This document shows, piece by piece, positions 1-64,000 of a stretch of DNA of 64,000 nucleotides (positions are counted from its first letter, which is position 1; every line of letters begins with the position of its first letter). The DNA is taken from positions 385,364 to 449,363 of the forward strand of contig NZ_CSTE01000001.1 in assembly GCF_001368915.1 (NCBI RefSeq), given 5' to 3'. The translations under genes and the position numbers were made by a program. This DNA comes from Haloferax massiliensis. GTDB lineage: Archaea; Halobacteriota; Halobacteria; Halobacteriales; Haloferacaceae. The notes under the pieces are model-generated. The model was not told the origin of the DNA. It made no database searches and saw nothing but the letters and a program-made list of their open reading frames with translations.

Positions 1-27
1 TGGCAATCACGGAACCTTAACGAAACT

Positions 28-600
28 ATGTACAAACGGGTACGACTCAAAGATACAGTCGAAGTCCCACCCCGACACCTGGGCGACGTGACGCCCGAGC
101 GGGTCAAGCGACTGTTGCAGGACAAGTTGGAAGGACGGATGGACGAGGACGTGGGGAGCGTCGTGAGCGTCGTGAACGTCAACGACATCGGCGAGGGCAC
201 CGTGCTGCCCAACCGCCCCGGCGTCTACTACGAGGCCGATTTCGACGCCATCACCTACGACCCCGACATGCAGGAGGTCGTCGACGGCATCGTGGTCGAG
301 GTCGTCGAGTTCGGTGCCTTCGTCGGCATCGGCCCGGTCGACGGGCTGCTGCACGTCTCGCAGATATCCGACGAATACCTCGCCTACGACGGCGAGAACC
401 AGCAGCTCGCGTCGACCGAGTCCAACCAGACGCTCGCCGTCGACGACGAGGTGCGCGCCCGCATCGTCACCAAGAGCATCGACGAGCGCAACCCGCGCGA
501 CTCGAAGATCGGCCTCACGGCCAAACAGCCGGGGCTCGGCAAGCACGGCTGGCTCGAATCGAAGCGCCAGCAGAGCGAGGCCTCGGCGGAGGGTAACTGA
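28..600 (+). CDS. rpo7: DNA-directed RNA polymerase subunit Rpo7 (RpoE')
   Basis: 190 aa. Rpo7 forms the stalk of archaeal RNA polymerase with Rpo4, helps open the promoter and binds the emerging transcript. The N-terminal RNAP-clamp domain (about 1-80) begins MYKRVRLKDTVEVPP. It is followed by an S1/OB-fold domain (about 80-165) with the segment VEFGAFVGIGPVDGLLHVSQ. The acidic tail after residue 175 is typical of haloarchaea. Its stop overlaps the spt4 start by one base, as in the conserved archaeal rpo7-spt4 pair. The window edge hides most of its promoter. Confidence 0.96.
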   Translation: MYKRVRLKDTVEVPPRHLGDVTPERVKRLLQDKLEGRMDEDVGSVVSVVNVNDIGEGTVLPNRPGVYYEADFDAITYDPDMQEVVDGIVVEVVEFGAFVGIGPVDGLLHVSQISDEYLAYDGENQQLASTESNQTLAVDDEVRARIVTKSIDERNPRDSKIGLTAKQPGLGKHGWLESKRQQSEASAEGN

Positions 601-797
601 TGGCGAAGCCCCGTCTCGCCTGCCGCGAGTGCCACTTCGTCAACGACCCGGACAAACAGACGTGCGAGAACTGCGGGTCGAGCAGTCTCACCGAGGACTG
701 GGCGGGCTACGTCGTCATCACCCACCCCGAAGACAGCGAAATCGCCACCGAGATGAACGTCACCGAACCCGGCGGCTACGCGCTCAAGGTCCGCTGA
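600..797 (+). CDS. spt4: Transcription elongation factor Spt4 (RpoE'')
   Basis: 65 aa. Spt4 pairs with the Spt5 NGN domain to form the processivity clamp on RNA polymerase. The zinc site is visible as CRECHFV (Cys8, Cys11) and CENCGS (Cys22, Cys25), which matches the two knuckles of the family. Length is normal for archaeal Spt4. The ATG overlaps the rpo7 TGA by one base, so the two are translationally coupled. The next gene begins three bases after the stop. Confidence 0.95.
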   Translation: MAKPRLACRECHFVNDPDKQTCENCGSSSLTEDWAGYVVITHPEDSEIATEMNVTEPGGYALKVR

Positions 798-799
798 GG

Positions 800-1339
800 A
801 TGCTCACCCTGCCGGCGGCGCTTCGGGCGGCGTTCAAAGAGCCGTTCGGCCCGGTGTACACCGAGGCCGACGACCTCCTCGCAGACGCATCCAGCGAGGG
901 CGCGGGCGCGCCGCTCGTCGCCGTCGGCGACGTCGTCACCTTCCACCTCCGCCGCGCCGGTCGCCCGCCGGACGTGGCCGTCGTCGACGGCAAAACGAAA
1001 CGCGAGGCCGTCGGCAAGGAGATTCGGCAGGCGGTCGAGACCGGCCGCCTCGTCGAGGTCGAAAACGAACCGGGAACCGTCTCCGTCGCCCTCGTCGAGG
1101 CGCTCGTGGCCGCGCTCGACGACCCCGAGCCGACGACGCTGCTCGTCGCGGGCGAAGAGGACCTCGCCACGCTCCCGGCGGTGCTCGCCGCGCCCGTCGG
1201 CTCGACGGTCGTCTACGGCCAACCCGACGAGGGAATGGTCCGCGTCGCCGTCACCGACGCGACCAAGACCGAGATGCGGGACCTCCTCGCGCGGTTCGAC
1301 GGCGACTTCGACGCCGTCGTCGCCCCCATCGACGCCTGA
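800..1339 (+). CDS. GTP-dependent dephospho-CoA kinase (DUF359 family)
   Basis: 179 aa starting MLTLPAALR. This matches the archaeal DUF359 family, shown elsewhere to phosphorylate dephospho-CoA with GTP in the last step of CoA synthesis. Recognisable family features are the segment VAVGDVVTFHL, the DGKTKRE motif near residue 77, VAGEEDL near residue 115, and YGQPDEGMV near residue 140. The ATG at 800 is chosen because it abuts the spt4 stop and the translation upstream of it is a shadow. It is probably cotranscribed with rpo7-spt4; the same cluster is common in Euryarchaeota. Confidence 0.9.
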   Translation: MLTLPAALRAAFKEPFGPVYTEADDLLADASSEGAGAPLVAVGDVVTFHLRRAGRPPDVAVVDGKTKREAVGKEIRQAVETGRLVEVENEPGTVSVALVEALVAALDDPEPTTLLVAGEEDLATLPAVLAAPVGSTVVYGQPDEGMVRVAVTDATKTEMRDLLARFDGDFDAVVAPIDA

Positions 1340-1407
1340 GACGCGGGCGCGCTCGTCCCTTCGAAATCCTTTTACTTGCTTCGGGGGGAATTACAGGTAA
1401 CTGAACC

Positions 1408-1719
1408 ATGGATATCGAAATCATCTCCGAGGAGGAGAACCCCATGTTGCACCGGACGGACGTTCGATTCGAGATCGTCCACGAGGAAGCGACGCCGTCT
1501 CGTCTGTCGGTCCGCGACTCGCTCGCGGCCAAGTTGAACAAGGACTCCGACGAGGTCGTCGTCCACGAACTCGACACGAAGTTCGGCATGCGCAAGACCG
1601 CGGGCTACGCGAAGGTCTACGAGAGCCCCGAGTTCGCGCGCGACGTCGAACAGGACCACATGCTCGAACGCAACAAGATCACCGACGCCGACGCCGAAGT
1701 CGAAGCCGAAGAGGCGTAA
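1408..1719 (+). CDS. rps24e: 30S ribosomal protein S24e
   Basis: 103 aa. Small-subunit ribosomal protein shared by Archaea and eukaryotes. It opens MDIEIISEEENPMLHR, contains LDTKFGMRKTAGYAKVY (about 55-72) and ends in an acidic tail, all typical of S24e. A TATA-like stretch (TTTTAC, about 1369-1374) lies upstream, so it probably has its own promoter. In many Archaea rps27ae follows directly; here only 33 bases separate the stop from kae1, so rps27ae is not at this place. Confidence 0.96.
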   Translation: MDIEIISEEENPMLHRTDVRFEIVHEEATPSRLSVRDSLAAKLNKDSDEVVVHELDTKFGMRKTAGYAKVYESPEFARDVEQDHMLERNKITDADAEVEAEEA

Positions 1720-1752
1720 TCCCGGCTTCGAACCGTCGTTTCTTCACACTCG

Positions 1753-3411
1753 ATGCGCATTCTCGGAATCGAAGGTACAGCGTGGGCCGCGAGCGCAGCG
1801 GTTTTCGAGACCGACGACCCCGACGCGCTCCGCTCCGGGACCGGGCGGACGCCCGACCCCGCGGCCGACCACGTCTTCATCGAATCTGACCCCTACCAGC
1901 CGGACAGCGGCGGCATCCACCCGCGCGAGGCCGCAGAACACATGGGGAGCGCCGTCCCCGAAGTCGTCGAGACCGCGCTCGAACACGCCGCGGCGCGGCA
2001 CGACGGCGACGGCCCCGTCGTCGACGGCGTCGCCTTCTCCCGCGGCCCCGGTCTCGGGCCGTGTCTCCGCATCGTCGGCACGGCGGCCCGGTCGGTCGCC
2101 CAGACGCTCGACGTGCCGTTGCTGGGCGTCAACCACATGGTCGCGCACCTCGAAATCGGTCGCTACCAGTCCGGCTTCGACTCCCCGGTCTGTCTGAACG
2201 CCTCGGGCGCGAACGCCCACCTCTTGGGCTACCACAACGGTCGCTACCGCGTCCTCGGCGAGACGATGGACACCGGCGTCGGCAACGCTCTCGACAAGTT
2301 CACCCGCCACGTCGGCTGGACCCACCCCGGCGGCCCGAAGGTCGAGGCGGCCGCGGCGGACGGCGACTACGTCGAACTGCCGTACGTCGTCAAGGGGATG
2401 GACTTCTCGTTTTCCGGCATCATGAGCGCCGCGAAGGACGAGGCGGACGCGGGCACGCCCGTCCCCGACATCTGCGCCGGCCTCCAGGAGACCGTCTTCG
2501 CGATGCTCGCCGAGGTGGCCGAGCGCGCGCTGTCGCTGACGGGGACGGACGAACTCGTCCTCGGCGGCGGCGTGGGCCAGAACGCCCGCCTGCGCGAGAT
2601 GCTCGCGGAGATGTGCGACCAGCGCGGGGCGAAGTTCTACGCGCCCGAACCGCGGTTCCTCCGCGACAACGCAGGCATGATAGCCGCCCTCGGCGCGCGG
2701 ATGCTCGCCGCGGGCGACACGCTCGCGGTCGAGGAGTCCACCGTGGACCCGAACTTCCGACCCGACCAAGTGGCCGTGACGTGGCGCGGCGCGGACGAGT
2801 CGGTCGCTCGCGCCCACACGGACGACGGCGCGATTCGCGGGGCCGAGGCGACCGTCGATATCGGCTCCGACGAGGTCGTCAAGCGGCGCGTGCCGAAGAC
2901 GTACCGCCACCCGGAACTGGACGAGAGAATCCGCCGCGAGCGGACCAAAGCCGAGGCGCGGCTGACGAGCGACGCCCGGCGCGCCGGCGTTCGGACGCCC
3001 GTCATTCGGGACATCGACCCCGTCGAGGGCGTCATCACGTTCCAGCGGGTCGGCGACGCCGACCTCGCGGAGCGCCTCGACGCCGAGGCCGTCCGCGTCG
3101 TCGGCGAGTACCTCGCGCGACTCCACGAGGCCGGTATCGTCCACGGCGACCCGACGACGCGGAACGTCCGGGTCGGAGCGGGGCCGGACGGCGACCCGCG
3201 CGTGTACCTCATCGACTTCGGCCTCGGCTTCCACACGGGTCACGTCGAGGACCACGCGATGGACCTCCACGTCTTCGCTCAGAGCGTCGAGGGCACCGCA
3301 GACGACGCCGACCCGCTTCTCGACGCGCTCGAAGCGGGCTACGAGGCCGTCGGCTCCGAGGAGGTCATCGCCCGGTTGCGAGAAGTCGAGTCCCGCGGCC
3401 GGTACCGATAG
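1753..3411 (+). CDS. kae1-bud32: Kae1-Bud32 fusion: KEOPS threonylcarbamoyltransferase and kinase/ATPase
   Basis: 552 aa. The N-terminal Kae1/TsaD domain (about 1-330) transfers threonylcarbamoyl to A37 of ANN-decoding tRNAs. It shows the metal-binding HMVAH motif near residue 128, the NASGANAH stretch, FSGIMSAAKD near 220, and LGGGVGQNARLREM near 272. The C-terminal Bud32 domain (about 345-552) is a small RIO-like kinase with the catalytic HGDPTTRNVRV near 463 and IDFGLGF near 488. The fusion is common in euryarchaea and needs no Pcc1 or Cgi121 close by; none is seen in the window. Confidence 0.96.
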   Translation: MRILGIEGTAWAASAAVFETDDPDALRSGTGRTPDPAADHVFIESDPYQPDSGGIHPREAAEHMGSAVPEVVETALEHAAARHDGDGPVVDGVAFSRGPGLGPCLRIVGTAARSVAQTLDVPLLGVNHMVAHLEIGRYQSGFDSPVCLNASGANAHLLGYHNGRYRVLGETMDTGVGNALDKFTRHVGWTHPGGPKVEAAAADGDYVELPYVVKGMDFSFSGIMSAAKDEADAGTPVPDICAGLQETVFAMLAEVAERALSLTGTDELVLGGGVGQNARLREMLAEMCDQRGAKFYAPEPRFLRDNAGMIAALGARMLAAGDTLAVEESTVDPNFRPDQVAVTWRGADESVARAHTDDGAIRGAEATVDIGSDEVVKRRVPKTYRHPELDERIRRERTKAEARLTSDARRAGVRTPVIRDIDPVEGVITFQRVGDADLAERLDAEAVRVVGEYLARLHEAGIVHGDPTTRNVRVGAGPDGDPRVYLIDFGLGFHTGHVEDHAMDLHVFAQSVEGTADDADPLLDALEAGYEAVGSEEVIARLREVESRGRYR

Positions 3412-3474
3412 TCGGCGCGGACACCTCGCCGGAAGGCCAAAACGATTTATCCCGAGCCGGCGTATTCGTCTCAC

Positions 3475-3753
3475 ATGGCAGACAAACCGCAGCGCGGAAC
3501 GCTTTTCGGCATCCCGTACAACTTCGAGCGACCGAGCGCCGGTCGACTGCTCTCGTCGTACTGGCAGCCCGGCAAGGGCATGCTGGTCGAGAAGCCGTTC
3601 GGCATCGGCTACACGCTGAACCTCGCGAGCTGGCGGTCGTGGGTCGTCCTCCTCGTCGCCGGCGGCCTCCTCTGGAACGAGCGCCAGAAGGCGGAGGAGA
3701 CAGAAGAGGAAGCCGAGGCCGACGACGGCCCCGTCGAAGTCATCGTCGACTGA
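3475..3753 (+). CDS. Small haloarchaeal membrane protein (DUF5808-like)
   Basis: 92 aa. The conserved-looking N-terminal part contains LFGIPYNFERPS and YWQPGKGMLVEKPFGIGYTL. One membrane segment follows (about 57-70, SWVVLLVAGGLLW) and then an acidic tail. I read it as a haloarchaeal DUF5808-type protein, but the family name is from memory. A TATA-like GATTTATCC lies about 30 bases upstream of the ATG, consistent with a leaderless mRNA. Function unknown; it sits between kae1-bud32 and the ITPase gene. Confidence 0.75.
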   Translation: MADKPQRGTLFGIPYNFERPSAGRLLSSYWQPGKGMLVEKPFGIGYTLNLASWRSWVVLLVAGGLLWNERQKAEETEEEAEADDGPVEVIVD

Positions 3754-3807
3754 GGCGAAGCGACCGACACCGACGACTTTTCCACGTCCGCCCGCGGAGG
3801 GGCGGGC

Positions 3808-4446
3808 ATGCTCCGATACGTCACCACGAACGCGGGGAAGGTCCGCGAGGCGCTTTCGTACCTCGACGACGACGTGACCCAACTCGACTTCGACTACACC
3901 GAGGTACAGGCGTCCGACCTCGGCCCCATCGCGGCCCACGGCGCGCGCGAGGCGTACCGCTACGCCGACGAACCGGTGCTCGTGGACGACGCCGGGCTCT
4001 TCATCGACGGCTTCGAGGGCTTCCCGGGCCCGTACTCCTCGTACGTCGAAGACACCCTCGGCGTCGAGGCGGTCCACCGACTGGCCGCGGCCGAACTCGA
4101 CGAGCCCCGGCGGGCCTCCTTCCGATGTGTCCTCGCGTACTGCGACGGCGAGCCCTTCGAGGCGAGTCCGGACCCGATAGACCGCGACGACCGGACCGTC
4201 GCGGCCGCCCGCGGCGCGGAGCAGGACGCGGAGGAGACGGAGGCGCTCCCGGTGAAACTCTTTACGGGGAGCGTCAACGGCCGCATCGTCCCGCCGCGCG
4301 GCGAGGGCGGCTTCGGCTACGACCCCATCTTCGAACACGACGGCGCGACGTTCGCGGAGATGAGCGCCGAGGAGAAAAACGGCATCTCCCACCGCGGGCG
4401 GGCGTTGGCGAAGTTCGCGACGTGGTTTGCTGAGCGAACGGAGTGA
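3808..4446 (+). CDS. Non-canonical purine NTP pyrophosphatase (ITPase/HAM1/RdgB)
   Basis: 212 aa. Hydrolyses ITP/dITP/XTP to monophosphates, cleansing nucleotide pools. Family motifs: N-terminal VTTNAGKVREA (substrate loop), VLVDDAGLFIDGFEGFPGPYSSYV (about 52-75), the GGFGYDPIF motif near 171, and the final NGISHRGRAL near 192. Between about 112 and 150 there is an acidic insertion (DPIDRDDRTVAAARGAE) not present in the core fold, probably a halophilic loop. The last codons (ERTE and TGA) lie inside a hairpin (4425-4457), so the extreme C-terminus may have been rewritten by that repeat. Confidence 0.93.
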   Translation: MLRYVTTNAGKVREALSYLDDDVTQLDFDYTEVQASDLGPIAAHGAREAYRYADEPVLVDDAGLFIDGFEGFPGPYSSYVEDTLGVEAVHRLAAAELDEPRRASFRCVLAYCDGEPFEASPDPIDRDDRTVAAARGAEQDAEETEALPVKLFTGSVNGRIVPPRGEGGFGYDPIFEHDGATFAEMSAEEKNGISHRGRALAKFATWFAERTE

Positions 4447-4520
4447 GCGAAGCAAACGTCGTCGGGCGCGAAGCGTCCGACGGAAGTACGCCGAGCGGTA
4501 GCGAAGCGTCCGACGGAAGT
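4425..4520 (+). repeat. Hairpin with GAACGGAGTGA loop, GAA-loop hairpin and 20-bp direct repeat
   Basis: Three structures are packed here. (1) GTTTGCT (4425-4431) pairs with AGCAAAC (4451-4457) around a loop holding GAACGGAGTGA; the ITPase stop codon is in that loop. (2) GTCGGGCGC (4461-4469), triloop GAA, GCGTCCGAC (4473-4481), nine pairs with one G-T. (3) The 20-mer at 4468-4487 (gcgaagcgtccgacggaagt) is repeated exactly at 4501-4520. The first hairpin shares its loop with hairpins around the tRNA genes of this window. Confidence 0.85.
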
Positions 4521-4594
4521 TCGCTGAACGGGAGCGGCCGGCGACCACCGCCACCGGCCGCTACGTTTACCCCGGCGGAGCGACCCCGAGACGC

Positions 4595-5002
4595 ATGGAC
4601 CCGAGCGACTTCTTCGAGGGCGGGACCGTGACCGTCTCGGCGGCGACCTACGCGGTCGTCAAGACCGAGCGGGGCGACCCGGACGCCTTCGCGACGATTC
4701 GAGACGAGAACGAGACGACCGTCGTTGTCGAGGAGGGACAGGTCGACGAGGCGGCCGCCATCGACGTCGAGCGGGGCTGGAAGCGACTCACCTTCGAGAT
4801 GGTCCTGCCGTTCGAACTCGTCGGCTTTCTGGCGCGGGTCGCGGGCGCGCTCGCCGAGGAGGACATCTCGATATTCGCGCTGTCGGCGTACTCGACCGAC
4901 CACGTGCTCGTCCCGGGGGGCGACGTGGCGGCGGCCGCGACGAAACTCGAATCGCTCGGCTGTACCGTCGAGCGCGCCGGGACCGACGGCGACGGGAACT
5001 AA
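4595..5002 (+). CDS. ACT-domain protein
   Basis: 135 aa. Stand-alone small-ligand-binding protein of the ACT superfamily. A C-terminal ACT repeat is clear in LVGFLARVAGALAEEDISIFALSAY (residues about 74-98) followed by STDHVLVPGGD; the N-terminal half (about 8-65) looks like a second, diverged ACT unit. Proteins of this shape usually sense amino acids, but no catalytic or DNA-binding domain is fused here, so the partner is unknown. The 5' side is preceded by the direct-repeat region. Normal haloarchaeal codon use. Confidence 0.8.
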   Translation: MDPSDFFEGGTVTVSAATYAVVKTERGDPDAFATIRDENETTVVVEEGQVDEAAAIDVERGWKRLTFEMVLPFELVGFLARVAGALAEEDISIFALSAYSTDHVLVPGGDVAAAATKLESLGCTVERAGTDGDGN

Positions 5003-5062
5003 CGTCGAGACTGGTTTGCGAGCGAACAATTTGATACGTTCGGCGTTGACAGACTAGTCGTG

Positions 5063-5224
5063 ATGTTCCCCGACTACGACGAGCCCCTTCCCCTCGTCAC
5101 CGACCCCTCCAGCGGTATCGACCGCGCGCGCGCCGCCCGATTGACAGCTGACCCTGGCCCCGTCATTCCCCGCAATCGCGGGGGTCGCCACTCAGGCACG
5201 ACGGGCGCGTACGGGGACGTATGA
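5063..5224 (+). CDS. Possible small ORF or gene remnant (53 codons)
   Basis: 53 codons starting MFPDYDEPLPLVTDP. Support: a TATA-like TTTGATACG (about 5029-5037) sits about 28 bases ahead of the ATG, as for a leaderless mRNA, and the TGA overlaps the next ATG by four bases (ATGA at 5221). Against: after codon 27 the codon use becomes poor and the product proline/glycine-rich. It could be a real coupled micro-protein, the stub of a decayed gene, or just the leader of the 5221 mRNA. No family recognised. Confidence 0.3.
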   Translation: MFPDYDEPLPLVTDPSSGIDRARAARLTADPGPVIPRNRGGRHSGTTGAYGDV

Positions 5225-5394
5225 ACCGAGCGAACGTCGTCGCCGCCGGCGCGGCCAGCGGCTACGGAATCGCCGTCTTCGCCGCCATCGCGGTGTTCTT
5301 CGGCGACGCCTCGCAGGGCCTCGGTGTCGCCGTCGCGTTCGGCCTCGTGACCGTCCTCGCCATCTTCGCGGTGACGCGCGTCCTCAACGACTGA
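5221..5394 (+). CDS. Two-helix small membrane protein, 57 aa
   Basis: 57 aa: MNRANVVAAGAASGYGIAVF and so on. Two hydrophobic helices are evident (about 7-27 and 34-52), separated by the short loop FGDASQG; the C-terminus ends RVLND. Good haloarchaeal codon use supports coding. The ATG shares ATGA with the stop of the upstream small ORF. Function unknown; small two-helix proteins like this are frequent in Haloferax. Confidence 0.65.
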   Translation: MNRANVVAAGAASGYGIAVFAAIAVFFGDASQGLGVAVAFGLVTVLAIFAVTRVLND

Positions 5395-5431
5395 GCCGAC
5401 GGGTGGTCGGCGATCCGGCCGGCGCTGGCGA

Positions 5432-5908
5432 CTACGCCCGCGGGTCGCGGTCCGGGCCGGGGTACGACCCGCCTTCGACTTCGACGTAGAGGCTCTCCGG
5501 CGCGAACAGCGACGCGAACGCCTTCGGATGGCGAATACTGACCGGGAAGCGACCGCCGAGCGCCGCGCCCGCCCGCGCCGAACTCAGCCGGTCGTCGAAC
5601 GTGAGGAGGTGCATCGCGCCGCCGCGGTAGGCCGACGCCAGCGCGGGGTTGTCGCCGTCCGGGTGGGAGACGAGTTCGGCCCACGAGTCGACCTTCTCGC
5701 GCCAGTCGGCCGCGAGGTCGGCGTCCGCGAGCGACGAGACGACCGCCTCGGTGTCGTCGAGAAGCGGGTCGCTGGCGACGAGCGTCGTCCACGAGTGCCG
5801 CCGGAGGTGGTCGAGCGCCGCTCTCGCGGGACCGTCGGCGAGGAGGTCCGCCGCGAGCACGTCGGCGTCGGCGACGACCCGCGCGGGCGAGGGCTCCGTC
5901 TCAGGCAT
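5432..5908 (-). CDS. PIN-like domain protein
   Basis: 158 aa. The start RVVADADVLAADLLADG (residues 10-26) has the Asp-rich first strand of PIN nucleases. Further acidic residues lie in SDPLLDDTEAVV (about 46-57), HPDGDNPALASAY and LLTFDDRLSSA (about 101-111), in the order expected for a PIN active site. I therefore call it PIN-like and probably a ribonuclease, with the caveat that activity cannot be judged from sequence. It overlaps a 32-aa gene upstream by eight bases, so the two are cotranscribed. Confidence 0.7.
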   Translation of the reverse strand: MPETEPSPARVVADADVLAADLLADGPARAALDHLRRHSWTTLVASDPLLDDTEAVVSSLADADLAADWREKVDSWAELVSHPDGDNPALASAYRGGAMHLLTFDDRLSSARAGAALGGRFPVSIRHPKAFASLFAPESLYVEVEGGSYPGPDRDPRA

Positions 5909-5999
5909 CGTCGCCCCGCCGGGCGCGGAGCGCCTCGGTGACGTCGGCTTCGGTGGTCTCGTAGGCGGCGGCGCGGGCGAAGAGCGATTCCCAACTCAT
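5901..5999 (-). CDS. 32-aa protein coupled to the PIN-like gene
   Basis: 32 aa: starts MSWESLFARAAAYETTEADV and ends RARRGDDA. The frame runs further upstream, but that part is low-quality translation; the ATG at 5999 (minus) gives a compact helical protein. Its stop overlaps the PIN-like start by eight bases. The layout (tiny first gene, PIN-domain second gene, overlapping) resembles a VapBC toxin-antitoxin pair, but the protein is much shorter than a typical VapB and has no recognisable DNA-binding motif. Confidence 0.55.
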   Translation of the reverse strand: MSWESLFARAAAYETTEADVTEALRARRGDDA

Positions 6000-6060
6000 G
6001 TGCGCTAGGACGGAGGGGTTCGAAAAGAATCCGACGCAACCGATTTCCGGCTCAGGTCGT

Positions 6061-6118
6061 TTCAAATCCCCGTGATTGAAATCGGTTGTGGTTACATCAC
6101 ATGGGAAACAGTTATTCC
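6061..6118 (+). promoter_or_regulatory. tupA promoter with inverted repeat
   Basis: TTTCAAATC (6061-6069) faces GATTGAAA (6075-6082), an imperfect inverted repeat. A TATA-like TTATTC (6113-6118) lies about 25 bases before the tupA ATG at 6140, suggesting a leaderless or near-leaderless mRNA. The repeat is upstream of the TATA box, where an activator or a molybdate/tungstate-sensing regulator could bind; no such regulator is encoded next to it. Confidence 0.5.
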
Positions 6119-6139
6119 CCGTTCGGCGAACCACAATGC

Positions 6140-7174
6140 ATGGCGATAGAGCGACGGCGCTTCCTACAGGCCGCCGGTGTCGGCGCGGTTCTCGGACTGA
6201 GCGGATGCACGGGGAACGCGAGTCCCCCGGAGGCGAACAACGAGACTGCGGAGGGCTCCGGCGGGAGCCGAAGCGAGGGCGAGAGCGGCGCGACCCGGGA
6301 GCTGACGCTGGCGACGACGACGAGCACGTACGACACGGGGCTGCTCGACGCCCTGAACCCGGTGTTCGAGGAGCAGTTCAACGCCCGGGTGAAGACCATC
6401 TCGCAGGGGACCGGCGCGGCCATCGAGACGGCGCGGAACGGCGACGCGGACGTGATTCTCGTCCACGCCCGCGGCGCTGAAGACGAGTTCCTCCGGGACG
6501 GCTACGGCGTCAACCGCCGCGACGTGATGTTCAACGACTTCGTCGTCGTCGGGCCGGCCGACGACCCCGCGGGCATCTCGGGGATGGAGAGCGCGACCGA
6601 CGCCTTTGCGACCATCGCCGAGGCCGAGGCGACGTTCGTCTCCCGCGGCGACGACTCGGGGACGAACAAGAAGGAACTGCTCATCTGGGAGGCCGCCGGC
6701 GTCGAGCCGTCGGGAAGGTGGTACCGCGAAATCGGCAAGGGCATGGGCGACACGCTCGTACAGGCCGACCAGTCGGGCGCGTACACGCTCTCGGACCGCG
6801 GGACGTTCCTCGCGACGCAGGACAACGTCGACCTCGAAATCCAGGTGCAGGGGCCGCTCAAGGGCGGACCGACCATCCTGAAGAACCCCTACGGCGTCAT
6901 CCCCGTGAACCCCGCGAAGTACCCCGACGTGAACTACTCGCTGGCGATGGCCTACGCCGGCTTCCTCACGGGGCCCGAGGGACAGGAGATAATCAGCAAC
7001 TACACGGCGAACGGGTCCCAGCTGTTCTTCCCCAACGCGCTCTCGGAGGAGCCGCAGTTCGGCCAGTACGTCCCCGAGAACTACGACGGCGGGGAGAACG
7101 CCTCGTCGTCGGCGTCGGTGTCCGACGCGCAGTTCGAGTCGTGGGTGGCACAGCACGTCCCCGAGGACTTTTAG
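6140..7174 (+). CDS. tupA: Tungstate-type ABC transporter, substrate-binding lipoprotein
   Basis: 344 aa. Extracellular solute-binding protein of the TupA/WtpA type. N-terminus has a Tat motif and lipobox ([10 protein letters not shown] then LSGC near residue 20), so it is probably exported folded and lipid-anchored, followed by an acidic linker to about 50. The mature part begins [15 protein letters not shown] and contains [32 protein letters not shown] and [12 protein letters not shown], all characteristic of tungstate/molybdate binders of the TupA clade. The ATG at 6140 is preferred over the upstream in-frame start because it places the twin arginines correctly and fits the promoter. Confidence 0.92.
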
Positions 7175-7198
7175 TCCGGTCGGACCCCACCACCGACC

Positions 7199-7897
7199 GT
7201 GTTCGGCCTCGGCGACCTGAACCTCACCTACCTCGTCAGCATCACGGCCGTCTCGCTGTACGTGAGCACCGCGGCGGTCGCGCTCAGCGCCGCAATCGGC
7301 CTGCCCATCTCGCTTTTGGTCGGCTTTCGCGACTTCACCGGGAAGTCCGCCGTGACCTCGCTCATCTCGACCGGCATGGGCTTTCCGAGCGTCGTCGTGG
7401 GGCTCGTCGTGCTCTTGGCGCTCTCCCGGTCGGGGCCGCTGGGGGCGTTCGAACTGCTGTTTACGCCCGAGGCGATGATTCTCTCGCAGACCGTCCTCGC
7501 GCTTCCCGTCCTCGTGAGCGTCTCGCTGTCGGCGGTCCAGTCGGTCCCGCAGGACCTCAGAGACGCCGCGTTCGCCGCCGGCGGCACCTCGACTGACGTG
7601 GCGCTGTTGGTCGTCCGCGAGGCGCGGTACGGCATCGTCACGGCGCTTCTGGCCGCCTACGGCCGCGCCATCAGCGAGGTCGGCTCCGTGCTCATCGTCG
7701 GCGGCAACATCGTCTTCTCGGACAGCACGTCGTTCACCCGGACGCTCACGACGGCCATCACCGTCGAGGCGCGGAAGGGGAACATCGAGACTGGCATCGC
7801 CCTCGGAGCCATCCTGCTCGCGCTCGTCCTCGGCGTGAACGCCCTCGGCGCGCGGTTCCGCGACCGGACTCCCGGACGGAACGGGAGGGGACGATGA
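7199..7897 (+). CDS. tupB: Tungstate-type ABC transporter, permease
   Basis: 232 aa, GTG start 24 bases after the tupA stop. About five to six membrane helices. The ABC permease EAA loop is visible as [24 protein letters not shown] near residues 118-141, ahead of an [17 protein letters not shown] stretch typical of TupB/CysW-like permeases. It overlaps tupC by four bases, so tupABC is one operon. Confidence 0.92.
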
Positions 7898-8736
7898 CGG
7901 CCGGGCTCCACGGTGGCGGGGAGTCCGACGGGTCCGACTCCACATCGACCGGCGCGCGGCACGGTCGGACTCGGCTCGCGGCCCGCGACCTCAGCCACGG
8001 TTTCGGCGACGGCGCGGTGCTGGACGACGTCTCGCTCGCCGTCGAACCGGGCGAAATTCTCGCCGTCGTCGGTCCCTCGGGGACGGGGAAGACGACGCTC
8101 TTCCGACTGCTCGCCATGTTCGAGCGTCCCGACGAGGGGACGGTCGAAGTCGGCGGCGACGACGTGTGGGACCTCCCGGAGGCTCGCCGGCTGGCGGTCA
8201 GACGCCGGGTCGGGATGGCGTTCCAGACCCGGAGCCTCTTTTCGACGACGGTCGCGGAGAACGTCTCCTACGGGCTCCGCGTCCGCCGACCGTGGTCGGC
8301 TCGCGTCCGCGACGCGGTAGCGGGGCTGTTCGGCCGCGACGAGCGCGCAGACACCGTCGGCGACGCCCTTCGGACCGTCGGCATGTTCGACAAGGTCGAC
8401 CGCGACGCCGGCTCGCTGTCGGCCGGGGAGGCCCAGCGCGTCGCCATCGCTCGCGCGCTCGCGCCCGACCCCGACGTGTTACTGCTGGACGAGCCGACCT
8501 CGAACCTCGACCCGCGGAACACCGCCGCCATCGAGTCGGCGATGCGCGCGGCCAGAGACCGCGGCATCGCCGTCGCGCTCGCCACCCACGACATGCAGCA
8601 GGCCCGGCGGGTGTCGGACCGGACGGCCGTCATCCTCGGCGGGACGTGCATCGAATCGGGGGCGACCGACGCGGTGTTCGAGTCGCCGGACGACGACCGG
8701 GTCCGCCAGTTCGTCGAGGGGAAACTCGTCTACTGA
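7894..8736 (+). CDS. tupC: Tungstate-type ABC transporter, ATP-binding protein
   Basis: 280 aa. ATPase subunit energising tupAB. Walker [10 protein letters not shown] (about 60-68), Q-loop FQT near 110, signature loop [15 protein letters not shown] near 177, Walker [13 protein letters not shown] near 198, and switch His in ATHDMQQA. The signature reads LSAGE rather than LSGGQ, as in several TupC proteins. The 25-residue low-complexity N-terminus (Gly/Ser/Asp-rich) precedes the domain; a later start near residue 27 is possible, but the overlap with tupB favours this one. Confidence 0.92.
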
Positions 8737-9034
8737 ACGCGGGGCGTCAGCCGCGGTCTCGTCACCGGTATAACAGCAGATTTTGCGTGTAGATGGCGTG
8801 TGACCCCCGTCTGACGCAGATTTAAGGTTCCCCGTACGTACCCGAGGATGGGGCGCGCATTCGGCCTCAGTTCCCATCCTCCCACCGGCGCGCCCGGCAC
8901 GAAAACCACCACCACCATCGTCGTTCTGGTTTCCCCCGGTACGACACGCGGCGCCGCCACCACGGCGCTGTTTTCCGAGGTAGACTGCGCCGCAGAGCGG
9001 CGTCTCGGCCGCGACGACCGGCGTCTGCGTCGGG
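8737..9034 (+). other. Intergenic region with its own promoter and inverted repeat
   Basis: No clear gene between tupC and the convergent TrkA-type gene, but not empty. A good TATA-like TTTAAGG starts at 8821, and 25 bases on lies an ATG (8848). A perfect 9-bp inverted repeat, GAGGATGGG (8844-8852) and CCCATCCTC (8873-8881), would form at the very 5' end of that transcript. The reading frame from 8848 runs to 9084 and contains KTTTTIVVLV, but it overlaps the end of the TrkA gene and its codon use is poor. A small RNA or leader-type transcript is as likely as a protein. Confidence 0.45.
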
Positions 9035-9688
9035 TCAGCCGAGCAGTTTCGACCGGACTCGCTCCAGCGCGTTTCGCTCCGTGAGGAGCGCGAGCTGGTC
9101 GCCGGGCTCGACGGCAGTCCCGGGAAGCGGAATCGTCATCGGCTCGCGCTCCCGGCCGTGGGCGTAGACGCGACCGTCGGCACCGAGGTCGATGTTGGCG
9201 ACGTGCTGGCCGACGACGGGCGCGCCGTCGGGGACGGTCACCGTCGTCAGTCGGAGCTGGTCGGTCAGGTCGCCGATGGCGTTGAAGTCGCCGCCGAGAA
9301 GCGCCGTCTTCGCGCCGGCCGCGCCGAGGCGTTCGGGGTAGATAATCTCGTCCACGTCGTCGGCGTAGCGCTCGTAAATCTCCTGCCGGTAGTCCTCGCT
9401 GATGCGCATGACCGTCCGGCAGTCGAACTCCTTGCCGAGCATGCAGGCCGCGAAGTTGACGTTCGGGTCGCCGGTCAGTCCGCCGACGGCGTCCGCTCCC
9501 TCGACGCCCGCCTCCCGCAGCACGCTCTCGGTTCCGCCGTCGCCGAGAACGGCCTCGAACCCCTCGTCGCGGGCGCGGTCGACCTTCTTTTCGTCGTTGT
9601 CGACGACCGTCACGTCGTGGCCCTCCTCGCGGAGCACGCGAGCGGTCCGCGAGCCCACACGTCCGTACCCAACGATAACGAGTTTCAT
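9035..9688 (-). CDS. trkA: TrkA-type NAD-binding potassium-transport regulator
   Basis: 217 aa. Cytoplasmic RCK protein that gates Trk/Ktr-type K+ channels. TrkA-N Rossmann domain: MKLVIVGYGRVGSRTARVL (GxGxxG) and VVDNDEKKVDRA (acidic residue binding NAD ribose), about 1-130. TrkA-C domain: about 140-217, with VPDGAPVVGQ and EPGDQLALLTER. A GTG at 9703 would add five residues; the ATG at 9688 fits the family start. No TrkH partner is adjacent. Haloarchaea keep several such genes because they rely on molar internal K+. Confidence 0.9.
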   Translation of the reverse strand: MKLVIVGYGRVGSRTARVLREEGHDVTVVDNDEKKVDRARDEGFEAVLGDGGTESVLREAGVEGADAVGGLTGDPNVNFAACMLGKEFDCRTVMRISEDYRQEIYERYADDVDEIIYPERLGAAGAKTALLGGDFNAIGDLTDQLRLTTVTVPDGAPVVGQHVANIDLGADGRVYAHGREREPMTIPLPGTAVEPGDQLALLTERNALERVRSKLLG

Positions 9689-9728
9689 GGTAGTAGTATG
9701 CACACCGGGTGGCTAAAAGATGGCCCCG

Positions 9729-10346
9729 TCAGGGTCGGGTCCGTTCGAGTCGCTCCCGAACCGAATCGATGGTGTCGGCGAGCGGCGGCGCTCCGAAGAG
9801 GGCGACGAGCACCGCGCCGACCGTGTCGAAGACGAGGTCGACGATGGTGTCGGCGAGTCCGTACTGGACGAGGACGGCCTCAGAGCCGATGGCCTCGGCG
9901 GCGAGGCGCGCGCCGAACTCCAGTACCTCCCAGAACACGCCGGCCGCGAGCGTGAAAAGCAGGATGTAGACGAACATGAAACGGTCGGGGAGGTAGACGG
10001 CCTCGGTGTACTCGTCGACGGCCCGCGCGGTGACGTAACCGACGGCCGCGACCACGGTCGCCGAGAGCGTGTGGGTGACGTGGTCCCACCAGTCGATGTA
10101 GTTGTACGGGCCGAGCATGCCGACGGCGTGGAGCAACACCGCCAGCGCCAACCAGAGGCCGAGAAGCGGGTGGAGCCGAATCTGCCAGTCGCGGCGGAGC
10201 ACCGCGGGGAGGAACGTCGCGCTCAGCGCGAGCACCGCGTTGACGACGACGCTCAGGTTCCGCGTGTAGACGCCGACGAGGAAGATACACAGGATGACGG
10301 CCTGAATCGCCCGCCCCGCCAGTCGCTCGATTCGACGAGAGACCAT
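9729..10346 (-). CDS. DUF2238-like integral membrane protein
   Basis: 205 aa with about five to six hydrophobic helices. The stretches NYIDWWDHVTHTLSATVVAA (about 84-103), AGVFWEVLEFGA near 142 and DTIVDLVFDTVGAVLVALFG near 171 match the conserved His/Trp/Glu/Asp core of the YjdF/DUF2238 family. Function of the family is unknown. It lies 40 bases upstream of the TrkA-type gene on the same strand and may be cotranscribed. Confidence 0.75.
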   Translation of the reverse strand: MVSRRIERLAGRAIQAVILCIFLVGVYTRNLSVVVNAVLALSATFLPAVLRRDWQIRLHPLLGLWLALAVLLHAVGMLGPYNYIDWWDHVTHTLSATVVAAVGYVTARAVDEYTEAVYLPDRFMFVYILLFTLAAGVFWEVLEFGARLAAEAIGSEAVLVQYGLADTIVDLVFDTVGAVLVALFGAPPLADTIDSVRERLERTRP

Positions 10347-10444
10347 TGCGGTGCGCTACGACCTGAGCGCCCTAAATTCGAGCGTGTGACTAGCTAGCAC
10401 GACCACCGACACCGTTTTTCGCCCTGATTGCATACGCTCCACCG

Positions 10445-11056
10445 ATGATGGCCACCACTCACGCCCTCGCGGGTGTCGTTCTCGGCACCGCCGTGTGGGC
10501 GCTGGTCCCCGAGGCCGGGATGCTCCCGGTGCTCGCGGCCGCACTCGGCGGCCTGTTCCCCGACTTCGACCTGTACGCGGGCCACCGGAAGACTCTCCAC
10601 TTCCCCGTGTACTTCAGCGCGCTCGCCGTGCCCGCAGTCGCGGTCGCCGCGCTGAACCCGACCACGACCACGCTCGCGGTCGCGCTGTTCCTCGCGGCGG
10701 CCGCGCTCCACTCCGCGTCGGACGTGCTCGGCGGCGGCCTCGAACTCAAGCCGTGGCTCGGCACCTCCGAGCGCGCCGTCTACGACCACTGGAACGGCCG
10801 GTGGCTCGCCCCGAAGCGGCTGATTCGCTACGACGGCGCGCCCGAGGACCTCGCGCTGACGCTCGCCTTCGCCGTCCCGCCGGTCCTCGCGTTCGACGGC
10901 CTCGCCGAGACGCTCGTCATCGCCGCGGTCGCCGTCTCCGGCGTCTACGTCCTGCTCCGCAAGCCGATGGTCGCCATCGCCGAGACCGCCGTCGCGGCGA
11001 TACCCGACCACGTCGTCGACTACGTACCGGAGCGGTTCGTCCGCGACCTTCGGTAA
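10445..11056 (+). CDS. YdjM/DUF457-like membrane metal-dependent hydrolase
   Basis: 203 aa. Inner-membrane protein with about four to five helices. Signature polar residues of the YdjM-type family: ATTHALAG at the N-terminus, GGLFPDFDLY (about 32-41), HRKTLHFPVY near 46 and LHSASDVLGGG near 89. They resemble a metal site, and the family is annotated as metal-dependent hydrolase though its substrate is unknown. The start could be either of two adjacent Met codons (10445 or 10448). Confidence 0.8.
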   Translation: MMATTHALAGVVLGTAVWALVPEAGMLPVLAAALGGLFPDFDLYAGHRKTLHFPVYFSALAVPAVAVAALNPTTTTLAVALFLAAAALHSASDVLGGGLELKPWLGTSERAVYDHWNGRWLAPKRLIRYDGAPEDLALTLAFAVPPVLAFDGLAETLVIAAVAVSGVYVLLRKPMVAIAETAVAAIPDHVVDYVPERFVRDLR

Positions 11057-11202
11057 GCGGCTCCCCGTTTTCGAGGCGTCTCGACCACCGATTCTCCGTT
11101 TTTCAGCGTCGCTTCCGTCTCGAACCGACAGCCCGCGAGCGGGCCGACCGGGACAAGACACTTATCCGGCGACCGCGCGGTCGAACTCACCAGAGTTCCA
11201 GA

Positions 11203-11814
11203 ATGACAGACCAACGACGCGCCGTCAGAGACGCGTACGACCGCCTCGCCGACGACTACCGCGACCAGCGGAACGACGACGCGCCCGCGGCGCTCGACGA
11301 GCTCGCCGACGCTCTCGACTCGGGCGCGCGGGTCCTCGACGCCGGATGCGGGCAGGGAACGCCCGTGACGGACGCCCTCGCGGCCGACTTCGACGTGGTC
11401 GGCGTCGACTTCTCCCGCGAACAACTGCGACTCGCCCGACGGGACGTGCCGGCGGCGAGGTTCGGGCAGGGCGACATGACGGCGCTCCCGGTTCGCTCGG
11501 ACGCCTTCGACGCCGTCTGCGCGTTCTACTCCGTCATCCACGTCCCAATCGCAGAACACGAACGGGTGTTCGCGGAGTTCGCCCGCGTCCTCCGGCCCGG
11601 CGGCACCCTGCTTTCGACCGTCGGCGGCGAGGCGTGGTCCGGGTCGAACCCCGACTGGCTCGACAGCGGCGTCGAGATGCGCTGGAGTTTCCCCGACATC
11701 GAGGAGACCTACGAAACGCTCGATTCGACCGGGTTCGCGGTCGAATCCGAGTTCGTCGTGGACGACGAACTCGGGAGTCAGTACCCGTTCGTGTTAGCGC
11801 GATACGAGGGCTGA
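11203..11814 (+). CDS. SAM-dependent methyltransferase (class I)
   Basis: 203 aa. Motif I VLDAGCGQGTPV (about 46-57) binds SAM; VVGVDFSREQL (acidic residue in strand 2) and GDMTALPVRSDAFDAVCAFY (about 88-107) complete the Methyltransf_11-type fold, followed by VLRPGGTLLSTVGG. Substrate is unknown. A TATA-like CTTATCC lies near 11161, about 40 bases before the ATG. The upstream in-frame translation is not credible, so the ATG at 11203 is used. Confidence 0.9.
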   Translation: MTDQRRAVRDAYDRLADDYRDQRNDDAPAALDELADALDSGARVLDAGCGQGTPVTDALAADFDVVGVDFSREQLRLARRDVPAARFGQGDMTALPVRSDAFDAVCAFYSVIHVPIAEHERVFAEFARVLRPGGTLLSTVGGEAWSGSNPDWLDSGVEMRWSFPDIEETYETLDSTGFAVESEFVVDDELGSQYPFVLARYEG

Positions 11815-11846
11815 GGCGGTTGCGTTAGCGGGGAGCGACACGTTCC

Positions 11847-13169
11847 TCAGTCGGTCGGCTCCGCGGTCGCCGACGGGGCCGCGTCGGTCCGGGACTCCCG
11901 CCGGTGGAGCAGGTACGCACAGCACACCGCGACGACGCCCGCGGCGGTGGCGATGCCGAACGCGACGCGGTAGCCGGTCGGCGTGTAGACCCGCGCGCCG
12001 GCCACCGTCTCGCCCGTCCAGTAGGCGTCGAGGGCGAGGCCCATCACCGCCGGGAGCAGCGCCGCGCCGAAGTAGCCCATGCTGTTTATCGCGCCCGTGG
12101 CCGTCGCGCTCGCGGTGGCGTCGTGGCGCTCCTTGGCGACCGTGAAGGCGATGACGGCCCCGCCCATGACGAACAGCGCCGAGAACAGCAGGACGCCGAC
12201 GAGCAAGAGCGGCGGCGTCACGAGGAGGAAGACGAGTCCGTACGCGAGGGTGAAGATGACACAGGAGGCGACGATGAGTTCGGTGCGGTAGCCGATGCGG
12301 TCCGAGAGCGTCCCGAGCACGGGCGACCCGAGGAGGAAGCCGACGTTGCCGACGAAGACGAAAAGCGACGCCGTCCGGACCGACAGGTCGTAGAGGTCGG
12401 CGATGTAGGGCACGCCCCACAGGCCGGTGACGGTGAAGTTCGTGCCCAAGACCAGAAACAGCATCGTCCCCATCAGCCACGTCTCGCCCTCGCGGAGGAC
12501 GCGCCTCGTGTTCTCGATGACCGTCCCGAGTTCGACCGACGACGCGGGCGGACGAACGCCGTCGAGGGGGTCGAACCCGGCGTCTCGCGGCCGGTCGCGG
12601 ACCGCGAGGTACGTCACGACGGCGAGGCCGACGCCGCCGACGCCGACCGCGAGAAGGACCGAACGCCAGCCGACCGCGTCGATTGCGACCGCGAGCGGCG
12701 TCGTCGCGAGCACGCCGCCCATGCCCGCCGCGGCGACGGTCCACCCGGTCATCGTGGCGAACTCGTCCGGCCGGTACCAGTTCGCGAGGAACCGGAGCGT
12801 CGCCGTGTAGAGGACGCTTCCACCGAGGCCGAGAAGCGCCCGCGAGGCGAACGCCACCCCGTAGGTCGGCGCGAGCGCGAAGCCGAAGACGCCGAGCGCC
12901 ATCACGGCGAGTCCGCCGGCGGCGACCCGGCGCGGCCCCGCGCGGTCCACGAGGATGCCCGCCGGGAGCTGCAGGCCGGCGTAGATGTAGAAAAAGGAGG
13001 CGTGGAGCATGCCGAGTTCCGCGCCGGTCGTGTCGAACGTCCGCGCGAGGTCGTCGGCGAGGACCGCCGAGGTGACGCGATGGAAACTGACGAGGAGAAA
13101 CCCCGTCGTCAGGAGCGCCCAGAGCGCCCACCGGACGCGGGTCGGCCCGAACCGCGAAAACCGTGTCAT
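11847..13169 (-). CDS. MFS transporter (12 helices)
   Basis: 440 aa. Secondary transporter of the Major Facilitator Superfamily. The loop 2-3 signature is present as LPAGILVDRAGPRRVA (about 69-84) and a second half-signature as GTLSDRIGYRTEL. About twelve hydrophobic segments can be counted, with a cytoplasmic loop around 195-230. The overall look is of the anion/sugar-acid branch, but the substrate cannot be read. It is transcribed away from a pectin methylesterase gene 152 bases off, which makes pectin-derived uronates one candidate (inference only). Confidence 0.87.
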   Translation of the reverse strand: MTRFSRFGPTRVRWALWALLTTGFLLVSFHRVTSAVLADDLARTFDTTGAELGMLHASFFYIYAGLQLPAGILVDRAGPRRVAAGGLAVMALGVFGFALAPTYGVAFASRALLGLGGSVLYTATLRFLANWYRPDEFATMTGWTVAAAGMGGVLATTPLAVAIDAVGWRSVLLAVGVGGVGLAVVTYLAVRDRPRDAGFDPLDGVRPPASSVELGTVIENTRRVLREGETWLMGTMLFLVLGTNFTVTGLWGVPYIADLYDLSVRTASLFVFVGNVGFLLGSPVLGTLSDRIGYRTELIVASCVIFTLAYGLVFLLVTPPLLLVGVLLFSALFVMGGAVIAFTVAKERHDATASATATGAINSMGYFGAALLPAVMGLALDAYWTGETVAGARVYTPTGYRVAFGIATAAGVVAVCCAYLLHRRESRTDAAPSATAEPTD

Positions 13170-13321
13170 GGCTCAGGCGACAGCGCGTGCGTGTAAATGT
13201 CTATCGCGAATATTCGTGTGGGACGGGACGGGCGAGCGGTGGCCCGTTCCCGTCTCCGACTCGACCGTGAGTTCCTCCGCTATCCCCCAAGCGTATATCG
13301 GCGGCACGTCACGTACGCGCC

Positions 13322-14308
13322 ATGCTCGCGTCCCTCACCCTCGCGTTGGTCTCGCTCGGCGTCGCCGTCGGGTTGCTCGGCACGCTCGCCGAATCCGACG
13401 ACCCCGACGAGTACGATTACGTCGTCGCCAAGGACGGCAGCGGCGACTACGAGACGATTCAGGCCGCCATCGACGGCGCGAAGTCGTTCCCGCCGGACCG
13501 AATCCGCATCCTCGTCCGAGGCGGCGTGTACGACGAGAAGGTCGAAGTCCACGCGTGGAACCCCGACGTCACCCTCGTCGGCGAGAGCGCCGCAGAGACG
13601 GTCATCACCCACGGCGACCACTTCGAGAAAATCGACCGCGGGCGCAACAGCACCTTCTTCACCTACACGCTGAAGGTCCGCGGCAACGACTTCCGCGCCC
13701 GAAACCTGACCGTCGAGAACAGCGCCGGCCCGGTCGGACAGGCCGTCGCCCTCCACGTCGACGCCGACCGCGCCGTCTTCGAGAACTGCCGCTTCCTCGG
13801 CCACCAAGACACCGTCTACGCGGCCGGCGAGGGCGCGCGTCAGTACTTCTCGAACTGCGACGTCGAGGGGACGACCGACTTCGTCTTCGGCGGTTCGACC
13901 GCCGTCTTCGAGGACTGCCGCGTCCACTCGAAAGCCGACTCGTACGTGACGGCGGCCTCAACGCCGGAGAGCGAACCCTTCGGCTTCGTCTTTCTCGACT
14001 GCGAACTGACCGCCGACCCCGACGTGTCCGAGGCGTATCTCGGCCGTCCGTGGCGGAATTACGCCCGGACCGCGTTTATCCGCACCCGGATGGGCTCGCA
14101 CGTGCTCCCCGCCGGCTGGCACAACTGGTCGCGCCCGGAAGCCGAGAAGACGGTCGAATACGCGGAGTACGACAGCCGAGGACCGGGTTCGGAGGGCGAG
14201 CGAGTTCCGTGGGCGACGGCGTTGACTGAGGCGGAGGCTGAGCGGTATTCGAAGGCGAACGTGTTGGGTTCGGAGGGTGATGGGGAGTGGTGGGACTGGG
14301 AGGAGTGA
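13322..14308 (+). CDS. Pectin methylesterase (carbohydrate esterase family 8)
   Basis: 328 aa. Removes methyl esters from polygalacturonate. The N-terminal hydrophobic stretch (about 2-22) is a signal or anchor, so it acts outside. The right-handed beta-helix carries the complete CE8 active site: QAVAL (Gln140), HQDTVY (Gln162, catalytic Asp163), DFVFG (nucleophile Asp187), and LGRPW (Arg242, Trp244). A TATA-like GTATATC near 13293 lies about 27 bases upstream. Odd: from about residue 302 the codons change from C-ending to G/T-ending and the product becomes Glu/Trp/Gly-rich, so the tail looks added. No pectate lyase is in the window. Confidence 0.92.
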   Translation: MLASLTLALVSLGVAVGLLGTLAESDDPDEYDYVVAKDGSGDYETIQAAIDGAKSFPPDRIRILVRGGVYDEKVEVHAWNPDVTLVGESAAETVITHGDHFEKIDRGRNSTFFTYTLKVRGNDFRARNLTVENSAGPVGQAVALHVDADRAVFENCRFLGHQDTVYAAGEGARQYFSNCDVEGTTDFVFGGSTAVFEDCRVHSKADSYVTAASTPESEPFGFVFLDCELTADPDVSEAYLGRPWRNYARTAFIRTRMGSHVLPAGWHNWSRPEAEKTVEYAEYDSRGPGSEGERVPWATALTEAEAERYSKANVLGSEGDGEWWDWEE

Positions 14309-14397
14309 GAGTGCGAGTGGGGCGGGTCAGTTTCGACCGAAATCCGGCAACTGCTCGGCGACGAGACGCCTCGCTCGGCAGTTGGAGTTCGAGAAGA

Positions 14398-14493
14398 GCC
14401 TAGGCCGGGATTTGAACTCACTCGCAAATCAGAGATTTGCTCGCTGCTCAAATCCGGCTACGGCTTCTGCTCGTCACGTTGTTCCTCACAGAA
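14398..14493 (-). repeat. tRNA-Thr 3'-end satellite with hairpins
   Basis: Positions 14398-14417 repeat exactly the last 20 bases of the tRNA-Thr gene (14495-14514), 97 bp downstream of it. In between: 14408-14415 pairs with 14448-14455 (8 bp, the T-arm sequence and its complement), enclosing a 7-bp hairpin 14424-14430/14434-14440 and the flanking 11-mers at 14417-14427 and 14437-14447. Next to the tRNA end, TTCTG (14465-14469) pairs with CAGAA (14489-14493) around a loop whose tRNA-strand sequence includes GAACAACGTGA. The same design recurs at the tRNA-Gly gene. Confidence 0.85.
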
Positions 14494-14565
14494 AGCCTAG
14501 GCCGGGATTTGAACCCGGGGTCTCGTCCTTACCAAGGACGCGCTTTACCGCTAAGCTACCCAGGC
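14494..14565 (-). tRNA. tRNA-Thr (anticodon GGT)
   Basis: Read on the minus strand: acceptor GCCTGGG pairs with CCTAGGC (one G-T); D-arm region GCTTAGCGGTAAAGC; anticodon stem CGTCC/GGACG around loop TTGGTAA, giving anticodon GGT (decodes ACC); T-arm CCGGG TTCAAAT CCCGG. CCA is not encoded. No intron. Confidence 0.97.
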
Positions 14566-14643
14566 AGGCATTCCTTGGTTGTCCGGGTTCCTCTTTAGGG
14601 GTTTCGATTCGAATCGCCCCGGAACCGTGGTAGCGTATGTCGA

Positions 14644-15321
14644 TTAGCGGTCCGCGGCGGAGGTGACCGCGTCGTCTCCGCCGCCGCCTCGGTAGAGGGC
14701 CGCGATGCGCTCGACGGTCCCTTCGGAGACGGTCTCGTCGGCCGGCGGGAAGTCGCCGTCGTGGGTGTCGGCCAGCCCGGCGGCGTACTCCACGAGGGCG
14801 GTCGGCGGGGCCGAGCCGACGGCCGTGGTGCCGGCGACGACGGCGAGCGTGCAGATGTTCACTTCGAGTTCGCCGTCGAGGTCCGGGCGTGCCGCCTCGT
14901 CTGCCGAGCGGCGGCGGGTCTGGTCGCGGCCGAAGGCGCGGACCGTCTCGACGGCGTGGTCGGCGGCCTCGGTTCGGGCGAGGAGGTAGAAGCCGCGCGA
15001 GACGAGCACGTCGGCCGCGAGGATGTCGAGGTCGGCGTCGGTGTCCGCCTCGGGGGAGTCGAGGTGCGTCCACGGCTCGTCGTGGGCGAGCGACCGGGTG
15101 AGCCGGAGGCCCTCGTAGATGAGTTGCACTCCGGCCGCGCGAGGGGCCATCGCGTTCAGGTCGACCTTCGGTTCGACGGCCCGCGCGCTCACGAACGTGA
15201 GCACTGCCGGCGTCAAGGAGGCGGCGTCGAGGCGTTCGTCCAGCGCCGCGCGGAGGGCCTCGGGCTCGATGTCGGAGAGGGCCTCTCGCGCGGCCTCGCG
15301 GGCTCGCACGGCGTCGTCCAT
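14644..15321 (-). CDS. Haloarchaeal protein of the DUF7114 type, function unknown
   Basis: 225 aa, mostly helical by composition, no membrane segment. Starts MDDAVRAREAAREALSDIEP; contains LTPAVLTFVSARAVEP, GVQLIYEGLRLTRSLAHDEP and ILAADVLVSRGFYLLART (about 113-130). The last two segments resemble the helical fold of polyprenyl synthase-like proteins, but the DDxxD motifs are absent, so catalysis of that kind is unlikely. The family label is from memory. The ATG at 15321 is chosen because the frame further upstream is antisense shadow of the hydratase gene. Confidence 0.7.
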   Translation of the reverse strand: MDDAVRAREAAREALSDIEPEALRAALDERLDAASLTPAVLTFVSARAVEPKVDLNAMAPRAAGVQLIYEGLRLTRSLAHDEPWTHLDSPEADTDADLDILAADVLVSRGFYLLARTEAADHAVETVRAFGRDQTRRRSADEAARPDLDGELEVNICTLAVVAGTTAVGSAPPTALVEYAAGLADTHDGDFPPADETVSEGTVERIAALYRGGGGDDAVTSAADR

Positions 15322-15381
15322 CGGCCGAGACTTACGGTTGGGAGGGCAAAGACCTTTGGAAAACCACGGCACAACGGGCGT

Positions 15382-16050
15382 ATGATACGGACGACGGACG
15401 ACGGCGACCTCCGGGTCGTGACCATCGACCGCCCGGCGCGACGGAACGCCCTCAGACCGGCCGACCTCGACGCGCTCGAAGCCGCGGTCGCCGACGCCGA
15501 CGCGCCGGTCGTCCTCCTCCGGGGGAGCGGCCCGGCGTTCTGCGCCGGCGCGGACCTCGACAGCGTCGCCGACCTCGACGACCCCGAGGCGTTCGCAAAA
15601 CGCGGCCAACGCGTCGCCGACGCCATCGAAGCCGCCGAGTCGGTCGTCGTGGCCGGCATCGAACTCGCGCTCGCCTGCGACGTGCGGGTGGCGACCCCGC
15701 GTGCGACCCTCGGCGAACCGGGCGTCCGACTCGGCCTGTTCGGCGCGTGGGGCGGGACGGTCCGCCTCCCGCGCGTCGTCGGCGAGGGTCACGCCCTCGA
15801 ATTCTCGCTTTCGGGCCGCGTCGTCGACGCCGACGAAGCCCTCCGAATGGGTCTCGTCTCCCGAATCGTCGACGACCCGCGCGCGGTCGCGGCCTCGATG
15901 GCCGACAACGACCACCGGTCGCTCCGAATCGTCAAGGAGCGACTGCGCGACCGCGGCGACCGGGACGAACGGCTCGAACGGGAAGCCGCCGACTTCGCGG
16001 AACTGCATCGGGCGAACGCCGACGACATCGCGGCGGCGCGCGAGAAGTGA
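15382..16050 (+). CDS. Enoyl-CoA hydratase/isomerase family protein, short form
   Basis: 222 aa, against about 255 usual for the family. Crotonase fold: VTIDRPARRNAL, the first oxyanion-hole segment AFCAGADLDSV (about 53-63), and GGTVRLPRVVGEGHALEF. Odd: the second oxyanion-hole stretch (normally a Gly-rich loop before ELALACD) is missing; the sequence runs VVVAGIELALACD, as if about ten residues were deleted in frame. The first catalytic Glu position reads GEPGVRLG, with Gly where Glu is usual; the second (HALEFSLSG) is kept. It may therefore catalyse another crotonase reaction or be impaired. Confidence 0.85.
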   Translation: MIRTTDDGDLRVVTIDRPARRNALRPADLDALEAAVADADAPVVLLRGSGPAFCAGADLDSVADLDDPEAFAKRGQRVADAIEAAESVVVAGIELALACDVRVATPRATLGEPGVRLGLFGAWGGTVRLPRVVGEGHALEFSLSGRVVDADEALRMGLVSRIVDDPRAVAASMADNDHRSLRIVKERLRDRGDRDERLEREAADFAELHRANADDIAAAREK

Positions 16051-16095
16051 GTGTGAGTTCTGCGGGCGGGGCCGGAAGGGCGGTTCAGCGGCCGG

Positions 16096-16926
16096 TCACA
16101 CGTCGAGCGCCGACGGCGCGGGCGGCATCGACCGCTTGTGGGCGCTCCCCTCGACGAGGCCGACCACGCGGTCGACCTGTTGTTCGGTCACGTCGAGGTG
16201 GCGGACCGTCGCGGACTTCGAGAGCGGGCCGTCCACGTGGAGCGCGAGAATCGCGTCGAGCGCGTCGTAGGTGAGGCCGAGTTCGCCCTCGTCGGTCTGG
16301 CCGGACCACATCTCGGCCGACGGCGTCTGCAACACGAGGTCTTCCGGGACGCCGACGTGGGCGGCCAGTTGGCGGACCTGCTGTTTGTAGAGGTTTCCGA
16401 TGGGGTTGCAGTCGACCGCCTGGTCGCCGTACTTCGTGAAGTAGCCGGTCATCGCCTCGGCGCGGTTGCCCGTCCCGAGCACGATGCGGTTCTCGTGGTT
16501 GGCGACGAAGTAGTTGAGGACCGCCCGCGTGCGGACGTAGACGTTTCCGGCGGCCATGCGGTCGTCCGCCGCTTCGGGGAACGTGTCGAAGAAGGTCTCC
16601 GCGATGGGCTGAATCTCGACCACGTCGTACTCGATTTCCAGCATCTCGGCGACCCCCTCGGCGTCGCTCATCATGTCCTCAGCGTTTGCCACGCTCGGCA
16701 TGACGAGGCCGTGGAGGTTCTCCTTCCCGAGCGCTTCGACGGCGAGGAAGGCGGTGAGCGTCGAGTCGATACCACCGGACAGGCCGAGGACGGCCCCGTC
16801 TGCGCCGGCGGCCTCGACGGTGTCTTCGATGAAGGTCGTGATGTGTTCGCGGTGCGCTTCGAGTTCCTCGTCGGAAAGCAGGAGGTCGAACGGTGCGTCC
16901 TCCGAGAGAACGTCGACGGATGTCAT
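16096..16926 (-). CDS. nadE: NH3-dependent NAD synthetase
   Basis: 276 aa. Converts deamido-NAD to NAD with ATP and ammonia. PP-loop GLSGGIDSTLTAFLA (about 49-63), YVRTRAVLNYFVANHENRIVLGTGNRAEAMTGYFTKYGD-type core (about 128-166, with GTGN, E and TKYGD all present), and PSAEMWSGQTDEGELGLTYD near 212. There is no glutaminase domain, so it must use free ammonia. The start at 16926 leaves a normal N-terminus; an upstream in-frame extension is not plausible. Confidence 0.95.
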   Translation of the reverse strand: MTSVDVLSEDAPFDLLLSDEELEAHREHITTFIEDTVEAAGADGAVLGLSGGIDSTLTAFLAVEALGKENLHGLVMPSVANAEDMMSDAEGVAEMLEIEYDVVEIQPIAETFFDTFPEAADDRMAAGNVYVRTRAVLNYFVANHENRIVLGTGNRAEAMTGYFTKYGDQAVDCNPIGNLYKQQVRQLAAHVGVPEDLVLQTPSAEMWSGQTDEGELGLTYDALDAILALHVDGPLSKSATVRHLDVTEQQVDRVVGLVEGSAHKRSMPPAPSALDV

Positions 16927-17191
16927 GGAACCCGGTTGGAACCGGGGGCCCAAATAGTCACGTGTCACGCGAAAACAATGGACGGGCGTCCAGTTTCCGC
17001 GGGGGTTCGATGGGGTGAAGCGCTACGTTCAAGTGCCCCCGCAGTCTACGAGTTTTTGCTTCGGAAGACGGTTCGAAGCGTAGCGCGCCGATGTGTTGTC
17101 GAACGACGTGAGACAACGCGCGGGGCGAACGAATGTGAGCGCCGATGGGTGACTGAACGAAGTGAAGTCAGCCACGGGGCGAATGCAATGA
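16927..17191 (+). repeat. Repeat-rich region upstream of tRNA-Gly with two GAACGANGTGA-loop hairpins
   Basis: No gene seen. The tRNA's 5' sequence (cgccgatg) occurs twice ahead of the real gene, near 17086 and 17140, each followed by a hairpin. Hairpin one: GTTGTC (17095-17100), loop GAACGACGTGA, GACAAC (17112-17117). Hairpin two: TGACT (17150-17154), loop GAACGAAGTGA, AGTCA (17166-17170). Stems differ, loops agree in ten of eleven bases. The segments cggggcgaa...gagcgccgatgg preceding 17147 and 17202 are also near-repeats of each other. Confidence 0.75.
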
Positions 17192-17262
17192 GCGCCGATG
17201 GTCCAGTGGTAGGACACGAGCTTCCCAAGCTCGGAGCCCGGGTTCAATTCCCGGTCGGCGCA
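17192..17262 (+). tRNA. tRNA-Gly (anticodon CCC)
   Basis: Acceptor GCGCCGA (17192-17198) pairs with TCGGCGC (17255-17261), discriminator A. D-arm region GGTCCAGTGGTAGGACA; anticodon stem CGAGC/GCTCG around loop TTCCCAA, anticodon CCC (decodes GGG); T-arm GCCCGGGTTCAATTCCCGG region. No intron, CCA not encoded. Confidence 0.97.
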
Positions 17263-17396
17263 TTTCTACCGAGACAACGAGCGAGCAACCGCTCTGCGTG
17301 TTGCTCGTTCTTGTCGAGTGTGTATGCGGCCCGAGGGAATTGAAGCAGCGAGCAACGCGAAGCGTTGCGAGTGAGGTTCAATTCCCGGTCGGCGCA
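17263..17396 (+). repeat. tRNA-Gly 3'-end satellite with hairpins
   Basis: Positions 17375-17396 are an exact 22-base copy of the tRNA-Gly 3' end (17241-17262), 134 bp downstream. GGGAATTGAA (17335-17344) pairs perfectly with TTCAATTCCC (17377-17386, T-arm of the copy). Inside lies GCAACGC-GAA-GCGTTGC (17352-17368). The connectors GCAGCGAGCAA (17345-17355) and TTGCGAGTGAG (17365-17375) are identical to those in the tRNA-Thr satellite. A further inverted repeat, GAGCAAC with GTTGCTC, lies at about 17283-17306. Confidence 0.87.
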
Positions 17397-17433
17397 CAAC
17401 CTGTTTTACTGACAGTTGTCCGAACGGGGGCAC

Positions 17434-17613
17434 ATGGACATCGAGACGTCCCTCCTGTCGATTCGACGCTGGCTGATGGCACTCGCGCTGTTACTCACGG
17501 TTCAGATGTACACCGACGCAGTCGGCTGGAGCGGTCAGCCGGTCCGGCTCGCGCTACTGGGCGCGGGCGTCTACATCGCCATCGCGCTGTTACTCACCTT
17601 CTTCGAAGGATAA
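17434..17613 (+). CDS. Small two-helix membrane protein, 59 aa
   Basis: 59 aa: MDIETSLLSIRRWLMALALL at the start, then helices about 13-29 and 39-57 ending LLLTFFEG. TATA-like TGTTTTACT (about 17402-17410) lies 25-30 bases upstream of the ATG at 17434, supporting a leaderless mRNA. The in-frame start further upstream is less likely for that reason. Function unknown. Confidence 0.65.
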   Translation: MDIETSLLSIRRWLMALALLLTVQMYTDAVGWSGQPVRLALLGAGVYIAIALLLTFFEG

Positions 17614-17627
17614 CCCGCCGCGCCGAC

Positions 17628-17807
17628 TCAGAAAAACAGGTTCTGCACGTCGTCGAACTGCGGAGACTCCGAGCGGAACACCGGCTCGCGGGCGGTCTGG
17701 CGAATCATCGCGTGGCGTTCGAGGGCCGAGTCGAATTCGAGAATCGCCCGCTCGATGTCGCGGGCGAGCGCGTCGATTTCGCCGTGGAGTTCGTCGTCGT
17801 CGGCCAT
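17628..17807 (-). CDS. Small acidic helical protein, 59 aa
   Basis: 59 aa beginning MADDDELHGEIDALARDIER; it looks like one long amphipathic helix (about 4-45) and ends DDVQNLFF. No membrane segment, no Cys. It sits 50 bases downstream of the zinc-ribbon membrane gene on the same strand and is probably cotranscribed with it. Composition suits a small coiled-coil or partner protein; family not recognised. Confidence 0.65.
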   Translation of the reverse strand: MADDDELHGEIDALARDIERAILEFDSALERHAMIRQTAREPVFRSESPQFDDVQNLFF

Positions 17808-17857
17808 GATACGCGTAGTTAGTCGAGGGCCGGTAAAACGGACTCGGCTGCGGGGCG

Positions 17858-18157
17858 TCACCGGAGCCGTCGGGTGCAGTTCCAGCAGAGGTCGAACGTG
17901 GCGTCGGCCTCGTTTTCGGCCCCGCAGTTCGGACAGATGCGCTCGCCCGTCGGCGTCGTCTGTACGCCAGCCTGCGAGCCGTCGTCGAGCGACGCCGCGA
18001 TTTCGGGATGGACGTAGCGGTCCGTCCGGGCGGAGTCCCGACCGGTTCCCTCGCCCATCGTCGGCTCGCCGCCGTTGACGAGGTACCGATAGACCAGCAG
18101 CTGGAGCAGGGTCAACCCGAGGGCGTAGACGACGATCCAACCCCAGGTGTCCATCAT
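17858..18157 (-). CDS. Membrane-anchored zinc-ribbon protein
   Basis: 99 aa. One N-terminal membrane helix (about 4-24, GWIVVYALGLTLLQLLVYRY), a polar linker, then a C-terminal zinc ribbon CPNCGAEN (about 75-82) and CWNCTRR (about 91-97). A TATA-like TATATCG, read on the minus strand near 18180-18187, lies about 26 bases upstream of the first ATG (18157), which therefore fits better than the second (18154). Function unknown; this design is common in haloarchaea. Confidence 0.75.
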   Translation of the reverse strand: MMDTWGWIVVYALGLTLLQLLVYRYLVNGGEPTMGEGTGRDSARTDRYVHPEIAASLDDGSQAGVQTTPTGERICPNCGAENEADATFDLCWNCTRRLR

Positions 18158-18268
18158 ACATTGACTTACGTTAGCATGCTATATCGGTTCTTCGGTCGAA
18201 CGGGCCTACCGACGCTCTCGACGGCGGTCGCGGGCGATGCCGACGCGGCGGACTCGCGTCGAAAAGGG

Positions 18269-19186
18269 TTACTCGCGACGGTGGGACTGCACCGGTCCGT
18301 CGAGATTCCGGTCGAACTCGTCGAATGCCTCGATGTCGTCCGGGAGTTCGTAGGGTATCTCGCGCTCGTCGGCGCGGCGCTCGCCGCCGGCGTCGAGCGG
18401 TTCGGCAACCTCTTCGAAGCCGGGTTTCACCTTCACGCTCTTGGCGGGGGAGCCGACCGCGATGTGGTGGGCGGGCACGTCGCCCTGGACGACCGACCGC
18501 GCGCCGACGATGGCGTTCTCGCCGACGGAGACGCCGGCGTTGACCATCGCGTCGTAGGTGACGCGCGCGTCGTCGCCGATGGTCGTGTGGTAGTTCCTGA
18601 CCTCGGTCTGGTCGACGGTGTCGTGGGAGTGGCTGTAGATGTGGGCGCTGTCGGAGATGGAGACGCGGTCGCCGATGGTGAGTTTCCCGCGGTCGTCGAG
18701 GTGGACGTCGTCGTGGATGACCGTGTTGTCGCCGACCGAGATGTTGTGGCCGTAGGAGAACGTGACGCCCTTGAAGATGCGGAGGTTGTCGCCGGCCTCC
18801 GCGAACAGGTGGTCGGCGAGCATCTGTCGGAACCGGAGGGCGAACGCGACGTTGTCGGCCATCGGCGTCGCGTCGAACTGCCGCCAGAGCCACTGGAGGT
18901 GCTTCGAGCGCTTGAACCGCTCGTCGTCCTTCTCGGCGTAGTACTCGGCTTCGAGCGTCGCGTTACAGGGGTCGTACCCCTGCAACCGAACCCGCGTCGC
19001 TGGCGAGACGGGCTTGCCGTTCTGCCAGCGCTCCCACGCCTCGCGGTCGCCGAACAGGTCGATGAGGGTGTCCCGAACGACCGTGCAGGTGTCTTCGTCC
19101 GAGGCGAGCCGACCGTCGACCTCGTCGATGAACGCCTGTAAGCCTTCTTCGGCGTCCGCCGGAAGCGAAACGTGGACCTTCGTCAT
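18269..19186 (-). CDS. Hexapeptide-repeat acyltransferase (left-handed beta-helix)
   Basis: 305 aa. The left-handed beta-helix runs from about 133 to 245, with hexads such as ISVGDNTVIHDDV, LTIGDRVSISDSAHIYSHSHD (candidate catalytic His residues), IGDDARV and VGENAIVGARSVV, closed by the AVGSPAKSVKVKPG cap typical of maltose/serine O-acetyltransferases. The extra N-terminal region (1 to about 130) is acidic and helical, and the C-terminus is acidic. It probably acetylates a sugar or small metabolite; the acceptor is unknown. Confidence 0.85.
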   Translation of the reverse strand: MTKVHVSLPADAEEGLQAFIDEVDGRLASDEDTCTVVRDTLIDLFGDREAWERWQNGKPVSPATRVRLQGYDPCNATLEAEYYAEKDDERFKRSKHLQWLWRQFDATPMADNVAFALRFRQMLADHLFAEAGDNLRIFKGVTFSYGHNISVGDNTVIHDDVHLDDRGKLTIGDRVSISDSAHIYSHSHDTVDQTEVRNYHTTIGDDARVTYDAMVNAGVSVGENAIVGARSVVQGDVPAHHIAVGSPAKSVKVKPGFEEVAEPLDAGGERRADEREIPYELPDDIEAFDEFDRNLDGPVQSHRRE

Positions 19187-19376
19187 TGCACCGTCGTAAG
19201 CCGTCGAGATTCAAAGGGATTCGGTTGTGCGAACCCCACGTCAGGCCTCCTCCGGGCAATACTGGCTGGTTCCGGGCGTTTGCGATGGGTGAAACCGAGC
19301 GCCCGCCGGGCCGGGGATTCCCACGAGACAAAAACAAAACACACCCAATAAGTCACCGGGCTTCTAAGGGCCGGAC

Positions 19377-20450
19377 ATGCACTACCGCGAACTCGGCACC
19401 TCCGGAATCGAAGTCAGCGAGGTCGGCTTCGGTGCGTGGGTCGTCGGGACCGATTGGTGGGGCGACCGCTCGGACGAAGACTCCATCGAGATGCTCCACC
19501 ACGCCATCGAGCAGGGCATCGACTTCTTCGACACGGGTGACGTGTACGGCCACGGCCACTCCGAGGAGGTCGTCGGCGAGGCGCTTGCCGACTACCGCGA
19601 CGAGGTCACCGTCGCCACCAAAATCGGCTACGACTTCTACAACAACCCGCAGGCCGGCCACGGCGAACTCCCCAAGGAGATAACCGGCGAGTGGGTCCGC
19701 GAGGCGACCGAAAAGAGCCTCGAACGCCTCGACATGGAGTACATCGACCTCCTGCAACTCCACAACGCGAACGTCGACGAGGTCACGCCCGACGTGCTCG
19801 AAGCCCTCGACGAACTGAAAGAGGAAGGTCTCATCGAGGCCACCGGCTGGGCGCTCGGCCCCTCCATCGGCTGGCTGGCCGAAGGCGACATGGCCATCGA
19901 AGAGGAGTTCGACGCGCTCCAAATCGTCTGGAACGCCTTCGAGCAGGACGTGGGCAACCACTTCCTCGACACCATCCGCGAGACCGGCTCCCCGACGAGC
20001 CTCATCGCCCGCGTGCCGCACTCCTCGGGCCTCCTGAACGAGCAGGTCCGCCCCGAGACCGAACTCGGCTCCGGCGACCACCGCGGCTTCCGCCCCGACG
20101 AGTGGTACGAGACGGGCTGGGAGAAACTCGAAGCGCTCCGCTTCCTCGAACGCGACGGCGAGCGGACCATGGCGCAGGCGTCCATCGCCTACCTCCTCGG
20201 CTACGACGAGACCGCGGCCGTCACGCCGACGTTCCGCACGAAAGACGACATCGACGAGTGGGCGAAGGCCTCCGACGTGCCGAAACTCACCGACGAGGAG
20301 CTAACCCGCGTCGAGGAACTGTACGCGGACAACTTCGGCATCGACCGCTTCGACGGCATGGACGCGCTCCGCTCGTCGGTCGACGGCGAGGACATCCGCG
20401 CGGCCGGCCTCGACAAGCGCGTCGCGAAGGGCGCGCGCAACGAAGCATAA
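19377..20450 (+). CDS. Aldo/keto reductase
   Basis: 357 aa. NADP(H)-dependent oxidoreductase with TIM-barrel fold. Catalytic tetrad: Asp in FFDTGDVYGHGHSEE, with Tyr in the same motif (about 51-62), Lys in VATKIGYDF near 82, His in LLQLHNANVD near 123. A cofactor-binding C-terminal stretch AVTPTFRTKDDIDEW (about 282-296) has the usual Arg/Lys pattern. A TATA-like AATAAGTC lies about 28 bases upstream, so the transcript may be leaderless. Substrate not evident. The stop overlaps the next ATG by one base. Confidence 0.92.
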   Translation: MHYRELGTSGIEVSEVGFGAWVVGTDWWGDRSDEDSIEMLHHAIEQGIDFFDTGDVYGHGHSEEVVGEALADYRDEVTVATKIGYDFYNNPQAGHGELPKEITGEWVREATEKSLERLDMEYIDLLQLHNANVDEVTPDVLEALDELKEEGLIEATGWALGPSIGWLAEGDMAIEEEFDALQIVWNAFEQDVGNHFLDTIRETGSPTSLIARVPHSSGLLNEQVRPETELGSGDHRGFRPDEWYETGWEKLEALRFLERDGERTMAQASIAYLLGYDETAAVTPTFRTKDDIDEWAKASDVPKLTDEELTRVEELYADNFGIDRFDGMDALRSSVDGEDIRAAGLDKRVAKGARNEA

Positions 20451-20620
20451 TGGGTCGCCTGAAGACCCTCCTCGGCGTCACCGCGGTCGCCCACGTCGCG
20501 CTCGCGTGGCTGGTCAGCCTCGACGCCAAGAAGCGCGGCGACGACGCCGGCCGCTGGATAGCGCTGACGCTCCTCACCGGCGTCGTCGGTGCCGCGAAGT
20601 ACGTCCGCGACGGCCGCTGA
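20450..20620 (+). CDS. Small membrane protein coupled to the aldo/keto reductase, 56 aa
   Basis: 56 aa: MGRLKTLLGVTAVAHVALAW then a second helix around WIALTLLTGVVGAAKYV. Its ATG uses the last A of the upstream TAA, so translation is coupled. Composition (two short helices separated by a basic/acidic loop LDAKKRGDDAGR) is that of a small membrane protein. Function unknown. Confidence 0.65.
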   Translation: MGRLKTLLGVTAVAHVALAWLVSLDAKKRGDDAGRWIALTLLTGVVGAAKYVRDGR

Positions 20621-20804
20621 CGACGGCGGTCCCGCGGCGACTCGGTCGCGCGTTCGCTCGGTTCGTTTTCCGCCGTTCCGGACGCTCACGAGCCCTCCCT
20701 TCCGATATATATCTAACTTATAAGGCTACTACACCCCCGCCGTCGAACCCGACCGGTACGGTCGCCGCGGCGCGCTCGCGCCGGGGCGACGCGCACACCC
20801 GAAC

Positions 20805-21287
20805 ATGTCGAATTCAGCATCTCCTTCCACCGAGACGCGGTCGGAGCGCGCGTACAGAACCTACCCGCTGGGCGTCCGAATCGTCGAGCACGACGACCCG
20901 GACGAGGAGGGCCGACGGTACGGCTTCCGCGCGCCCGACCACGCGGGCCGCGAGTTCGCGGACGCCGACACGGCCGCGCTCTACGCCGACGTCTACTTCG
21001 ACGTGAACGGCTTCGTCGAGGCCGGCACGGGCGACCGCGGCGTGCCGCCGGAAGTCATTCAAGCGGGCCGCGACACCCTCGCGGCGTACTTCCTGACGCA
21101 ACCCTACGCCGACGCCGACTGGGTGGCGTCGTTCTACGGGAAAAAGCGGGCGCGAATCGAGCGCTACGTCGCGGCCGTCCGACGGCGCGCCGAGGAGATT
21201 CGAGACGGCGTCAAGGCGCTCGAACGCGAGGGGACGTCCGTCGCGGACGACGCGTCCGTCGGAGGCCGAATGGGGACCGATATATAG
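20805..21287 (+). CDS. Haloarchaeal protein of unknown function
   Basis: 160 aa, soluble and acidic. Contains YRTYPLGVRIVEHDDPDEEG, YGFRAPDHAGREFADADTAA, YADVYFDVNGFVE (about 60-72) and a long C-terminal helix from about 105 to 145. I recognise no family. The upstream 180 bases contain the palindrome GATATATATC (about 20703-20712) and a strong AT-rich stretch with TTATAAGG, so it has its own promoter and an 80-base leader, or a later TATA box I cannot pick out. Transcription ends in another ATATAT stretch. Confidence 0.7.
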   Translation: MSNSASPSTETRSERAYRTYPLGVRIVEHDDPDEEGRRYGFRAPDHAGREFADADTAALYADVYFDVNGFVEAGTGDRGVPPEVIQAGRDTLAAYFLTQPYADADWVASFYGKKRARIERYVAAVRRRAEEIRDGVKALEREGTSVADDASVGGRMGTDI

Positions 21288-21372
21288 TCCACACAACGCT
21301 CACCCACGGACAATATTACAATAGGTATCCAATACAAAATTAAAGGGCGGGAGAACGGAGTGGTTCGACCGC

Positions 21373-23502
21373 ATGGTGGAGTTTACTCGGCGAACCCTCA
21401 TGGCATCGTCCGTCGCCGCCGCGCTCGGAGCGAGCGTGGCAGGCGTCGGTCAGGCGGCTGACCCCGACGACCCGAACACGCCGCGCGCACCGCTCGTTCG
21501 GGGCGAACTCAAGCGCTTTTCGACGACGGCGTTCGGCGCGGAGGTGACGGGACCGTTCGTCTTCGGCGACGGGACGCTCCTCTACAGTCTCCAGCACCCC
21601 GACCGCGAGAACCCCGCGCCCTACGACAAGGCGGCTATCGGCTACTTCTCCGGCTTCCGGTTCTCGTTCGACGGCGAGAGCGGCTTCGACGAACTCCCGA
21701 CGCCCGAGACGGACGAGGAGCGGCGAACGGTCCGGTCCGCCGCCGGCGACTACGAGATTCTGGCCCGCGAGCGCGACCCCATCAACGGCGGGTCGGAACT
21801 CCTCGGCGTCCCGCAGACGCCCGACGGGACGAACATCACGAGCGACCGGTTCAGCGGGTCGAAGTACGCCGACGCGGGCTACACCCCCGACTGCAACCAG
21901 TTCGTCGCCACGGACGACGCGGGGACCGAGGGCTACCTGTTCACCAACTGGGAGGCGAGTCCGGGTAACGTCTCGCGGATTCCGCTCAGTCGGGACGACG
22001 ACGGGTCGTGGACCGCCGACCTCGAAAACGCGCTGAACCTCGCCAACACCGACGCGCTCCGCGACCTCGGCGGGACGCGAATCAACTGCTACGGCGACCT
22101 GAGCCCGTGGAACACGATGCTGTCCGCCGAGGAGAACTACGGTCACCCGCGCGTCTCGCTGACCGCGACCGTCGGCGACATCGTCGAGAAGGGGACGGGC
22201 AAAGGGCTCCGCGGCGCACACGAGTTCTGGAACCGGCCCAACCCGACCGAGATTCAGGCGGCCGTCGACGACTACTACGGCGACGAGTCGTGGTTCGTCC
22301 AGAGCTACTGGGCGGTCGCCGGCGTCGAACTCCTCGCGTACTACCTCGGCGCGGAGCCGGTCGACCAGTCCGGCGACGGCAACGACCTGACGCCCATCGG
22401 CGACGTCTACCCGAACCCGTACCGGTACGGCTACATCGTCGACGTCCGCGAACCGGCCGCCGAGACCCCCGAGCCGGTCAAGTACTACGTCATGGGCCGG
22501 GCCGCGTGGGAGTGCCCCGACGTGCAGTCCGACGAGCGGACGGTCTACCTCGCCTCCGACGGCGACAGCAAGGGCGTCTACAAGTTCGTCGCCGACGAGC
22601 CGATTCCGAGCTACGACGACCCGATGGACCTCGCCGGGACGCTCTACGCGCCGTACGTGACGAACCGCGACGCCGCGGTCGAAGCGCCCCCGGCAGACGT
22701 GAACCTCGAAATCGAGTGGGTCGAACTCGGGCACGCGACCAACGCGGAAGTCGCGGCGTGGGTCGCGGAGTACGACGGCATCACGCAGGTCGACTACCTC
22801 GAAACCCACACGGACTGGACCGAAGGCGACGAGGTGACGGCGGAACTCCTCGAAGCCGCCGACAGGGCGGTCGTCGAAAACGGCAACCGCGACTACGTCA
22901 CCGACGAGGAAATCGTCGAGTGGGCCGACCAGTACGAGACGCGCGGCCCCGCCGGCGTGGACGAGGTGCTCAGGCGCGTCCCCTTCATCGAGACCCGCGC
23001 GGCCGCCAAGGAAATCGGCGCGACCATCGAGTTCAACAAGGCCGAGGGAATCGACAGCGTCGACGGCGCGGAACCCGGCGACTACGTCTACTTCGGCATC
23101 TCCGAACTCAACGACGACATGTCGAACGACGCGGGCGACCTCCAGCTCCAGCGCGTCGACGGGGGCGTCGTCTACCGCGCGGAACTGGAGGCCGATTACG
23201 ACATCTCGACGCTCGAACCCGTCATCGTCGGCCCCGACGCGAGCGACCCCGCCGCCGTCGCCGACGACGCGCTCATCAACGTCGACAACCTCGACGTGAT
23301 GGACGACGGCCGCGTGCTCTGTTGCGAGGACGCCGACCAGTTCGGCCGCTCGTACAAAAACGACTGCCTGTACGTCTACACGCCCGAAGACGGCGACCGC
23401 GGCCACGGGAACGACCCCGACGGCGACGACGCCGACAACCCGGGTCGAGGCGACGGTGACGGCAATCCGGGACGCGGCAACGGGAACGGAAACAGCAACT
23501 AA
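21373..23502 (+). CDS. Tat-exported PhoX-like (DUF839) phosphatase-family protein
   Basis: 709 aa. Twin-arginine signal at the N-terminus (RRTLMASSVAAALGASVAG), so it is exported folded. PhoX/DUF839 beta-propeller motifs: SPWNTMLSAEENYGHP (about 251-266), NPYRYGYIVDVRE near 353, GRAAWECPDV near 374, and NVDNLDVMDDGRVLCCEDAD near 637. PhoX enzymes are Ca/Fe-dependent alkaline phosphatases; the Cys-Glu and Asn-rich segments fit. The C-terminal 35 residues are a Gly/Asn/Asp repeat tail, possibly a flexible linker to the S-layer. A TATA-like AATTAAAGG about 28 bases upstream implies a leaderless mRNA. A T-run at 23521-23527 probably ends the transcript. Confidence 0.87.
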   Translation: MVEFTRRTLMASSVAAALGASVAGVGQAADPDDPNTPRAPLVRGELKRFSTTAFGAEVTGPFVFGDGTLLYSLQHPDRENPAPYDKAAIGYFSGFRFSFDGESGFDELPTPETDEERRTVRSAAGDYEILARERDPINGGSELLGVPQTPDGTNITSDRFSGSKYADAGYTPDCNQFVATDDAGTEGYLFTNWEASPGNVSRIPLSRDDDGSWTADLENALNLANTDALRDLGGTRINCYGDLSPWNTMLSAEENYGHPRVSLTATVGDIVEKGTGKGLRGAHEFWNRPNPTEIQAAVDDYYGDESWFVQSYWAVAGVELLAYYLGAEPVDQSGDGNDLTPIGDVYPNPYRYGYIVDVREPAAETPEPVKYYVMGRAAWECPDVQSDERTVYLASDGDSKGVYKFVADEPIPSYDDPMDLAGTLYAPYVTNRDAAVEAPPADVNLEIEWVELGHATNAEVAAWVAEYDGITQVDYLETHTDWTEGDEVTAELLEAADRAVVENGNRDYVTDEEIVEWADQYETRGPAGVDEVLRRVPFIETRAAAKEIGATIEFNKAEGIDSVDGAEPGDYVYFGISELNDDMSNDAGDLQLQRVDGGVVYRAELEADYDISTLEPVIVGPDASDPAAVADDALINVDNLDVMDDGRVLCCEDADQFGRSYKNDCLYVYTPEDGDRGHGNDPDGDDADNPGRGDGDGNPGRGNGNGNSN

Positions 23503-23553
23503 CCCGCCTCGCTCGGACGCGGTTTTTTGTATTTAGAGGGACACGTTCGACCG

Positions 23554-24000
23554 ATGGTCCTCGAACGGTTCGGTTCGGTACTCTCCCGCGAGGCCCGCGT
23601 CGTCGCCCGAAGCCCGCCGCTCTTGGGGGCGGTCACCGGGGCGTGGTTGATGCTCATCGCGCTGATGATGGGGCTCGAAGCGCACCTCGCAGTCGTCTGG
23701 TTTCTCGTCGTCGCGCCGTCGGTGATGGCGCTGGCGTACGGCGGGCGGCGCGTCCTGCGTCGCGTCCGCGGCGACCCCGACGGCGAGTGGACGCGGGCGT
23801 CGGACGGTTCCGGGTACGACCCGGTCGACGACGAGTCTGCCATCGAGCGACTGCGGGAGCGCTACGCCGCCGGCGACCTCTCCGACGAGGAGTTCGAGCG
23901 CCGCCTCGCCAGACTTGTCGAGACCGAAGACCTCCTCGCCGGGCCCCGGTCACGGACGCGGGCGACCGACGAGTCGGAACCGACGTTCGAGCGGAACTGA
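23554..24000 (+). CDS. Two-helix membrane protein with SHOCT domain
   Basis: 148 aa. Two membrane helices (about 23-43 and 48-66). The C-terminal half holds a SHOCT motif: IERLRERYAAGDLSDEEFERRLARLVE (about 95-121, given here as motif key residues RYAAGDLSDEEFERR). SHOCT is an oligomerisation-type short helix pair. A TATA-like GTATTTAGAG lies about 22 bases upstream of the ATG at 23554. A second SHOCT membrane protein is at 63401. Confidence 0.82.
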   Translation: MVLERFGSVLSREARVVARSPPLLGAVTGAWLMLIALMMGLEAHLAVVWFLVVAPSVMALAYGGRRVLRRVRGDPDGEWTRASDGSGYDPVDDESAIERLRERYAAGDLSDEEFERRLARLVETEDLLAGPRSRTRATDESEPTFERN

Positions 24001-24052
24001 AGCCGATTCGAGACCGAAAAAGCCACAACGCTCGACCGAGTTCGGGACGACC

Positions 24053-24301
24053 ATGCGCAGTTCACTCGTCGACGTGCTCCCGGACCTCCTCGAACTCCTC
24101 GTCTTCGGCCTCGGCAGCGCGGGGCTCTCCCTCGCCGGCGCGTACATCGAGCGCTTCGCGTTCGTCACCTTCGAACAGGGCAACGTCGAAATCGCCGCGT
24201 GGGCGGTCGTGATGGGCGCGGTGGCGCTGTACTTCGCGTACAACGTCGGCACCGACAAAGTCCGCCCGAAGCTCCGAGACGTTCGCGCCGCGCTCGCGTA
24301 G
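24053..24301 (+). CDS. Small membrane protein, 82 aa
   Basis: 82 aa. Two hydrophobic segments (about 5-25 and 43-62) with a charged C-terminus KVRPKLRDVRAAL. It follows the SHOCT protein by 52 bases and is probably cotranscribed. An A-rich stretch directly after the stop (aaaaaa near 24303-24309) marks the end, opposite the convergent pitA gene. Function unknown. Confidence 0.7.
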   Translation: MRSSLVDVLPDLLELLVFGLGSAGLSLAGAYIERFAFVTFEQGNVEIAAWAVVMGAVALYFAYNVGTDKVRPKLRDVRAALA

Positions 24302-24333
24302 GAGAAAAAACCGCGTTCTGATTTTCGACCGCC

Positions 24334-25854
24334 TCAGGCGAGGAACACGTGTCGCGGCCGGTCCGCGAGCACGTCGCGGCCCCACTGGACCGTGTCGCGG
24401 AACGCGTCGGAGCGGAAGAACTCCATCGCGTCGTCCTGCGAGCGCCACTGGCTGGCGATGAACATGTCGTCTTCGTCCTCGACGTTGACCATCAGGTCCG
24501 TGTCGAAGTGGCCGTCCATCTCTTCGAGGAGGCCGCCGACGGTGCCGAACTTCTCGACGAAGTCGCCGCGGTGTTCGGACTTGACGGTGTAGAACATCCC
24601 CATCGTGCCGAAGCCGGACTCCTCGCCGGCGCGCTCGACGATGCCGGGAAGCTCCGAGAGGAAGCCCGCGGCGGTCTCGGCGGCCGACGCCGTCTCCCAG
24701 ATGGAGACGACGGCGACCCGCCCGCGCTCGTTGGCCTCGTAGACGGCCGTCTTGACGTGCGTCGGGTAGTGGTCGAAGTTGCCCCGGAGGCCCTCGACCT
24801 CCTCGAACAGCTCGTCGGCGTCGGCCTCGGAGTAGAGGACCGTCGCGTACACGTCCTCGCCGTGGGGCTTGCCGGCGTAGATGTTCAGCTCTTCGAGCTG
24901 TCCGCGGATGTCTTCGTCGTCGCCGTCGTCGCCGTGGTGGTGTCCACCGTCGTCGCCGTCGCCGTGGTGGTGGCCGTCACCGCCCTCGCCGCCGTGGTGG
25001 CCGCCCTCGCCGCCCTGATGGCCGCCCTCCCCGTGCGCGTGCGCGCCGTGGTGGGACTCGTCTTCGAACTCGCTCGTCGGGACGCCGTCGCCCGCGAGGA
25101 ACGCGCCGAGGTCGGACGGCGGGAAGCGCCGGCCGACGTAGAACTGGCCGAACTCGCCGTACTTCGAGGACACCTCGTCGAAGCGCATCTCGTAGACGAT
25201 GTCCTTGATGTCGGTCGGGTCGTCGCCGAACAGCGTGACGCCCCACTCGTAGTCGTCGAAGCCGACCGAGGAGGCGATGACCTGCTTGATCTTCCCGGCG
25301 TACTTCCGGCCGGTGTCGCCGTGGGTCGACATCAGCTCGCGGCGCTCGTCGAACGAGAGGTCGTACCAGTTGTGCTCCTCGCCGCGGCGCTTCGACATCG
25401 GGTAGAAGGACATGTAGGTGTCCTCGGGGATGTCGGGCTTGAGTTTGCCCTCGATGTAGCGGAGCAGTCCCGTATCGATGTCCTCCTCGTTGCCCTCGAA
25501 GTAGTCGTCCGAGACGTAGCCGGACACCTCGGTGACGGAGACGTAGGAGGTCGGCTGTTCGGTGAAGGCCGCGAGCGCGGTCCGCTCGAACTGCCGTTCG
25601 GCGCGGGAGACGTCGTCCAGCGTCGGCCGGAAGTGAACGACCACGAAGTCCGCCTTGTGGCCGAGGACGGAGAAGACGGCGGACGCGCCCGCCTCGGCGT
25701 CCTCGACCGCCTCGTGGGCGTCGAGGTACGCGACGCCCTCCTCGATTGCGCGGCGGCGCTCGTGTTCGGGCGCGTCACGCCACGCGTCCCAGTCGACGGT
25801 TCGGAAGTCGTGCAGCGCGAACCAGCCCTCGTCGGTCTGTGGGGCCTCTACCAT
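24334..25854 (-). CDS. pitA: PitA: chlorite dismutase/HemQ-family domain fused to an ABM-type domain
   Basis: 506 aa. Two haem-binding-family modules. The first, a chlorite dismutase/HemQ-like domain (about 1-262), has the conserved motif RRELMSTHGDTGRKYAGK with His178 at the place of the proximal haem ligand. Then a linker of about 40 residues (268-308) with about 13 His plus Gly/Asp/Glu, likely metal-binding. Then an ABM-type domain (about 320-506). This design is the PitA protein described from Haloferax volcanii; its HemQ part suggests coproheme decarboxylation in haem synthesis, but function in vivo is not known to me. Confidence 0.93.
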   Translation of the reverse strand: MVEAPQTDEGWFALHDFRTVDWDAWRDAPEHERRRAIEEGVAYLDAHEAVEDAEAGASAVFSVLGHKADFVVVHFRPTLDDVSRAERQFERTALAAFTEQPTSYVSVTEVSGYVSDDYFEGNEEDIDTGLLRYIEGKLKPDIPEDTYMSFYPMSKRRGEEHNWYDLSFDERRELMSTHGDTGRKYAGKIKQVIASSVGFDDYEWGVTLFGDDPTDIKDIVYEMRFDEVSSKYGEFGQFYVGRRFPPSDLGAFLAGDGVPTSEFEDESHHGAHAHGEGGHQGGEGGHHGGEGGDGHHHGDGDDGGHHHGDDGDDEDIRGQLEELNIYAGKPHGEDVYATVLYSEADADELFEEVEGLRGNFDHYPTHVKTAVYEANERGRVAVVSIWETASAAETAAGFLSELPGIVERAGEESGFGTMGMFYTVKSEHRGDFVEKFGTVGGLLEEMDGHFDTDLMVNVEDEDDMFIASQWRSQDDAMEFFRSDAFRDTVQWGRDVLADRPRHVFLA

Positions 25855-25981
25855 ACCGTGGCCTAGGGAGTCATCCGGTATTGAAGTTGCGAGTCGTTTT
25901 CGCGGTTCGAGAACCGTCGAAGGAAAGCGGGACGGCTCCGGTCGGAGCGGTCAGGAGGGCCGTCGCCCCCGACCGAGGCGC

Positions 25982-27766
25982 TCAGCCGAGGAGCGTCGGC
26001 CCGAATATCATGAGCACGAGCGACGCGAGCATCGTGAGGCCGATGGAGGTCGTGATGGTGCGGACGACGGTGTGGGGGTCGTCGACCGGGAGCCGCGAGA
26101 CGACGGCCTCGGCCGAGGTCCGCAGGATTCGACCGCCGTCGAGCGGATAACCGGGGATGCAGTTGAAAAGCCCCAGTTGGAGGTTAATCCACGCCGTCCA
26201 GAACAGGACGTTGGCGACGATGAAGACGCCGCCGCCGAGGAAGCCGAGCGGGCCGCCGACCTGATAGAAGTTGACGACCTGCCCGGTGAAGCCGGGGAAG
26301 TTCGGAATCCCGAGGACGACCGACGCGAGGGGCAACAGCAGCGACACGTAGACGAGTTGGAGGGGCGACCCGGCGAAGGCGGTCGCGAGGCCGCCATCGC
26401 CGCCGTCACCGCCGAGAAGCGAGAGGTACGTCCCCGCGGGGTACTCCTGCGTGCCGAAGTCGGTCAGGAGCAGGCCGCTCGTCCCCTGGAAGATGTTGAC
26501 GCCGAGGAAGCCGTTGCCGTCCTGGTCGTTCGTGCCGAGCGTCACCTGCACCGTCTCGAAGCCGCCGTCGCGGTAGACTTCGACGGCGACGGTCTGGTCG
26601 GGGTCGGTCCGGTCGAGCGCCTGCTGAAGCTCCGTCGAGGAGGTGATGCGCTCGCCGTTGAACGACGAGACGATGAGGGGTTGGGTCGTCCCCGTGGCGT
26701 TGTACAGCGGGCTGTTCTCGGCGACGTTGGTGATGTAGGCACCCACCGGGATGGTGCGCTCGCCGGCGGAGGTGTCGAGGCGGGCGAACCGCGAGTCGCC
26801 GACGGCCGACTCGAAGTCGGCGCGCGTCGAGACGGCGGTCCCGTTGACCGCGGTCACGCGAATCGGGTCGCTGCCGGACTCGACGGTCAGGTTCGCCGGG
26901 TTGCCGGCGACGGAGCCGGCGACGACGAGTTCGCGCGTGACCGAGATGGTCCGCTCGCCGTCGAGTTCGACCGACACCGTCTCCGCGTCCGTGCCGAGGA
27001 GCGCGGCGTCGAGTTCCCGCGTCGTGTTGACCGGCGTGCCCTCGATGGCGGTCACGCGGTCGCCGCCCGAGATGCCCGCCGCGTCGGCCGGCGACCCGGC
27101 GTACGCGCCGGAGACGGCGACGCCGGGCGCGACCGAGATGGAGCCGATGACCGGGCCGAAAAGCAGGGCGAACGCGACGAGCGTGACGGCGAAGTTGTTC
27201 GTCACGCCGGCGGCGAACATCCGCGACTTGCCGCCGCGGTCGGCGCGGCGCTGGCTCTCCTCGGAGGGTTCGACGAACGCCCCGACGGGGAGAATCGTCA
27301 GGAGGACGACGCCCATCGACTCCACGTCGATGCCCTCGACGCGGCTGAGGACGCCGTGGCCCCCCTCGTGGACGACGAGGCCGACGAGGAGGCCGAAGAG
27401 GATTTCCGGCGCGACCGAAAGCGGGAGGAAGTCGTTGACGCCGGGGATGACGAGGAAGTTCTGCGGCTGGTTCACCTGCGTCGGGGCGGGCGGGTTCTGG
27501 AGGATGACGACCGCCTGATAGACGAGGAGGACGAACGTCCCGACCATGATGACGAGGGCGATACCGAGGCCGACGTTACTCCACGCCCGCCAGAACCGCT
27601 TGGGGGCGGCGATTCTGTCGAGGAGTTCGCGGCCGCGACGGGTGTGGACCGTCGTGAGGGGACCCTGGACGCGGACGTACTCGGGGAGGATACCACGAGC
27701 ACGCAACAGCGCCGCGAGGAGAGAGTAGGCGATGAAGCCGGCGAGAACCCAAAGCAGCGTGTTCAT
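25982..27766 (-). CDS. Site-2 membrane metalloprotease with tandem PDZ domains
   Basis: 594 aa. Intramembrane zinc protease. The HEGGH motif (133-137) lies in a membrane helix and the third ligand region CIPGYPLDGGRIL is near residue 545. Between helices lie two or three PDZ-like domains (about 205-290, 285-345 and 345-420) with AGSPADAAGISGGDRVTAI as the clearest. At least six membrane helices. Such proteases cut anti-sigma factors or membrane regulators. The start is the internal ATG at 27766 (MNTLLWVLAG), since the nine preceding residues are not membrane-like. A likely terminator hairpin GCTCC-GGTC-GGAGC lies near 25932-25945. Confidence 0.92.
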   Translation of the reverse strand: MNTLLWVLAGFIAYSLLAALLRARGILPEYVRVQGPLTTVHTRRGRELLDRIAAPKRFWRAWSNVGLGIALVIMVGTFVLLVYQAVVILQNPPAPTQVNQPQNFLVIPGVNDFLPLSVAPEILFGLLVGLVVHEGGHGVLSRVEGIDVESMGVVLLTILPVGAFVEPSEESQRRADRGGKSRMFAAGVTNNFAVTLVAFALLFGPVIGSISVAPGVAVSGAYAGSPADAAGISGGDRVTAIEGTPVNTTRELDAALLGTDAETVSVELDGERTISVTRELVVAGSVAGNPANLTVESGSDPIRVTAVNGTAVSTRADFESAVGDSRFARLDTSAGERTIPVGAYITNVAENSPLYNATGTTQPLIVSSFNGERITSSTELQQALDRTDPDQTVAVEVYRDGGFETVQVTLGTNDQDGNGFLGVNIFQGTSGLLLTDFGTQEYPAGTYLSLLGGDGGDGGLATAFAGSPLQLVYVSLLLPLASVVLGIPNFPGFTGQVVNFYQVGGPLGFLGGGVFIVANVLFWTAWINLQLGLFNCIPGYPLDGGRILRTSAEAVVSRLPVDDPHTVVRTITTSIGLTMLASLVLMIFGPTLLG

Positions 27767-27883
27767 CGCCCGAAGGGAAGCGGCGCGCGCCAAAAGGCGT
27801 TCGGGTTACGATTCCACCGTTCGGGTCACGGTACCGCGTTCGACGAGCGCGAGCGCCGACCCGGCCCGCGACCGAGAGTCGGG

Positions 27884-28360
27884 TTACTCGTCGTCGTCGT
27901 CGCCGGGCGACTCGATTTCGACTTCGACCGCGCCGTCGTCGTCCGCGTCGGTCTCGTCGTCGCTCGCGTCGGCAGTCTCGTCTGCCTCGTCCGTCTCGTC
28001 GTCGGAGGCGGCGTCGTCCGTTTCCTCCTCGGGGTCGTGTTCGACGGTGACCGTGGCGTCCTCGTCGTCGGTCGCGTCGTCCGCGCCGGTCTCCTCGTCG
28101 GCCGCCGTCTCGCCCTCGGCGGGGTCGTCGGCGAGCGCGATGTCGGTGAAGGAGTCGCCGGACGACGAGCGAAGCCGAGAGACGGCGTAGGCGACGCCCA
28201 CGAGGAGCAACGCGACGAGGAGCAGACGGCCCCACGAGCGGCCGCCCGAGGAGTCGTCGTCGACGGACGCCTGTTCGGAGTCGGCGTCGAACTCCTCCAG
28301 TTCGACGTCGAATTCGTCTTGCGATTCCTCCACGGACCGGATGAAGTCGATGAGAGACAT
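27884..28360 (-). CDS. Acidic single-span membrane protein
   Basis: 158 aa. N-terminal soluble part MSLIDFIRSVEESQDEFDVE, one membrane helix about 45-61 (RLLLVALLLVGVAYAVS), then about 90 residues of Asp/Glu-rich low complexity ending ESPGDDDDE. No catalytic motif. The ATG at 28360 is chosen; the longer in-frame start adds an unlikely Arg/Pro-rich segment. It lies divergent from the LURP-one-like gene. The tail composition may serve as a salt-solvation or binding region. Confidence 0.72.
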   Translation of the reverse strand: MSLIDFIRSVEESQDEFDVELEEFDADSEQASVDDDSSGGRSWGRLLLVALLLVGVAYAVSRLRSSSGDSFTDIALADDPAEGETAADEETGADDATDDEDATVTVEHDPEEETDDAASDDETDEADETADASDDETDADDDGAVEVEIESPGDDDDE

Positions 28361-28491
28361 GTGAACTGTGATGCGGCGAGGCCGCGGTAGGCGTCGTTCG
28401 CGGGGGAACGAGCCCGTCTCACCGTACGCGCGTCGGGGACATAAGTCGTCCCCCAGAAGGGTTTTAGCCACCCCGGCGACGAACGGGAACC

Positions 28492-29031
28492 GTGTTCGAC
28501 AGTTCCCGCTACGAGGTCCGACAGAAGGTGTCCATCAGCAACAAGTACGTCGTCTACGAGGGCGACGACCCCGTCCTCTCGGCGAAGCAAAAGAAGTTCA
28601 AACTGAAAGAGGACTTCCGGCTGAACGACCATGACACCGGCGAGGAGCGGTTCCGCGTCAAGGCCGACAGCGTCCTCGACGTGTCGGCGGCCTACGACAT
28701 CGTCGACAGTCGGACCGGCGAGCGCGTCGGCGCGGTCAAACGCGGCGCGTTCTCGTTCGCCAGACACACCTACCAACTGCTCGGCCCCGACGGCTCGGTC
28801 GCGGGGCGAATCGTCGAGGACAGCGTCCCGATGGCGGTCGCCAGACGGCTCGTCACGACGCTCATTCCGTTTTCCTACCGCATCGAGGACGCGACAGGAG
28901 CGTCGGTCGGCGCGGTGGACGGGCAGTTCTCGCTCCGGGACAAGTACACCGTCGACGTGGACCGCGAGCGAATCGACCCGCGACTCGCCGTCGTCGGCGC
29001 GGTCGTCATAGACGCCATCGAGGAGAACTGA
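28492..29031 (+). CDS. LURP-one-related / tubby-like fold protein
   Basis: 179 aa, GTG start. Contains the beta-barrel pattern of LURP-one-related/scramblase-type proteins: YEVRQKVSISNKYVVYEGDD (about 6-25), RFRVKADSVLDVSAAYDI, GAVKRGAFSFARHTYQL, IVEDSVPMAVARRLVTTLIPFSYRI and FSLRDKYTVDVD near 147. Function in Archaea unknown; eukaryotic members bind membranes. A TATA-like GTTTTAGCC about 28 bases ahead supports the GTG as a leaderless start. Confidence 0.8.
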   Translation: MFDSSRYEVRQKVSISNKYVVYEGDDPVLSAKQKKFKLKEDFRLNDHDTGEERFRVKADSVLDVSAAYDIVDSRTGERVGAVKRGAFSFARHTYQLLGPDGSVAGRIVEDSVPMAVARRLVTTLIPFSYRIEDATGASVGAVDGQFSLRDKYTVDVDRERIDPRLAVVGAVVIDAIEEN

Positions 29032-29065
29032 CGGTCCGGTGAGGGTGGTGGCGAGGGACGAGGAG

Positions 29066-30739
29066 TCAGTCTTCGCGGCGGAGTCGCGCGACGACGAAGT
29101 CGCGCTCTAGCTCGCCGAGGAACTCGCCGAGTCGCGGTCCCTGTTCGGCGTCGAAAAACAGGCGGTAGCCGGCGGCGAAGAAGTCGCCCATCTCGATGCC
29201 GTGGCGGCGCGCGGTCTCGTAGATTTCGCCCTGAATCGCCTCGCCGTCGTGGTTCTCCTCGACAAAGTCCGCCAGTTCGTCGAGCGCGGCCTCGACCGCG
29301 GGGTCGAAGTCGAACGCGGGGAGGTCGACCTGCAGGCGGTAGTTGTACTGGTTGTCCATCTTCTCGGCCCAGCGGCGGGCGCGCTCGACCCGGCCGAGCG
29401 CCTCCTCGACCGCCTCGTCGGGCGTGTCCTCGTCGAAGAAGCCCTCGTTGCGGGCCATCTTGACGCGCAGGTCCTCGTCGTCGGTCATGCCGAGGACGGC
29501 CGCGAACGTGTACGGGAGCCGAACCCGGTCCTCGCGGACCTCGTCGACGACGAACGGGTAGGCGCGCTCGGCGAAGCGGGTCAGGCTCTCGTCGTCGACC
29601 TCGCCGAAGTAGGCGCGCTCGAAGCGGTCGAAGTCGTCAACGAGCTGGTCGAGCCGCGTGAGGTCGAGGTCGCGGGCCTTCCGCGGGTTGAGCGCGAAGA
29701 AGTACCGGAGCACCTCGGGTTCGAGCAGGTCGAGCATCTCCGCGACGGTGACGATGTTGCCGGCGGACGACGACAGCGCCTCGCCGTTGAGCGTGAACCA
29801 CTCGTACACCATCGGCACCGGCGGCTCGATTCCGAGGACGTTCTCGGCGATGTCCTTGCCGGAGGGCCACGAGCCCTCGGCGTGGTCCTTGCCGAACGGC
29901 TCGAAGTCGACGCCGAGGACCTGCCACTGGCCGGGCCACTCGAAGCGCCACGGGAGCTTGCCCTCGCGGAACGTCGCGGTCCCCTCGTGGCCGCAGCCGT
30001 CGATGGTGTTGTCGCCGACGGTCATGTCGGTACAGACGTAGTCGACGGTGCCGGCGTCGAGGTCGATGTCCGTGACCGTCTCCGTGATTTTGCCGCACTC
30101 GGCGCAGACGGGGTTGAAGGGGACGTAGTCCTCGTCGACCTTCGACTGGTACTCGCCCAGCACCTCGCGCGCGGTGTCGGCGTGTTCGAGGACGTGTTCG
30201 ACCACGGGGTCGAAGTCGCCGTTCTCGTACAGTTCGGTGTTGGAAATCATCTCCACCGGGACGCCGAGGCGGTCGGCGTCGGCCTTCAGGAGCGCCGCGA
30301 AGTGCGCCGCATAGGACTCGGTCTCGCCGAACGGGTCCGGAATCGACGTGTACGGCTTGCCGAGGTTGCGGCCGAGCGCGCCGGCGTCGACCTCGCCGAG
30401 GCCGACGATGTTGCCGTCGGCGTCCGCGAGCTTTCGCGGGAGCTTCCGGAGGGGGTCCTTGTCGTCGCTGGTGAACACCTGCCGGACCTCGTGGCCGCGC
30501 TCGCGGAGCACCTCGGCGACGAAGTAGCCGCGCATAATCTCGTTGAAGTTGCCGAGGTGAGCCACGCCGGACGGGGAGACGCCGCCCTTGATTACGACCG
30601 GCTCGTCGGGGTCGCGGGCCTCGATTTCGTCGGCGACCTCGTCGGCCCAGAAGCCGTGGTGATTGGCGTCCGCGTCGCCGTCGCCGTCGGTCGCGTCCGC
30701 GGCGGGAGCGTCGCCGCGAGAGGGGTCGTTCGTCGCCAT
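29066..30739 (-). CDS. lysS: Lysyl-tRNA synthetase, class I
   Basis: 557 aa. Class I LysRS, the archaeal form. ATP site: GGVSPSGVAHLGNFNEI (HLGN at 61-64, the HIGH motif) and the KMSKS counterpart SSSAGNIVT near 325. A zinc-binding pair CAECGK and a nearby CGHEG follow the editing-like insert. An acidic N-terminal 25-residue extension is haloarchaeal. The ATG lies one base after the pyrH stop, so the pair is one operon. A tRNA-Lys gene is at 51909-51982, 21 kb away. Confidence 0.96.
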   Translation of the reverse strand: MATNDPSRGDAPAADATDGDGDADANHHGFWADEVADEIEARDPDEPVVIKGGVSPSGVAHLGNFNEIMRGYFVAEVLRERGHEVRQVFTSDDKDPLRKLPRKLADADGNIVGLGEVDAGALGRNLGKPYTSIPDPFGETESYAAHFAALLKADADRLGVPVEMISNTELYENGDFDPVVEHVLEHADTAREVLGEYQSKVDEDYVPFNPVCAECGKITETVTDIDLDAGTVDYVCTDMTVGDNTIDGCGHEGTATFREGKLPWRFEWPGQWQVLGVDFEPFGKDHAEGSWPSGKDIAENVLGIEPPVPMVYEWFTLNGEALSSSAGNIVTVAEMLDLLEPEVLRYFFALNPRKARDLDLTRLDQLVDDFDRFERAYFGEVDDESLTRFAERAYPFVVDEVREDRVRLPYTFAAVLGMTDDEDLRVKMARNEGFFDEDTPDEAVEEALGRVERARRWAEKMDNQYNYRLQVDLPAFDFDPAVEAALDELADFVEENHDGEAIQGEIYETARRHGIEMGDFFAAGYRLFFDAEQGPRLGEFLGELERDFVVARLRRED

Positions 30740-30740
30740 C

Positions 30741-31454
30741 TCAGGGTGCCCAGTAGGTCGGTTCGTCGCCGCCCTCGGGGATGATGTCGGTGCCCGTGTG
30801 CTCGCCGCGGAGGACCGCCGGCGTGATGCGGTCGGGGTCCGTGCCGTCGAGGACGATGGTGCGCATCTTCGCGCGCTCGATGAGCTTCGCGGCGAGGAGG
30901 TCGACCGGGGCGGACGAGCCGGCGTTCATCTCGATGTCGCCGATGACGTCGACGAGCTCCGCGGCGGTCATCTCCTCGAACTTCGTCGCGTCGGGGTCGG
31001 ATTTCGGGTCGGCGCTGAACACGCCGTCGACGCTGGTCGCGTAGACGAGCAGGTCGGCGTCGACGTACTCGGCGAGCGCGGCCGCGACGGCGTCCGTGGT
31101 CTGGCCGGGCATGACGCCGCCCATCACCGAGATGTCGCCGCGCCGGATGGCGTCGCCGGCGTCCTCGTAGTCGTGGGCGACCTTGGGGTCGACCTGCGAG
31201 CCGAGCGCCGCGATGAGCAGGCGGGCGTTGATTCTGGTCACGTCGATGCCGATCTGGTCGAGTTGAACCTCGTTCGCGCCGAGGTCACGGGCCGCGCCGA
31301 TGTAGTCGCGGGCGACGCCGCCGCCGCCGACGACCGCACCGATTTCGCACCCGTCCCGCGCGAGCGTTTCGACGACGGAGGCGTGACCCTCCACGCGTCG
31401 AGCGTCGAGGTCCGGCGCGAGCACGCTTCCGCCGATGGAGATGACGACTCTCAT
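30741..31454 (-). CDS. pyrH: Uridylate kinase (archaeal UMP kinase)
   Basis: 237 aa. Phosphorylates UMP to UDP. Amino acid kinase fold: MRVVISIGGSVLAPDLD, the GAVVGGGGVARDYIGAAR loop (about 38-55), VMGGVMPGQTTDAVAA near 108, YATSVDGVFSADP near 137 and EMNAGSSAPVDLLAAK near 174. The archaeal form starts directly with MRVVISIGGS and lacks the bacterial GTP-effector pattern. A TATA-like CTTAAG, read on the minus strand at 31480-31486, is about 28 bases upstream, suggesting a leaderless mRNA. Confidence 0.95.
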   Translation of the reverse strand: MRVVISIGGSVLAPDLDARRVEGHASVVETLARDGCEIGAVVGGGGVARDYIGAARDLGANEVQLDQIGIDVTRINARLLIAALGSQVDPKVAHDYEDAGDAIRRGDISVMGGVMPGQTTDAVAAALAEYVDADLLVYATSVDGVFSADPKSDPDATKFEEMTAAELVDVIGDIEMNAGSSAPVDLLAAKLIERAKMRTIVLDGTDPDRITPAVLRGEHTGTDIIPEGGDEPTYWAP

Positions 31455-31479
31455 TGCACACGGGTATCCGTGACCGCAT

Positions 31480-31527
31480 CTTAAGGGTTATCAACTGCGA
31501 GACGCCCGTGTCGGGGGCTTTAAACCA
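31480..31527. promoter_or_regulatory. Divergent promoters for pyrH-lysS and the 31548 gene
   Basis: Two TATA-like boxes back to back in 93 bp: CTTAAG at about 31480-31486 for the minus-strand pyrH (start 31454) and CTTTAAAC at 31518-31525 for the plus-strand gene at 31548. Both lie about 26 bases from their start codon, as for leaderless archaeal mRNAs. Confidence 0.7.
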
Positions 31528-31547
31528 CTCTCGCGGCGACTACGAGT

Positions 31548-31892
31548 ATGCGACTCGTCACCGTGGAGACGGTTACGCTCGTCGTCGTCGGGTGGGTGCT
31601 CGCTCTCGGCGCGATGCTCGTCCGCCACCGCCGCGGCGAGGTCGACCGCAGGACCGTCTTCAACTGGGCGCTGGTGGCCTGTTTTTCGGTCGGCTGGGCG
31701 CTCTGGCAGTTCGACACGTTGCCCGCGACGGCCGACACGTCCGTCGGCGCGGCGGCCCCGTGGCTGGCGACGCTCCTCGGCCTCGTCGGCGCGGCCGTCG
31801 CCGTCCACCTCTACCGAACCCGCCCGCGCCCCGAGGCGCGGGAATCGGAGCCGACACCCGAGTCCGACGAGGCCGGCACGGAGCAATCTTAA
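31548..31892 (+). CDS. Three-helix membrane protein, 114 aa
   Basis: 114 aa with helices about 8-24, 40-56 and 67-87 (in order TLVVVGWVLALGAMLV, FNWALVACFSVGWALW, APWLATLLGLVGAAVAV) and an acidic, Pro/Glu-rich C-terminus. No family recognised. It has its own TATA box and ends 24 bases before the moaE fusion, so the two may share a transcript. Confidence 0.7.
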   Translation: MRLVTVETVTLVVVGWVLALGAMLVRHRRGEVDRRTVFNWALVACFSVGWALWQFDTLPATADTSVGAAAPWLATLLGLVGAAVAVHLYRTRPRPEARESEPTPESDEAGTEQS

Positions 31893-31916
31893 ACCGGCGC
31901 GGGCCGTCCTTCGGGT

Positions 31917-32702
31917 ATGCACGTCCTCGGAATCGTCGGCGCGGGCGCGACGGCGCTCTGCGACCGACTCGCCGCGCAGTTGGACGGCCGCGTCGCCACC
32001 GTGGAATCGCTCCCCGAGAGCGCGACCGAACCGGAATCGACAGACGGCGTCGCCGCCGCGTACGGTCTCTCGCCGGACGGTAACTGGGTCGGTACCGGCG
32101 ACGACCGCGGCCTCGATAGCCTCCTCGACGACCTCTCGGCGGCGTACGACTACGCGCTCCTCTCGGGGTTCCCCGACGCGCGCGTCCCGACTCTCGCGCT
32201 CGCCGGAGCCGACGCCGCGAACGTCATCGCGGAGGCCGAAACGGCGGAATCGGCTGACGTGGCGTCGCTCGCCGCCGAAATCGACTCGCGCGAACCGCAC
32301 GTCACGCTCGAAACGCTGGTCAAGCGCGCGAAGGCCGACCCGCTCGAAGTGTACGCCGGAGCGATTGCGACCTTCACCGGGCGGGTGCGCGCGAAGGAGT
32401 CCGAGGGCGACGACCCGACGCTCAGCCTCGAATTCGAGAAGTACGACGGGGTGGCGGAGTCGAAGATGGCCGCGATATCTGAGGAACTGGAGGAGCGCGA
32501 CGGCGTTCTCCGCGTCCTCATGCACCACCGGGTGGGCGTCGTCGGCGACGGAGAAGACATCGTGTTCGTCGTCGTCCTCGCGGGACACCGCCGAGAGGCG
32601 TTCCGGACGGTCGAAGACGGCATCGACCGCCTGAAAGACGAGGTCCCGATATTCAAGAAGGAGACGACCACCGACGAGGAGTTCTGGGTCCACGACCGAT
32701 GA
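31917..32702 (+). CDS. moaE: MobB-like domain fused to molybdopterin synthase catalytic subunit MoaE
   Basis: 261 aa. Residues 1 to about 110 start like MobB (VLGIVGAGATALCDRLAAQL) but the P-loop is degenerate: GAGATALCD lacks a GKT/S triplet. Residues about 120-261 are a full MoaE: AGAIATFTGRVRAKESEGDD, LEFEKYDGVAESKM, VLMHHRVGVVGDGEDIVFVVV and the catalytic PIFKKETT. MoaE adds sulfur to precursor Z with the ubiquitin-like MoaD/SAMP. Haloarchaea use such proteins in both cofactor and SAMP chemistry. The TATA-like CTTAAACC lies near 31888-31895. Confidence 0.92.
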   Translation: MHVLGIVGAGATALCDRLAAQLDGRVATVESLPESATEPESTDGVAAAYGLSPDGNWVGTGDDRGLDSLLDDLSAAYDYALLSGFPDARVPTLALAGADAANVIAEAETAESADVASLAAEIDSREPHVTLETLVKRAKADPLEVYAGAIATFTGRVRAKESEGDDPTLSLEFEKYDGVAESKMAAISEELEERDGVLRVLMHHRVGVVGDGEDIVFVVVLAGHRREAFRTVEDGIDRLKDEVPIFKKETTTDEEFWVHDR

Positions 32703-33009
32703 GGCGGAGCGGATTATCCACGATACGCGGATAGTCGCGACGACGGGGGAATCGGCCGATATTGCGGCATCTATTTCCGCAAAATGAGGCGTCAGACGGG
32801 GTGAAACGGCGCGTATTCGACCCAATGTATTCAAGACATTATTTTTAGAAAGAATCCCTCAAAGACGGTTCTAAAAAATCTAAGACGGTCTCAAAGATTC
32901 CTAAAACGAACCCTTTTGGTCGATTCAGGCTGAAAGCGGCCGAACTAATTCTAACGGACCTTCCTTTATAACAGGTGATGGGTCGATAGGTGGAAGTGAG
33001 GTGTACCAG
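32703..33009 (+). other. AT-rich regulatory region with near-tandem repeats
   Basis: No gene. Hairpin TTGCGG (32762-32767) / CCGCAA (32777-32782). From 32841 to 32910 the G+C drops sharply: CTCAAAGA recurs at 32859 and 32890, each followed by (T/C)CTAAAA, and AAGACGGT at 32862 and 32882. A TATA-like CTTTATAAC lies at about 32965-32973 before the next gene, 37 bases from its ATG. A-tracts spaced like this can bend DNA, so this looks like a regulated promoter. Confidence 0.6.
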
Positions 33010-33255
33010 ATGAGCGCAACAGTACCCCCCTCCACCGACAGTAGCTCCAAGGAAGACCGCCTCAAGCAGTACCTGCTCGACCGTGCGAAAGACGGCGAGA
33101 TGTACTTCAAGAGCAAATTCATCGCCGACGACGTCGGCCTGTCTCCCAAGGAAATCGGCGCCCTGATGGTCAAGCTCCGCGACTCCGCGACGGAGCTGAC
33201 CATCGAGAAGTGGTCGTACACGAGCGCGACCACGTGGCGCGTCGAGACCGCCTGA
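33010..33255 (+). CDS. Winged-helix-like small protein of the DUF7123 type
   Basis: 81 aa: KEDRLKQYLLDRAKDGEMYF, then SKFIADDVGLSPKEIGALMV (about 38-57) resembling a helix-turn-helix, then WSYTSATTWRVE, a likely beta-wing. The ATG at 33010 is used; a GTG at 33001 is an alternative. The family name is from memory. It is preceded by an unusually AT-rich control region, so expression is probably strongly regulated. Highly conserved look, function unknown. Confidence 0.75.
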   Translation: MSATVPPSTDSSSKEDRLKQYLLDRAKDGEMYFKSKFIADDVGLSPKEIGALMVKLRDSATELTIEKWSYTSATTWRVETA

Positions 33256-33683
33256 GAGCACGCACTGCCCGCCCCGACCGACGCCAGCGCCCAGACGACG
33301 CGCACCGCCCGGTCCCCGGACGAACTGACCCCGACCCCGACAGCCCGCGACCCCGCGGTAGCCCCGCCGAGCGCGCTCGGACCCCGCGCCGAGACTCGAC
33401 TCGACCGCCCGCCGGCCGGCCCCGCTCGGCTCGTGACTCCGACGAGCCGGCCCCCCTCCTCGCGGCGCAGAGTGCCGAACTCCTCGCACCCCGCCGGAGC
33501 GGCCTCCACCACACACCCCCGGTGACGGCCCCCCGCCCGCGGCGACGCCCGCACGGTTTCGCAGCGCTTCGTTTTTCAGTGCGACGCAGACGCCCCGAGC
33601 GACCGCCTCCCGCGCCGCCGTCGCCGGGTCGGTTCGGAGTCCCGTCACGGGATTTATGCACGTCGCCCGCCTACTGCACGTCG
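33256..33683 (+). other. C-rich, G-poor non-coding stretch ending in a T-tract
   Basis: About 400 bases without a credible gene. The plus strand is very rich in C and poor in A/T, with long CCGAC/CCCGC runs, and a T5 tract follows at about 33571-33575. Reading frames across it on both strands give Arg/Pro/Ser low complexity. It fits a long 3' untranslated or terminator zone for the 33010 gene. The promoter of the next gene (TATA-like GATTTATGC, about 33650-33658) lies at its end. Confidence 0.55.
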
Positions 33684-34823
33684 ATGGTACAGTCCGAATC
33701 GGCGGACGGACCGCCGGTGGAGGCGCTTCGCGCCGTCTTCGACGTTCACGAGGTGCGGTCAGACGGTCGCCGTCGAATCTACTACGGCGAGTCGCTCGTC
33801 CCCGAGCAGATGCTCGTCCGCGAAATCTGGCCGTCGTTCCGGGAGGCCGGCTACGACGTGCAGGTGCAGGTCGCGGAACTCGGGGAGACCGACGTGGTCG
33901 TCGTCGAACCCGCCTCGCAGGGCATCGAGGGAGTCCCGTGGAAGAACATCACGCTGTTCGCGCTGACGATTCTCTCGACGCTCTTCGTCGGCGCGTACGC
34001 GTGGTACTATATCCCGCTTTCCGACATCACCGCGAACCCGCTCGTGATGCTTCGGGCGTGGCCCTTCACCGCCGCCGTCCTCGGCGTCCTGTCGGTCCAC
34101 GAACTCGGCCACTACGCGGTCGGCCGATACCACGGCGTCAACGTCTCGCTGCCCTACCTCATCCCGTTTATCTTCCCGTTCGGCACGCTCGGTGCCATCA
34201 TCCGCATGCGCGGGCAGATGCCCGACCGGAAGACGCTGTTCGACATCGGCGTCGCCGGCCCGCTCGCCGGCCTCTGTGCGACGGTCGTCGTCACTATCAT
34301 CGGCCTCTCGCTCGAACCGATGACCGTCCCGAGCGAGGTCCTCGGCCGGTCCGGGGACATGATCATCTTCAACAACCCGCCGCTCCTCGACGCCATCGCG
34401 ACCGTGCTCGGTCGTCCAACGGAGTACGCCGACCCCCGGACCGTCGTCCACCCCGTCGTCATCGGCGGCTGGGTCGGGATGTTCTTCACGGTCCTCAACC
34501 TGCTCCCGGTCGGCCAACTCGACGGCGGCCACATGGTCCGGGCGATGCTCGGCGAGCGCCAGGAGTCGCTCGCGGCGGCCGTGCCGCTCGTCCTGTTCGG
34601 CATCGCCGGCTACCTCCACTACGTCCGCGGCCTCGGCCTCAACCAGTCCGTCGGCCTGTGGTTCTTCTGGGGCCTGATGTCGACGTTCATCGCCTACAAC
34701 GGCCCGGCGAAACCGATAGACGAGACGCCGCTCGGAACGGGCCGGATGGCCGTCGGCCTCTTTACGTTCGCCCTCGGTGCGGCGTGCTTCCTCCTCGTGC
34801 CGATTCAGGTCATTCCGGGATAG
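33684..34823 (+). CDS. Site-2 membrane metalloprotease, M50 family
   Basis: 379 aa. The N-terminal cytoplasmic domain (1 to about 85) is followed by about six to seven helices. Zinc site HELGH (139-143) in a membrane helix and third ligand NLLPVGQLDGGHMV near 270, as in FtsH-independent S2P of group III. No PDZ domain, unlike the protease at 25982. A TATA-like box about 27 bases upstream supports the ATG at 33684; the long in-frame upstream extension is the C-rich non-coding stretch. Confidence 0.93.
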   Translation: MVQSESADGPPVEALRAVFDVHEVRSDGRRRIYYGESLVPEQMLVREIWPSFREAGYDVQVQVAELGETDVVVVEPASQGIEGVPWKNITLFALTILSTLFVGAYAWYYIPLSDITANPLVMLRAWPFTAAVLGVLSVHELGHYAVGRYHGVNVSLPYLIPFIFPFGTLGAIIRMRGQMPDRKTLFDIGVAGPLAGLCATVVVTIIGLSLEPMTVPSEVLGRSGDMIIFNNPPLLDAIATVLGRPTEYADPRTVVHPVVIGGWVGMFFTVLNLLPVGQLDGGHMVRAMLGERQESLAAAVPLVLFGIAGYLHYVRGLGLNQSVGLWFFWGLMSTFIAYNGPAKPIDETPLGTGRMAVGLFTFALGAACFLLVPIQVIPG

Positions 34824-34863
34824 CGCGCGGGCGGACTCGACACCGATACCGACCGAAAAACAG

Positions 34864-35751
34864 CTAGTCGCCGCCGTGGGTGTAGCCGCGGTCCGGAACG
34901 GCCTCGCCGTCGGCGACGACGGCCTCGGCGGGTTCCTCGACGACCTTCCCGACCACCGTGAGCGGTACGTCGGTCGCGTCGCGGGCGGCGTCGAGCGCCG
35001 GCTCGGGGAGCGTAAAGACGAGTTCGAAGTCCTCGCCGAAGAACGCCGCGAGGTCGCGTCTGTCGTCGGAATCGGTCGCCACCTCGGCGACGCCGTCGTG
35101 GACCGGCAGCGCGTCGAAATCGAGTTCGAACCCGCAGTCGCTGGCCTCCGCAAGTTGGTGGACCGACCGGGCGAGGCCGTCGCTCGAATCCATCATCGCC
35201 GTGGCAGACCCGCGGAGGGCGACGCCGGCGGCGACGCGGGGCGTGAACCGAAAGAGGTCGTTGGCGCGGTCTGTCTCGCCCGCCTCGAACAGGCGGACGG
35301 CGGCGGCGGAGCGGCCGAGTTCGCCCGTGACACAGAGCACGTCGCCCGGGGTCGCGCCAGAGCGGCGAACCGGGTCGTCGGTGCGGCCGATGGCCGTCGT
35401 CGCCGTGGTGAACTCCCGGTGGGTGTCGAGGTCGCCGCCGACGTACTCAGCGCCGACCGCCTCGCAGACGTCCCGCGCGCCCCGGACGAAATCGCCGAGT
35501 TCCGTCTCGTCGAGTTCGACGGCGGCGTAGGCGGCGACGGCGCAGGTCGCGCTCGCGCCCATCGCGGCCACGTCCGACAGCGACGCGCCGACGGCCCGCC
35601 AGCCGGCGGTGTAGCGGGTCGTCCCCGCGGGGAAATCCGTCGTCTCGTGGAGCATGTCGGTCGTGACGACAAGGTCGTCCACGACGGCGGCGTCGTCGCC
35701 GGCACCCGGAAGGTCGGCGGCGAGCAGTCTGAGAGCGGCGCGCTCGTCCAT
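34864..35751 (-). CDS. thiL: Thiamine-monophosphate kinase
   Basis: 295 aa. Makes thiamine diphosphate from the monophosphate. Family motifs: GAGDDAAVVDDLVVTTDML (about 16-34), the SLSDVAAMGASAT loop near 57, EYVGGDLDTHREF near 104, DSSDGLARSVHQLAE near 194, and EDFELVFTLPEP near 246. No ThiD/ThiE genes lie nearby. The ATG at 35751 gives the usual N-terminus (MDERAALRLLA). Confidence 0.94.
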   Translation of the reverse strand: MDERAALRLLAADLPGAGDDAAVVDDLVVTTDMLHETTDFPAGTTRYTAGWRAVGASLSDVAAMGASATCAVAAYAAVELDETELGDFVRGARDVCEAVGAEYVGGDLDTHREFTTATTAIGRTDDPVRRSGATPGDVLCVTGELGRSAAAVRLFEAGETDRANDLFRFTPRVAAGVALRGSATAMMDSSDGLARSVHQLAEASDCGFELDFDALPVHDGVAEVATDSDDRRDLAAFFGEDFELVFTLPEPALDAARDATDVPLTVVGKVVEEPAEAVVADGEAVPDRGYTHGGD

Positions 35752-35916
35752 GTCTCGGACGTGTCGGGCGACGCGGAAATGTCCACCTATCCGCCGGTGA
35801 GCGGCGTCACAGGTTCGGACGACGAGGTGCGGAACGGCGACGGCGTCCGCGACGGACCTGTTTCTCGGCCGTCGAATCCGGTGACTTAATGCCCGTCGTA
35901 GACGCATCCCCAGCAA

Positions 35917-36945
35917 ATGGCCCGCGAGAACATCCGCGCGACGGTGCTCGGTTTCGCAGCGGCGATCGTCGTCTTCGCCGTCCTGTTCTACTTCGCGGGC
36001 GTGGACGAGCTCATCGACCGGGTGACGATGGCCGATCCGGCCTATCTGGTCGCTATCCTCGCCATCACGCTCGTGTGGCTCATCGCGTGGGGGGCGTCGC
36101 TGAAGACCGTGCTCGGCGTGCTCGGCGTGGACATCTCGGCCGTCCGCTCGTTTCTCATCTTCACGGGCGCGACGTTCTCGAACAACATCACCCCGTTCGG
36201 ACAGGCGGGCGGCGAGCCTGTGACGGCGCTTCTCATCTCTCGGAGCGCCGACACCGAGTACGAGACCGGGTTGGCGGCCATCGCCAGCGTCGACACCCTC
36301 AACTTCGTCCCCTCTATCACCATCGCGCTCATCGGGGCGGGCTACTACGCCACGGAGGTGACGCTCGGCCGCAACCTCGAAATCGCGCTCGTCGCCGTGG
36401 TCGGCCTCGCCGTCGGCGTGCCGGCGGCCGTCTACGTCGCGTGGAAGCGCCGCTACGACCTCGAACACCGGCTCATCGGCGTCCTGACGCCGGTCATCCG
36501 AACCGTCTCGCGGTACGTCCCGCGGATGTCGGTCCCCACGAACGACGGTATCGAGCGCCGCATCAACGGCTTTTTCCGCTCTATCGAGCGCGTCGGGCGA
36601 AACCCGCGGGGACTGGCGGTCGCGCTCGGCCTGTCGGGGGTCGGGTGGTTCTGCCAGATGGTCGCGCTCTGGGTGGCGTTCCACGCCATCGGCGCGCCCA
36701 TCGCCTTCTCCATCGCGCTGTTCGTCGTCCCCATCGGGGCCATCGCCGGCGTGACGCCGCTTCCCGGCGGCGCGGGCGGCATCGAGTGGACGCTCGCCAT
36801 CCTCGTCGCCGCCGCGAGCCCCGCCGTCTCGTTCGACGTGGCGACCGCGGGCGTCGTCGTCTTCCGCGGGTTCATCTACTGGGTGCCCGTCGTCCTCGGC
36901 GGCCTCGTGATGAGCACGGAGAGCGCGCGCGGGTGGCGGTCCTGA
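35917..36945 (+). CDS. Flippase-like integral membrane protein (LPG synthase TM-domain family)
   Basis: 342 aa with about eight helices. Conserved motifs: TFSNNITPFGQAGGEPVTALL (about 88-108, the NxxTPxxAGGE core of the family), SVDTLNFVPSI near 124 and GAIAGVTPLPGGAGGIEW near 278. Related proteins include lipid-carrier glycosyl flippases and AglD-associated domains; no glycosyltransferase is fused here. A TATA-like ACTTAATG about 30 bases upstream. The substrate is unknown. Confidence 0.88.
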   Translation: MARENIRATVLGFAAAIVVFAVLFYFAGVDELIDRVTMADPAYLVAILAITLVWLIAWGASLKTVLGVLGVDISAVRSFLIFTGATFSNNITPFGQAGGEPVTALLISRSADTEYETGLAAIASVDTLNFVPSITIALIGAGYYATEVTLGRNLEIALVAVVGLAVGVPAAVYVAWKRRYDLEHRLIGVLTPVIRTVSRYVPRMSVPTNDGIERRINGFFRSIERVGRNPRGLAVALGLSGVGWFCQMVALWVAFHAIGAPIAFSIALFVVPIGAIAGVTPLPGGAGGIEWTLAILVAAASPAVSFDVATAGVVVFRGFIYWVPVVLGGLVMSTESARGWRS

Positions 36946-36950
36946 CGGCG

Positions 36951-37014
36951 CGATACGGGCTGTCACCCCGGCGCACGCCGGGCGGGGCGCAGGAGCCTCC
37001 AACCGCCCGTATCG
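36951..37014 (+). terminator. Nested inverted repeat between the flippase-like gene and rps19e
   Basis: Outer arms CGATACGGGC (36951-36960) and GCCCGTATCG (37005-37014) are perfectly complementary (10 bp). Inside lies CCCGGCG (36967-36973), CA, CGCCGGG (36976-36982), 7 bp. No T-run follows; the rps19e TATA-like CTTTAAAC starts 15 bases later. It may be a terminator/insulator or an RNA stem. Confidence 0.6.
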
Positions 37015-37059
37015 GGCGAATACGATGCCTTTAAACGCCGCGATTATGAACCAATAGCC

Positions 37060-37515
37060 ATGGTAACCATCTATGACGTCCCGGCGGACGCCCTCATCGA
37101 GGAGGTCGCCGGACGACTCGAGGACCGTATCGAGCAACCCGACTGGATGGCCTTCGCGAAGAGCGGCCAGACCCGCGAGCTCCCGCCCCAGCAGGACGAC
37201 TTCTGGTACGTCCGCGGCGCGAGCCTGCTCCGCAAGGTCGCCATGAACGGCCCCGTCGGCGTCGACCGCCTCTCGACCGAGTACGGCGGCCTCAAGCGCG
37301 GCACCAACCGCTACAGCGTCTCCGGTGCGCACAGCGACGCCGGCAGCAAGAACATCATCCGCACGCTCCTCCAGCAGCTCGAAGAGGAGGGCCTCGTCGA
37401 GACCGCCAAGGGAGAGGGTCGCCGCATCACCGCCGAGGGGACGAGCTTCCTCGACAACGCCGCGTCCGACGTGCTCTCCGACCTCGACCGTCCGGAACTC
37501 GAACGCTACGCGTAG
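37060..37515 (+). CDS. rps19e: 30S ribosomal protein S19e
   Basis: 151 aa. Archaeal/eukaryotic small-subunit protein. Starts MVTIYDVPADALIEEVAGRL, has DDFWYVRGASLLRKVAM (about 47-63), the GVDRLSTEYGGLKRGTNRYSV segment and IIRTLLQQLEEEGLVETAKGEGRRIT near 107, all diagnostic. A TATA-like CTTTAAAC about 28 bases upstream implies a leaderless mRNA. It is followed 105 bases later by the PDCD5 gene, as in many Archaea. Confidence 0.97.
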   Translation: MVTIYDVPADALIEEVAGRLEDRIEQPDWMAFAKSGQTRELPPQQDDFWYVRGASLLRKVAMNGPVGVDRLSTEYGGLKRGTNRYSVSGAHSDAGSKNIIRTLLQQLEEEGLVETAKGEGRRITAEGTSFLDNAASDVLSDLDRPELERYA

Positions 37516-37620
37516 AGCCGCCGACACACACCGAGAGTTCTTCTTCGACGGCGGATTCCCCGAGAGCCGTCTGTATGCGGGTCCGTAATGGTTTTCAGAC
37601 ATCGGACCGTGCGCTAGGGT

Positions 37621-37983
37621 ATGAGTGGCAGTCCCGACGATGAGCGACTGGAGGAGCTTCGAAAGAAGAAGATGCAGGAACTCCAGGAACAGCGGGGCGG
37701 CGGACAGGGTTCCGCGGAGCAACAGCAGGCCGAGGAGGCCGCCCAACAGCGCGCCGAACAGCAGAAGCAGGCGCTTCTCAAACAGCATCTGACCGACGAG
37801 GCCCGCCAACGGCTCAACGCGGTGCAGATGTCCAAGCCGGAGTTCGCAGAGCAGGCCGAGCGGCAAATCGTCGCCCTCGCCCAGAGCGGGCGCATTCAGG
37901 GCCGCATCGACGACGACAAGATGAAGGCGCTCCTGAAGGAGCTGCAGCCCGAGTCGAAGAGCTTCAACATCCGCCGCCGGTAA
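37621..37983 (+). CDS. PDCD5-family DNA-binding protein
   Basis: 120 aa. The N-terminal half is Gln/Glu-rich and helical ([16 protein letters not shown], then [19 protein letters not shown]). The conserved PDCD5 core is [41 protein letters not shown]-like (about 53-93), then [14 protein letters not shown]. The archaeal homologue has been shown to bind DNA; the exact role is unknown. It overlaps no neighbour but ends three bases before the PP-loop gene, which suggests one transcript. Confidence 0.93.
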
Positions 37984-37986
37984 CAC

Positions 37987-38577
37987 GTGGAACTCGCGCT
38001 CCTCTACAGCGGCGGCAAGGACTCCTCGCTGGCCGCACTGCTTCTCGACGCCTTCTACGACGTGACGCTCGTGACCGTCCACTTCGGGGTCACGGAAGAC
38101 TGGACGCACGCCCGCGACGCGGCGGCCGAACTCGGCTACGCCTTCGAGACGCTGGAACTCGACCGCGAGGTCGCGGCGGCGGCGACCGCCCGCATGGTCG
38201 AAGACGGTTACCCCCGCGGCGGCATCCAACACGTCCACGAACACGCGCTCGAAGCGGTCTGCGGCCTCGATTTCGACGCCGTCGCCGACGGCACCCGCCG
38301 CGACGACCGCGTCCCCTCTATCTCGCGGGCGCAGGCCCAGAGCCTCGAAGACCGCCACGGCGTCGACTACCTCTCGCCGCTTTCGGGGTTCGGCCGCGGC
38401 GCGGTCGACCGCCTCGTGGCGTCGCATCTCGACGTCGAAACCGGGCCCTCCGAGGAGATTCCGAAGGCCGACTACGAGGGCGAACTCCGCCACCTCATCG
38501 CCGCCGAACACGGGCGGGCGGCGGTCGACGAGGTGTTCCCGGACCACGTCCAGAGCTACGTCCACGGCCGGCGCTGA
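37987..38577 (+). CDS. PP-loop ATP pyrophosphatase-like protein
   Basis: 196 aa, GTG start. The PP-loop is intact: LALLYSGGKDSSLAALLL (SGGKDS at 8-13). Further on, HARDAAAELGYAFETLELDRE (about 41-61), ADGTRRDDRVPSISRAQAQSLEDRHGVDYLSPLSGFGR (about 101-138; DGTxxDD and SPL motifs). This is the fold of tRNA sulfurtransferases and adenylating ligases; the length and lack of Cys zinc motifs suggest a stand-alone relative whose acceptor I cannot assign. Its place after rps19e-PDCD5 hints at translation. Confidence 0.8.
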   Translation: MELALLYSGGKDSSLAALLLDAFYDVTLVTVHFGVTEDWTHARDAAAELGYAFETLELDREVAAAATARMVEDGYPRGGIQHVHEHALEAVCGLDFDAVADGTRRDDRVPSISRAQAQSLEDRHGVDYLSPLSGFGRGAVDRLVASHLDVETGPSEEIPKADYEGELRHLIAAEHGRAAVDEVFPDHVQSYVHGRR

Positions 38578-38668
38578 GGGCGGCCCCCGCGCTCGGCCGC
38601 CGGCCCGACCGCCCGTTCCCCCGGCTCGTACCGCGTCGTTTTTCACCCCGCCGCGCGCCGGGTGAGTC

Positions 38669-39574
38669 ATGGACCCCGGCATCGCCTACTCCGTTCTCGC
38701 CGCGTTCGTCTGGGGCATCTACATCTTCGCCCTGAAGCGGTACTTCCCGGGCTACTCCGGGGCGGTTCTCACGGTCGTCGTCAACGCCTTCGCCGTCGTC
38801 CTGTACCTCCCGGTCACGGCGGTGACGTACGACCCGGATGCGGTCCCCTCGCTCGCCGAACTCGGCGCGACGGGCGTGGGAATCGTCGCCGGCACGGCCG
38901 CGCTCGTCGGCGTCGCGCTCATCCTGTTCGTCGACGCCCTCGACGCCGGCGACGTCTCCTACGTCGCGCCCATCAACAAGCTCGTCCCGGTGTTCGTCCT
39001 CCCCATCGAAATCCTGTTTCTGAACCAGTTCCTGACGGGGATGCAGGTCCTCGGCGTCGCGGTCGCCACCGTCGCCGTCTACGTCGCGAACTACGAGGGC
39101 GGGGCGTTCCTCGACCCGCTTCGGCGCGCGGTCCGGTCGCGGCCCGCCCAACTCGCGCTCGCCAGTGCGGCCTGTTACGCCGTCAGCGACGTGGGAAAGC
39201 GCGTGGCGCTCCAGGAACTCGGCATCCCGACGAGCGTGTTCGTCCCGGTGCTTTTCGTCGGCGCGGCGCTCGCCGTCCTCCCGGTCGCGGTCCGCGACTG
39301 GCCGGGGGTCCGCGGCGACCTCCCGAAGTTCGCCGCGGCGGGCGCGCTCGTCGCCGTCGGCGAACACGTCACGTCGACCGCCTTCGGACTGGTGCCGGCG
39401 AGCATCGCCTCGCCCATCGTCAACATGCAGGCCATCGTCGCCGTCGTCCTCGGCGGGGTCGTCCTCCGGGAGGCCCGGTTCGGCACGCGCCTCGCCGCCG
39501 CCGTGCTCGCGGTCGTCGGCGTCTCGCTCATCGCGCTCGGCGACGTGGCGGCGCTCCGCGCCCTCGTCGGGTAG
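38669..39574 (+). CDS. EamA/DMT-family transporter
   Basis: 301 aa, ten predicted helices in two EamA repeats (about 1-140 and 155-295). Motifs AAFVWGIYIFALKRYF at the start, DVSYVAPINKLVPVFVLPIE near 92, and PIVNMQAIVAVVLGGVVLRE near 250 are typical of DMT carriers. The substrate is unknown. No operon partner; a C-rich region with a T5 tract precedes it (about 38578-38645). Two other EamA genes are in the window (57466 and 59079). Confidence 0.88.
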   Translation: MDPGIAYSVLAAFVWGIYIFALKRYFPGYSGAVLTVVVNAFAVVLYLPVTAVTYDPDAVPSLAELGATGVGIVAGTAALVGVALILFVDALDAGDVSYVAPINKLVPVFVLPIEILFLNQFLTGMQVLGVAVATVAVYVANYEGGAFLDPLRRAVRSRPAQLALASAACYAVSDVGKRVALQELGIPTSVFVPVLFVGAALAVLPVAVRDWPGVRGDLPKFAAAGALVAVGEHVTSTAFGLVPASIASPIVNMQAIVAVVLGGVVLREARFGTRLAAAVLAVVGVSLIALGDVAALRALVG

Positions 39575-39628
39575 CCGCCCTCGCCCCGAACAACAGGTTT
39601 CAAGCGCGACCTTCGCCAACCAACGCGC

Positions 39629-40924
39629 ATGTACGACCGACTCAAGGGATTTCGTGACTTCTACCCCGGCGAGATGTCGGCCCGGCGCGAGGTCGTCGAC
39701 ACCGTCGAGACCGCCGCCGCCCGCTACGGCTTCCGCGAAATCGGAACGCCCCACCTCGAACGGACCCAGATGTACGTCGACAAGTCCGGCGAGGAAATCG
39801 TCGAGGAGCTGTACGCCTTCGAGGACAAGGGCGGCCGCGAGGTCGCGCTCACGCCCGAACTGACGCCGACGGTCGCCCGGATGGTCGTCGCCAAGCAGCA
39901 GGCGCTGTCGAAGCCCATCAAGTGGGTCTCGACCCGGCCCTTCTGGCGCTACGAGCAGGTCCAGCAGGGTCGCTTCCGCGAGTTCTACCAGACCAACGCC
40001 GACATCTTCGGCTCCTCGGAGCCGGAGGCCGACGCCGAGATTCTGGCCTTCTGCGCCGACGCGCTGACCGACCTCGGTCTCACGGGCGACGACTTCGAGT
40101 TCCGCGTCTCCCACCGCGACATCCTCGGCGGCCTGCTCCGGTCGTTCGACGCCGACGTGGACGTCGCCGACGCGGTCCGCGCCGTCGACAAGTCCGAGAA
40201 GGTCGAACGCGAGGAGTACCTCGGCCTGCTTTCGGACGCCGGCCTCTCGTACGACCAGGCCGGCGAGTTCGCCGACCTCATCGAGCGCGGCGACCTCGAC
40301 GAAATCGCCGAGTTCGGCGGCGACGACGTCGCGGCCGCGGTCGAGAACCTCCGGAACGTCCTCGCCGCCGCCGACGACTTCGGCGCGGGCGAGTTCTGCG
40401 AGGTGTCGTTGACGACCGCCCGCGGGCTGGACTACTACACCGGCGTCGTCTTCGAGTGCTTCGACTCCACGGGCGACGTGTCGCGGGCGACGTTCGGCGG
40501 CGGCCGCTACGACGACCTCATCGAGTCGTTCGGCGGCCAGCCCACCCCCGCCGTCGGCGTCGGCATCGGCAACGCGACGCTCCAACTGCTCTGTCAGCGC
40601 GCCGGCGTCTGGCCCGAGGAGGAGCTGGCGACCGACTACTACCTCCTCACCGTCGGCGACACCCGCGGCGTCGCCTCAGATATCGCCCGCGACCTCCGCG
40701 CGGCGGGCAACGTCGTCGAGGTCGACGTGTCCGACCGGAGCTTCGGCGCGCAGATGTCCTACGCCGACTCCGTCAACGCCGACACGGTCGTCATCGTCGG
40801 CGAGCGCGACCTCGAAAACGGCGAGGTGACCGTCAAGGACATGGCGAGCGGCGACCAGACCACCGTCCCCGTCGACGACTTCCCCGGCGACCGCGACGCG
40901 CCGACCTACGAGGACTACGAGTAG
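39629..40924 (+). CDS. hisS: Histidyl-tRNA synthetase
   Basis: 431 aa. Class II synthetase. Motif 2 RPFWRYEQVQQGRFREFYQ (about 100-118), HisRS-specific LDYYTGVVFE (about 268-277) and motif 3 region ATFGGGRYDDLIESFGG near 289. C-terminal anticodon-binding domain from about 330 with VIVGERDLENGEVTVKDM. The start MYDRLKGFRDFYPGEM is canonical. Gene is monocistronic by spacing, with a C-rich stretch after it. Confidence 0.97.
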   Translation: MYDRLKGFRDFYPGEMSARREVVDTVETAAARYGFREIGTPHLERTQMYVDKSGEEIVEELYAFEDKGGREVALTPELTPTVARMVVAKQQALSKPIKWVSTRPFWRYEQVQQGRFREFYQTNADIFGSSEPEADAEILAFCADALTDLGLTGDDFEFRVSHRDILGGLLRSFDADVDVADAVRAVDKSEKVEREEYLGLLSDAGLSYDQAGEFADLIERGDLDEIAEFGGDDVAAAVENLRNVLAAADDFGAGEFCEVSLTTARGLDYYTGVVFECFDSTGDVSRATFGGGRYDDLIESFGGQPTPAVGVGIGNATLQLLCQRAGVWPEEELATDYYLLTVGDTRGVASDIARDLRAAGNVVEVDVSDRSFGAQMSYADSVNADTVVIVGERDLENGEVTVKDMASGDQTTVPVDDFPGDRDAPTYEDYE

Positions 40925-41065
40925 GCCGCGCCGCGGGTCGCGGGGGCGGACCCGACGCCCGCGCCGGCCAACTCCACTCTCGCGCCGGCCGACCCGCCCC
41001 GCGATTCCCGCGCCCCGATACCGGCGCGCGCCCTTTTGTTTCCGCCCGTCGTACGGGCGAGTGAC

Positions 41066-41512
41066 ATGTACGACAGGATTCTCGTCCCGCTCGACGGCAG
41101 CGCCCCCGGCGACGAGGCGCTCGACCGCGCCATCGACCTCGCCGCGACGGCGGACGCGACGCTCTACGCCCTCTACGTCGTCGACGAGCGGGTGCTCCAC
41201 GCCACGCAACTCGACGCCGGCGGCCTCGTCCGCGCCTACGAGGAGGAAGGCGAGCGCATCGTCTCTGAGGCCGTCGAGGCCGCTGAGGCGGCCGGTATCG
41301 AGGTCGTCACGGCCGTCGAACACGGCTCGCCGCACCGGGCGATTCTCCAGTACGCCGAGGAGATAGACGCCGACCTCATCGTGATGGGCACCCACGGCCG
41401 CCGCGGCATCGAGCGCTACCTGCTCGGGAGCGTCACCGAGCGCGTGCTCCGGATGTCCGACGTGCCGGTACTCTCCGTCCGCAGCGAGGACTCGCCGGTC
41501 GAAGACGAGTGA
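41066..41512 (+). CDS. Universal stress protein A-family protein
   Basis: 148 aa. Single USP domain with ATP-binding pattern: N-terminal YDRILVPLDGSAPGDEAL and C-terminal VMGTHGRRGIERYLLGSVTERVL (GxxG, nine residues, G-S), followed by VPVLSVR. The ATG at 41066 gives the usual N-terminus. Cytoplasmic nucleotide-binding stress protein; haloarchaea have many. A second USP gene, with an extra domain, is at 47182. Confidence 0.93.
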   Translation: MYDRILVPLDGSAPGDEALDRAIDLAATADATLYALYVVDERVLHATQLDAGGLVRAYEEEGERIVSEAVEAAEAAGIEVVTAVEHGSPHRAILQYAEEIDADLIVMGTHGRRGIERYLLGSVTERVLRMSDVPVLSVRSEDSPVEDE

Positions 41513-41585
41513 GCGAGATGGGGTGAACCGCGCCGCGACGGCGCGGGTGGCGTCGGTTAAGTAGTCCGCCGGGAAAGCACCCGGC

Positions 41586-42437
41586 ATGCGCGCCTTCCGC
41601 GTCGCCTACGACGGACGCCCGTACCACGGGTTCCAGCGACAGCCGGACGTGCCGACCGTCGAGGACGCCCTCTTCGACGCCTGCCGCGCGCTCGGCGTCT
41701 GCGACGACGACGAGGAGCCGGCCGGCTACGCCGCCGCCGGGCGGACCGACGCGGGCGTCTCCGCGCTCGCCCAGACCGTCGCCTTCGACTGCCCCGACTG
41801 GTGTACGCCGCGGGCGCTGAACTCGGAGCTCCCGGGGACGGTCCGGGCGTGGGCCGCCGCCGACGTCCCCGACGACTTCCACGCCCGGCACCGACCGACC
41901 CGCCGCGAGTACGTCTACGACCTCCACGCCCCGAGCGACGGCTTCGACGACGACCGGGCGAGAGACGCCTTCGACGCCTGCCGCGGCGAACACGACTTCC
42001 ACAACCTCACGCCCGACGACCACAGGACGGTCCGGGCCATCGACGGCGACCTGACCCGCGACGGCGACTTCCTCCTCGTGCGCGTCGAGGCCGGCGGCTT
42101 CGCCCGCGAACTCGTCCGCCGACTCGTCTCGCTCGTCCGCGCCGTCGGGTCGGGCGCGGCCCCGCCGTCGAAGGTGGACGACGTGCTCGGTCCCGACCAC
42201 CTCGACGGCCCCGAGGGCGTCCCGCCCGCGCCGCCGACACCCCTGCTCCTCACGGCGGTCGACTACCCGGGAGTCGAGTTCGACGTGGACTCGATGGCCG
42301 CCGAGAGCGCCGCCGCGGCCTTCGGCGAGCAGGCCCTCGCGGACCGCATCGGTTGGCGCGTCGGCTCGCGCATCCGCGACGGCGTCCGGCGAGAGGCGGG
42401 CGACCGCACCGTCGGCGGCGGCGAAGACCGCAGTTGA
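41586..42437 (+). CDS. truA: tRNA pseudouridine synthase A
   Basis: 283 aa. Makes pseudouridine at tRNA positions 38-40. Starts RAFRVAYDGRPYHGFQRQPD; catalytic Asp in AAGRTDAGVSALAQ (about 51-64); ALNSELPGTVRAWAAADVPDDFHAR near 79; and the REYVYDL motif near 104. Domain two holds FLLVRVEAGGFARELVRRLVSLVRAVG. Length and layout normal for archaeal TruA. Acidic surface as expected. Confidence 0.95.
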   Translation: MRAFRVAYDGRPYHGFQRQPDVPTVEDALFDACRALGVCDDDEEPAGYAAAGRTDAGVSALAQTVAFDCPDWCTPRALNSELPGTVRAWAAADVPDDFHARHRPTRREYVYDLHAPSDGFDDDRARDAFDACRGEHDFHNLTPDDHRTVRAIDGDLTRDGDFLLVRVEAGGFARELVRRLVSLVRAVGSGAAPPSKVDDVLGPDHLDGPEGVPPAPPTPLLLTAVDYPGVEFDVDSMAAESAAAAFGEQALADRIGWRVGSRIRDGVRREAGDRTVGGGEDRS

Positions 42438-42524
42438 CGGACGCGCGAGGAGTCAATAGCCCTCCGGAGCGGTCGGGGTCGCACATAGCAACGTTATCGT
42501 GACTCGGGCGCGAACCGTTCGACC

Positions 42525-43172
42525 ATGTGCTACGACGCTGTCATCTTCGACAACGACGGCGTGCTGACGAAGCCGACGCTCCTCGAAGTCCAGCGGGAGG
42601 CGGTCAGACGGGCGTTCGCCGAGTTCGACGTCGAGCCGACGACCGAGACGGTCGACGGGGTCATCAACGGCGGCCTCACGCGCCTGCGCCGCATCTGTTC
42701 TGTCCACGACGTGCCGGTCGACGAGTTCTGGTCGCGCCACGAGACCCACGCCGCGGCGACCCAGCGGACGTGTCTCGAAGACGGGACGAAACCGCTGTAC
42801 GACGACGTGACCGCCCTCGACGACATCGACCACCCGCTGGCGGTCGTGAGCAACAACCAGCACGCGACCATCGAGCACATCCTCGACGTGTTCGACATCG
42901 GCGACCGCTTCGAGGTGGCCTACGGCCGCGACCCGACCGTCGAGGGCGCGCGGGTGAAGAAGCCGGACCCGCACTACATCGAGCGCGCGATGGGCGAACT
43001 CGGCGTCGACTCGGCGCTCTACGTCGGCGACAGCAACGTCGACGTGGTCGCGGCCGACCGCGCCGGCATCGACTCGGCGTTCATCCGCCGGCCGCACCGC
43101 GACGGCTACCAGTTGGCCGCCGAGCCGACCTACGAACTCGACTCGCTTGACGAACTGCTCGCGGTGTGCTGA
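42525..43172 (+). CDS. HAD-superfamily hydrolase
   Basis: 215 aa. Phosphatase of the HAD class with subclass I cap. Motif I FDNDGVLTKP (Asp9, Asp11), motif II VVSNNQHAT near 103, motif III Lys in RVKKPDPHYIERAM near 144, motif IV YVGDSNVDVVAADRAGI near 166. The closest shape is phosphoglycolate-phosphatase-like, but the substrate is unassigned. TATA-like CGTTATCG lies near 42491-42498, some 30 bases before the ATG. Confidence 0.92.
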   Translation: MCYDAVIFDNDGVLTKPTLLEVQREAVRRAFAEFDVEPTTETVDGVINGGLTRLRRICSVHDVPVDEFWSRHETHAAATQRTCLEDGTKPLYDDVTALDDIDHPLAVVSNNQHATIEHILDVFDIGDRFEVAYGRDPTVEGARVKKPDPHYIERAMGELGVDSALYVGDSNVDVVAADRAGIDSAFIRRPHRDGYQLAAEPTYELDSLDELLAVC

Positions 43173-43306
43173 GCGCGGGAAGGCGACCTCCGGCCGCCAC
43201 GGAGCCGCGCCGTGTTCCCACTGCGACCCCGCGCCGCGTGCCCGCCGCTCCCCCGTCCCACGTATCGACCAGTAGACACATCACGCGGCTCGCCGTCTGC
43301 TCTCGC

Positions 43307-43630
43307 ATGGACCGGTCCACCGCGTGGGACGCCACCCTCCGCATCGTCTTCGGCCTGTTTATCATCGGCGTCGGCAACGCTGTCGGCGGCTTCCTCGCCA
43401 GCCTGACGGGTATCGCCGGCCTCGCGCTCTACCTCCTCATGGCCGTGCCGGCGTTCGTCTACGGGATGTTCTACGTCGTCATCGGGGCCGGGATGGTCGT
43501 CGAGGCCGCGACCGAGAGCGCGCTGTCGAAGGCGAATCTGACGGTCGAAGTCGCAGACGGCGAGGCAAACGGGCGCGATGACTCGGACGGCGACCGCGGC
43601 GGCGACGCCGACCCCGCCGCGCGCGACTGA
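43307..43630 (+). CDS. Two-to-three-helix membrane protein with acidic tail
   Basis: 107 aa. MDRSTAWDATLRIVFGLFII, then hydrophobic stretches about 12-31, 33-50 and 50-67 with Gly-rich turns (GVGNAVGGFLASLTGIAG), then an Asp/Glu-rich tail from about 77. No motif recognised. The ATG at 43307 is chosen because upstream translation is Arg/Pro low complexity from a C-rich region. It ends seven bases before the convergent peptidase gene. Confidence 0.65.
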   Translation: MDRSTAWDATLRIVFGLFIIGVGNAVGGFLASLTGIAGLALYLLMAVPAFVYGMFYVVIGAGMVVEAATESALSKANLTVEVADGEANGRDDSDGDRGGDADPAARD

Positions 43631-43636
43631 CCGGCG

Positions 43637-44974
43637 CTACTCCCAGCCGTCGGGCCAGATGCCCGCGGCCTTCATCCCCGTCTCGAAGTCGGCGTCGCGG
43701 AACGCCGCGGCGAGTTCGTCGTCGCCGAGTCGCGGAATCCCCCCGTCGGCGGCCGCCGCCGCGAGTTCGCGGACGACGAGCGCGGCGAGCATCCCGTGTT
43801 CGCGGACGTTTCTGTCGTCGACCTTGTCGCGGGTGTCGGCGTGGGTGTGGCCCCAGCCGCGGCCGCGCTCGCCGCTTTCGCTCCGGAGTTGGAGCGCCGG
43901 GACGCCGGCGCGGACGAACGGCCACTGGTCGCTGAACGGGTGCGGCTCGGGCTCGATTTCGACCGGGTGGCGCGTCTGGTTGCCGACCCGCGTGGCCACC
44001 TCGGCGGTCGCCTCCGAGGTGTGGCTGTGGGCGACGAGGTCGCGGAACCGACCCGCGCCGTCGACGTTGACGACGGCGGCGACGCGGTCGAGGTCGAGGC
44101 GGTCTGCGAGGTGTTCGGAGCCGGTCAGACCCAGTTCCTCGGCTCCGACGCCGACGACGCGCACGCCGAGGTCGAGGTCCATCTCGGCGAGCAGTCGCGC
44201 CGCGGTGACGACGACCGCGATGCCGCAGCCGTTGTCGAGCGCGCCCTCGGCGATGTCGTGGGCGTCGAAGTGGGCACACAGGAGGAGTTCGCGGTCTGTG
44301 TCGGGGCCGACGCGACCCTCGACGTTCCGGCTCTCGCCGGGCGTCGTCTCGGCGTCGACCGCGAGGGTCGCCTTCCCGCCGCGGGCCGCGTAGTCGGTCA
44401 GCCACGACCCGGTTTCGGCGCTCACGCCGACCGCGGGGGCGGCGGCCTCCTCGTCGTAGCGGAGCGCCCCGGTCGGGGGGAGTTGCCCGGGGACGTGGTT
44501 GACGAAGACGAATCCGACCGCGCCGGACTCGATCGCGTAGTTGAACTTCTCCATCCGGTGGACGAACCGGCCGCCGGCGGGGGTGGTCGCGCTGGCGACG
44601 GCGAGCGCGCCGTCCACGTCGGCCGCGTCGATTTCGCTCGGCGTGCCGTAGCCGACGTCGACCAGCGGGCCGGAGACGGTCGCCCGCGGAGCGTACGGGA
44701 GCGCGACGGCCTCGAAGCGCCGCTCGTCGGGCGCGGTGAGGTCGAGCGTCGTGTCGCCGCGGGTCCAGCGCGCCATCTCGAAGGGGTCGAACTCGACTCG
44801 TCCGACGCCCGCGTCGGTGAAGGCGTCGGCGACGAGCGTACTCGCGCGGCGGTCGCCCGGCCCGCCGGCCATCCGGTCGCCGATGGCGGTCAAATCGGTG
44901 AGGAACGCCCACGGGCGGTCGTCGACCCACGTCCGGGCGAACGCCTCGCGGACCGCGGGGGAGAGGTCGTCCAT
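43637..44974 (-). CDS. M28-family zinc peptidase with PA domain
   Basis: 445 aa. Probable aminopeptidase. Zinc ligands in order: His/Asp in LLCAHFDAHD (about 228-237), Asp in GALDNGCGIAV, Glu-Glu in VGAEELGLTGSEHL near 271, Asp in VVNVDGAGRFRD and His in GHTHADTRDKVDD near 394. A PA insert (about 100-190) precedes. No signal peptide is visible, so it acts in the cytoplasm unless exported otherwise. The ATG at 44974 (MDDLSPAVREAF) is preferred to earlier in-frame codons. Confidence 0.92.
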   Translation of the reverse strand: MDDLSPAVREAFARTWVDDRPWAFLTDLTAIGDRMAGGPGDRRASTLVADAFTDAGVGRVEFDPFEMARWTRGDTTLDLTAPDERRFEAVALPYAPRATVSGPLVDVGYGTPSEIDAADVDGALAVASATTPAGGRFVHRMEKFNYAIESGAVGFVFVNHVPGQLPPTGALRYDEEAAAPAVGVSAETGSWLTDYAARGGKATLAVDAETTPGESRNVEGRVGPDTDRELLLCAHFDAHDIAEGALDNGCGIAVVVTAARLLAEMDLDLGVRVVGVGAEELGLTGSEHLADRLDLDRVAAVVNVDGAGRFRDLVAHSHTSEATAEVATRVGNQTRHPVEIEPEPHPFSDQWPFVRAGVPALQLRSESGERGRGWGHTHADTRDKVDDRNVREHGMLAALVVRELAAAAADGGIPRLGDDELAAAFRDADFETGMKAAGIWPDGWE

Positions 44975-45120
44975 GGGGCATCCACACGCCCGCCGGTCAA
45001 AGTGGTTTGCGCCGCCGGACCCCGCCGAGCGAACCCCCCGCGGCCGGGGCCGGAGTCGGTGTCGGATGCCGAAAATCGCCCATAACATCTAACTCAGTTG
45101 ACGTGGTACGAACGACCGCC

Positions 45121-45276
45121 ATGCCGACATGTCAGAACTGCGATTCTTTCGTCACGGAAGGTTACGTCAGGGTGTTCGCCCCGGAGGGCATGGACGACCC
45201 CCGCGTCTGCCCGCACTGCGAGGACTTAGTCCGGGACGGCTCGCAGGTCCGAGAGGCGAGGGCGACCCGCCACTGA
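45121..45276 (+). CDS. Small zinc-finger protein of the DUF7563 type, 51 aa
   Basis: 51 aa: MPTCQNCDSFVTEGYVRVF, then CPHCEDLVRDG. Two CxxC knuckles (Cys4/Cys7 and Cys30/Cys33) give one zinc site. This type of tiny zinc-finger protein is common in haloarchaea; some regulate gene expression, but this one has no assigned role that I know. The family number is from memory. AT-rich sequence ATAACATCTAACTC upstream may hold the promoter. Confidence 0.78.
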   Translation: MPTCQNCDSFVTEGYVRVFAPEGMDDPRVCPHCEDLVRDGSQVREARATRH

Positions 45277-45360
45277 CCGGGTCGCGGTCGCCCGCTTCGA
45301 CCCCGCACCGCCCCTCGATTGATAAGGCTTACCAGCCGCGCGCGCGTCAAAGTAGCCGAC

Positions 45361-47160
45361 ATGAGTTCGGTTCCCGAGCGGAGCGACATCGACGAGGAGT
45401 ACAAGTGGGACCTCGACAGCATCTACGCGTCCGACGACGAGTGGGAAGCGGCGTACGAGGACGTCGCAGAGCGCGTCCCCGAACTGGCGAGCTACGAGGG
45501 TCGCGCCACCGACAACCCCGAGACGCTCCTCGAACTCTTCGAGACGATGGAGTCCGTGCTCCGCGAGGTGTCGATGGTCGTCTCCTACGCGAACCTCCGT
45601 AGCAGTCAGGACACGCGGAATCAGGAGTACCAAGCGCAGGCCGGCCGCGCGGAGGCGCTGGCGTCGAGGGCCCGGAGCGCGGTCAGCTATCTGGACCCCG
45701 AACTGCAGGAGCTCGGCCGCGACGGCGTCGACGAGTTCGTCGAGGAGGAACCCGAGCTGGCGGCCTACGAGCACTACTTCGACGACGTGCTCCGGACGAA
45801 GGAACACACCCGCTCCGCGGAGGTCGAAGAAGTCCTCGCCGACCTCTCGGACGTGACCGGCGCGTCCAGCGACATCTACTCCATGCTCGCCAACGCCGAC
45901 CTCGAATTCCCGACCGTCGAAAAGCCCGACGGCACGTCGGTCGAAATCACGCAGGGCAACTTCACGAAGCTCCAGAAACACCCCGACCGCGAGTTCCGCC
46001 GGACCGTCCACGAGGAGTTCTACGACCGCTGGGCCGACGTGCGCAACGCCGTCGGCACCTCGCTGAAAAACAGCGTCAAGAAGGACGTGAAGACCGCGCG
46101 CATCCGCGGCTACGAGACCGCCCGCGAGTCCGCCCTCGACGGCCCCAACGTCCCCGTGGCGGTGTACGACAACTTACTCGACACCGTCCGCGACAACCTC
46201 GACCACCTCCACCGCCACGCCGAGTTGAAGCGGGAGGCCATCGGCGCGGACGAACTCAGGATGTGGGACCTGTACGTCTCGCTCACCGGCGACCACGGCC
46301 CCGAGATTCCGTACGAACAGGCGAAGGAGTACATCGTCGAGGCCGTCGAACCGCTCGGCGAGGCCTATCAGGAGCGGATGGCCGAGGGGCTCGACGACCG
46401 CTGGGTCGACGTGTACGAGAACCGCGGCAAGCGCTCCGGGGCGTACTCCGCGGGCACCTACGACACCCAGCCGTTCATCATGATGAACTACCAGGACGAC
46501 CCAGCGTCGATGTTCACGCTCGCCCACGAACTGGGCCACTCGATGCACTCCGAACTCGCCAACGACGCCCAGCCGTGGCACGACGCGAGCTACGACATCT
46601 TCACCGCCGAGGTCGCTTCGACGGTCAACGAGACGCTCCTGACCGAGTACCTCTTGGAGAACGTCGACGACGACGAACTCCGGACGCACGTCCTCGACGA
46701 GTACCTCGAACGGTTCCGCTCGACGCTGTTCCGCCAGACGATGTTCGCCGACTTCGAACTCCAGATTCACGAGATAATCGAGGACGACGGCGCGCTCACG
46801 CCCGACCGCTTCGACGAGCTGTACGGCGACCTGAAGGCGGCGTACTACGAGCCCGCGGCGACCGACGACCGCATCGCCCGCGAGTGGATGCGCATCCCGC
46901 ACTTCTACTACAACTACTACGTCTACCAGTACGCGACGGGTATCTCGGCGGCGGCGGCCATCGTCGAGCGCATCCGCGAGGAGGGCGAGTCGGCCGCGGC
47001 GGACTACCGCGAGGCGCTCGCGCTCGGCGGCAGTGAGTACCCCCTCGACGTGCTCCGGACCGCCGGCGTCGACATGACCGAGCCCGAACCCATCGAGGAC
47101 GCGATGTCGGTGTACGGCGAGTTCCTCGACGAGGCCGCGACGCTCCTCGACCTCGAATAA
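45361..47160 (+). CDS. pepF: Oligoendopeptidase F (M3 family)
   Basis: 599 aa. Cytoplasmic zinc endopeptidase trimming short peptides. Start MSSVPERSDIDEEYKWDLDS; zinc motif FTLAHELGHSMHSELA (HELGH near 388-392) with the downstream Glu in FTAEVASTVNET near 419. C-terminal FYYNYYVYQYATGISAA and EYPLDVLRTAGVDM are PepF hallmarks. The ATG at 45361 fits the family start; a TATA-like TGATAAGGC lies about 40 bases upstream. Confidence 0.96.
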   Translation: MSSVPERSDIDEEYKWDLDSIYASDDEWEAAYEDVAERVPELASYEGRATDNPETLLELFETMESVLREVSMVVSYANLRSSQDTRNQEYQAQAGRAEALASRARSAVSYLDPELQELGRDGVDEFVEEEPELAAYEHYFDDVLRTKEHTRSAEVEEVLADLSDVTGASSDIYSMLANADLEFPTVEKPDGTSVEITQGNFTKLQKHPDREFRRTVHEEFYDRWADVRNAVGTSLKNSVKKDVKTARIRGYETARESALDGPNVPVAVYDNLLDTVRDNLDHLHRHAELKREAIGADELRMWDLYVSLTGDHGPEIPYEQAKEYIVEAVEPLGEAYQERMAEGLDDRWVDVYENRGKRSGAYSAGTYDTQPFIMMNYQDDPASMFTLAHELGHSMHSELANDAQPWHDASYDIFTAEVASTVNETLLTEYLLENVDDDELRTHVLDEYLERFRSTLFRQTMFADFELQIHEIIEDDGALTPDRFDELYGDLKAAYYEPAATDDRIAREWMRIPHFYYNYYVYQYATGISAAAAIVERIREEGESAAADYREALALGGSEYPLDVLRTAGVDMTEPEPIEDAMSVYGEFLDEAATLLDLE

Positions 47161-47181
47161 ACCGAAAATCGCGGCGGCGGC

Positions 47182-47793
47182 TCAGCCGACCTGCACGAGT
47201 TTGGCCTGCCCGGACGCGCTGTTGATGTGGACGTTGTACTCGCCGCGGTCGTCGGCGGCGTGGACGACCCACGCGGACCGCTGTTGAGACGGCGCTTCGA
47301 TGACGGCGTCGTCGTGGCCGGCGTGCCGGAGCTTTTCGCGCGCGATGCGCTGTGCGTCGAGCGGCGACCGGACGGACTGCTCGCCGTCTCGGAGTCGAAT
47401 CGTCGTCACCGGGACGCTGGCGAGTCGGCCGACGCGCTCGGCGACGCTCCCGTTCACCAGCCGGTCGACGCCCTCGCGGCCGTGGGTCCCCATCACGATG
47501 AGGTCGGCGCGATGCGTGTTGGCGAAGTCGGCGATTGACGCCGCGGGGTCGCCGACGAGGATGCTCGTCTCGATGTCGACGCCGCGCTCCTCGGCGCGTT
47601 CGGCCACGTCCGCGAAGGCGCGTTCGCTCCGCGACTGCGAGCGCTCGCCGTCGTCGTCGGTGTCAACGGGCGGTCGGGCGACGTACAGCGCGTGAACGGA
47701 CGCGCCGACCGCGTCCGCGAGGCGAACCGCGTGACTCGCCGCGTTCATTGACTCCGGGCTGGTGTCGACGGGAACGACGATTTTGGTGTACAT
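47182..47793 (-). CDS. Universal stress protein with C-terminal PepSY-like extension
   Basis: 203 aa. USP domain (1 to about 140): MYTKIVVPVDTSPESMNAAS and VMGTHGREGVDRLVNGSVAERV, the ATP-binding pattern. Residues about 148-203 (AQRIAREKLRHAGHDDAVIE, then WVVHAADDRGEYNVHINSAS) have the strand-helix-strand look of a PepSY-type domain, unusual for a USP. The inverted repeat GTTCT...AGAAC (47849-47867) and an AT-rich stretch lie upstream. The gene is convergent with pepF, 21 bases apart. Confidence 0.85.
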   Translation of the reverse strand: MYTKIVVPVDTSPESMNAASHAVRLADAVGASVHALYVARPPVDTDDDGERSQSRSERAFADVAERAEERGVDIETSILVGDPAASIADFANTHRADLIVMGTHGREGVDRLVNGSVAERVGRLASVPVTTIRLRDGEQSVRSPLDAQRIAREKLRHAGHDDAVIEAPSQQRSAWVVHAADDRGEYNVHINSASGQAKLVQVG

Positions 47794-47937
47794 TTGTTGG
47801 CCCTCCTGAGCCAGGATACGCGGGGAACGGAGTAATATCGCGTATTCGGTTCTTATATTTCGAGAACGACCGGGTCCGTATGTACCCCAGAACGCCCTCT
47901 CTCCGGTAAGCGCCGCACGCGACGGCGTCGTCAAATT

Positions 47938-48717
47938 ATGAATGACGGATGGAACATCGTCGTCTGCGTCAAGCAGGTTCCCGATGCGGACGACGTCACG
48001 ATAGACCCCGACACGGGGACGTTGAACCGCTCCGACGCGCCGGCGGTGCTGAACAAGCCCGACCACAACGCCGTCGAGTCCGCGCTCGCGCTCCGCGACG
48101 CCGTCGGCGGGACCGTGACCGCGATCACGATGGGGCCGCCGCCGGCCAGCGCGGTCCTACAGGCGGCCGTCGCCGCGGGCGCGGACGGCGGCGTCCTGCT
48201 CACCGACCGGGCGTTCGGCGGCAGCGACACGTGGCCCACGAGCCTCGCGCTCGCGCGGGCGGCCGAGGAACTCGACGCCGACGTGGTCATCTGCGGCGAG
48301 GAGAGCACCGACTCCTCGACCGGACAGGTACCGCCGGGCATCGCCGCCCACAACGGCTGGTCGCAACTCACCTACACCGAGTCGCTCGACCCCCGACCCG
48401 ACGAGGGCGTCCTCGTCGGCACGCGGGACGTCGAAGGCGGCTACGAGCGCGTCGCCGCCGCGCTCCCCGTCGTCGTGGCGATGGTGTTCGGCGCGAACGA
48501 CCCGCGACCCGCCGGGTTACACCGGAAGATATTCGCCGAGACCGAGTTCGAACCGGTCCAGTGGACCGCCGCCGACCTCGAAATCGAAGACCGGGTCGGC
48601 CTCGCCAACTCGCCGACGAAGGTCGGCGGGATGGACACCGCCTCGCCGGTCGAACGCGAGCGGACGCGCGTCGACAGCGTCGAAGCACTCTACGACCACC
48701 TCGCGGAGGTGCTCTAG
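47938..48717 (+). CDS. etfB: Electron-transfer flavoprotein beta subunit (FixA type)
   Basis: 259 aa. Binds AMP or FAD as part of the EtfAB heterodimer. Starts NIVVCVKQVPDADDVTIDPD; has LNKPDHNAVESALAL (about 37-51), VVICGEESTDSSTGQVPPGIAAHNGW (about 118-143) and the LPVVVAMVFGANDPRP region. First gene of etfB-etfA-fixC-fixX; the stop directly abuts the etfA ATG. Confidence 0.95.
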   Translation: MNDGWNIVVCVKQVPDADDVTIDPDTGTLNRSDAPAVLNKPDHNAVESALALRDAVGGTVTAITMGPPPASAVLQAAVAAGADGGVLLTDRAFGGSDTWPTSLALARAAEELDADVVICGEESTDSSTGQVPPGIAAHNGWSQLTYTESLDPRPDEGVLVGTRDVEGGYERVAAALPVVVAMVFGANDPRPAGLHRKIFAETEFEPVQWTAADLEIEDRVGLANSPTKVGGMDTASPVERERTRVDSVEALYDHLAEVL

Positions 48718-49749
48718 ATGAGCGCCGCGAGCGGGCCGGAAATCGACGTCGCCGACTACCGGGACGTCTGGGTGTTCGTCGAACAGCACGAGGGAGAGGC
48801 CGCGCCGGTGTCGTGGGAACTCCTCGCGAAGGGGCGCGAACTCGCCGACGAGACGGGCGAATCGCTCGTCGCGCTCGTCGTGGGCGACGGCGTCTCTCAC
48901 CTCGCCGAGGAGGCGGTGGCCCGCGGGGCCGACCGCGCGCTCCTCGCCGACGACCCGGTGTTCGAACCGTACCGCGCCGACCCCTACGGCGAGCAGTTCC
49001 GCGCGCTCGTCGAGGCGCGCAAGCCGAGCATCGTCCTCATCGGCGGGACCCACACCGGCCGCGACTTCGCGGGTCGGGTCGCCGTGCCCGCCCACGCCGG
49101 CCTCACGGCCGACTGCACCGAACTCGCCGTCGACGAGGCGGGACTCCTCCTCGCGAGCCGGCCGACGTTCGGCGGGAGCGCGATGGCGACCATCAAGTGC
49201 CCCGCCCACCGCCCGCAGATGGCGACGGTCCGCGCCGGCGTGTTCGACGCCGGCGAACCCGCCGACGGAACGGAGAGCGCGGCCGACGCCGTCGAATCGG
49301 TCGAGGTCGTCGTCGCCGAGGAAGACACGCTTTCGACCGTTCTCGAACGTGTCGTCGGCGGCGTCGTCGACATCACCGACGCGGACGTCATCGTCGCCGG
49401 CGGCGCGGGTTGCGAGGGCGACGTGACGCCGCTCGTCGAACTCGCGGAGGCGCTCGGCGGCGAGGTCGCCGCCACCCGCGCCGCCGTCGAGGAGGGCTGG
49501 GTCGAACCCGCGCGGCAGGTCGGCCAGACGGGCAAGACCGTCCGACCGCACCTCTACGTCGCCGCGGGCATCTCGGGTGCCGTCCAACACCTCGAAGGGA
49601 TGAACGGGAGCGACGTGGTCGTCGCCGTCAACACCGACCCCAACGCGCCCATCTTCGAACACGCCGACTACGGCATCGTCGGCGACCTCCACGAGGTGCT
49701 TCCCGCGCTGACTGCGATGGTCCGCGAGAAACGGGAGGTGGCGGTATGA
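48718..49749 (+). CDS. etfA: Electron-transfer flavoprotein alpha subunit (FixB type)
   Basis: 343 aa. FAD-binding C-terminal domain: VEPARQVGQTGKTVRPHLYVAAGISGAVQHLEGM (about 261-294) and VAVNTDPNAPIFEHADYGIVGDL near 303, the ETF-alpha signature. The N-terminal domain (VWVFVEQHEGEAAPVSWELL) packs on EtfB. It accepts electrons from dehydrogenases and passes them to the FixC/FixX-like pair downstream. The stop overlaps the fixC ATG by four bases. Confidence 0.95.
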   Translation: MSAASGPEIDVADYRDVWVFVEQHEGEAAPVSWELLAKGRELADETGESLVALVVGDGVSHLAEEAVARGADRALLADDPVFEPYRADPYGEQFRALVEARKPSIVLIGGTHTGRDFAGRVAVPAHAGLTADCTELAVDEAGLLLASRPTFGGSAMATIKCPAHRPQMATVRAGVFDAGEPADGTESAADAVESVEVVVAEEDTLSTVLERVVGGVVDITDADVIVAGGAGCEGDVTPLVELAEALGGEVAATRAAVEEGWVEPARQVGQTGKTVRPHLYVAAGISGAVQHLEGMNGSDVVVAVNTDPNAPIFEHADYGIVGDLHEVLPALTAMVREKREVAV

Positions 49750-51119
49750 GCAACGAGGCGACCACGGCCGGCGGCCTGCAACGCCCGACGCTCCGGACCG
49801 AGACGCCGAACTACGACGACGCGTACGACGCCGTCGTCGTCGGTGCCGGACTGGCCGGGACCGCCGCGGCGCTGACGATGGCCCGCGACGGCCTCGACGT
49901 GCTGATGCTCGAACGCGGCCCCGCGGCGGGGACGAAGAACGTCTTCGGCGGCGTGCTCTACACGCCGACGATTCGGGAGTTAGTCGACATCGACGGCGCG
50001 CCGCTCGAACGCTACGTCGCCGAGAAGCGCTTCTCGATACTCTCGTCAGAGGGCGACGAGACCGCGGTTTCGATGCGGCCCGGCGCGTGGCGCGACGAGC
50101 CCCACAACGACTCCTACACCGTCCTCAGACGGCGGTTCGACGAGTGGTTCGCGAAGCAGGCGGTCGAGGCCGGCGCGACGCTCGTCACCGAGACGACGGT
50201 CACGGGCCTCCTCCGCGACGGCGGCGCGGTCGTCGGCGTGACGACCGACCGCCCGGACGGGGAAATTCACGCCCCGGTCGTCGTGCTCGCCGAGGGAGCG
50301 AACTCGCTGGTGAGCGAGGGCGCGGACCTCAAGGAACGCCCCGAGCGCGACGCGGTCGCGGTGTCGGTCAAAGAGGTGTTCAAACTCGACCGCGACACCA
50401 TCGACGACCGCTTCCGGCTCGACGGCGACGCCGGCGCGGCCTACCAGTACTTCGGCGAGGGGGCCGTCGGCGAGGCCGTCGGCGGCGGCTTCGTCTACAC
50501 GAACAAGCGCTCGGTGAGCGTCGGGGTCGTCTACCGCGTCGAAGACGCCGCGGCCGGCCAGACGCCCGAGGCGACGCTCGACGCCTTCGAGTCGCACCCG
50601 GCGGTCGCCCCGCTCATCCGCGGCGGCCGTCGCATCGAGTACAGCGCCCACGTCGTCCCCGAGGGCGGCGCTCGCGCGATGCCCGACCTCGTCCACGACG
50701 GGGCGGTCGTCGTCGGCGACGCCGCGGGCCTCGTGTTGAACAGCGGCGTCCACCTCGAAGGGACGAACATGGCCGTCGAGAGCGGCTACCACGCCGGGAA
50801 GGCCATCGCGGCCGCGCTGGCGGACGGCCGGAGCGACGCCGAGGCGCTCGCCGCCTACGCGCGCGACCTCGACCAGTCGTTCGTGGTCGAGAACCTCCGG
50901 CACTACGACTGGTTCCAGCGGACCATCGCGGCCGACCGACAGTTCCTCTTCGAGGACCTGCCGCGCGCGCTGGCCAGCGCCGAGACGGAGTACTTCAAGA
51001 TGGACCGCGCGTCGAAAGACGAACACACGGGCGCGGCCCGCGACCACCTCGTCGCCGCCGCCGGCGGCTGGTTCGGCGCGGCGAAACGCGCCTGGCGCTT
51101 CCGGAGGATGTTATCATGA
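49746..51119 (+). CDS. fixC: FixC / ETF-quinone-oxidoreductase-like flavoprotein
   Basis: 457 aa. FAD-binding: YDAVVVGAGLAGTAAALTMA (about 28-47, GxGxxG) with the acidic end MLERGP; and VVVGDAAGLVLNSGVHLEG near 321, the second FAD motif. The FixC-type geranylgeranyl-reductase-like fold passes electrons from EtfAB to quinone together with FixX. No haem or Fe-S motif inside; the cluster is in the following FixX. Confidence 0.94.
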   Translation: MSNEATTAGGLQRPTLRTETPNYDDAYDAVVVGAGLAGTAAALTMARDGLDVLMLERGPAAGTKNVFGGVLYTPTIRELVDIDGAPLERYVAEKRFSILSSEGDETAVSMRPGAWRDEPHNDSYTVLRRRFDEWFAKQAVEAGATLVTETTVTGLLRDGGAVVGVTTDRPDGEIHAPVVVLAEGANSLVSEGADLKERPERDAVAVSVKEVFKLDRDTIDDRFRLDGDAGAAYQYFGEGAVGEAVGGGFVYTNKRSVSVGVVYRVEDAAAGQTPEATLDAFESHPAVAPLIRGGRRIEYSAHVVPEGGARAMPDLVHDGAVVVGDAAGLVLNSGVHLEGTNMAVESGYHAGKAIAAALADGRSDAEALAAYARDLDQSFVVENLRHYDWFQRTIAADRQFLFEDLPRALASAETEYFKMDRASKDEHTGAARDHLVAAAGGWFGAAKRAWRFRRMLS

Positions 51120-51427
51120 GCACCGCACAACCCCACGTTCCCGACGTGAGCATCGAAGACCGTCTGTACACGGTCAAGTACCGCGACGCCGGCGAGTCAC
51201 ACCTCGGCGTCGAGAACCCGGACGTCTGCGCCGACTGCACCACAAACGAGTGCACGTCGGTCTGTCCCGCGGCGGTGTGGACGGTCGACCCCGACGGCGA
51301 CGGCGTGCCGTCCATCGCCTACGAGAACTGCCTCGAATGCGGGACCTGCCGCTACGGCTGTCCGTACGACAACGTCGAGTGGAGCTACCCGAAGACCGGC
51401 GGCGGCGTCGTGTTCAAGCAGGGTTGA
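51116..51427 (+). CDS. fixX: FixX-like ferredoxin
   Basis: 103 aa. Eight Cys in two groups: CADCTTNECTSVCP (about 41-54) and CLECGTCRYGCP (about 73-84), enough for two [4Fe-4S] clusters. It passes electrons from FixC to quinone in ETF-QO-type systems or to ferredoxin in bifurcating FixABCX. Its ATG overlaps fixC by four bases. With no nitrogenase genes here, a role in fatty-acid or amino-acid oxidation is more likely than nitrogen fixation. Confidence 0.94.
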   Translation: MSTAQPHVPDVSIEDRLYTVKYRDAGESHLGVENPDVCADCTTNECTSVCPAAVWTVDPDGDGVPSIAYENCLECGTCRYGCPYDNVEWSYPKTGGGVVFKQG

Positions 51428-51522
51428 GAGAACCGATCCGCTGATTTCGGGGTGTTCGGCTCCCCTACCTTCCCAAACCGAGATATAGTTGGACAACCAA
51501 TATGTTCTCGGGGACGTGACTG

Positions 51523-51690
51523 ATGTCAGACGAGTGTTTCCGATTGAATCTGGGGGAGCAGACCGGTGTCGACGAAGTGGTACTCGGCTTTCGCAAGGAC
51601 GGAGCGTTCTACGAATTGCTGACGGTGTCGCCGCCTATCGAAGCCGAGGTTCGGTGCCTGTTGAACGAAATCGCACGGCACGAGAATTAA
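51523..51690 (+). CDS. Small hypothetical protein, 55 aa
   Basis: 55 aa: MSDECFRLNLGEQTGVDEVV, then FRKDGAFYELLTVSPPIEAE, ending LLNEIARHEN. A clean ATG-TAA frame with a protein-like strand-helix pattern, but with more A/T-ending codons than its neighbours (TTG, AAT, GTA, GAA), which hints at foreign or recent origin. A TATA-like GATATAG lies near 51481-51487, about 40 bases upstream. No family recognised. Confidence 0.55.
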   Translation: MSDECFRLNLGEQTGVDEVVLGFRKDGAFYELLTVSPPIEAEVRCLLNEIARHEN

Positions 51691-51791
51691 CCAGTCGTTT
51701 TCGCGAGTGCGACGGCGCGCGCTGTCGCTCGCTCACGCTGTTGGTCCCGATGAGAACCTACAGAGCCGTCGCTCCGCACGAACTCCGTCGC

Positions 51792-51908
51792 AGAAACGGG
51801 CTGGGAGGGACTCGAACCGAGCCCAGACGTGCTCGCTTCGCTGTGCGCGACTGGTCGGGTTCAATCTCTCGAAGCCGTTTCACTCCTCACGGTTGTTCGG
51901 AGTAGAAA
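51792..51908 (-). repeat. tRNA-Lys 3'-end satellite with GAAC...GTGA-loop hairpin
   Basis: 51792-51818 matches 51904-51930 (tRNA-Lys 3' end plus its GTTTCT trailer) at 26 of 27 bases, 112 bp downstream of it. Between the copies, ACTCC (51882-51886) pairs with GGAGT (51899-51903), giving on the tRNA strand the loop GAACAACCGTGA. The copy itself can fold, as GGGCT (51798-51802) pairs with AGCCC (51820-51824). A stretch close to the Thr/Gly connector (TGCTCGCTTCGCTG) lies at 51830-51843. Confidence 0.83.
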
Positions 51909-51982
<74 letters not shown>

Positions 51983-52068
51983 TCGGAGTTTCTTTAAGTG
52001 GGGATACTGATAAGCGTTTATTTTCACAGCCCCCGCCTGCTTTGTACCCCGTTGCCGTCTCCCACATC

Positions 52069-53313
52069 ATGGACCTGCGCGACTTCGTGGACACGCTGCT
52101 CCGGTTCGAGAGCGTCGCCCGCGCCGAGGCCCCGGCCCAGCAGTGGGTCAGAAACCGGCTGCACGACTTCGAGTTCGACACCTACGAGTGGACCGCCGAC
52201 CCGGAGCGACTGGCCGAACACCCGTCGTTCCCGGACGACCCCGACGACATCGACACCGCGAACCGCCCGAGCGTCGCCGGCGTGGTCGAGTTCGGCGACC
52301 CCGACGCGGGCCGGACTATCGTCCTCAACGGGCACGTCGACGTGGTGCCAGCCGACAGGGGGCTGTGGTCTCACGACCCGTACATCCCCGACTGGAACGA
52401 CGACGCGGGCACCGTCAGCGCCCGCGGCGCGGCCGACATGAAAGCGGGGCTCGCGGCGTGCGTCTTCGCGGCGCTCGACCTGCGCGACGCCGTCGAGGCG
52501 GGCGACCTCGACCTCGACGGGCGGGTCGTCGTCGAGAGCGTCGCCGGCGAGGAAGACGGCGGCATCGGGGCCGCGGCGGCCGCCGTCGACAACCCCTACC
52601 CGTTCGAGCGGGACGCCGCGCTCGTCGCCGAGCCGACGCGGCTCAAGCCGGTCGTCGCCACCGAGGGGTCGGTGATGAAGCGGCTCCGACTGACCGGACG
52701 CACGGCGCACGCGGCCTCGCGGTGGCGCGGCGTGGACGTCATCGAGAAGTTCGAGGCGATTCGGGGGGCGTTTTTCGACCTCGAAGCGGAGCGGACCGAC
52801 GCGGTCTCGCACCCGCTTTTCGACTACCCGATACCGTGGCCCGTCTGCGTCGGCCGCGTCGAAGCGGGGTCGTGGGCGTCGAGCGTCGCGGGGACGCTCA
52901 CCGCGGAGTGGCGACTCGGCGTCGCGCCGGGCGAGACGGTCGCCGAGGTCGAAGCGGCGTTCGACGAGCGGCTGGCGAGCGTCGTCGCCGACGACGAGTG
53001 GCTCTCGGCGCACCCGCCGGCGTTCGAGCGGTTTTCGGTGCAGTTCGAACCGGCCGAAATCGACGCCGACGAACCGGTCGTGGAGTCGCTGCGGGCGGCG
53101 CTCCGGGCCGACGGCCGCGACGACGAACCGGTCGGCGCGACCTACGGCGCGGACTCGCGGCACTACGTCGAGGCGGGGATTCCGACGGTACTGTTCGGCC
53201 CGGGCGACATCGACCACGCGCACTTTCCGGACGAGACCGTCGAGTGGGCGGAAGTCGAGGTCGCTCGGGACGTGATTCGCGAGACGGCGGCGCGGTTCCT
53301 TCAGTCGAGGTAG
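52069..53313 (+). CDS. M20-family zinc peptidase/deacylase (ArgE/DapE-like)
   Basis: 414 aa. Di-zinc amidohydrolase. Metal and catalytic motifs: LNGHVDVVPADRG (His and Asp, about 96-108), ARGAADMKAGLAACVF near 124, ESVAGEEDGGIGAA (catalytic Glu-Glu-Asp, about 163-176), and HAHFPDETVEWAEVEVAR at the end. A dimerisation domain lies about 190-300. The substrate is not clear: acetylornithine-, succinyl-diaminopimelate- and peptide-cleaving enzymes look alike. The ATG at 52069 is preferred to the TTG nine codons earlier; a TATA-like GTTTATTTT lies at 52015-52023. The 3' end overlaps the convergent ParB-like gene by 13 bases. Confidence 0.9.
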   Translation: MDLRDFVDTLLRFESVARAEAPAQQWVRNRLHDFEFDTYEWTADPERLAEHPSFPDDPDDIDTANRPSVAGVVEFGDPDAGRTIVLNGHVDVVPADRGLWSHDPYIPDWNDDAGTVSARGAADMKAGLAACVFAALDLRDAVEAGDLDLDGRVVVESVAGEEDGGIGAAAAAVDNPYPFERDAALVAEPTRLKPVVATEGSVMKRLRLTGRTAHAASRWRGVDVIEKFEAIRGAFFDLEAERTDAVSHPLFDYPIPWPVCVGRVEAGSWASSVAGTLTAEWRLGVAPGETVAEVEAAFDERLASVVADDEWLSAHPPAFERFSVQFEPAEIDADEPVVESLRAALRADGRDDEPVGATYGADSRHYVEAGIPTVLFGPGDIDHAHFPDETVEWAEVEVARDVIRETAARFLQSR

Positions 53314-53975
53314 TCGTCGAGGGCGTCGGCGACCACGTCGCCGGGGGCCGAATCTTCGAGCGAGGCGCGGCGGCGGAGTTCGAGGTACACGTCGGCCGGA
53401 AGCGTCACGTCGAGCGTGCCGATGTCGACACCGTGGTCCGACAGAGCGTCTACGACGGGCGTGCCGTCGTTGACCTCGCTGGCGAGCCGGCGGACCTCGC
53501 GGACGGTCAGCCCGGCGTCGAGCGTCGCCCACGCGAGGTGGAGTCTGGCGTCGCCGGAGACGCGAGCGATGTGCTTTGCGGCCGTGGGCGCGATGCGGCC
53601 GCGGGCGACGTGCCGACGGACCGACTGCGGGAGGTCGTGGACGCGGGCCCACTTGCGGATGAAGGAGACGGAGACGTCGCCGCCGGCCCGCTCGGCGGCG
53701 CGCTTGTAAGAGCCGACGCCGCGGACGAGCGCGGCGCAGGCGGCCGCGCCGCGGAGCATGAACACGTGGTCGTCGTCGCCGGCGGTGGACTCGGCGAACG
53801 AGCGAACCGTTCTGGCGGCCTCGGCGAGGCTGTCGGGGTCGGTGGGGTCGAAGCCGACGGCCTCGCGGGCGCGGTCGCCCGTGACGGCGGGGTCGCCGCG
53901 GACGACGGGTTCACCGACCGGTTCGCGTCGGTCGGCCGGAACCTCGGTCGTTCGTCGGCGTTCGTCGTTCGTCAT
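53301..53975 (-). CDS. ParB/KorB-type HTH protein with C-terminal ribbon-helix-helix (DUF7119-like)
   Basis: 224 aa. N-terminal acidic/Arg linker (1-60). A central domain (about 95-165) reads SVSFIRKWARVHDLPQSVRR, HVARGRIAPTAAKHIARVSG, then LAWATLDAGLTVREVRRLAS: the order and spacing of the ParB/KorB helix-turn-helix, including the 'G-(K/R)-(I/L)-(S/A)..HA' segment. The C-terminus (about 188-223, LDVTLPADVYLELRRRASLEDSAPGDVV) resembles a ribbon-helix-helix. No CTPase ParB N-terminal domain. Probably a DNA-binding regulator; DUF7119 is the family name as I recall it. Confidence 0.75.
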   Translation of the reverse strand: MTNDERRRTTEVPADRREPVGEPVVRGDPAVTGDRAREAVGFDPTDPDSLAEAARTVRSFAESTAGDDDHVFMLRGAAACAALVRGVGSYKRAAERAGGDVSVSFIRKWARVHDLPQSVRRHVARGRIAPTAAKHIARVSGDARLHLAWATLDAGLTVREVRRLASEVNDGTPVVDALSDHGVDIGTLDVTLPADVYLELRRRASLEDSAPGDVVADALDDYLD

Positions 53976-54076
53976 CTACGAATCGATAGCGCGTTCGGGC
54001 TTAAAAACGTCCCCCCGAGAGGCGAGATTCGCGCGCGAACGGACCGCAAGCGAACGCGAACGAGAGGACAGAGAGA

Positions 54077-54241
54077 TTACTCCTCGCGGGACTCCGAGAG
54101 GTGCGACCAGATTTCGGTACAGCCCGCGCCGTCTTCGAGGTCCTTGAGGTGGGCCGCGGGGTCTTCGTCTTCCGCCTCGGCGGACGGGTCGGCCTCCGCG
54201 TCGCGGTCGCGTTCGGGTTCGAGTTCTGCCTCGCCGGTCAT
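54077..54241 (-). CDS. Small acidic protein, 54 aa
   Basis: 54 aa: MTGEAELEPERDRDAEADPS with Asp/Glu repeats, then the more structured end HLKDLEDGAGCTEIWSHLSE. Its ATG overlaps the TGA of the upstream 29-aa gene by four bases (ATGA), so they are coupled. Cys41 in a conserved-looking GAGCTEIW segment. No function known. Confidence 0.65.
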   Translation of the reverse strand: MTGEAELEPERDRDAEADPSAEAEDEDPAAHLKDLEDGAGCTEIWSHLSESREE

Positions 54242-54327
54242 GCGTCACCCTCCGTGGACTGTTCGAACAGCTCTGGGGCGACGTCGGCGGAGGCGTGTTG
54301 TCGGACGGCGGTGCGGTGGTCACTCAT
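54238..54327 (-). CDS. Micro-protein, 29 aa, first gene of a coupled pair
   Basis: 29 aa: MSDHRTAVRQHASADVAPEL and so on, helical. On the minus strand a TATA-like CTTATGC (54351-54358) lies about 27 bases upstream of the ATG at 54327, consistent with a leaderless mRNA. The overlap ATGA with the next gene and good codon use argue that it is real despite its size. Confidence 0.55.
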   Translation of the reverse strand: MSDHRTAVRQHASADVAPELFEQSTEGDA

Positions 54328-54544
54328 CACCACCACGTACCGGCCGGACCCGCATAAGGGAATCCGCACCTGTAATGTGTACCCCCACTCCCGGCTACCG
54401 GAACGGGTTGCCCCTACCTCTGACGGCCGATTTCGGCACAATCGCACGACTACGGTCGAACTACCTCCGAAGCGGGCGTCGCGCTCCCCCGCGGGGATTG
54501 CGGGCGCCGTCCCGCATAGGTAGCCGGAGCGCGGAAGGTGAGGT

Positions 54545-54868
54545 ATGAGCGTCTCCCTGCGCGTCCTCGACGACGGGGCGTGGGTCTCCGTGAACGACGC
54601 CAGAGAAGTGAGCGTGAGCGAGCTCTGGCGGCTCGACGACCCGTCATTCTGTGGGTGCGAGCTTCCCGACTTCGTCGTCGAGAACGTCCTCGACGTCGGC
54701 GCGGACGGCAGAACCGTCTCCGCGAAGGTGTACGGTCAGTGCATCGCCTGCGGCCAGACGGGCGTGCCCGGCTGGGTCCCGGTCGGCAGGCTCCGCGAGG
54801 GCGAATTCGTCGATATCGACCGCGAGCGGGTCGTCCTCCCGGTTCGACGCGGCGACGACGACGAGTAG
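54545..54868 (+). CDS. Hypothetical protein with CxC and CxxC motifs
   Basis: 107 aa. MSVSLRVLDDGAWVSVNDAR, then FCGCELPDFVVENV (about 36-49) and QCIACGQTGVPGWVPVGRL (about 66-84). Four Cys in CGC/CxxC suggest a zinc site. An SD-like GGTGAGG lies just before the ATG, unlike most genes here. A divergent small gene pair lies 217 bases upstream. Family not recognised. Confidence 0.65.
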   Translation: MSVSLRVLDDGAWVSVNDAREVSVSELWRLDDPSFCGCELPDFVVENVLDVGADGRTVSAKVYGQCIACGQTGVPGWVPVGRLREGEFVDIDRERVVLPVRRGDDDE

Positions 54869-54926
54869 GCAACATTATCCTCTTTTGGGCAGCACCGGGA
54901 AGGGTTGACGGTACGCTCGGGGCCTT

Positions 54927-54959
54927 ACGTGGGCACGTATATCGACATTCATACGAATG
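54927..54959 (+). promoter_or_regulatory. Two palindromes at the reductase start
   Basis: ACGTG-GG-CACGT (54927-54938) and CATTC-ATAC-GAATG (54946-54959); the second covers the ATG at 54957. A TATA-like GTATATCG lies between them (about 54937-54944), too close to the ATG for a standard leaderless start, so the palindromes may instead be operators over the promoter. Confidence 0.55.
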
Positions 54960-56735
54960 CCCACGGACGTCGAACGCTGGAAGTCGGAGGTCTACGGTAA
55001 CGAGATACGAGAGCACCTGCTCGAATTCGCCGAGCAGGGCTGGGACACCATCCCGGAAGACGAGCGAGACGCCTGGTTCGAGCGCTTCAAATGGTGGGGG
55101 CTGTACCACCAGCGCAACGGCCAAGAGAGCTACTTCATGATGCGCATCGGGACGCCGAACGGCGTGCTGACGCCCGGTCAGACCGAAGTCGTCGCGGAAG
55201 TCGCCGACGAGTACGCCCGCGGCCCGGCCGAAAACCCCATCTTCGGCAACGGCTACGTCGACTGGACGACCCGCCAGTCGATTCAGCTCCACTGGATTAA
55301 GCTGGAGGACATCCCGGAAATCTTCGACAAGCTCGAATCGGTCGGTCTGTCGACCCAGCAGGCCTGCGGTGACTCGTGGCGGAACATCGTCGGCTGTCCC
55401 GTCGCCGGCAAGGACAAACACGAGCACGTCGACGCGCTTCCCGTCGCGATGGAGCTCAACGAGACGTTCAAGGGGAACGACGACCACTCGAACCTCCCGC
55501 GCAAGTGGAAGGTCTCCGTCACCGGCTGCCGCGAGGGCTGCGGACAGGGCGACATCAACGACCTCGCGCTCGAACCCGCAACGAAGGAAATCGACGGCGA
55601 GGAGACGAAGGGCTTCAACATCCGCATCGGCGGCGGCCTCTCGCGTAACGAACCGCGGCTCGCCCGCGACATCGACGTGTTCGTGACGCCCGAGCAGGCC
55701 CCCGAGGTGTCGGGAGCCATCTCCGCGCTGTTCCGCGAGAACGGCGACCGCGACAACCGCTACAACGCCCGCATCAAGTTCCTGATGGACGAGTGGGGCG
55801 CGGAGAAGTTCCGCGACGTCCTCCAAGAGGAGTTCGTCGACTTCGAACTGGAGACCGCCGGCGACGACCTGCGCTCGGAGTACTCCTACAACTCCGGCTA
55901 CGCCGACGGCGGCCACTCCGACCACGTCGGTATCCACGAGCAGGCCGACGGCAACTACTACGTCGGCCTCAACGTCCTCGTCGGTCGCATGGGCGTCGAC
56001 GAGACGAAGGAGCTCGCCCGCGTCGCCGACGAGTACGGCTCCGGCGAGATTCGCGTCACCCAGCGCCAGAACGTCATCATCACCGACGTTCCCGAGGAGA
56101 AGCTCGACGCGCTGCAGGACGAGGACCTCCTCGACCACTACTCGCCCGACCCCCACCCGTTCATGCGCGGCTCCATCGCCTGTACGGGCACCGAGTTCTG
56201 TTCGCTCTCCATCGTGGAGACGAAGAACCGGCAGGTCCGCTACGCCCGCTGGCTCAAGGAGAACGTCGAACTCCCCGCGGGCGTCGAGGACTTCCACATC
56301 CACCTCTCGGGCTGTACGGCCTCCTGCGCCCAGCCGCAGATCGCGGACATCAGCCTCCGCGGCATGAAGACCCGCAAAAACGGGGACCCGGTCGAGGCGC
56401 TCGACATCGGCCTCGGCGGCGGCCTCGGCGAGAACCCGAACTTCGCCGAGTGGGTCACCCAGCGCGTCCCCGTCGACGAGGTGCCGGGCGCAATCAAGAA
56501 CCTGCTCGCCAACTTCGAGGAGCGCCGCGAGGGCGACGAGACGTTCCGCGAGTTCGTCGCGCGGACGGACGAAGAGGACCTCGCCGAACTGGTCGAACCC
56601 GAGGAGACCAGCTACGAGGACCCGATGATGCACAACACGAAGCGCACGTGGTACCCCTACGCCGACGACGACTCGATGGACGCGAGTCCCGCGCCGACCC
56701 GGGCCGACGGCACGCCCATCCCGAGCGACGACTGA
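54957..56735 (+). CDS. Sirohaem-dependent ferredoxin-nitrite or -sulfite reductase
   Basis: 592 aa. Two ferredoxin-like halves plus sirohaem/[4Fe-4S] ligand Cys: CTGTEFC (Cys409, Cys415) and SGCTASCAQPQ (Cys452, Cys456). The arrangement is that of assimilatory NirA/Sir enzymes that reduce nitrite to ammonia or sulfite to sulfide using ferredoxin. I cannot tell the two apart from sequence. The neighbour at 56862 is a small protein often seen beside it. The gene has unusual palindromes at its start (54927-54959). No nitrate reductase genes lie nearby. Confidence 0.9.
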   Translation: MPTDVERWKSEVYGNEIREHLLEFAEQGWDTIPEDERDAWFERFKWWGLYHQRNGQESYFMMRIGTPNGVLTPGQTEVVAEVADEYARGPAENPIFGNGYVDWTTRQSIQLHWIKLEDIPEIFDKLESVGLSTQQACGDSWRNIVGCPVAGKDKHEHVDALPVAMELNETFKGNDDHSNLPRKWKVSVTGCREGCGQGDINDLALEPATKEIDGEETKGFNIRIGGGLSRNEPRLARDIDVFVTPEQAPEVSGAISALFRENGDRDNRYNARIKFLMDEWGAEKFRDVLQEEFVDFELETAGDDLRSEYSYNSGYADGGHSDHVGIHEQADGNYYVGLNVLVGRMGVDETKELARVADEYGSGEIRVTQRQNVIITDVPEEKLDALQDEDLLDHYSPDPHPFMRGSIACTGTEFCSLSIVETKNRQVRYARWLKENVELPAGVEDFHIHLSGCTASCAQPQIADISLRGMKTRKNGDPVEALDIGLGGGLGENPNFAEWVTQRVPVDEVPGAIKNLLANFEERREGDETFREFVARTDEEDLAELVEPEETSYEDPMMHNTKRTWYPYADDDSMDASPAPTRADGTPIPSDD

Positions 56736-56861
56736 GCCGACCGTTTTCGGCCGGTGACCGACCGCGACCGCCGCGTTCGTCGCCGGATTCCGACGCCGGT
56801 CCGCGCCGGTGACGACTCCGCCGCGCTACCTATTTACGACGACACCGAACACTACTCACAG

Positions 56862-57146
56862 ATGCCAGACCGAATCCTGAAGGTCAACGCCTACACGACG
56901 CTGGACCTCGTCGACGCGTCGGCGACGGGCCACGACTTCGAGGAGTCGGCGTTCGCCGTGTGCAACGTCACCTCGCCGCGGAAGCACCCCGACGAGATTA
57001 CCCTCGAACTCGAACTCGACTGGACGCAGCTCGACGCGCTCGCGCCGCACGCGGACAAGCTAACGCTGTCGCCCGAGGAGGCCCGGACGCTCGCGGCCGA
57101 CCTCGAAAAGCACGCCGACCGCGTCGAAGCCGAACAGCGCGACTGA
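56862..57146 (+). CDS. Haloarchaeal DUF6360-like protein
   Basis: 94 aa. Starts MPDRILKVNAYTTLDLVDAS; has AFAVCNVTSPRKHPDEITLE (one Cys, about 36) and a helix near the C-terminus. No known catalytic motif. A TATA-like CTATTTAC about 28 bases upstream gives its own leaderless promoter even though it follows the reductase. The family name is from memory; function unknown. Confidence 0.75.
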   Translation: MPDRILKVNAYTTLDLVDASATGHDFEESAFAVCNVTSPRKHPDEITLELELDWTQLDALAPHADKLTLSPEEARTLAADLEKHADRVEAEQRD

Positions 57147-57465
57147 CCGCAGTCTCCCGATTTTCGACGACGGTTCGACGGCTCCGAGCGGCGCGGCCGG
57201 CCGCGGGAGCCCGGCGGTTCGTGGCAACAACACCCGTGACAACTTCTAACCCAGTTTACTCAACGAATCGTGGTAAACCGTAACTCGAACTGTCTATTCG
57301 TACTGCAACGAGACCAATCGTTAGACATATGCCTTCGGAAGTCGCAGGATGTGTTGTGATACAGACGACGCCTCTACGCCGTCCACGCACCGAGCGTCGA
57401 CCGCACTCCACCTCCCGCGCCCGCCCGGCGAATCGAACGCCGGCCACAGCGCGGGGGGTGGTGGC
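57147..57465 (+). other. Intergenic region with inverted repeat
   Basis: No clear gene. From 57250 the A+T rises. GTTTAC (57254-57259) pairs with GTAAAC (57273-57278). TTAGACATAT (about 57321-57330) could be the promoter of the EamA gene. The in-frame codons from 57349 to 57466 translate to Ser/Thr/Pro/Arg low complexity, so I treat them as leader rather than coding. Confidence 0.45.
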
Positions 57466-58386
57466 GTGAGCCGTCACCGGACCCTCGTCCTCTTCGTCGC
57501 GGCCGCGGCGCTGTTCGGCACCTCCTTCGTCGGCATCAAGGCCGCCATCGGCTCGGTGCCCCCGGTGCTGTTCGCCGCCTTCCGCGTCGACGTCGCCGCC
57601 GTCGTCCTCCTGACGCTCGTCGCCGTCCGCGGCGGTTACTGGCTCCCGCGGACCCGCGCCGACGCCCTCGGCATCCTCGCCAGCGCCGCGTTCGTCCTCG
57701 GGGCGAACAACGTGTTCCTGTTCCTCGGCCAGCAGCACGCGACGACCGGCGCGGCGGCGGTCATGTACAGCATCATGCCCGTCGCCTCCCCGGTGTTCGC
57801 CGTCCTGCTCCTCGACGACGCGCGCATCTCGGCGGTCGACGCCGCCGGCATCCTGCTCGGACTCGTCGGCGTCGTCGTCATCGTCGGCCCCCAGAGCGTC
57901 CTCGGCGGCGGGAGCGTCGGACAGGCGCTCATCGTCTGTTCGGCGCTGTCGGTCGCCTTCGGGACCGTCCTGCTCAAGCGCGTCGGACCCTCTATCGGGA
58001 CGCTCCCGCAGACCGCGTGGGCGATGGCGGCCGCCGCCGTCGGCATCCACGCCGCGAGCCTCGGTCTCGGCGAGTCGGTCGCGCAGGTCGCGTGGTCGCC
58101 GGAACTCGTCGCCGCGATTCTCTACGTCGGCATGCCCGCGACCGCCGCGGCCTACCCGGTCTACTTCGCGCTCCTCGCGGAGGCCGGCCCGGTCCGCGGC
58201 AACCTCGTCGCCTACGCGATGCCGGTCGTCGCCACCGTCACCGGCTGGGCGTTCCTCGGCGAGTCCGTCTCGCCGGCGACCGTCCTCGGCTTCGGCGTCA
58301 TCCTCTCGGGGTTCGTCCTCGTCCAGCGCGACAGCGTGGCCCGGGTGGTCGGTCTCCGGGGGAGCGTCCCCGCCGAAGCGGAGTGA
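57466..58386 (+). CDS. EamA/DMT-family transporter
   Basis: 306 aa from a GTG. Ten helices: LVLFVAAAALFGTSFVGIKAA at the start, ANNVFLFLGQQHATTGAAAVMYSIMPVASPVFAVLLL (about 73-109), and a second repeat with AYPVYFALLAEAGPVRGNLVAYAMPVVATV. Typical drug/metabolite exporter fold. A longer start at 57349 is possible; the first 39 residues it adds look non-coding. It may export amino acids or other solutes; substrate unknown. Confidence 0.85.
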   Translation: MSRHRTLVLFVAAAALFGTSFVGIKAAIGSVPPVLFAAFRVDVAAVVLLTLVAVRGGYWLPRTRADALGILASAAFVLGANNVFLFLGQQHATTGAAAVMYSIMPVASPVFAVLLLDDARISAVDAAGILLGLVGVVVIVGPQSVLGGGSVGQALIVCSALSVAFGTVLLKRVGPSIGTLPQTAWAMAAAAVGIHAASLGLGESVAQVAWSPELVAAILYVGMPATAAAYPVYFALLAEAGPVRGNLVAYAMPVVATVTGWAFLGESVSPATVLGFGVILSGFVLVQRDSVARVVGLRGSVPAEAE

Positions 58387-58556
58387 GAGTACTGGCTCTC
58401 TGAAATTCTCGGTCGCTGACGGGTTGTCGAGACCCTGCTGAACAGAAGGCGCGTATCGGTCGCCCGCAGTCGAGCGAAGGCGGTTCTCGCAGGTCGGGAG
58501 TTACCTGACAACGGTATATCGTTTCGGCACGAAGTATAGGTCGGTCGACTAGAACC

Positions 58557-58979
58557 ATGACCGAGACCACCGTAACCAAACACGAACAGCCCATGAGTGA
58601 CTACCTCGCGCTGTGGCACGGGGAGTTCTCGAAGATAGACGTGCTCTCCGATTCGTTCGTGGCCTACGAACCGAGCGCTCCGGGCGGCGAAGTGCGCGGG
58701 CCGGACGCCTTCGAAGCGTACGTTCGTCAACTTCGAACCGCGTTCCCCGACTTCACGATCACCCCCGAGGCCGCGCTCGAAGGCGAGGAGATAGTCATGA
58801 CCGAGTGGACGGGGACAGGCACGCACGAAGGGGAGTTCAACGGGCTCCCCCCGACCGGCCGCACGTTCGAACACAGGGGGATGTCGAAGTTCGTCATCGC
58901 GGACGGCGAGATACGGGAAGAACGGATGTACTACGACCCGCGGGAGATCGCCGAGCAGCTCGGCTTCCTCGAAGAGTGA
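58557..58979 (+). CDS. SnoaL-like ester cyclase family protein
   Basis: 140 aa. NTF2-like fold of the SnoaL/ester cyclase family: YLALWHGEFSKIDVLSDSFV, FEAYVRQLRTAFPDFTITPE (about 62-81), MTEWTGTGTHEGEFNGLPPTGRTFEHRGMSKFVIADGEI (about 82-120) and ERMYYDPREIAEQLGFL. The RTAFPDF and GLPPTGR segments are family hallmarks. TATA-like GTATATCG lies near 58515, 40 bases upstream. The role is uncertain; many members have no polyketide link. Confidence 0.87.
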   Translation: MTETTVTKHEQPMSDYLALWHGEFSKIDVLSDSFVAYEPSAPGGEVRGPDAFEAYVRQLRTAFPDFTITPEAALEGEEIVMTEWTGTGTHEGEFNGLPPTGRTFEHRGMSKFVIADGEIREERMYYDPREIAEQLGFLEE

Positions 58980-59078
58980 GACCGCGGCAGACAGCCACCG
59001 GACCCTCTCACTCGGGTGCGCTCCGGGTCAACGGAGTGCAACAGAACGTGAAGCGGAGACGGCAGACCGAAGCCGAAC

Positions 59079-60026
59079 CTACGCGGCGACCCGTCGCCGG
59101 ACCGCGACGGCGACGGACACCAGCGTCTCCTTTTTCATCGCCGCGAAGCCGAAGAAGATGGCTCCGAAGCCGACGAGCGCCGTCGCGTCGATGACGTGGC
59201 CGAGGAGCGCCCAACTCATGAGCGCCGCGACCACGGGTTCGACGTAGCCGATGAGGTTGAGTTCGGTCGGGCCGAGGCGGTCCAACAGTTCGAAGTAGAG
59301 GAGGAACGCCACCGCGCCGGAGACGAGCGTCAGGTAGAGGAACGACGCGATGCCGGCGGGGGCGAGTTCGATGGCCGAAAGCGACTCGCCGTTGGCGAGC
59401 GCCCAGCCGTGGAGCAGGACGCCGCCGCCGAGCATCGCCCACGCCTGCATCGACTGGACCGGGAGGTCGGTCCGGAGCGGGCGGGTGAGGACCGCGCCGA
59501 GCGCGAACGACACCGCGGCGAGGAAGATGAGGACGATGCCGAGCCCCTGCGTCGACCCGGCCGAGCCGGAGAACGCAGAGACGGGGTCGGCGACGAGGAC
59601 GACGCCGGCGAAGCCGGCGAGCAGTCCGACCGTGGCGGTCCTCCCCAGCGACCCCTCGGTGAGGACGAACGAGGCGAAGACGGCGGTCAGGATAGGCGAG
59701 AGGCTGATGATGATGGAGGCCACCGCGCCGGGGACGTGTTCCTGTCCGAGGTACAGCAGGCCGTGGTGGGCGGCGATGATGAACACCGCGCCGATGGCGG
59801 TCGCGAGCAGTTCGTCTCTCGTCTCCGGCCGCCAGCGGTCGGTCGAGTAGAGGGCGTACGCCAGCATCACGAGGCCGGCGAGTTCGTAGCGGAGCGCGGC
59901 GAAAGAGAGCGTCGGGAAGAACTCCAAGCCGACCTCGATGGCGACGAACGAGGTGCCCCACATCGCCGCGAGCGCGACGAAAAGCAGGGGCGTCGTCGGA
60001 ATGTTTGTCCAAGTGGTTCGCGTCAT
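59079..60026 (-). CDS. EamA/DMT-family transporter
   Basis: 315 aa, ten helices. LLFVALAAMWGTSFVAIEVGL at the start, GLLYLGQEHVPGAVASIIISLSPILTAVFASFVL (about 84-117), and the repeat with LLYFELLDRLGPTELNLIGYVEPVVAAL. It is the head-to-head neighbour of an Lrp/AsnC regulator, so it is probably controlled by amino-acid status and may export an amino acid. The intergenic region carries a TATA-like CTTTAAC for this gene on the minus strand (60062-60068). Confidence 0.88.
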   Translation of the reverse strand: MTRTTWTNIPTTPLLFVALAAMWGTSFVAIEVGLEFFPTLSFAALRYELAGLVMLAYALYSTDRWRPETRDELLATAIGAVFIIAAHHGLLYLGQEHVPGAVASIIISLSPILTAVFASFVLTEGSLGRTATVGLLAGFAGVVLVADPVSAFSGSAGSTQGLGIVLIFLAAVSFALGAVLTRPLRTDLPVQSMQAWAMLGGGVLLHGWALANGESLSAIELAPAGIASFLYLTLVSGAVAFLLYFELLDRLGPTELNLIGYVEPVVAALMSWALLGHVIDATALVGFGAIFFGFAAMKKETLVSVAVAVRRRVAA

Positions 60027-60228
60027 AGTCGAATCTGTTTCATCTCTCAGAGACCCACCGTGTTAAAGTCTTCTACAAGAGAACCAGATTGAGTTGGAGT
60101 TTAGAATATATTTTCTGTGTTTTACTGTATCAAACGACGTATAATTCGTGATAGTTCGATTGGATTCGAGAGGTGGCGAAAACGGCGGACAGAACAAGGA
60201 CTTACCTCACCGACCGCAACGGGAGGGT
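60027..60228. promoter_or_regulatory. AT-rich divergent control region between transporter and Lrp-type regulator
   Basis: The A+T content is far above the flanks, especially 60096-60150 (GAGTTTAGAATATATTTTCTG... GTATAATTCG). A minus-strand TATA-like CTTTAAC is at 60062-60068 and a plus-strand GTATAATT at about 60137-60144. An SD-like GGGAGG precedes the regulator ATG. Near-palindromes around GAATATATTTTC suggest Lrp-type operators. Confidence 0.6.
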
Positions 60229-60717
60229 ATGGACGAACGCGACGTGCGCCTGTTGAAGGCCATCGCGGACCTCGGGACGGGCAGTCCCGAGAAGCTACAC
60301 GAAGCGACGGACATCCCCGTGTCGACCATCCACTACCGCCTGAACAACCTGAAGGACGACGGCGTCATCGAAAACGACCTCTACGACATCGACTTAGAGG
60401 CGTTCGGACTCGGCGTCACCGTGGTCGTGGAAGTGCTGGCGGACTACAGCGGGTCGTACGAGGAAGTCGGGAACAAACTGCTGGAGATAGAGGGCGTCAC
60501 ACAGCTCTACTTCACGATGGGTGAGACGGACTTCATCGTCGTCGCCCACCTCGCGGACTCCGACCGCGTGGAGCGCCTCATCAGCGACTTCGAGGCGACG
60601 CCGGAGGTCGAGCGAACGAACTCGACGTTCGTCATCTCCTCGATGCGCGACAGCCACCGGGCGCTCCAGAGCTACACGCTGGAGACGCTCCTCGACGAGT
60701 TGGGCATCGAGGACTGA
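60229..60717 (+). CDS. Lrp/AsnC-family transcription regulator
   Basis: 162 aa. N-terminal winged helix-turn-helix: MDERDVRLLKAIADLGTGSPEKLHEATDIPVSTIHYRLNNLKDDGVI (about 1-47). C-terminal RAM ligand-binding domain from about 60 with GVTVVVEVLADYSGSYEEV and YFTMGETDFIVVAHLAD. It likely binds an amino acid and controls the divergent EamA transporter and itself. The ATG at 60229 follows GGGAGG; the upstream in-frame codons are not Lrp-like. Confidence 0.92.
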   Translation: MDERDVRLLKAIADLGTGSPEKLHEATDIPVSTIHYRLNNLKDDGVIENDLYDIDLEAFGLGVTVVVEVLADYSGSYEEVGNKLLEIEGVTQLYFTMGETDFIVVAHLADSDRVERLISDFEATPEVERTNSTFVISSMRDSHRALQSYTLETLLDELGIED

Positions 60718-60761
60718 CAGTCGCCCGGGAGCGTATCACGGTTGGTCACGTACTACCGACC

Positions 60762-61037
60762 ATGTCGAACGACGTGCGAACGTGGCTGGTCGAACGGACC
60801 TACTCCGACGACGAACAGAACATCATCATCCTCGTGTACGCGACCCCCGACGGGACGCGCTACCACCGGAAGGAGCGCTCGCTGACGAGCTTCGAGTCCG
60901 ACGTGCGCGACACCTACGCCGCCGTCGACGTGCCCGAAGACGAACTGGGCCGCGTCGGCGACGAGGAGACGAGAGAGGCCTACGCGGCCGCCGCGAGCGA
61001 GATGGCCGAGTCCCACGAGCCGACCGACACGGTCTGA
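60762..61037 (+). CDS. Haloarchaeal hypothetical protein, 91 aa
   Basis: 91 aa: MSNDVRTWLVERTYSDDEQN, IIILVYATPDGTRYHRKERS (about 21-40), VRDTYAAVDVPEDEL, with an acidic C-terminus. One short beta-rich N-terminal part and a helical C-terminal half. It begins 44 bases after the regulator and may be cotranscribed. Family not recognised. Confidence 0.65.
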   Translation: MSNDVRTWLVERTYSDDEQNIIILVYATPDGTRYHRKERSLTSFESDVRDTYAAVDVPEDELGRVGDEETREAYAAAASEMAESHEPTDTV

Positions 61038-61050
61038 GAGGGCGGCCGGC

Positions 61051-63159
61051 TCAGGCGACCGCCGCGAGCGGGATGGAGACGACGGCCACCGCCCCCATCG
61101 GGTCGTTGTCCTCGAAGTGGACCTCGCCGCCGAACGAGTCGACCAGTTGGTTGACGAGGTAGAGTCCGAGGCCGGTGCCGGTGCTCTCCAGTCCCTTTTC
61201 GCCCTTGCCGAAGACGACCGACTTCCGCGCGTCGGGGATGCCCGAGCCGTCGTCGGCGATGCGGATGCGCGCCGTCTGGGCGTCGTCGTCCACGGTCGCC
61301 GAGACGGTGACGACGGTGTCGTCGGCGTTGTGCTGGACGGCGTTGTTGAGGAGGTTGCCGAGCACCGACGCGATGAGCGGGTTCGCGCGCACCGCCACGT
61401 CCGGAATCTCGCCGTCCACCTCGAACGTCGCGCGGGGGAACGCCTCGCGGCGGACTGCGAGTTCGCGCTCGACGGCGTTGGCGAGCGACATCGGGCGAGT
61501 CTCGACGCCGCCGCCGCTCATCGTCTCCATGAGGTCGCGGGCGACCTCGGTTATCTCGGTGGTGTGGCGACCCGTCGAGAGGATGCGCGAGAGGATGTCC
61601 GCGCCCTCCTCGTCGACGTGCTCTCGGAGGAGCTCCGCCCAGCCGACGACGACGGCCATGTCGTTTCGGATGTCGTGGCGGACGATGCGGTTCAGCGCCT
61701 CCAGTTCGGCGTTCATCCGTTCGAGTTCGTCCTCGCGGGTGCGGCGGGCGGTCACGTCCTGAATCGTCCCCCTGAGCGACGACACCCGCCCGTCGCGGAT
61801 GACGGGTTCGCCGCGGGTGCGGACCCACACCTCCGCCCCTTCGGCGGTGACCAGTCGGAACTCGTCTTCCCACGGGACGCCCTCGGACCGGCAGCGGTCC
61901 AGCAGTTCGCGGACCCGGTCTCGCTCCTCGGCGGCGTAGAACTCGACGGCGTCGTCGACCGTCGGCTCGTAGTCGAGCGACACCGCGTGGATGCGCTTGG
62001 TCTGGTCAGTCCACGCCAGCGTGGCGGTCACGAGGTCGAGTTCCCAGCCGCCCACCTTCGAGATGCGCTGGGTGCGTTCGAGGAAGTCGCGGCTCCGTTC
62101 GAGTTCGTCCTCGCGGAGCTTCTGCTCGGAGAGGCTCTGGAAGACGATGACGTTCCGGTCGCCTTCGAGAGACGTGATGGAGAACCGAACCGGAACGAGT
62201 TCGTCGTCGAGCCGGCGAATCGACACCTCGCCTTGCCACTTCCCGTCGGCTTCGAGCGCGGGCGGAATCGTCTCTCTGAGCCGTTCGAGTTCCGCCTCGT
62301 CGTGGAGGTTGCCCCAGCCCGTCCCGAGCATCGCCTCGGTGTTCGGGTAGCCGCAGATGTCGGCCGCGGCCTCGTTGACGTACACGTGTCGGTCGTCCTC
62401 CGTGATGGTGACCCCGGCGTCGACGGCGTCGACCGCGCCCTGGAACGCTTCGAGGTCGCGCTCTCGGCGGCACTCCGCCGTCACGTCTTCGACCGTCGAG
62501 ATGAGTCGGTCCCGGCCCGATATCTCGGCGACGGTGAGGCTGACGCGAATCCAAACGGTGTCGCCGGCGGCGTTCTCGATGGGCCACGTGAAAACGGACC
62601 CGCCCTCCTCGCGGGCGGTCTCGACCTCGTCGAAGGCGCGCTCGGCGTCGTAGCCGGGGACGTCCGCGGTCACGTGCGTCGGATTCGTGTCGATGACCGA
62701 CGCGCGGTCGATGCCGAGGATATCCAGGTACTGTTGGTTGATGTCGACGAGTTCGAGCGTTTCGAGGTTTCGAACCGCGAGCCCGACGTTGACGGCCTCG
62801 AAGAGCGCGCGGTGGTCGAGCGAGCCGACGGTGTTCCGGGCGGCGTCGTAGACGACGTGCCCGAGGTTGTCGAGGTCGTGTTCGTCGGGGACCGACCGCT
62901 CGAACGAGACGAGCGGCACGCCGTCGACGCGGAGCTTCGAGACGAGCGGTCGCCCCTCCGAGTCGGTGGCCTCGGTCGAGACGACGAGGCAGTCGATGCG
63001 ACTTCGTTCGAGCACCGCGTGAACCGCGCCGGGGCTGTCGGCAGTCGAGACGCGGACCTCGGTCGTCGCGTCGCCGACCGCGGCGGGAAGCTCGGCGGCG
63101 AGACGCTCGCGAACGGCGGCGTCCTCGCTGACGACGAGGACGTGCAACCGACCAGGCAT
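61051..63159 (-). CDS. Sensor histidine kinase with degenerate receiver and three PAS domains
   Basis: 702 aa. N-terminal receiver-like fold (1 to about 110, RLHVLVVSEDAAVRERLAAE) in which the phospho-acceptor Asp is replaced (ERSRIDCLVVSTEATD). Then three PAS-type sensor domains (about 118-235, 245-355, 370-475), the second with the PxG turn. Kinase core: H-box NRIVRHDIRNDMAVVVGW near 495, N-box LGNLLNNAVQHN near 590, G1 IADDGSGIPDA, G2 GTGLGLYLVNQLV. No membrane helix, so cytoplasmic. No cognate response regulator beside it. The start at 63159 (MPGRLHVLVV) is preferred over one nine codons earlier. Confidence 0.91.
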   Translation of the reverse strand: MPGRLHVLVVSEDAAVRERLAAELPAAVGDATTEVRVSTADSPGAVHAVLERSRIDCLVVSTEATDSEGRPLVSKLRVDGVPLVSFERSVPDEHDLDNLGHVVYDAARNTVGSLDHRALFEAVNVGLAVRNLETLELVDINQQYLDILGIDRASVIDTNPTHVTADVPGYDAERAFDEVETAREEGGSVFTWPIENAAGDTVWIRVSLTVAEISGRDRLISTVEDVTAECRRERDLEAFQGAVDAVDAGVTITEDDRHVYVNEAAADICGYPNTEAMLGTGWGNLHDEAELERLRETIPPALEADGKWQGEVSIRRLDDELVPVRFSITSLEGDRNVIVFQSLSEQKLREDELERSRDFLERTQRISKVGGWELDLVTATLAWTDQTKRIHAVSLDYEPTVDDAVEFYAAEERDRVRELLDRCRSEGVPWEDEFRLVTAEGAEVWVRTRGEPVIRDGRVSSLRGTIQDVTARRTREDELERMNAELEALNRIVRHDIRNDMAVVVGWAELLREHVDEEGADILSRILSTGRHTTEITEVARDLMETMSGGGVETRPMSLANAVERELAVRREAFPRATFEVDGEIPDVAVRANPLIASVLGNLLNNAVQHNADDTVVTVSATVDDDAQTARIRIADDGSGIPDARKSVVFGKGEKGLESTGTGLGLYLVNQLVDSFGGEVHFEDNDPMGAVAVVSIPLAAVA

Positions 63160-63400
63160 ACCGGCGAAAAGGACAGCGGGGTTCAAGTATGAACCGGCAG
63201 CTGTCGGGAAAAAATCACGACCGGCTGTCCGAGCGAACGCCGTGTCCGACCGCGCCGAAGATTCTAACCTCCGGGCGGCGCAAAGCGTGGAAATCTAATC
63301 TTTGACGGCGTTGGAGTCGAAGGCTCGAAGCGACAATCGACCTAAACGTGGAGCGCGTACTGGTATCTATGGGGCGGCCACCGCCGCCTCGGTGAACACC

Positions 63401-63775
63401 ATGACGACGACAAACGACTCGACGCGACTCGCGGGCATCGTCCTGCTCGCGCTGGTCGCGCTGTTCGCGCTCCCCGCCCTCTTCGGGATGGCCGGCCTCG
63501 GCGGCGGCATGCCGATGGGGTGGGGCGGCGGCTGGATGCACGACACGTGGATGCACGGCGGGACCGGCGGGACCGTCCCGTGGTGGATGTGGGGGATGGG
63601 CCTCCTCGGCCAACTGCTCGTCCTCGCGGTGGTCGTCGCCGGCGGCGTCCTCCTGTTCCGCGCCCTGCGCGACGGGAGCGACAGCGCGCTCGACGAACTC
63701 CGCCGGGCCTACGCCCGCGGCGACATCGACGACGAGGAGTTCGACCGCCGCCGCGAGCGACTCGAACGCGACTGA
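63401..63775 (+). CDS. Two-helix membrane protein with SHOCT domain
   Basis: 124 aa. Helices about 10-30 and 64-86, a Gly/Met/Trp/His-rich loop between (GGGMPMGWGGGWMHDTWMHG) and a C-terminal SHOCT motif: LDELRRAYARGDIDDEEFDRRRERLERD (about 96-123, with AYARGDIDDEEFDRR). Met/His-rich loops of this kind can bind copper. Same overall design as the protein at 23554. The ATG at 63401 gives a clean start. Confidence 0.82.
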   Translation: MTTTNDSTRLAGIVLLALVALFALPALFGMAGLGGGMPMGWGGGWMHDTWMHGGTGGTVPWWMWGMGLLGQLLVLAVVVAGGVLLFRALRDGSDSALDELRRAYARGDIDDEEFDRRRERLERD

Positions 63776-63881
63776 CGCGTCGGAAACCGAGACAGTCAGA
63801 ACGTTGCAGGCGAAACGAAGGGCTTCGACCGGGGGCTATCGCGGGGGTCCTCCCGGGAACCGGACGCGCGCCGACCGCAAC

Positions 63882-63908
63882 GACTATATTTATTTAGGCC
63901 AACCTAAA
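63882..63908 (+). promoter_or_regulatory. TATA box plus perfect palindromic operator
   Basis: TATA-like ACTATATTTAT at about 63882-63892 is followed at once by TTTAGG-ccaa-CCTAAA (63893-63908), a perfect 6+6 inverted repeat, then the ATG at 63912. The palindrome sits between TATA and transcription start, where a repressor would block polymerase. Its TTAGG...CCTAA form recalls the boxes of DtxR/IdeR-type metal regulators (inference from known consensus). Confidence 0.65.
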
Positions 63909-63911
63909 AGT

Positions 63912-64000
63912 ATGAGTTCGGATTCGTCCGGTGGGAAGCTCCGCTCGTTCGTCGGTCGCTTCGGCTCGCGGCGGACCCGCCTCCGCGTGTCCGCGTGCGT
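63912..64000 (+). CDS. Start of a CDS cut by the window end
   Basis: 29 codons visible: MSSDSSGGKLRSFVGRFGSR, then RTRLRVSAC. The basic N-terminus suggests the protein is soon followed by a membrane helix, but the rest is outside the window. The promoter has the palindromic operator at 63893-63908, so the gene is probably metal- or stress-regulated. Family cannot be judged. Confidence 0.6.
   Translation, partial: MSSDSSGGKLRSFVGRFGSRRTRLRVSAC

Follow-up and report, generated by a model that had tools for sequence, protein, structure and literature searches.

Hairpins beside haloarchaeal tRNA genes as modules of short non-coding cassettes that may recombine at tRNA-end repeats

Introduction

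tRNA genes are classic landing sites of mobile DNA and, to our knowledge, little is known about the evolution of the non-coding DNA around them in archaea. In the Escherichia coli tyrT operon, the rtT element consists of tandem units located 3' of the tRNA gene, each containing a copy of the tRNA 3' end. rtT is found at one locus in enterobacteria, with units of about 178 bp. The haloarchaeal units reported here are likewise arranged in tandem 3' of tRNA genes and carry a copy of the tRNA 3' end. They differ from rtT in length (about 80-130 bp), in their class-wide occurrence, with about half of a genome's tRNA genes carrying them, and in having an inverted T-arm and GA-module hairpins. The units in our window yielded no Rfam match to a curated family. 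Bacterial REP/BIME sequences are also dispersed extragenic hairpins. The stems of REP are conserved, whereas the haloarchaeal stems differ, their loops are common, and their location is tied to tRNA ends.

Among archaea, integrons have been described as cassette arrays with folded attC sites (PMC9668308), and integrases are known to favor the 3' ends of tRNA genes (PMC8371274). We analyzed a stretch of 64,000 nucleotides, hereafter the window (contig C1:385364-449363 of a 4.0 Mb Haloferax genome, with H. sulfurifontis and H. denitrificans as close kin). The original prediction for the window was a family of five hairpins having different, covarying stems and one common 11-nt loop, most of them near tRNA genes.

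Results

Hairpin grammar and its enrichment

All five predicted hairpins were present in the sequence. They had the same loop grammar, but RNA folding showed that the 11-nt loop is not open. In all five cases, the core folded into a stem, a GA/GA internal loop, 2 bp, and a tip of 3-4 nt. The two inner base pairs were A-T and C-G, and the tip was usually of the GNA type. The tandem GA/GA loops were symmetric (2x2) and without a bulge. Thus, the three-nucleotide bulge beside tandem GA pairs that would mark a kink-turn (box C/D, H/ACA) was not found, nor was there an Rfam match to such RNAs in the window. The hairpin at 14465 was present, but its TTCTG/CAGAA stem closes on an additional GA module and not directly on the 11-nt core.

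The background for the grammar consisted of 510 intergenic segments (244 kb) out of an 861 kb sample of the genome, and 20 dinucleotide shuffles. The GA/GA form followed by AC or GC and a 3-4 nt tip, with an outer stem of at least 4 bp, occurred 10 times in the ~244 kb, as compared with 0.35 in the shuffles. With an outer stem of at least 5 bp, there were eight matches against none in the 20 shuffles, and the predicted combination of loop and stem is therefore well above dinucleotide-shuffled sequence. Substitution of AG/AG, AA/AA, or GG/GG for GA/GA yielded no match with a stem of at least 4 bp in the ~244 kb, and CA/CA yielded two with a stem of at least 5 bp in the same DNA. In coding DNA, the grammar occurred twice in 640 kb. 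Twelve of the 14 matches in the genome sample having a stem of at least 3 bp adjoined a tRNA gene or a displaced copy of a tRNA end. A hairpin census without the GA rule was swamped by background GC hairpins and was abandoned.

Units at the tRNA genes of the window

Each of the three tRNA genes in the window (Gly, Thr, and Lys) was followed by a downstream unit, and tRNA-Gly(CCC) was also preceded by upstream units. The features are as follows.

3808-4446, plus strand: rdgB gene
4425-4457, plus strand: double-GA-module hairpin at the rdgB end, with the stop codon inside the hairpin
14397-14493, minus strand: downstream unit of tRNA-Thr, 97 bp, with hairpin 14465-14493, inverted T-arm 14448-14457, and second hairpin 14417-14447
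14494-14565, minus strand: tRNA-Thr(GGT)
17085-17138, plus strand: upstream unit A, with tRNA-Gly 5' end copy GCGCCGATG, hairpin GTTGTC-GAACGACGTGA-GACAAC (17095-17117), then GGGGC-GAACGAATGTGA
17125-17140, plus strand: third hairpin of the family, GC-GAACGAATGTGA-GC, between the two predicted ones
17139-17191, plus strand: upstream unit B, with tRNA-Gly 5' end copy GCGCCGATGG and hairpin TGACT-GAACGAAGTGA-AGTCA (17150-17170), abutting the tRNA
17192-17262, plus strand: tRNA-Gly(CCC)
17263-17396, plus strand: downstream unit of tRNA-Gly, with trailer hairpin, inverted T-arm 17335-17344, hairpin 17345-17376, and tRNA copy
51797-51908, minus strand: downstream unit of tRNA-Lys, 112 bp, with hairpin 51882-51903, inverted T-arm 51860-51867, and second hairpin 51817-51859
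51909-51982, minus strand: tRNA-Lys(TTT)

The predicted association with tRNA genes turned out to be strong, four of the five hairpins being parts of tRNA cassettes. The hairpins at 17095 and 17150 are the tips of the two upstream tRNA-Gly units. The tRNA-Thr unit has the hairpin at 14465 as its trailer hairpin, and the tRNA-Lys unit has the one at 51882. The downstream units end in copies of their own tRNA: 17377-17396 is an exact copy of tRNA-Gly nt 54-73, 14397-14416 is an exact copy of the tRNA-Thr 3' end, and 51797-51816 matches the tRNA-Lys 3' end with one mismatch and is followed by an older, decayed unit. The family is structured and has one loop grammar, as predicted, but the prediction was incomplete: the tRNA hairpins belong to larger cassettes in which the end of the tRNA is duplicated. 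Loop conservation is not explained by a tRNA-derived repeat, as the repeats are tRNA-derived and the loops are not.

Upstream of tRNA-Gly(CCC) there are repeats of the initial 9-10 nt of the tRNA, and a hairpin tipped by GAACGANGTGA comes after each copy. The right arm of the hairpin at 17125-17140 extends into the tRNA-Gly 5' copy. Unit A or a close variant was also found in several Haloferax relatives. These relatives have zero to three upstream units of three types, in the orders A-B-C, A-B, B-C, B, C, or none, and once A-C'-B. Upstream units of Haloarcula, Halorientalis, and Salinigranum are versions particular to these genera, with different stems. Among 83 tRNAs of the named relatives, upstream 5' copies occurred only at tRNA-Gly(CCC) (17 of 35). 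For tRNA-Gly(TCC) there were single cases, in the Haloferax genome itself and at one other locus. The tRNA-Gly arrays mostly look like subsets of one ancestral array, and deletion alone could give them.

Cassette anatomy and distribution

A typical downstream unit follows the tRNA with a pyrimidine-rich trailer containing a hairpin, then an inverted T-arm (e.g., GGGATTTGAA), a second hairpin, and a stretch from TTCAAATCCC to the discriminator. The cassettes are roughly 50-130 bp long. The trailer motif GAGGAAC-N-CGTGACGAGC lies directly 3' of the ends, or of an evident copy, of tRNAs for Thr, Gly, Lys, Pro, Arg, and Gln in many genera; three more matches were evidently coding. The second hairpins form families whose 5' and 3' signatures are coupled (CAGGGA...GACCGTGG, CCCTG...CTCCGG, CACGG...CATCGGG, and GTAGACC...GGCGTGG), and these families recur at different tRNAs with interchangeable inner hairpins. 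Their non-Watson-Crick internal loops are conserved, and they are coupled on both sides across tRNAs.

We oriented 50 of the 51 tRNA genes of the Haloferax genome. Of these, 23 had their own nt 54-73 (the last 20 nt, from T54 to the discriminator) copied again within 300 nt downstream, with the displaced copy typically 80-130 bp from the tRNA. In a pooled set of 207 loci, part of which was chosen because units were present, 110 had a downstream copy at a median distance of 94 nt (5th-95th percentile, 74-168 nt); controls in this set gave 0 of 207 upstream and 1 of 207 for a heterologous tRNA. The copy matched the tRNA end without any difference in 36 of 49 first units. Sixty sites with flanks were chosen by the inverted T-arm signature itself, and 57 of them lay just downstream of a tRNA, covering many isotypes, while none lay upstream; no tRNA was called at the remaining three. 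The signature was present in 55 of 59 Halobacteria genomes (0 for the reversed-pattern control) and in 0 of 101 genomes from other groups of the phylum. The unit counts are lower bounds because the analysis covered a sample of the genome (861 kb plus tRNA flanks), gene calling relied on a simple rule of GC by codon position, the 60 sites were signature-selected, and the pattern demands a GGATTYGAA-type T-arm. We also observed a solitary unit with an inverted T-arm and hairpins at L015:16001-16018 (C1 ~296 kb), with no tRNA gene recognized nearby, which is probably a relic.

The inverted T-arm had an average score of 24.5, as compared with 13.8 in shuffles, and over nt 54-64 it was closer to the tRNA of its own unit than to other tRNAs. 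A dumbbell model, consisting of the tRNA end, a loop, a full inverted tRNA end, and a loop, was dropped as a general description, since the inverted copy averages nt 54-64. Extension of the inverted copy into the acceptor strand and trailer was significant against shuffles in 10% of 49 units; it was clearest at tRNA-Thr, and inspection by eye showed it at Gln, Lys, and Tyr as well. In the direct copy, the acceptor part (nt 65-73) has on average no pairing partner, yet it is as identical as the rest.

Presence and absence among relatives

Close relatives differ by the precise presence or absence of units. The 97-bp tRNA-Thr unit was also found in H. gibbonsii and, in an altered form, in H. sulfurifontis; it was precisely absent from H. 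marisrubri, H. denitrificans, and H. prahovense. In Halogeometricum limi, about 6 of 77 positions of the tRNA-Thr unit differ (~92% identity, counted by eye), although the surrounding non-coding DNA is unrelated. The tRNA-Lys unit was present in H. sulfurifontis and missing in H. marisrubri and Haloferax sp. Q22. In several relatives, the older, decayed unit lies directly 3' of tRNA-Lys; in the window and in H. sulfurifontis, the newer unit lies between them. As the support of the key tree node is 0.516, gain and loss are not separable for this difference. At tRNA-Tyr, an 83-bp unit was found as an exact tandem duplicate. Recombination between the 20-bp repeats would restore an empty-looking site.

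The tRNA-Lys(TTT) gene itself has an insertion of ~34 bp in the anticodon loop in five Haloferax genomes (H. sulfurifontis, H. marisrubri, sp. Q22, and two further ones; L402-L406). This insertion, which is absent from the window and from eight further genomes, probably represents an archaeal tRNA intron. The DNA immediately 3' of tRNA-Thr(GGT) was unrelated among Haloferax species (loci L021, L023, and L027-L032), which suggests, from sequence comparison, that it is a hot spot for larger integrations. A further tRNA, tRNA-Leu at C2:467983, is followed by an integrase match, and a displaced array of tRNA-end units lies ~10 kb further on, at ~C2:477950 (L096:19850-20000). The layout looks as if an integrated element had separated the tRNA from its old cassettes.

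The hairpin at the end of rdgB

The hairpin at the end of rdgB has the same grammar, but it is not a tRNA cassette. RNA folding yielded two GA modules in series. At the stop-codon position of rdgB, nearly all of 15 Haloferax genomes have hairpins with differing stems and the same loop grammar, so the grammar is not confined to tRNAs. In an alignment of 12 sequences, two of which came from further downstream hairpins of one genome, 94.8% of the cells pair; none of 500 shuffles reached this value, and slid controls gave 17-45%. Both-sided changes were found in six of eight pairs, including one inner pair (G-C to A-U), along with one-sided U-G changes. The predicted covariation of the stems thus holds at rdgB, where the changes are compensatory. 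At the tRNAs, it has to be qualified, because part of many stems derives from the tRNA (inverted T-arm) and the differences are partly local tRNA sequence. The region 3' of rdgB (4425-4560 of the window) contains tandem hairpins with GAA or GGTA tips, shuffled between species, and direct repeats GAAGCGTCCGACGGAAGT.

In one genome, the rdgB hairpin was a mismatched hybrid of two stem types, and whole arms were replaced. This pattern would be expected if mutation alone were at work, that is, if stable mini-hairpins with GNA tips provoked template switching that copies neighboring sequence into the opposite arm. The frequent identity of the stems with local sequence (tRNA T-arm, rdgB codons) points in the same direction, as does the exceptional stability of GCGAAGC-type tips in DNA. 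Such a process would produce neither the direct 20-nt copy of the tRNA nor internal loops that are conserved and asymmetric, and it leaves the tRNA association unexplained. A general mutational cause is also at odds with a tRNA-linked form that is confined to Halobacteria and absent from the 101 other genomes of the phylum. We therefore consider mutation alone a very improbable origin.

Strand bias and folding

The GA cores favored the tRNA-sense strand over the antisense strand, with ratios of 62:2 in other genomes and 38:5 in the Haloferax genome. Together with the conserved internal loops, this bias suggests folding of a single strand and an importance of the resulting structure. Such findings would also be produced by a functional RNA trailer. 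The units would be co-transcribed with the tRNA, and their hairpins would serve 3' processing, termination, or exonuclease protection; selection would keep the arrays, and gene conversion in polyploid cells would keep the copies identical. The folding energy is lower for the sense strand, the coupled internal loops of the second hairpin recur across tRNAs, and rdgB shows covariation with one-sided U-G changes, all of which accord with this explanation. However, the energy bias is largely base composition (-2.0 kcal/mol observed versus -1.4 kcal/mol in shuffled sequences). In the inverted T-arm copy, G-T and A-C mismatches were about equal (22 versus 21), so RNA pairing is not favored in this dyad. 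A trailer function does not account for the lack of a unit at about half of the tRNA genes, the clean loss of units by close relatives, or the intactness of the unpaired acceptor part. On balance, we judge a purely functional trailer to be possible but rather unlikely.

Comparison with integrons and integrases

Like integrons, the units form arrays at a fixed site and contain imperfect dyads with variable arms and conserved unpaired positions. In an integron, the newest cassette is expected next to the fixed site. Among the 31 haloarchaeal arrays with at least two copies, the distal copy was worse than the tRNA-proximal one in 13, equal in 18, and better in none. Here, however, the tRNA T-arm forms the dyad, the tRNA gene itself serves as the fixed site, and the units contain no genes. 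The R boxes RYYYAAC/GTTRRRY were not found; the units carry GATTTGAAC/GTTCAAATC, with C where a purine is required. The integron integrase IntI (TIGR02249) had no match in the Haloferax genome.

The units also resemble the products of tRNA-targeting tyrosine integrases (PMC8371274), for which the target runs from the T-arm to the 3' end, the tRNA is restored, and a fragment copy is left. A direct copy of the tRNA 3' end beside an intact tRNA is what an att scar would contain, and decaying proviruses or plasmids at tRNA 3' ends could have left such attR-like fragments. The preference of archaeal integrases for tRNA 3' ends (PMC8371274), the integrase match and displaced array at tRNA-Leu, and the unrelated DNA beside tRNA-Thr in several relatives fit an origin from ordinary integrative elements. 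The haloarchaeal units differ in being small (0.08-0.13 kb), non-coding, and equipped with structured hairpins. There are no element genes between the copies, whose spacing, typically 74-168 nt, is too short for an integrase gene. Random decay would not give this spacing, the same compact anatomy, and the same hairpin families across dozens of tRNAs and dozens of genera, and an inverted T-arm is not expected from it. Scars of this kind are thus an improbable source of the units.

Discussion

We propose that the tRNA hairpins are modules of short non-coding cassettes whose arrays may gain and lose units by recombination at the repeated tRNA ends, a reading drawn from sequence comparison to which we give an even chance. 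The downstream cassette comprises the tRNA, the trailer hairpin, the inverted T-arm (nt 54 to ~64), the second hairpin with conserved internal loops, and the copy of nt 54-73. The upstream cassette at tRNA-Gly consists of repeated tRNA 5' ends with a hairpin after each of them. An entering unit may insert at the T-arm or 3' end and supply the working tRNA end; the old end would be pushed downstream, where it would decay. Units would be lost when the repeats recombine with each other. Folding probably involves the tRNA-sense strand, either as RNA or as single-stranded DNA during recombination. Recombining cassettes fit the data better than a purely functional trailer because of the direct copy with its unpaired but intact acceptor part, the polarity of the arrays, and the clean presence or absence of units. 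Simple insertion of whole units does not account for the sharing of hairpins across tRNAs when the unit ends are tRNA-specific.

Recombination of the cassettes may be driven by a cellular tyrosine recombinase acting at the tRNA-derived dyad, or by homologous recombination alone. The Haloferax genome had 14 tyrosine-recombinase matches, 11 of them above the family cut-off. A more specific version would be a haloarchaeal integron-like system with the tRNA gene as its insertion platform. Mini-cassettes devoid of genes would travel as folded single strands, and a cellular tyrosine recombinase would act at the T-arm, so that each insertion replaces the working 3' end and stores the old one downstream. 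We regard this version as doubtful.

Carriage by viruses or plasmids was considered and rejected. The tRNA-Thr unit had no match in plasmid or phage records, and pattern matches in viral contigs were mostly variable arms of phage tRNA-Ser. One contig classed as viral, IMGVR_UViG_3300000875_000004 (L159:13744-14002), contains tRNA-Glu and, downstream of it, two tRNA-end units of the ordinary haloarchaeal type; it probably includes host DNA or a provirus edge.

In the window, tRNA alone reached the Rfam gathering score, and we found no earlier description of tRNA-end cassettes in the openly licensed literature. Judged on this literature, the tRNA-end hairpin cassettes are a seemingly undescribed family. 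For annotators, the results give a reason against labeling these repeats as spurious open reading frames or as pseudo-tRNAs. The genetic tractability of Haloferax volcanii permits direct tests of whether cassettes are gained, lost, or transcribed, and of what they do. Class-wide cassettes at nearly half of a genome's tRNA genes, with copies of the tRNA ends and a common hairpin grammar, would amount to a new kind of element, mobile or recombining, or else to a new level in how tRNA genes are organized.
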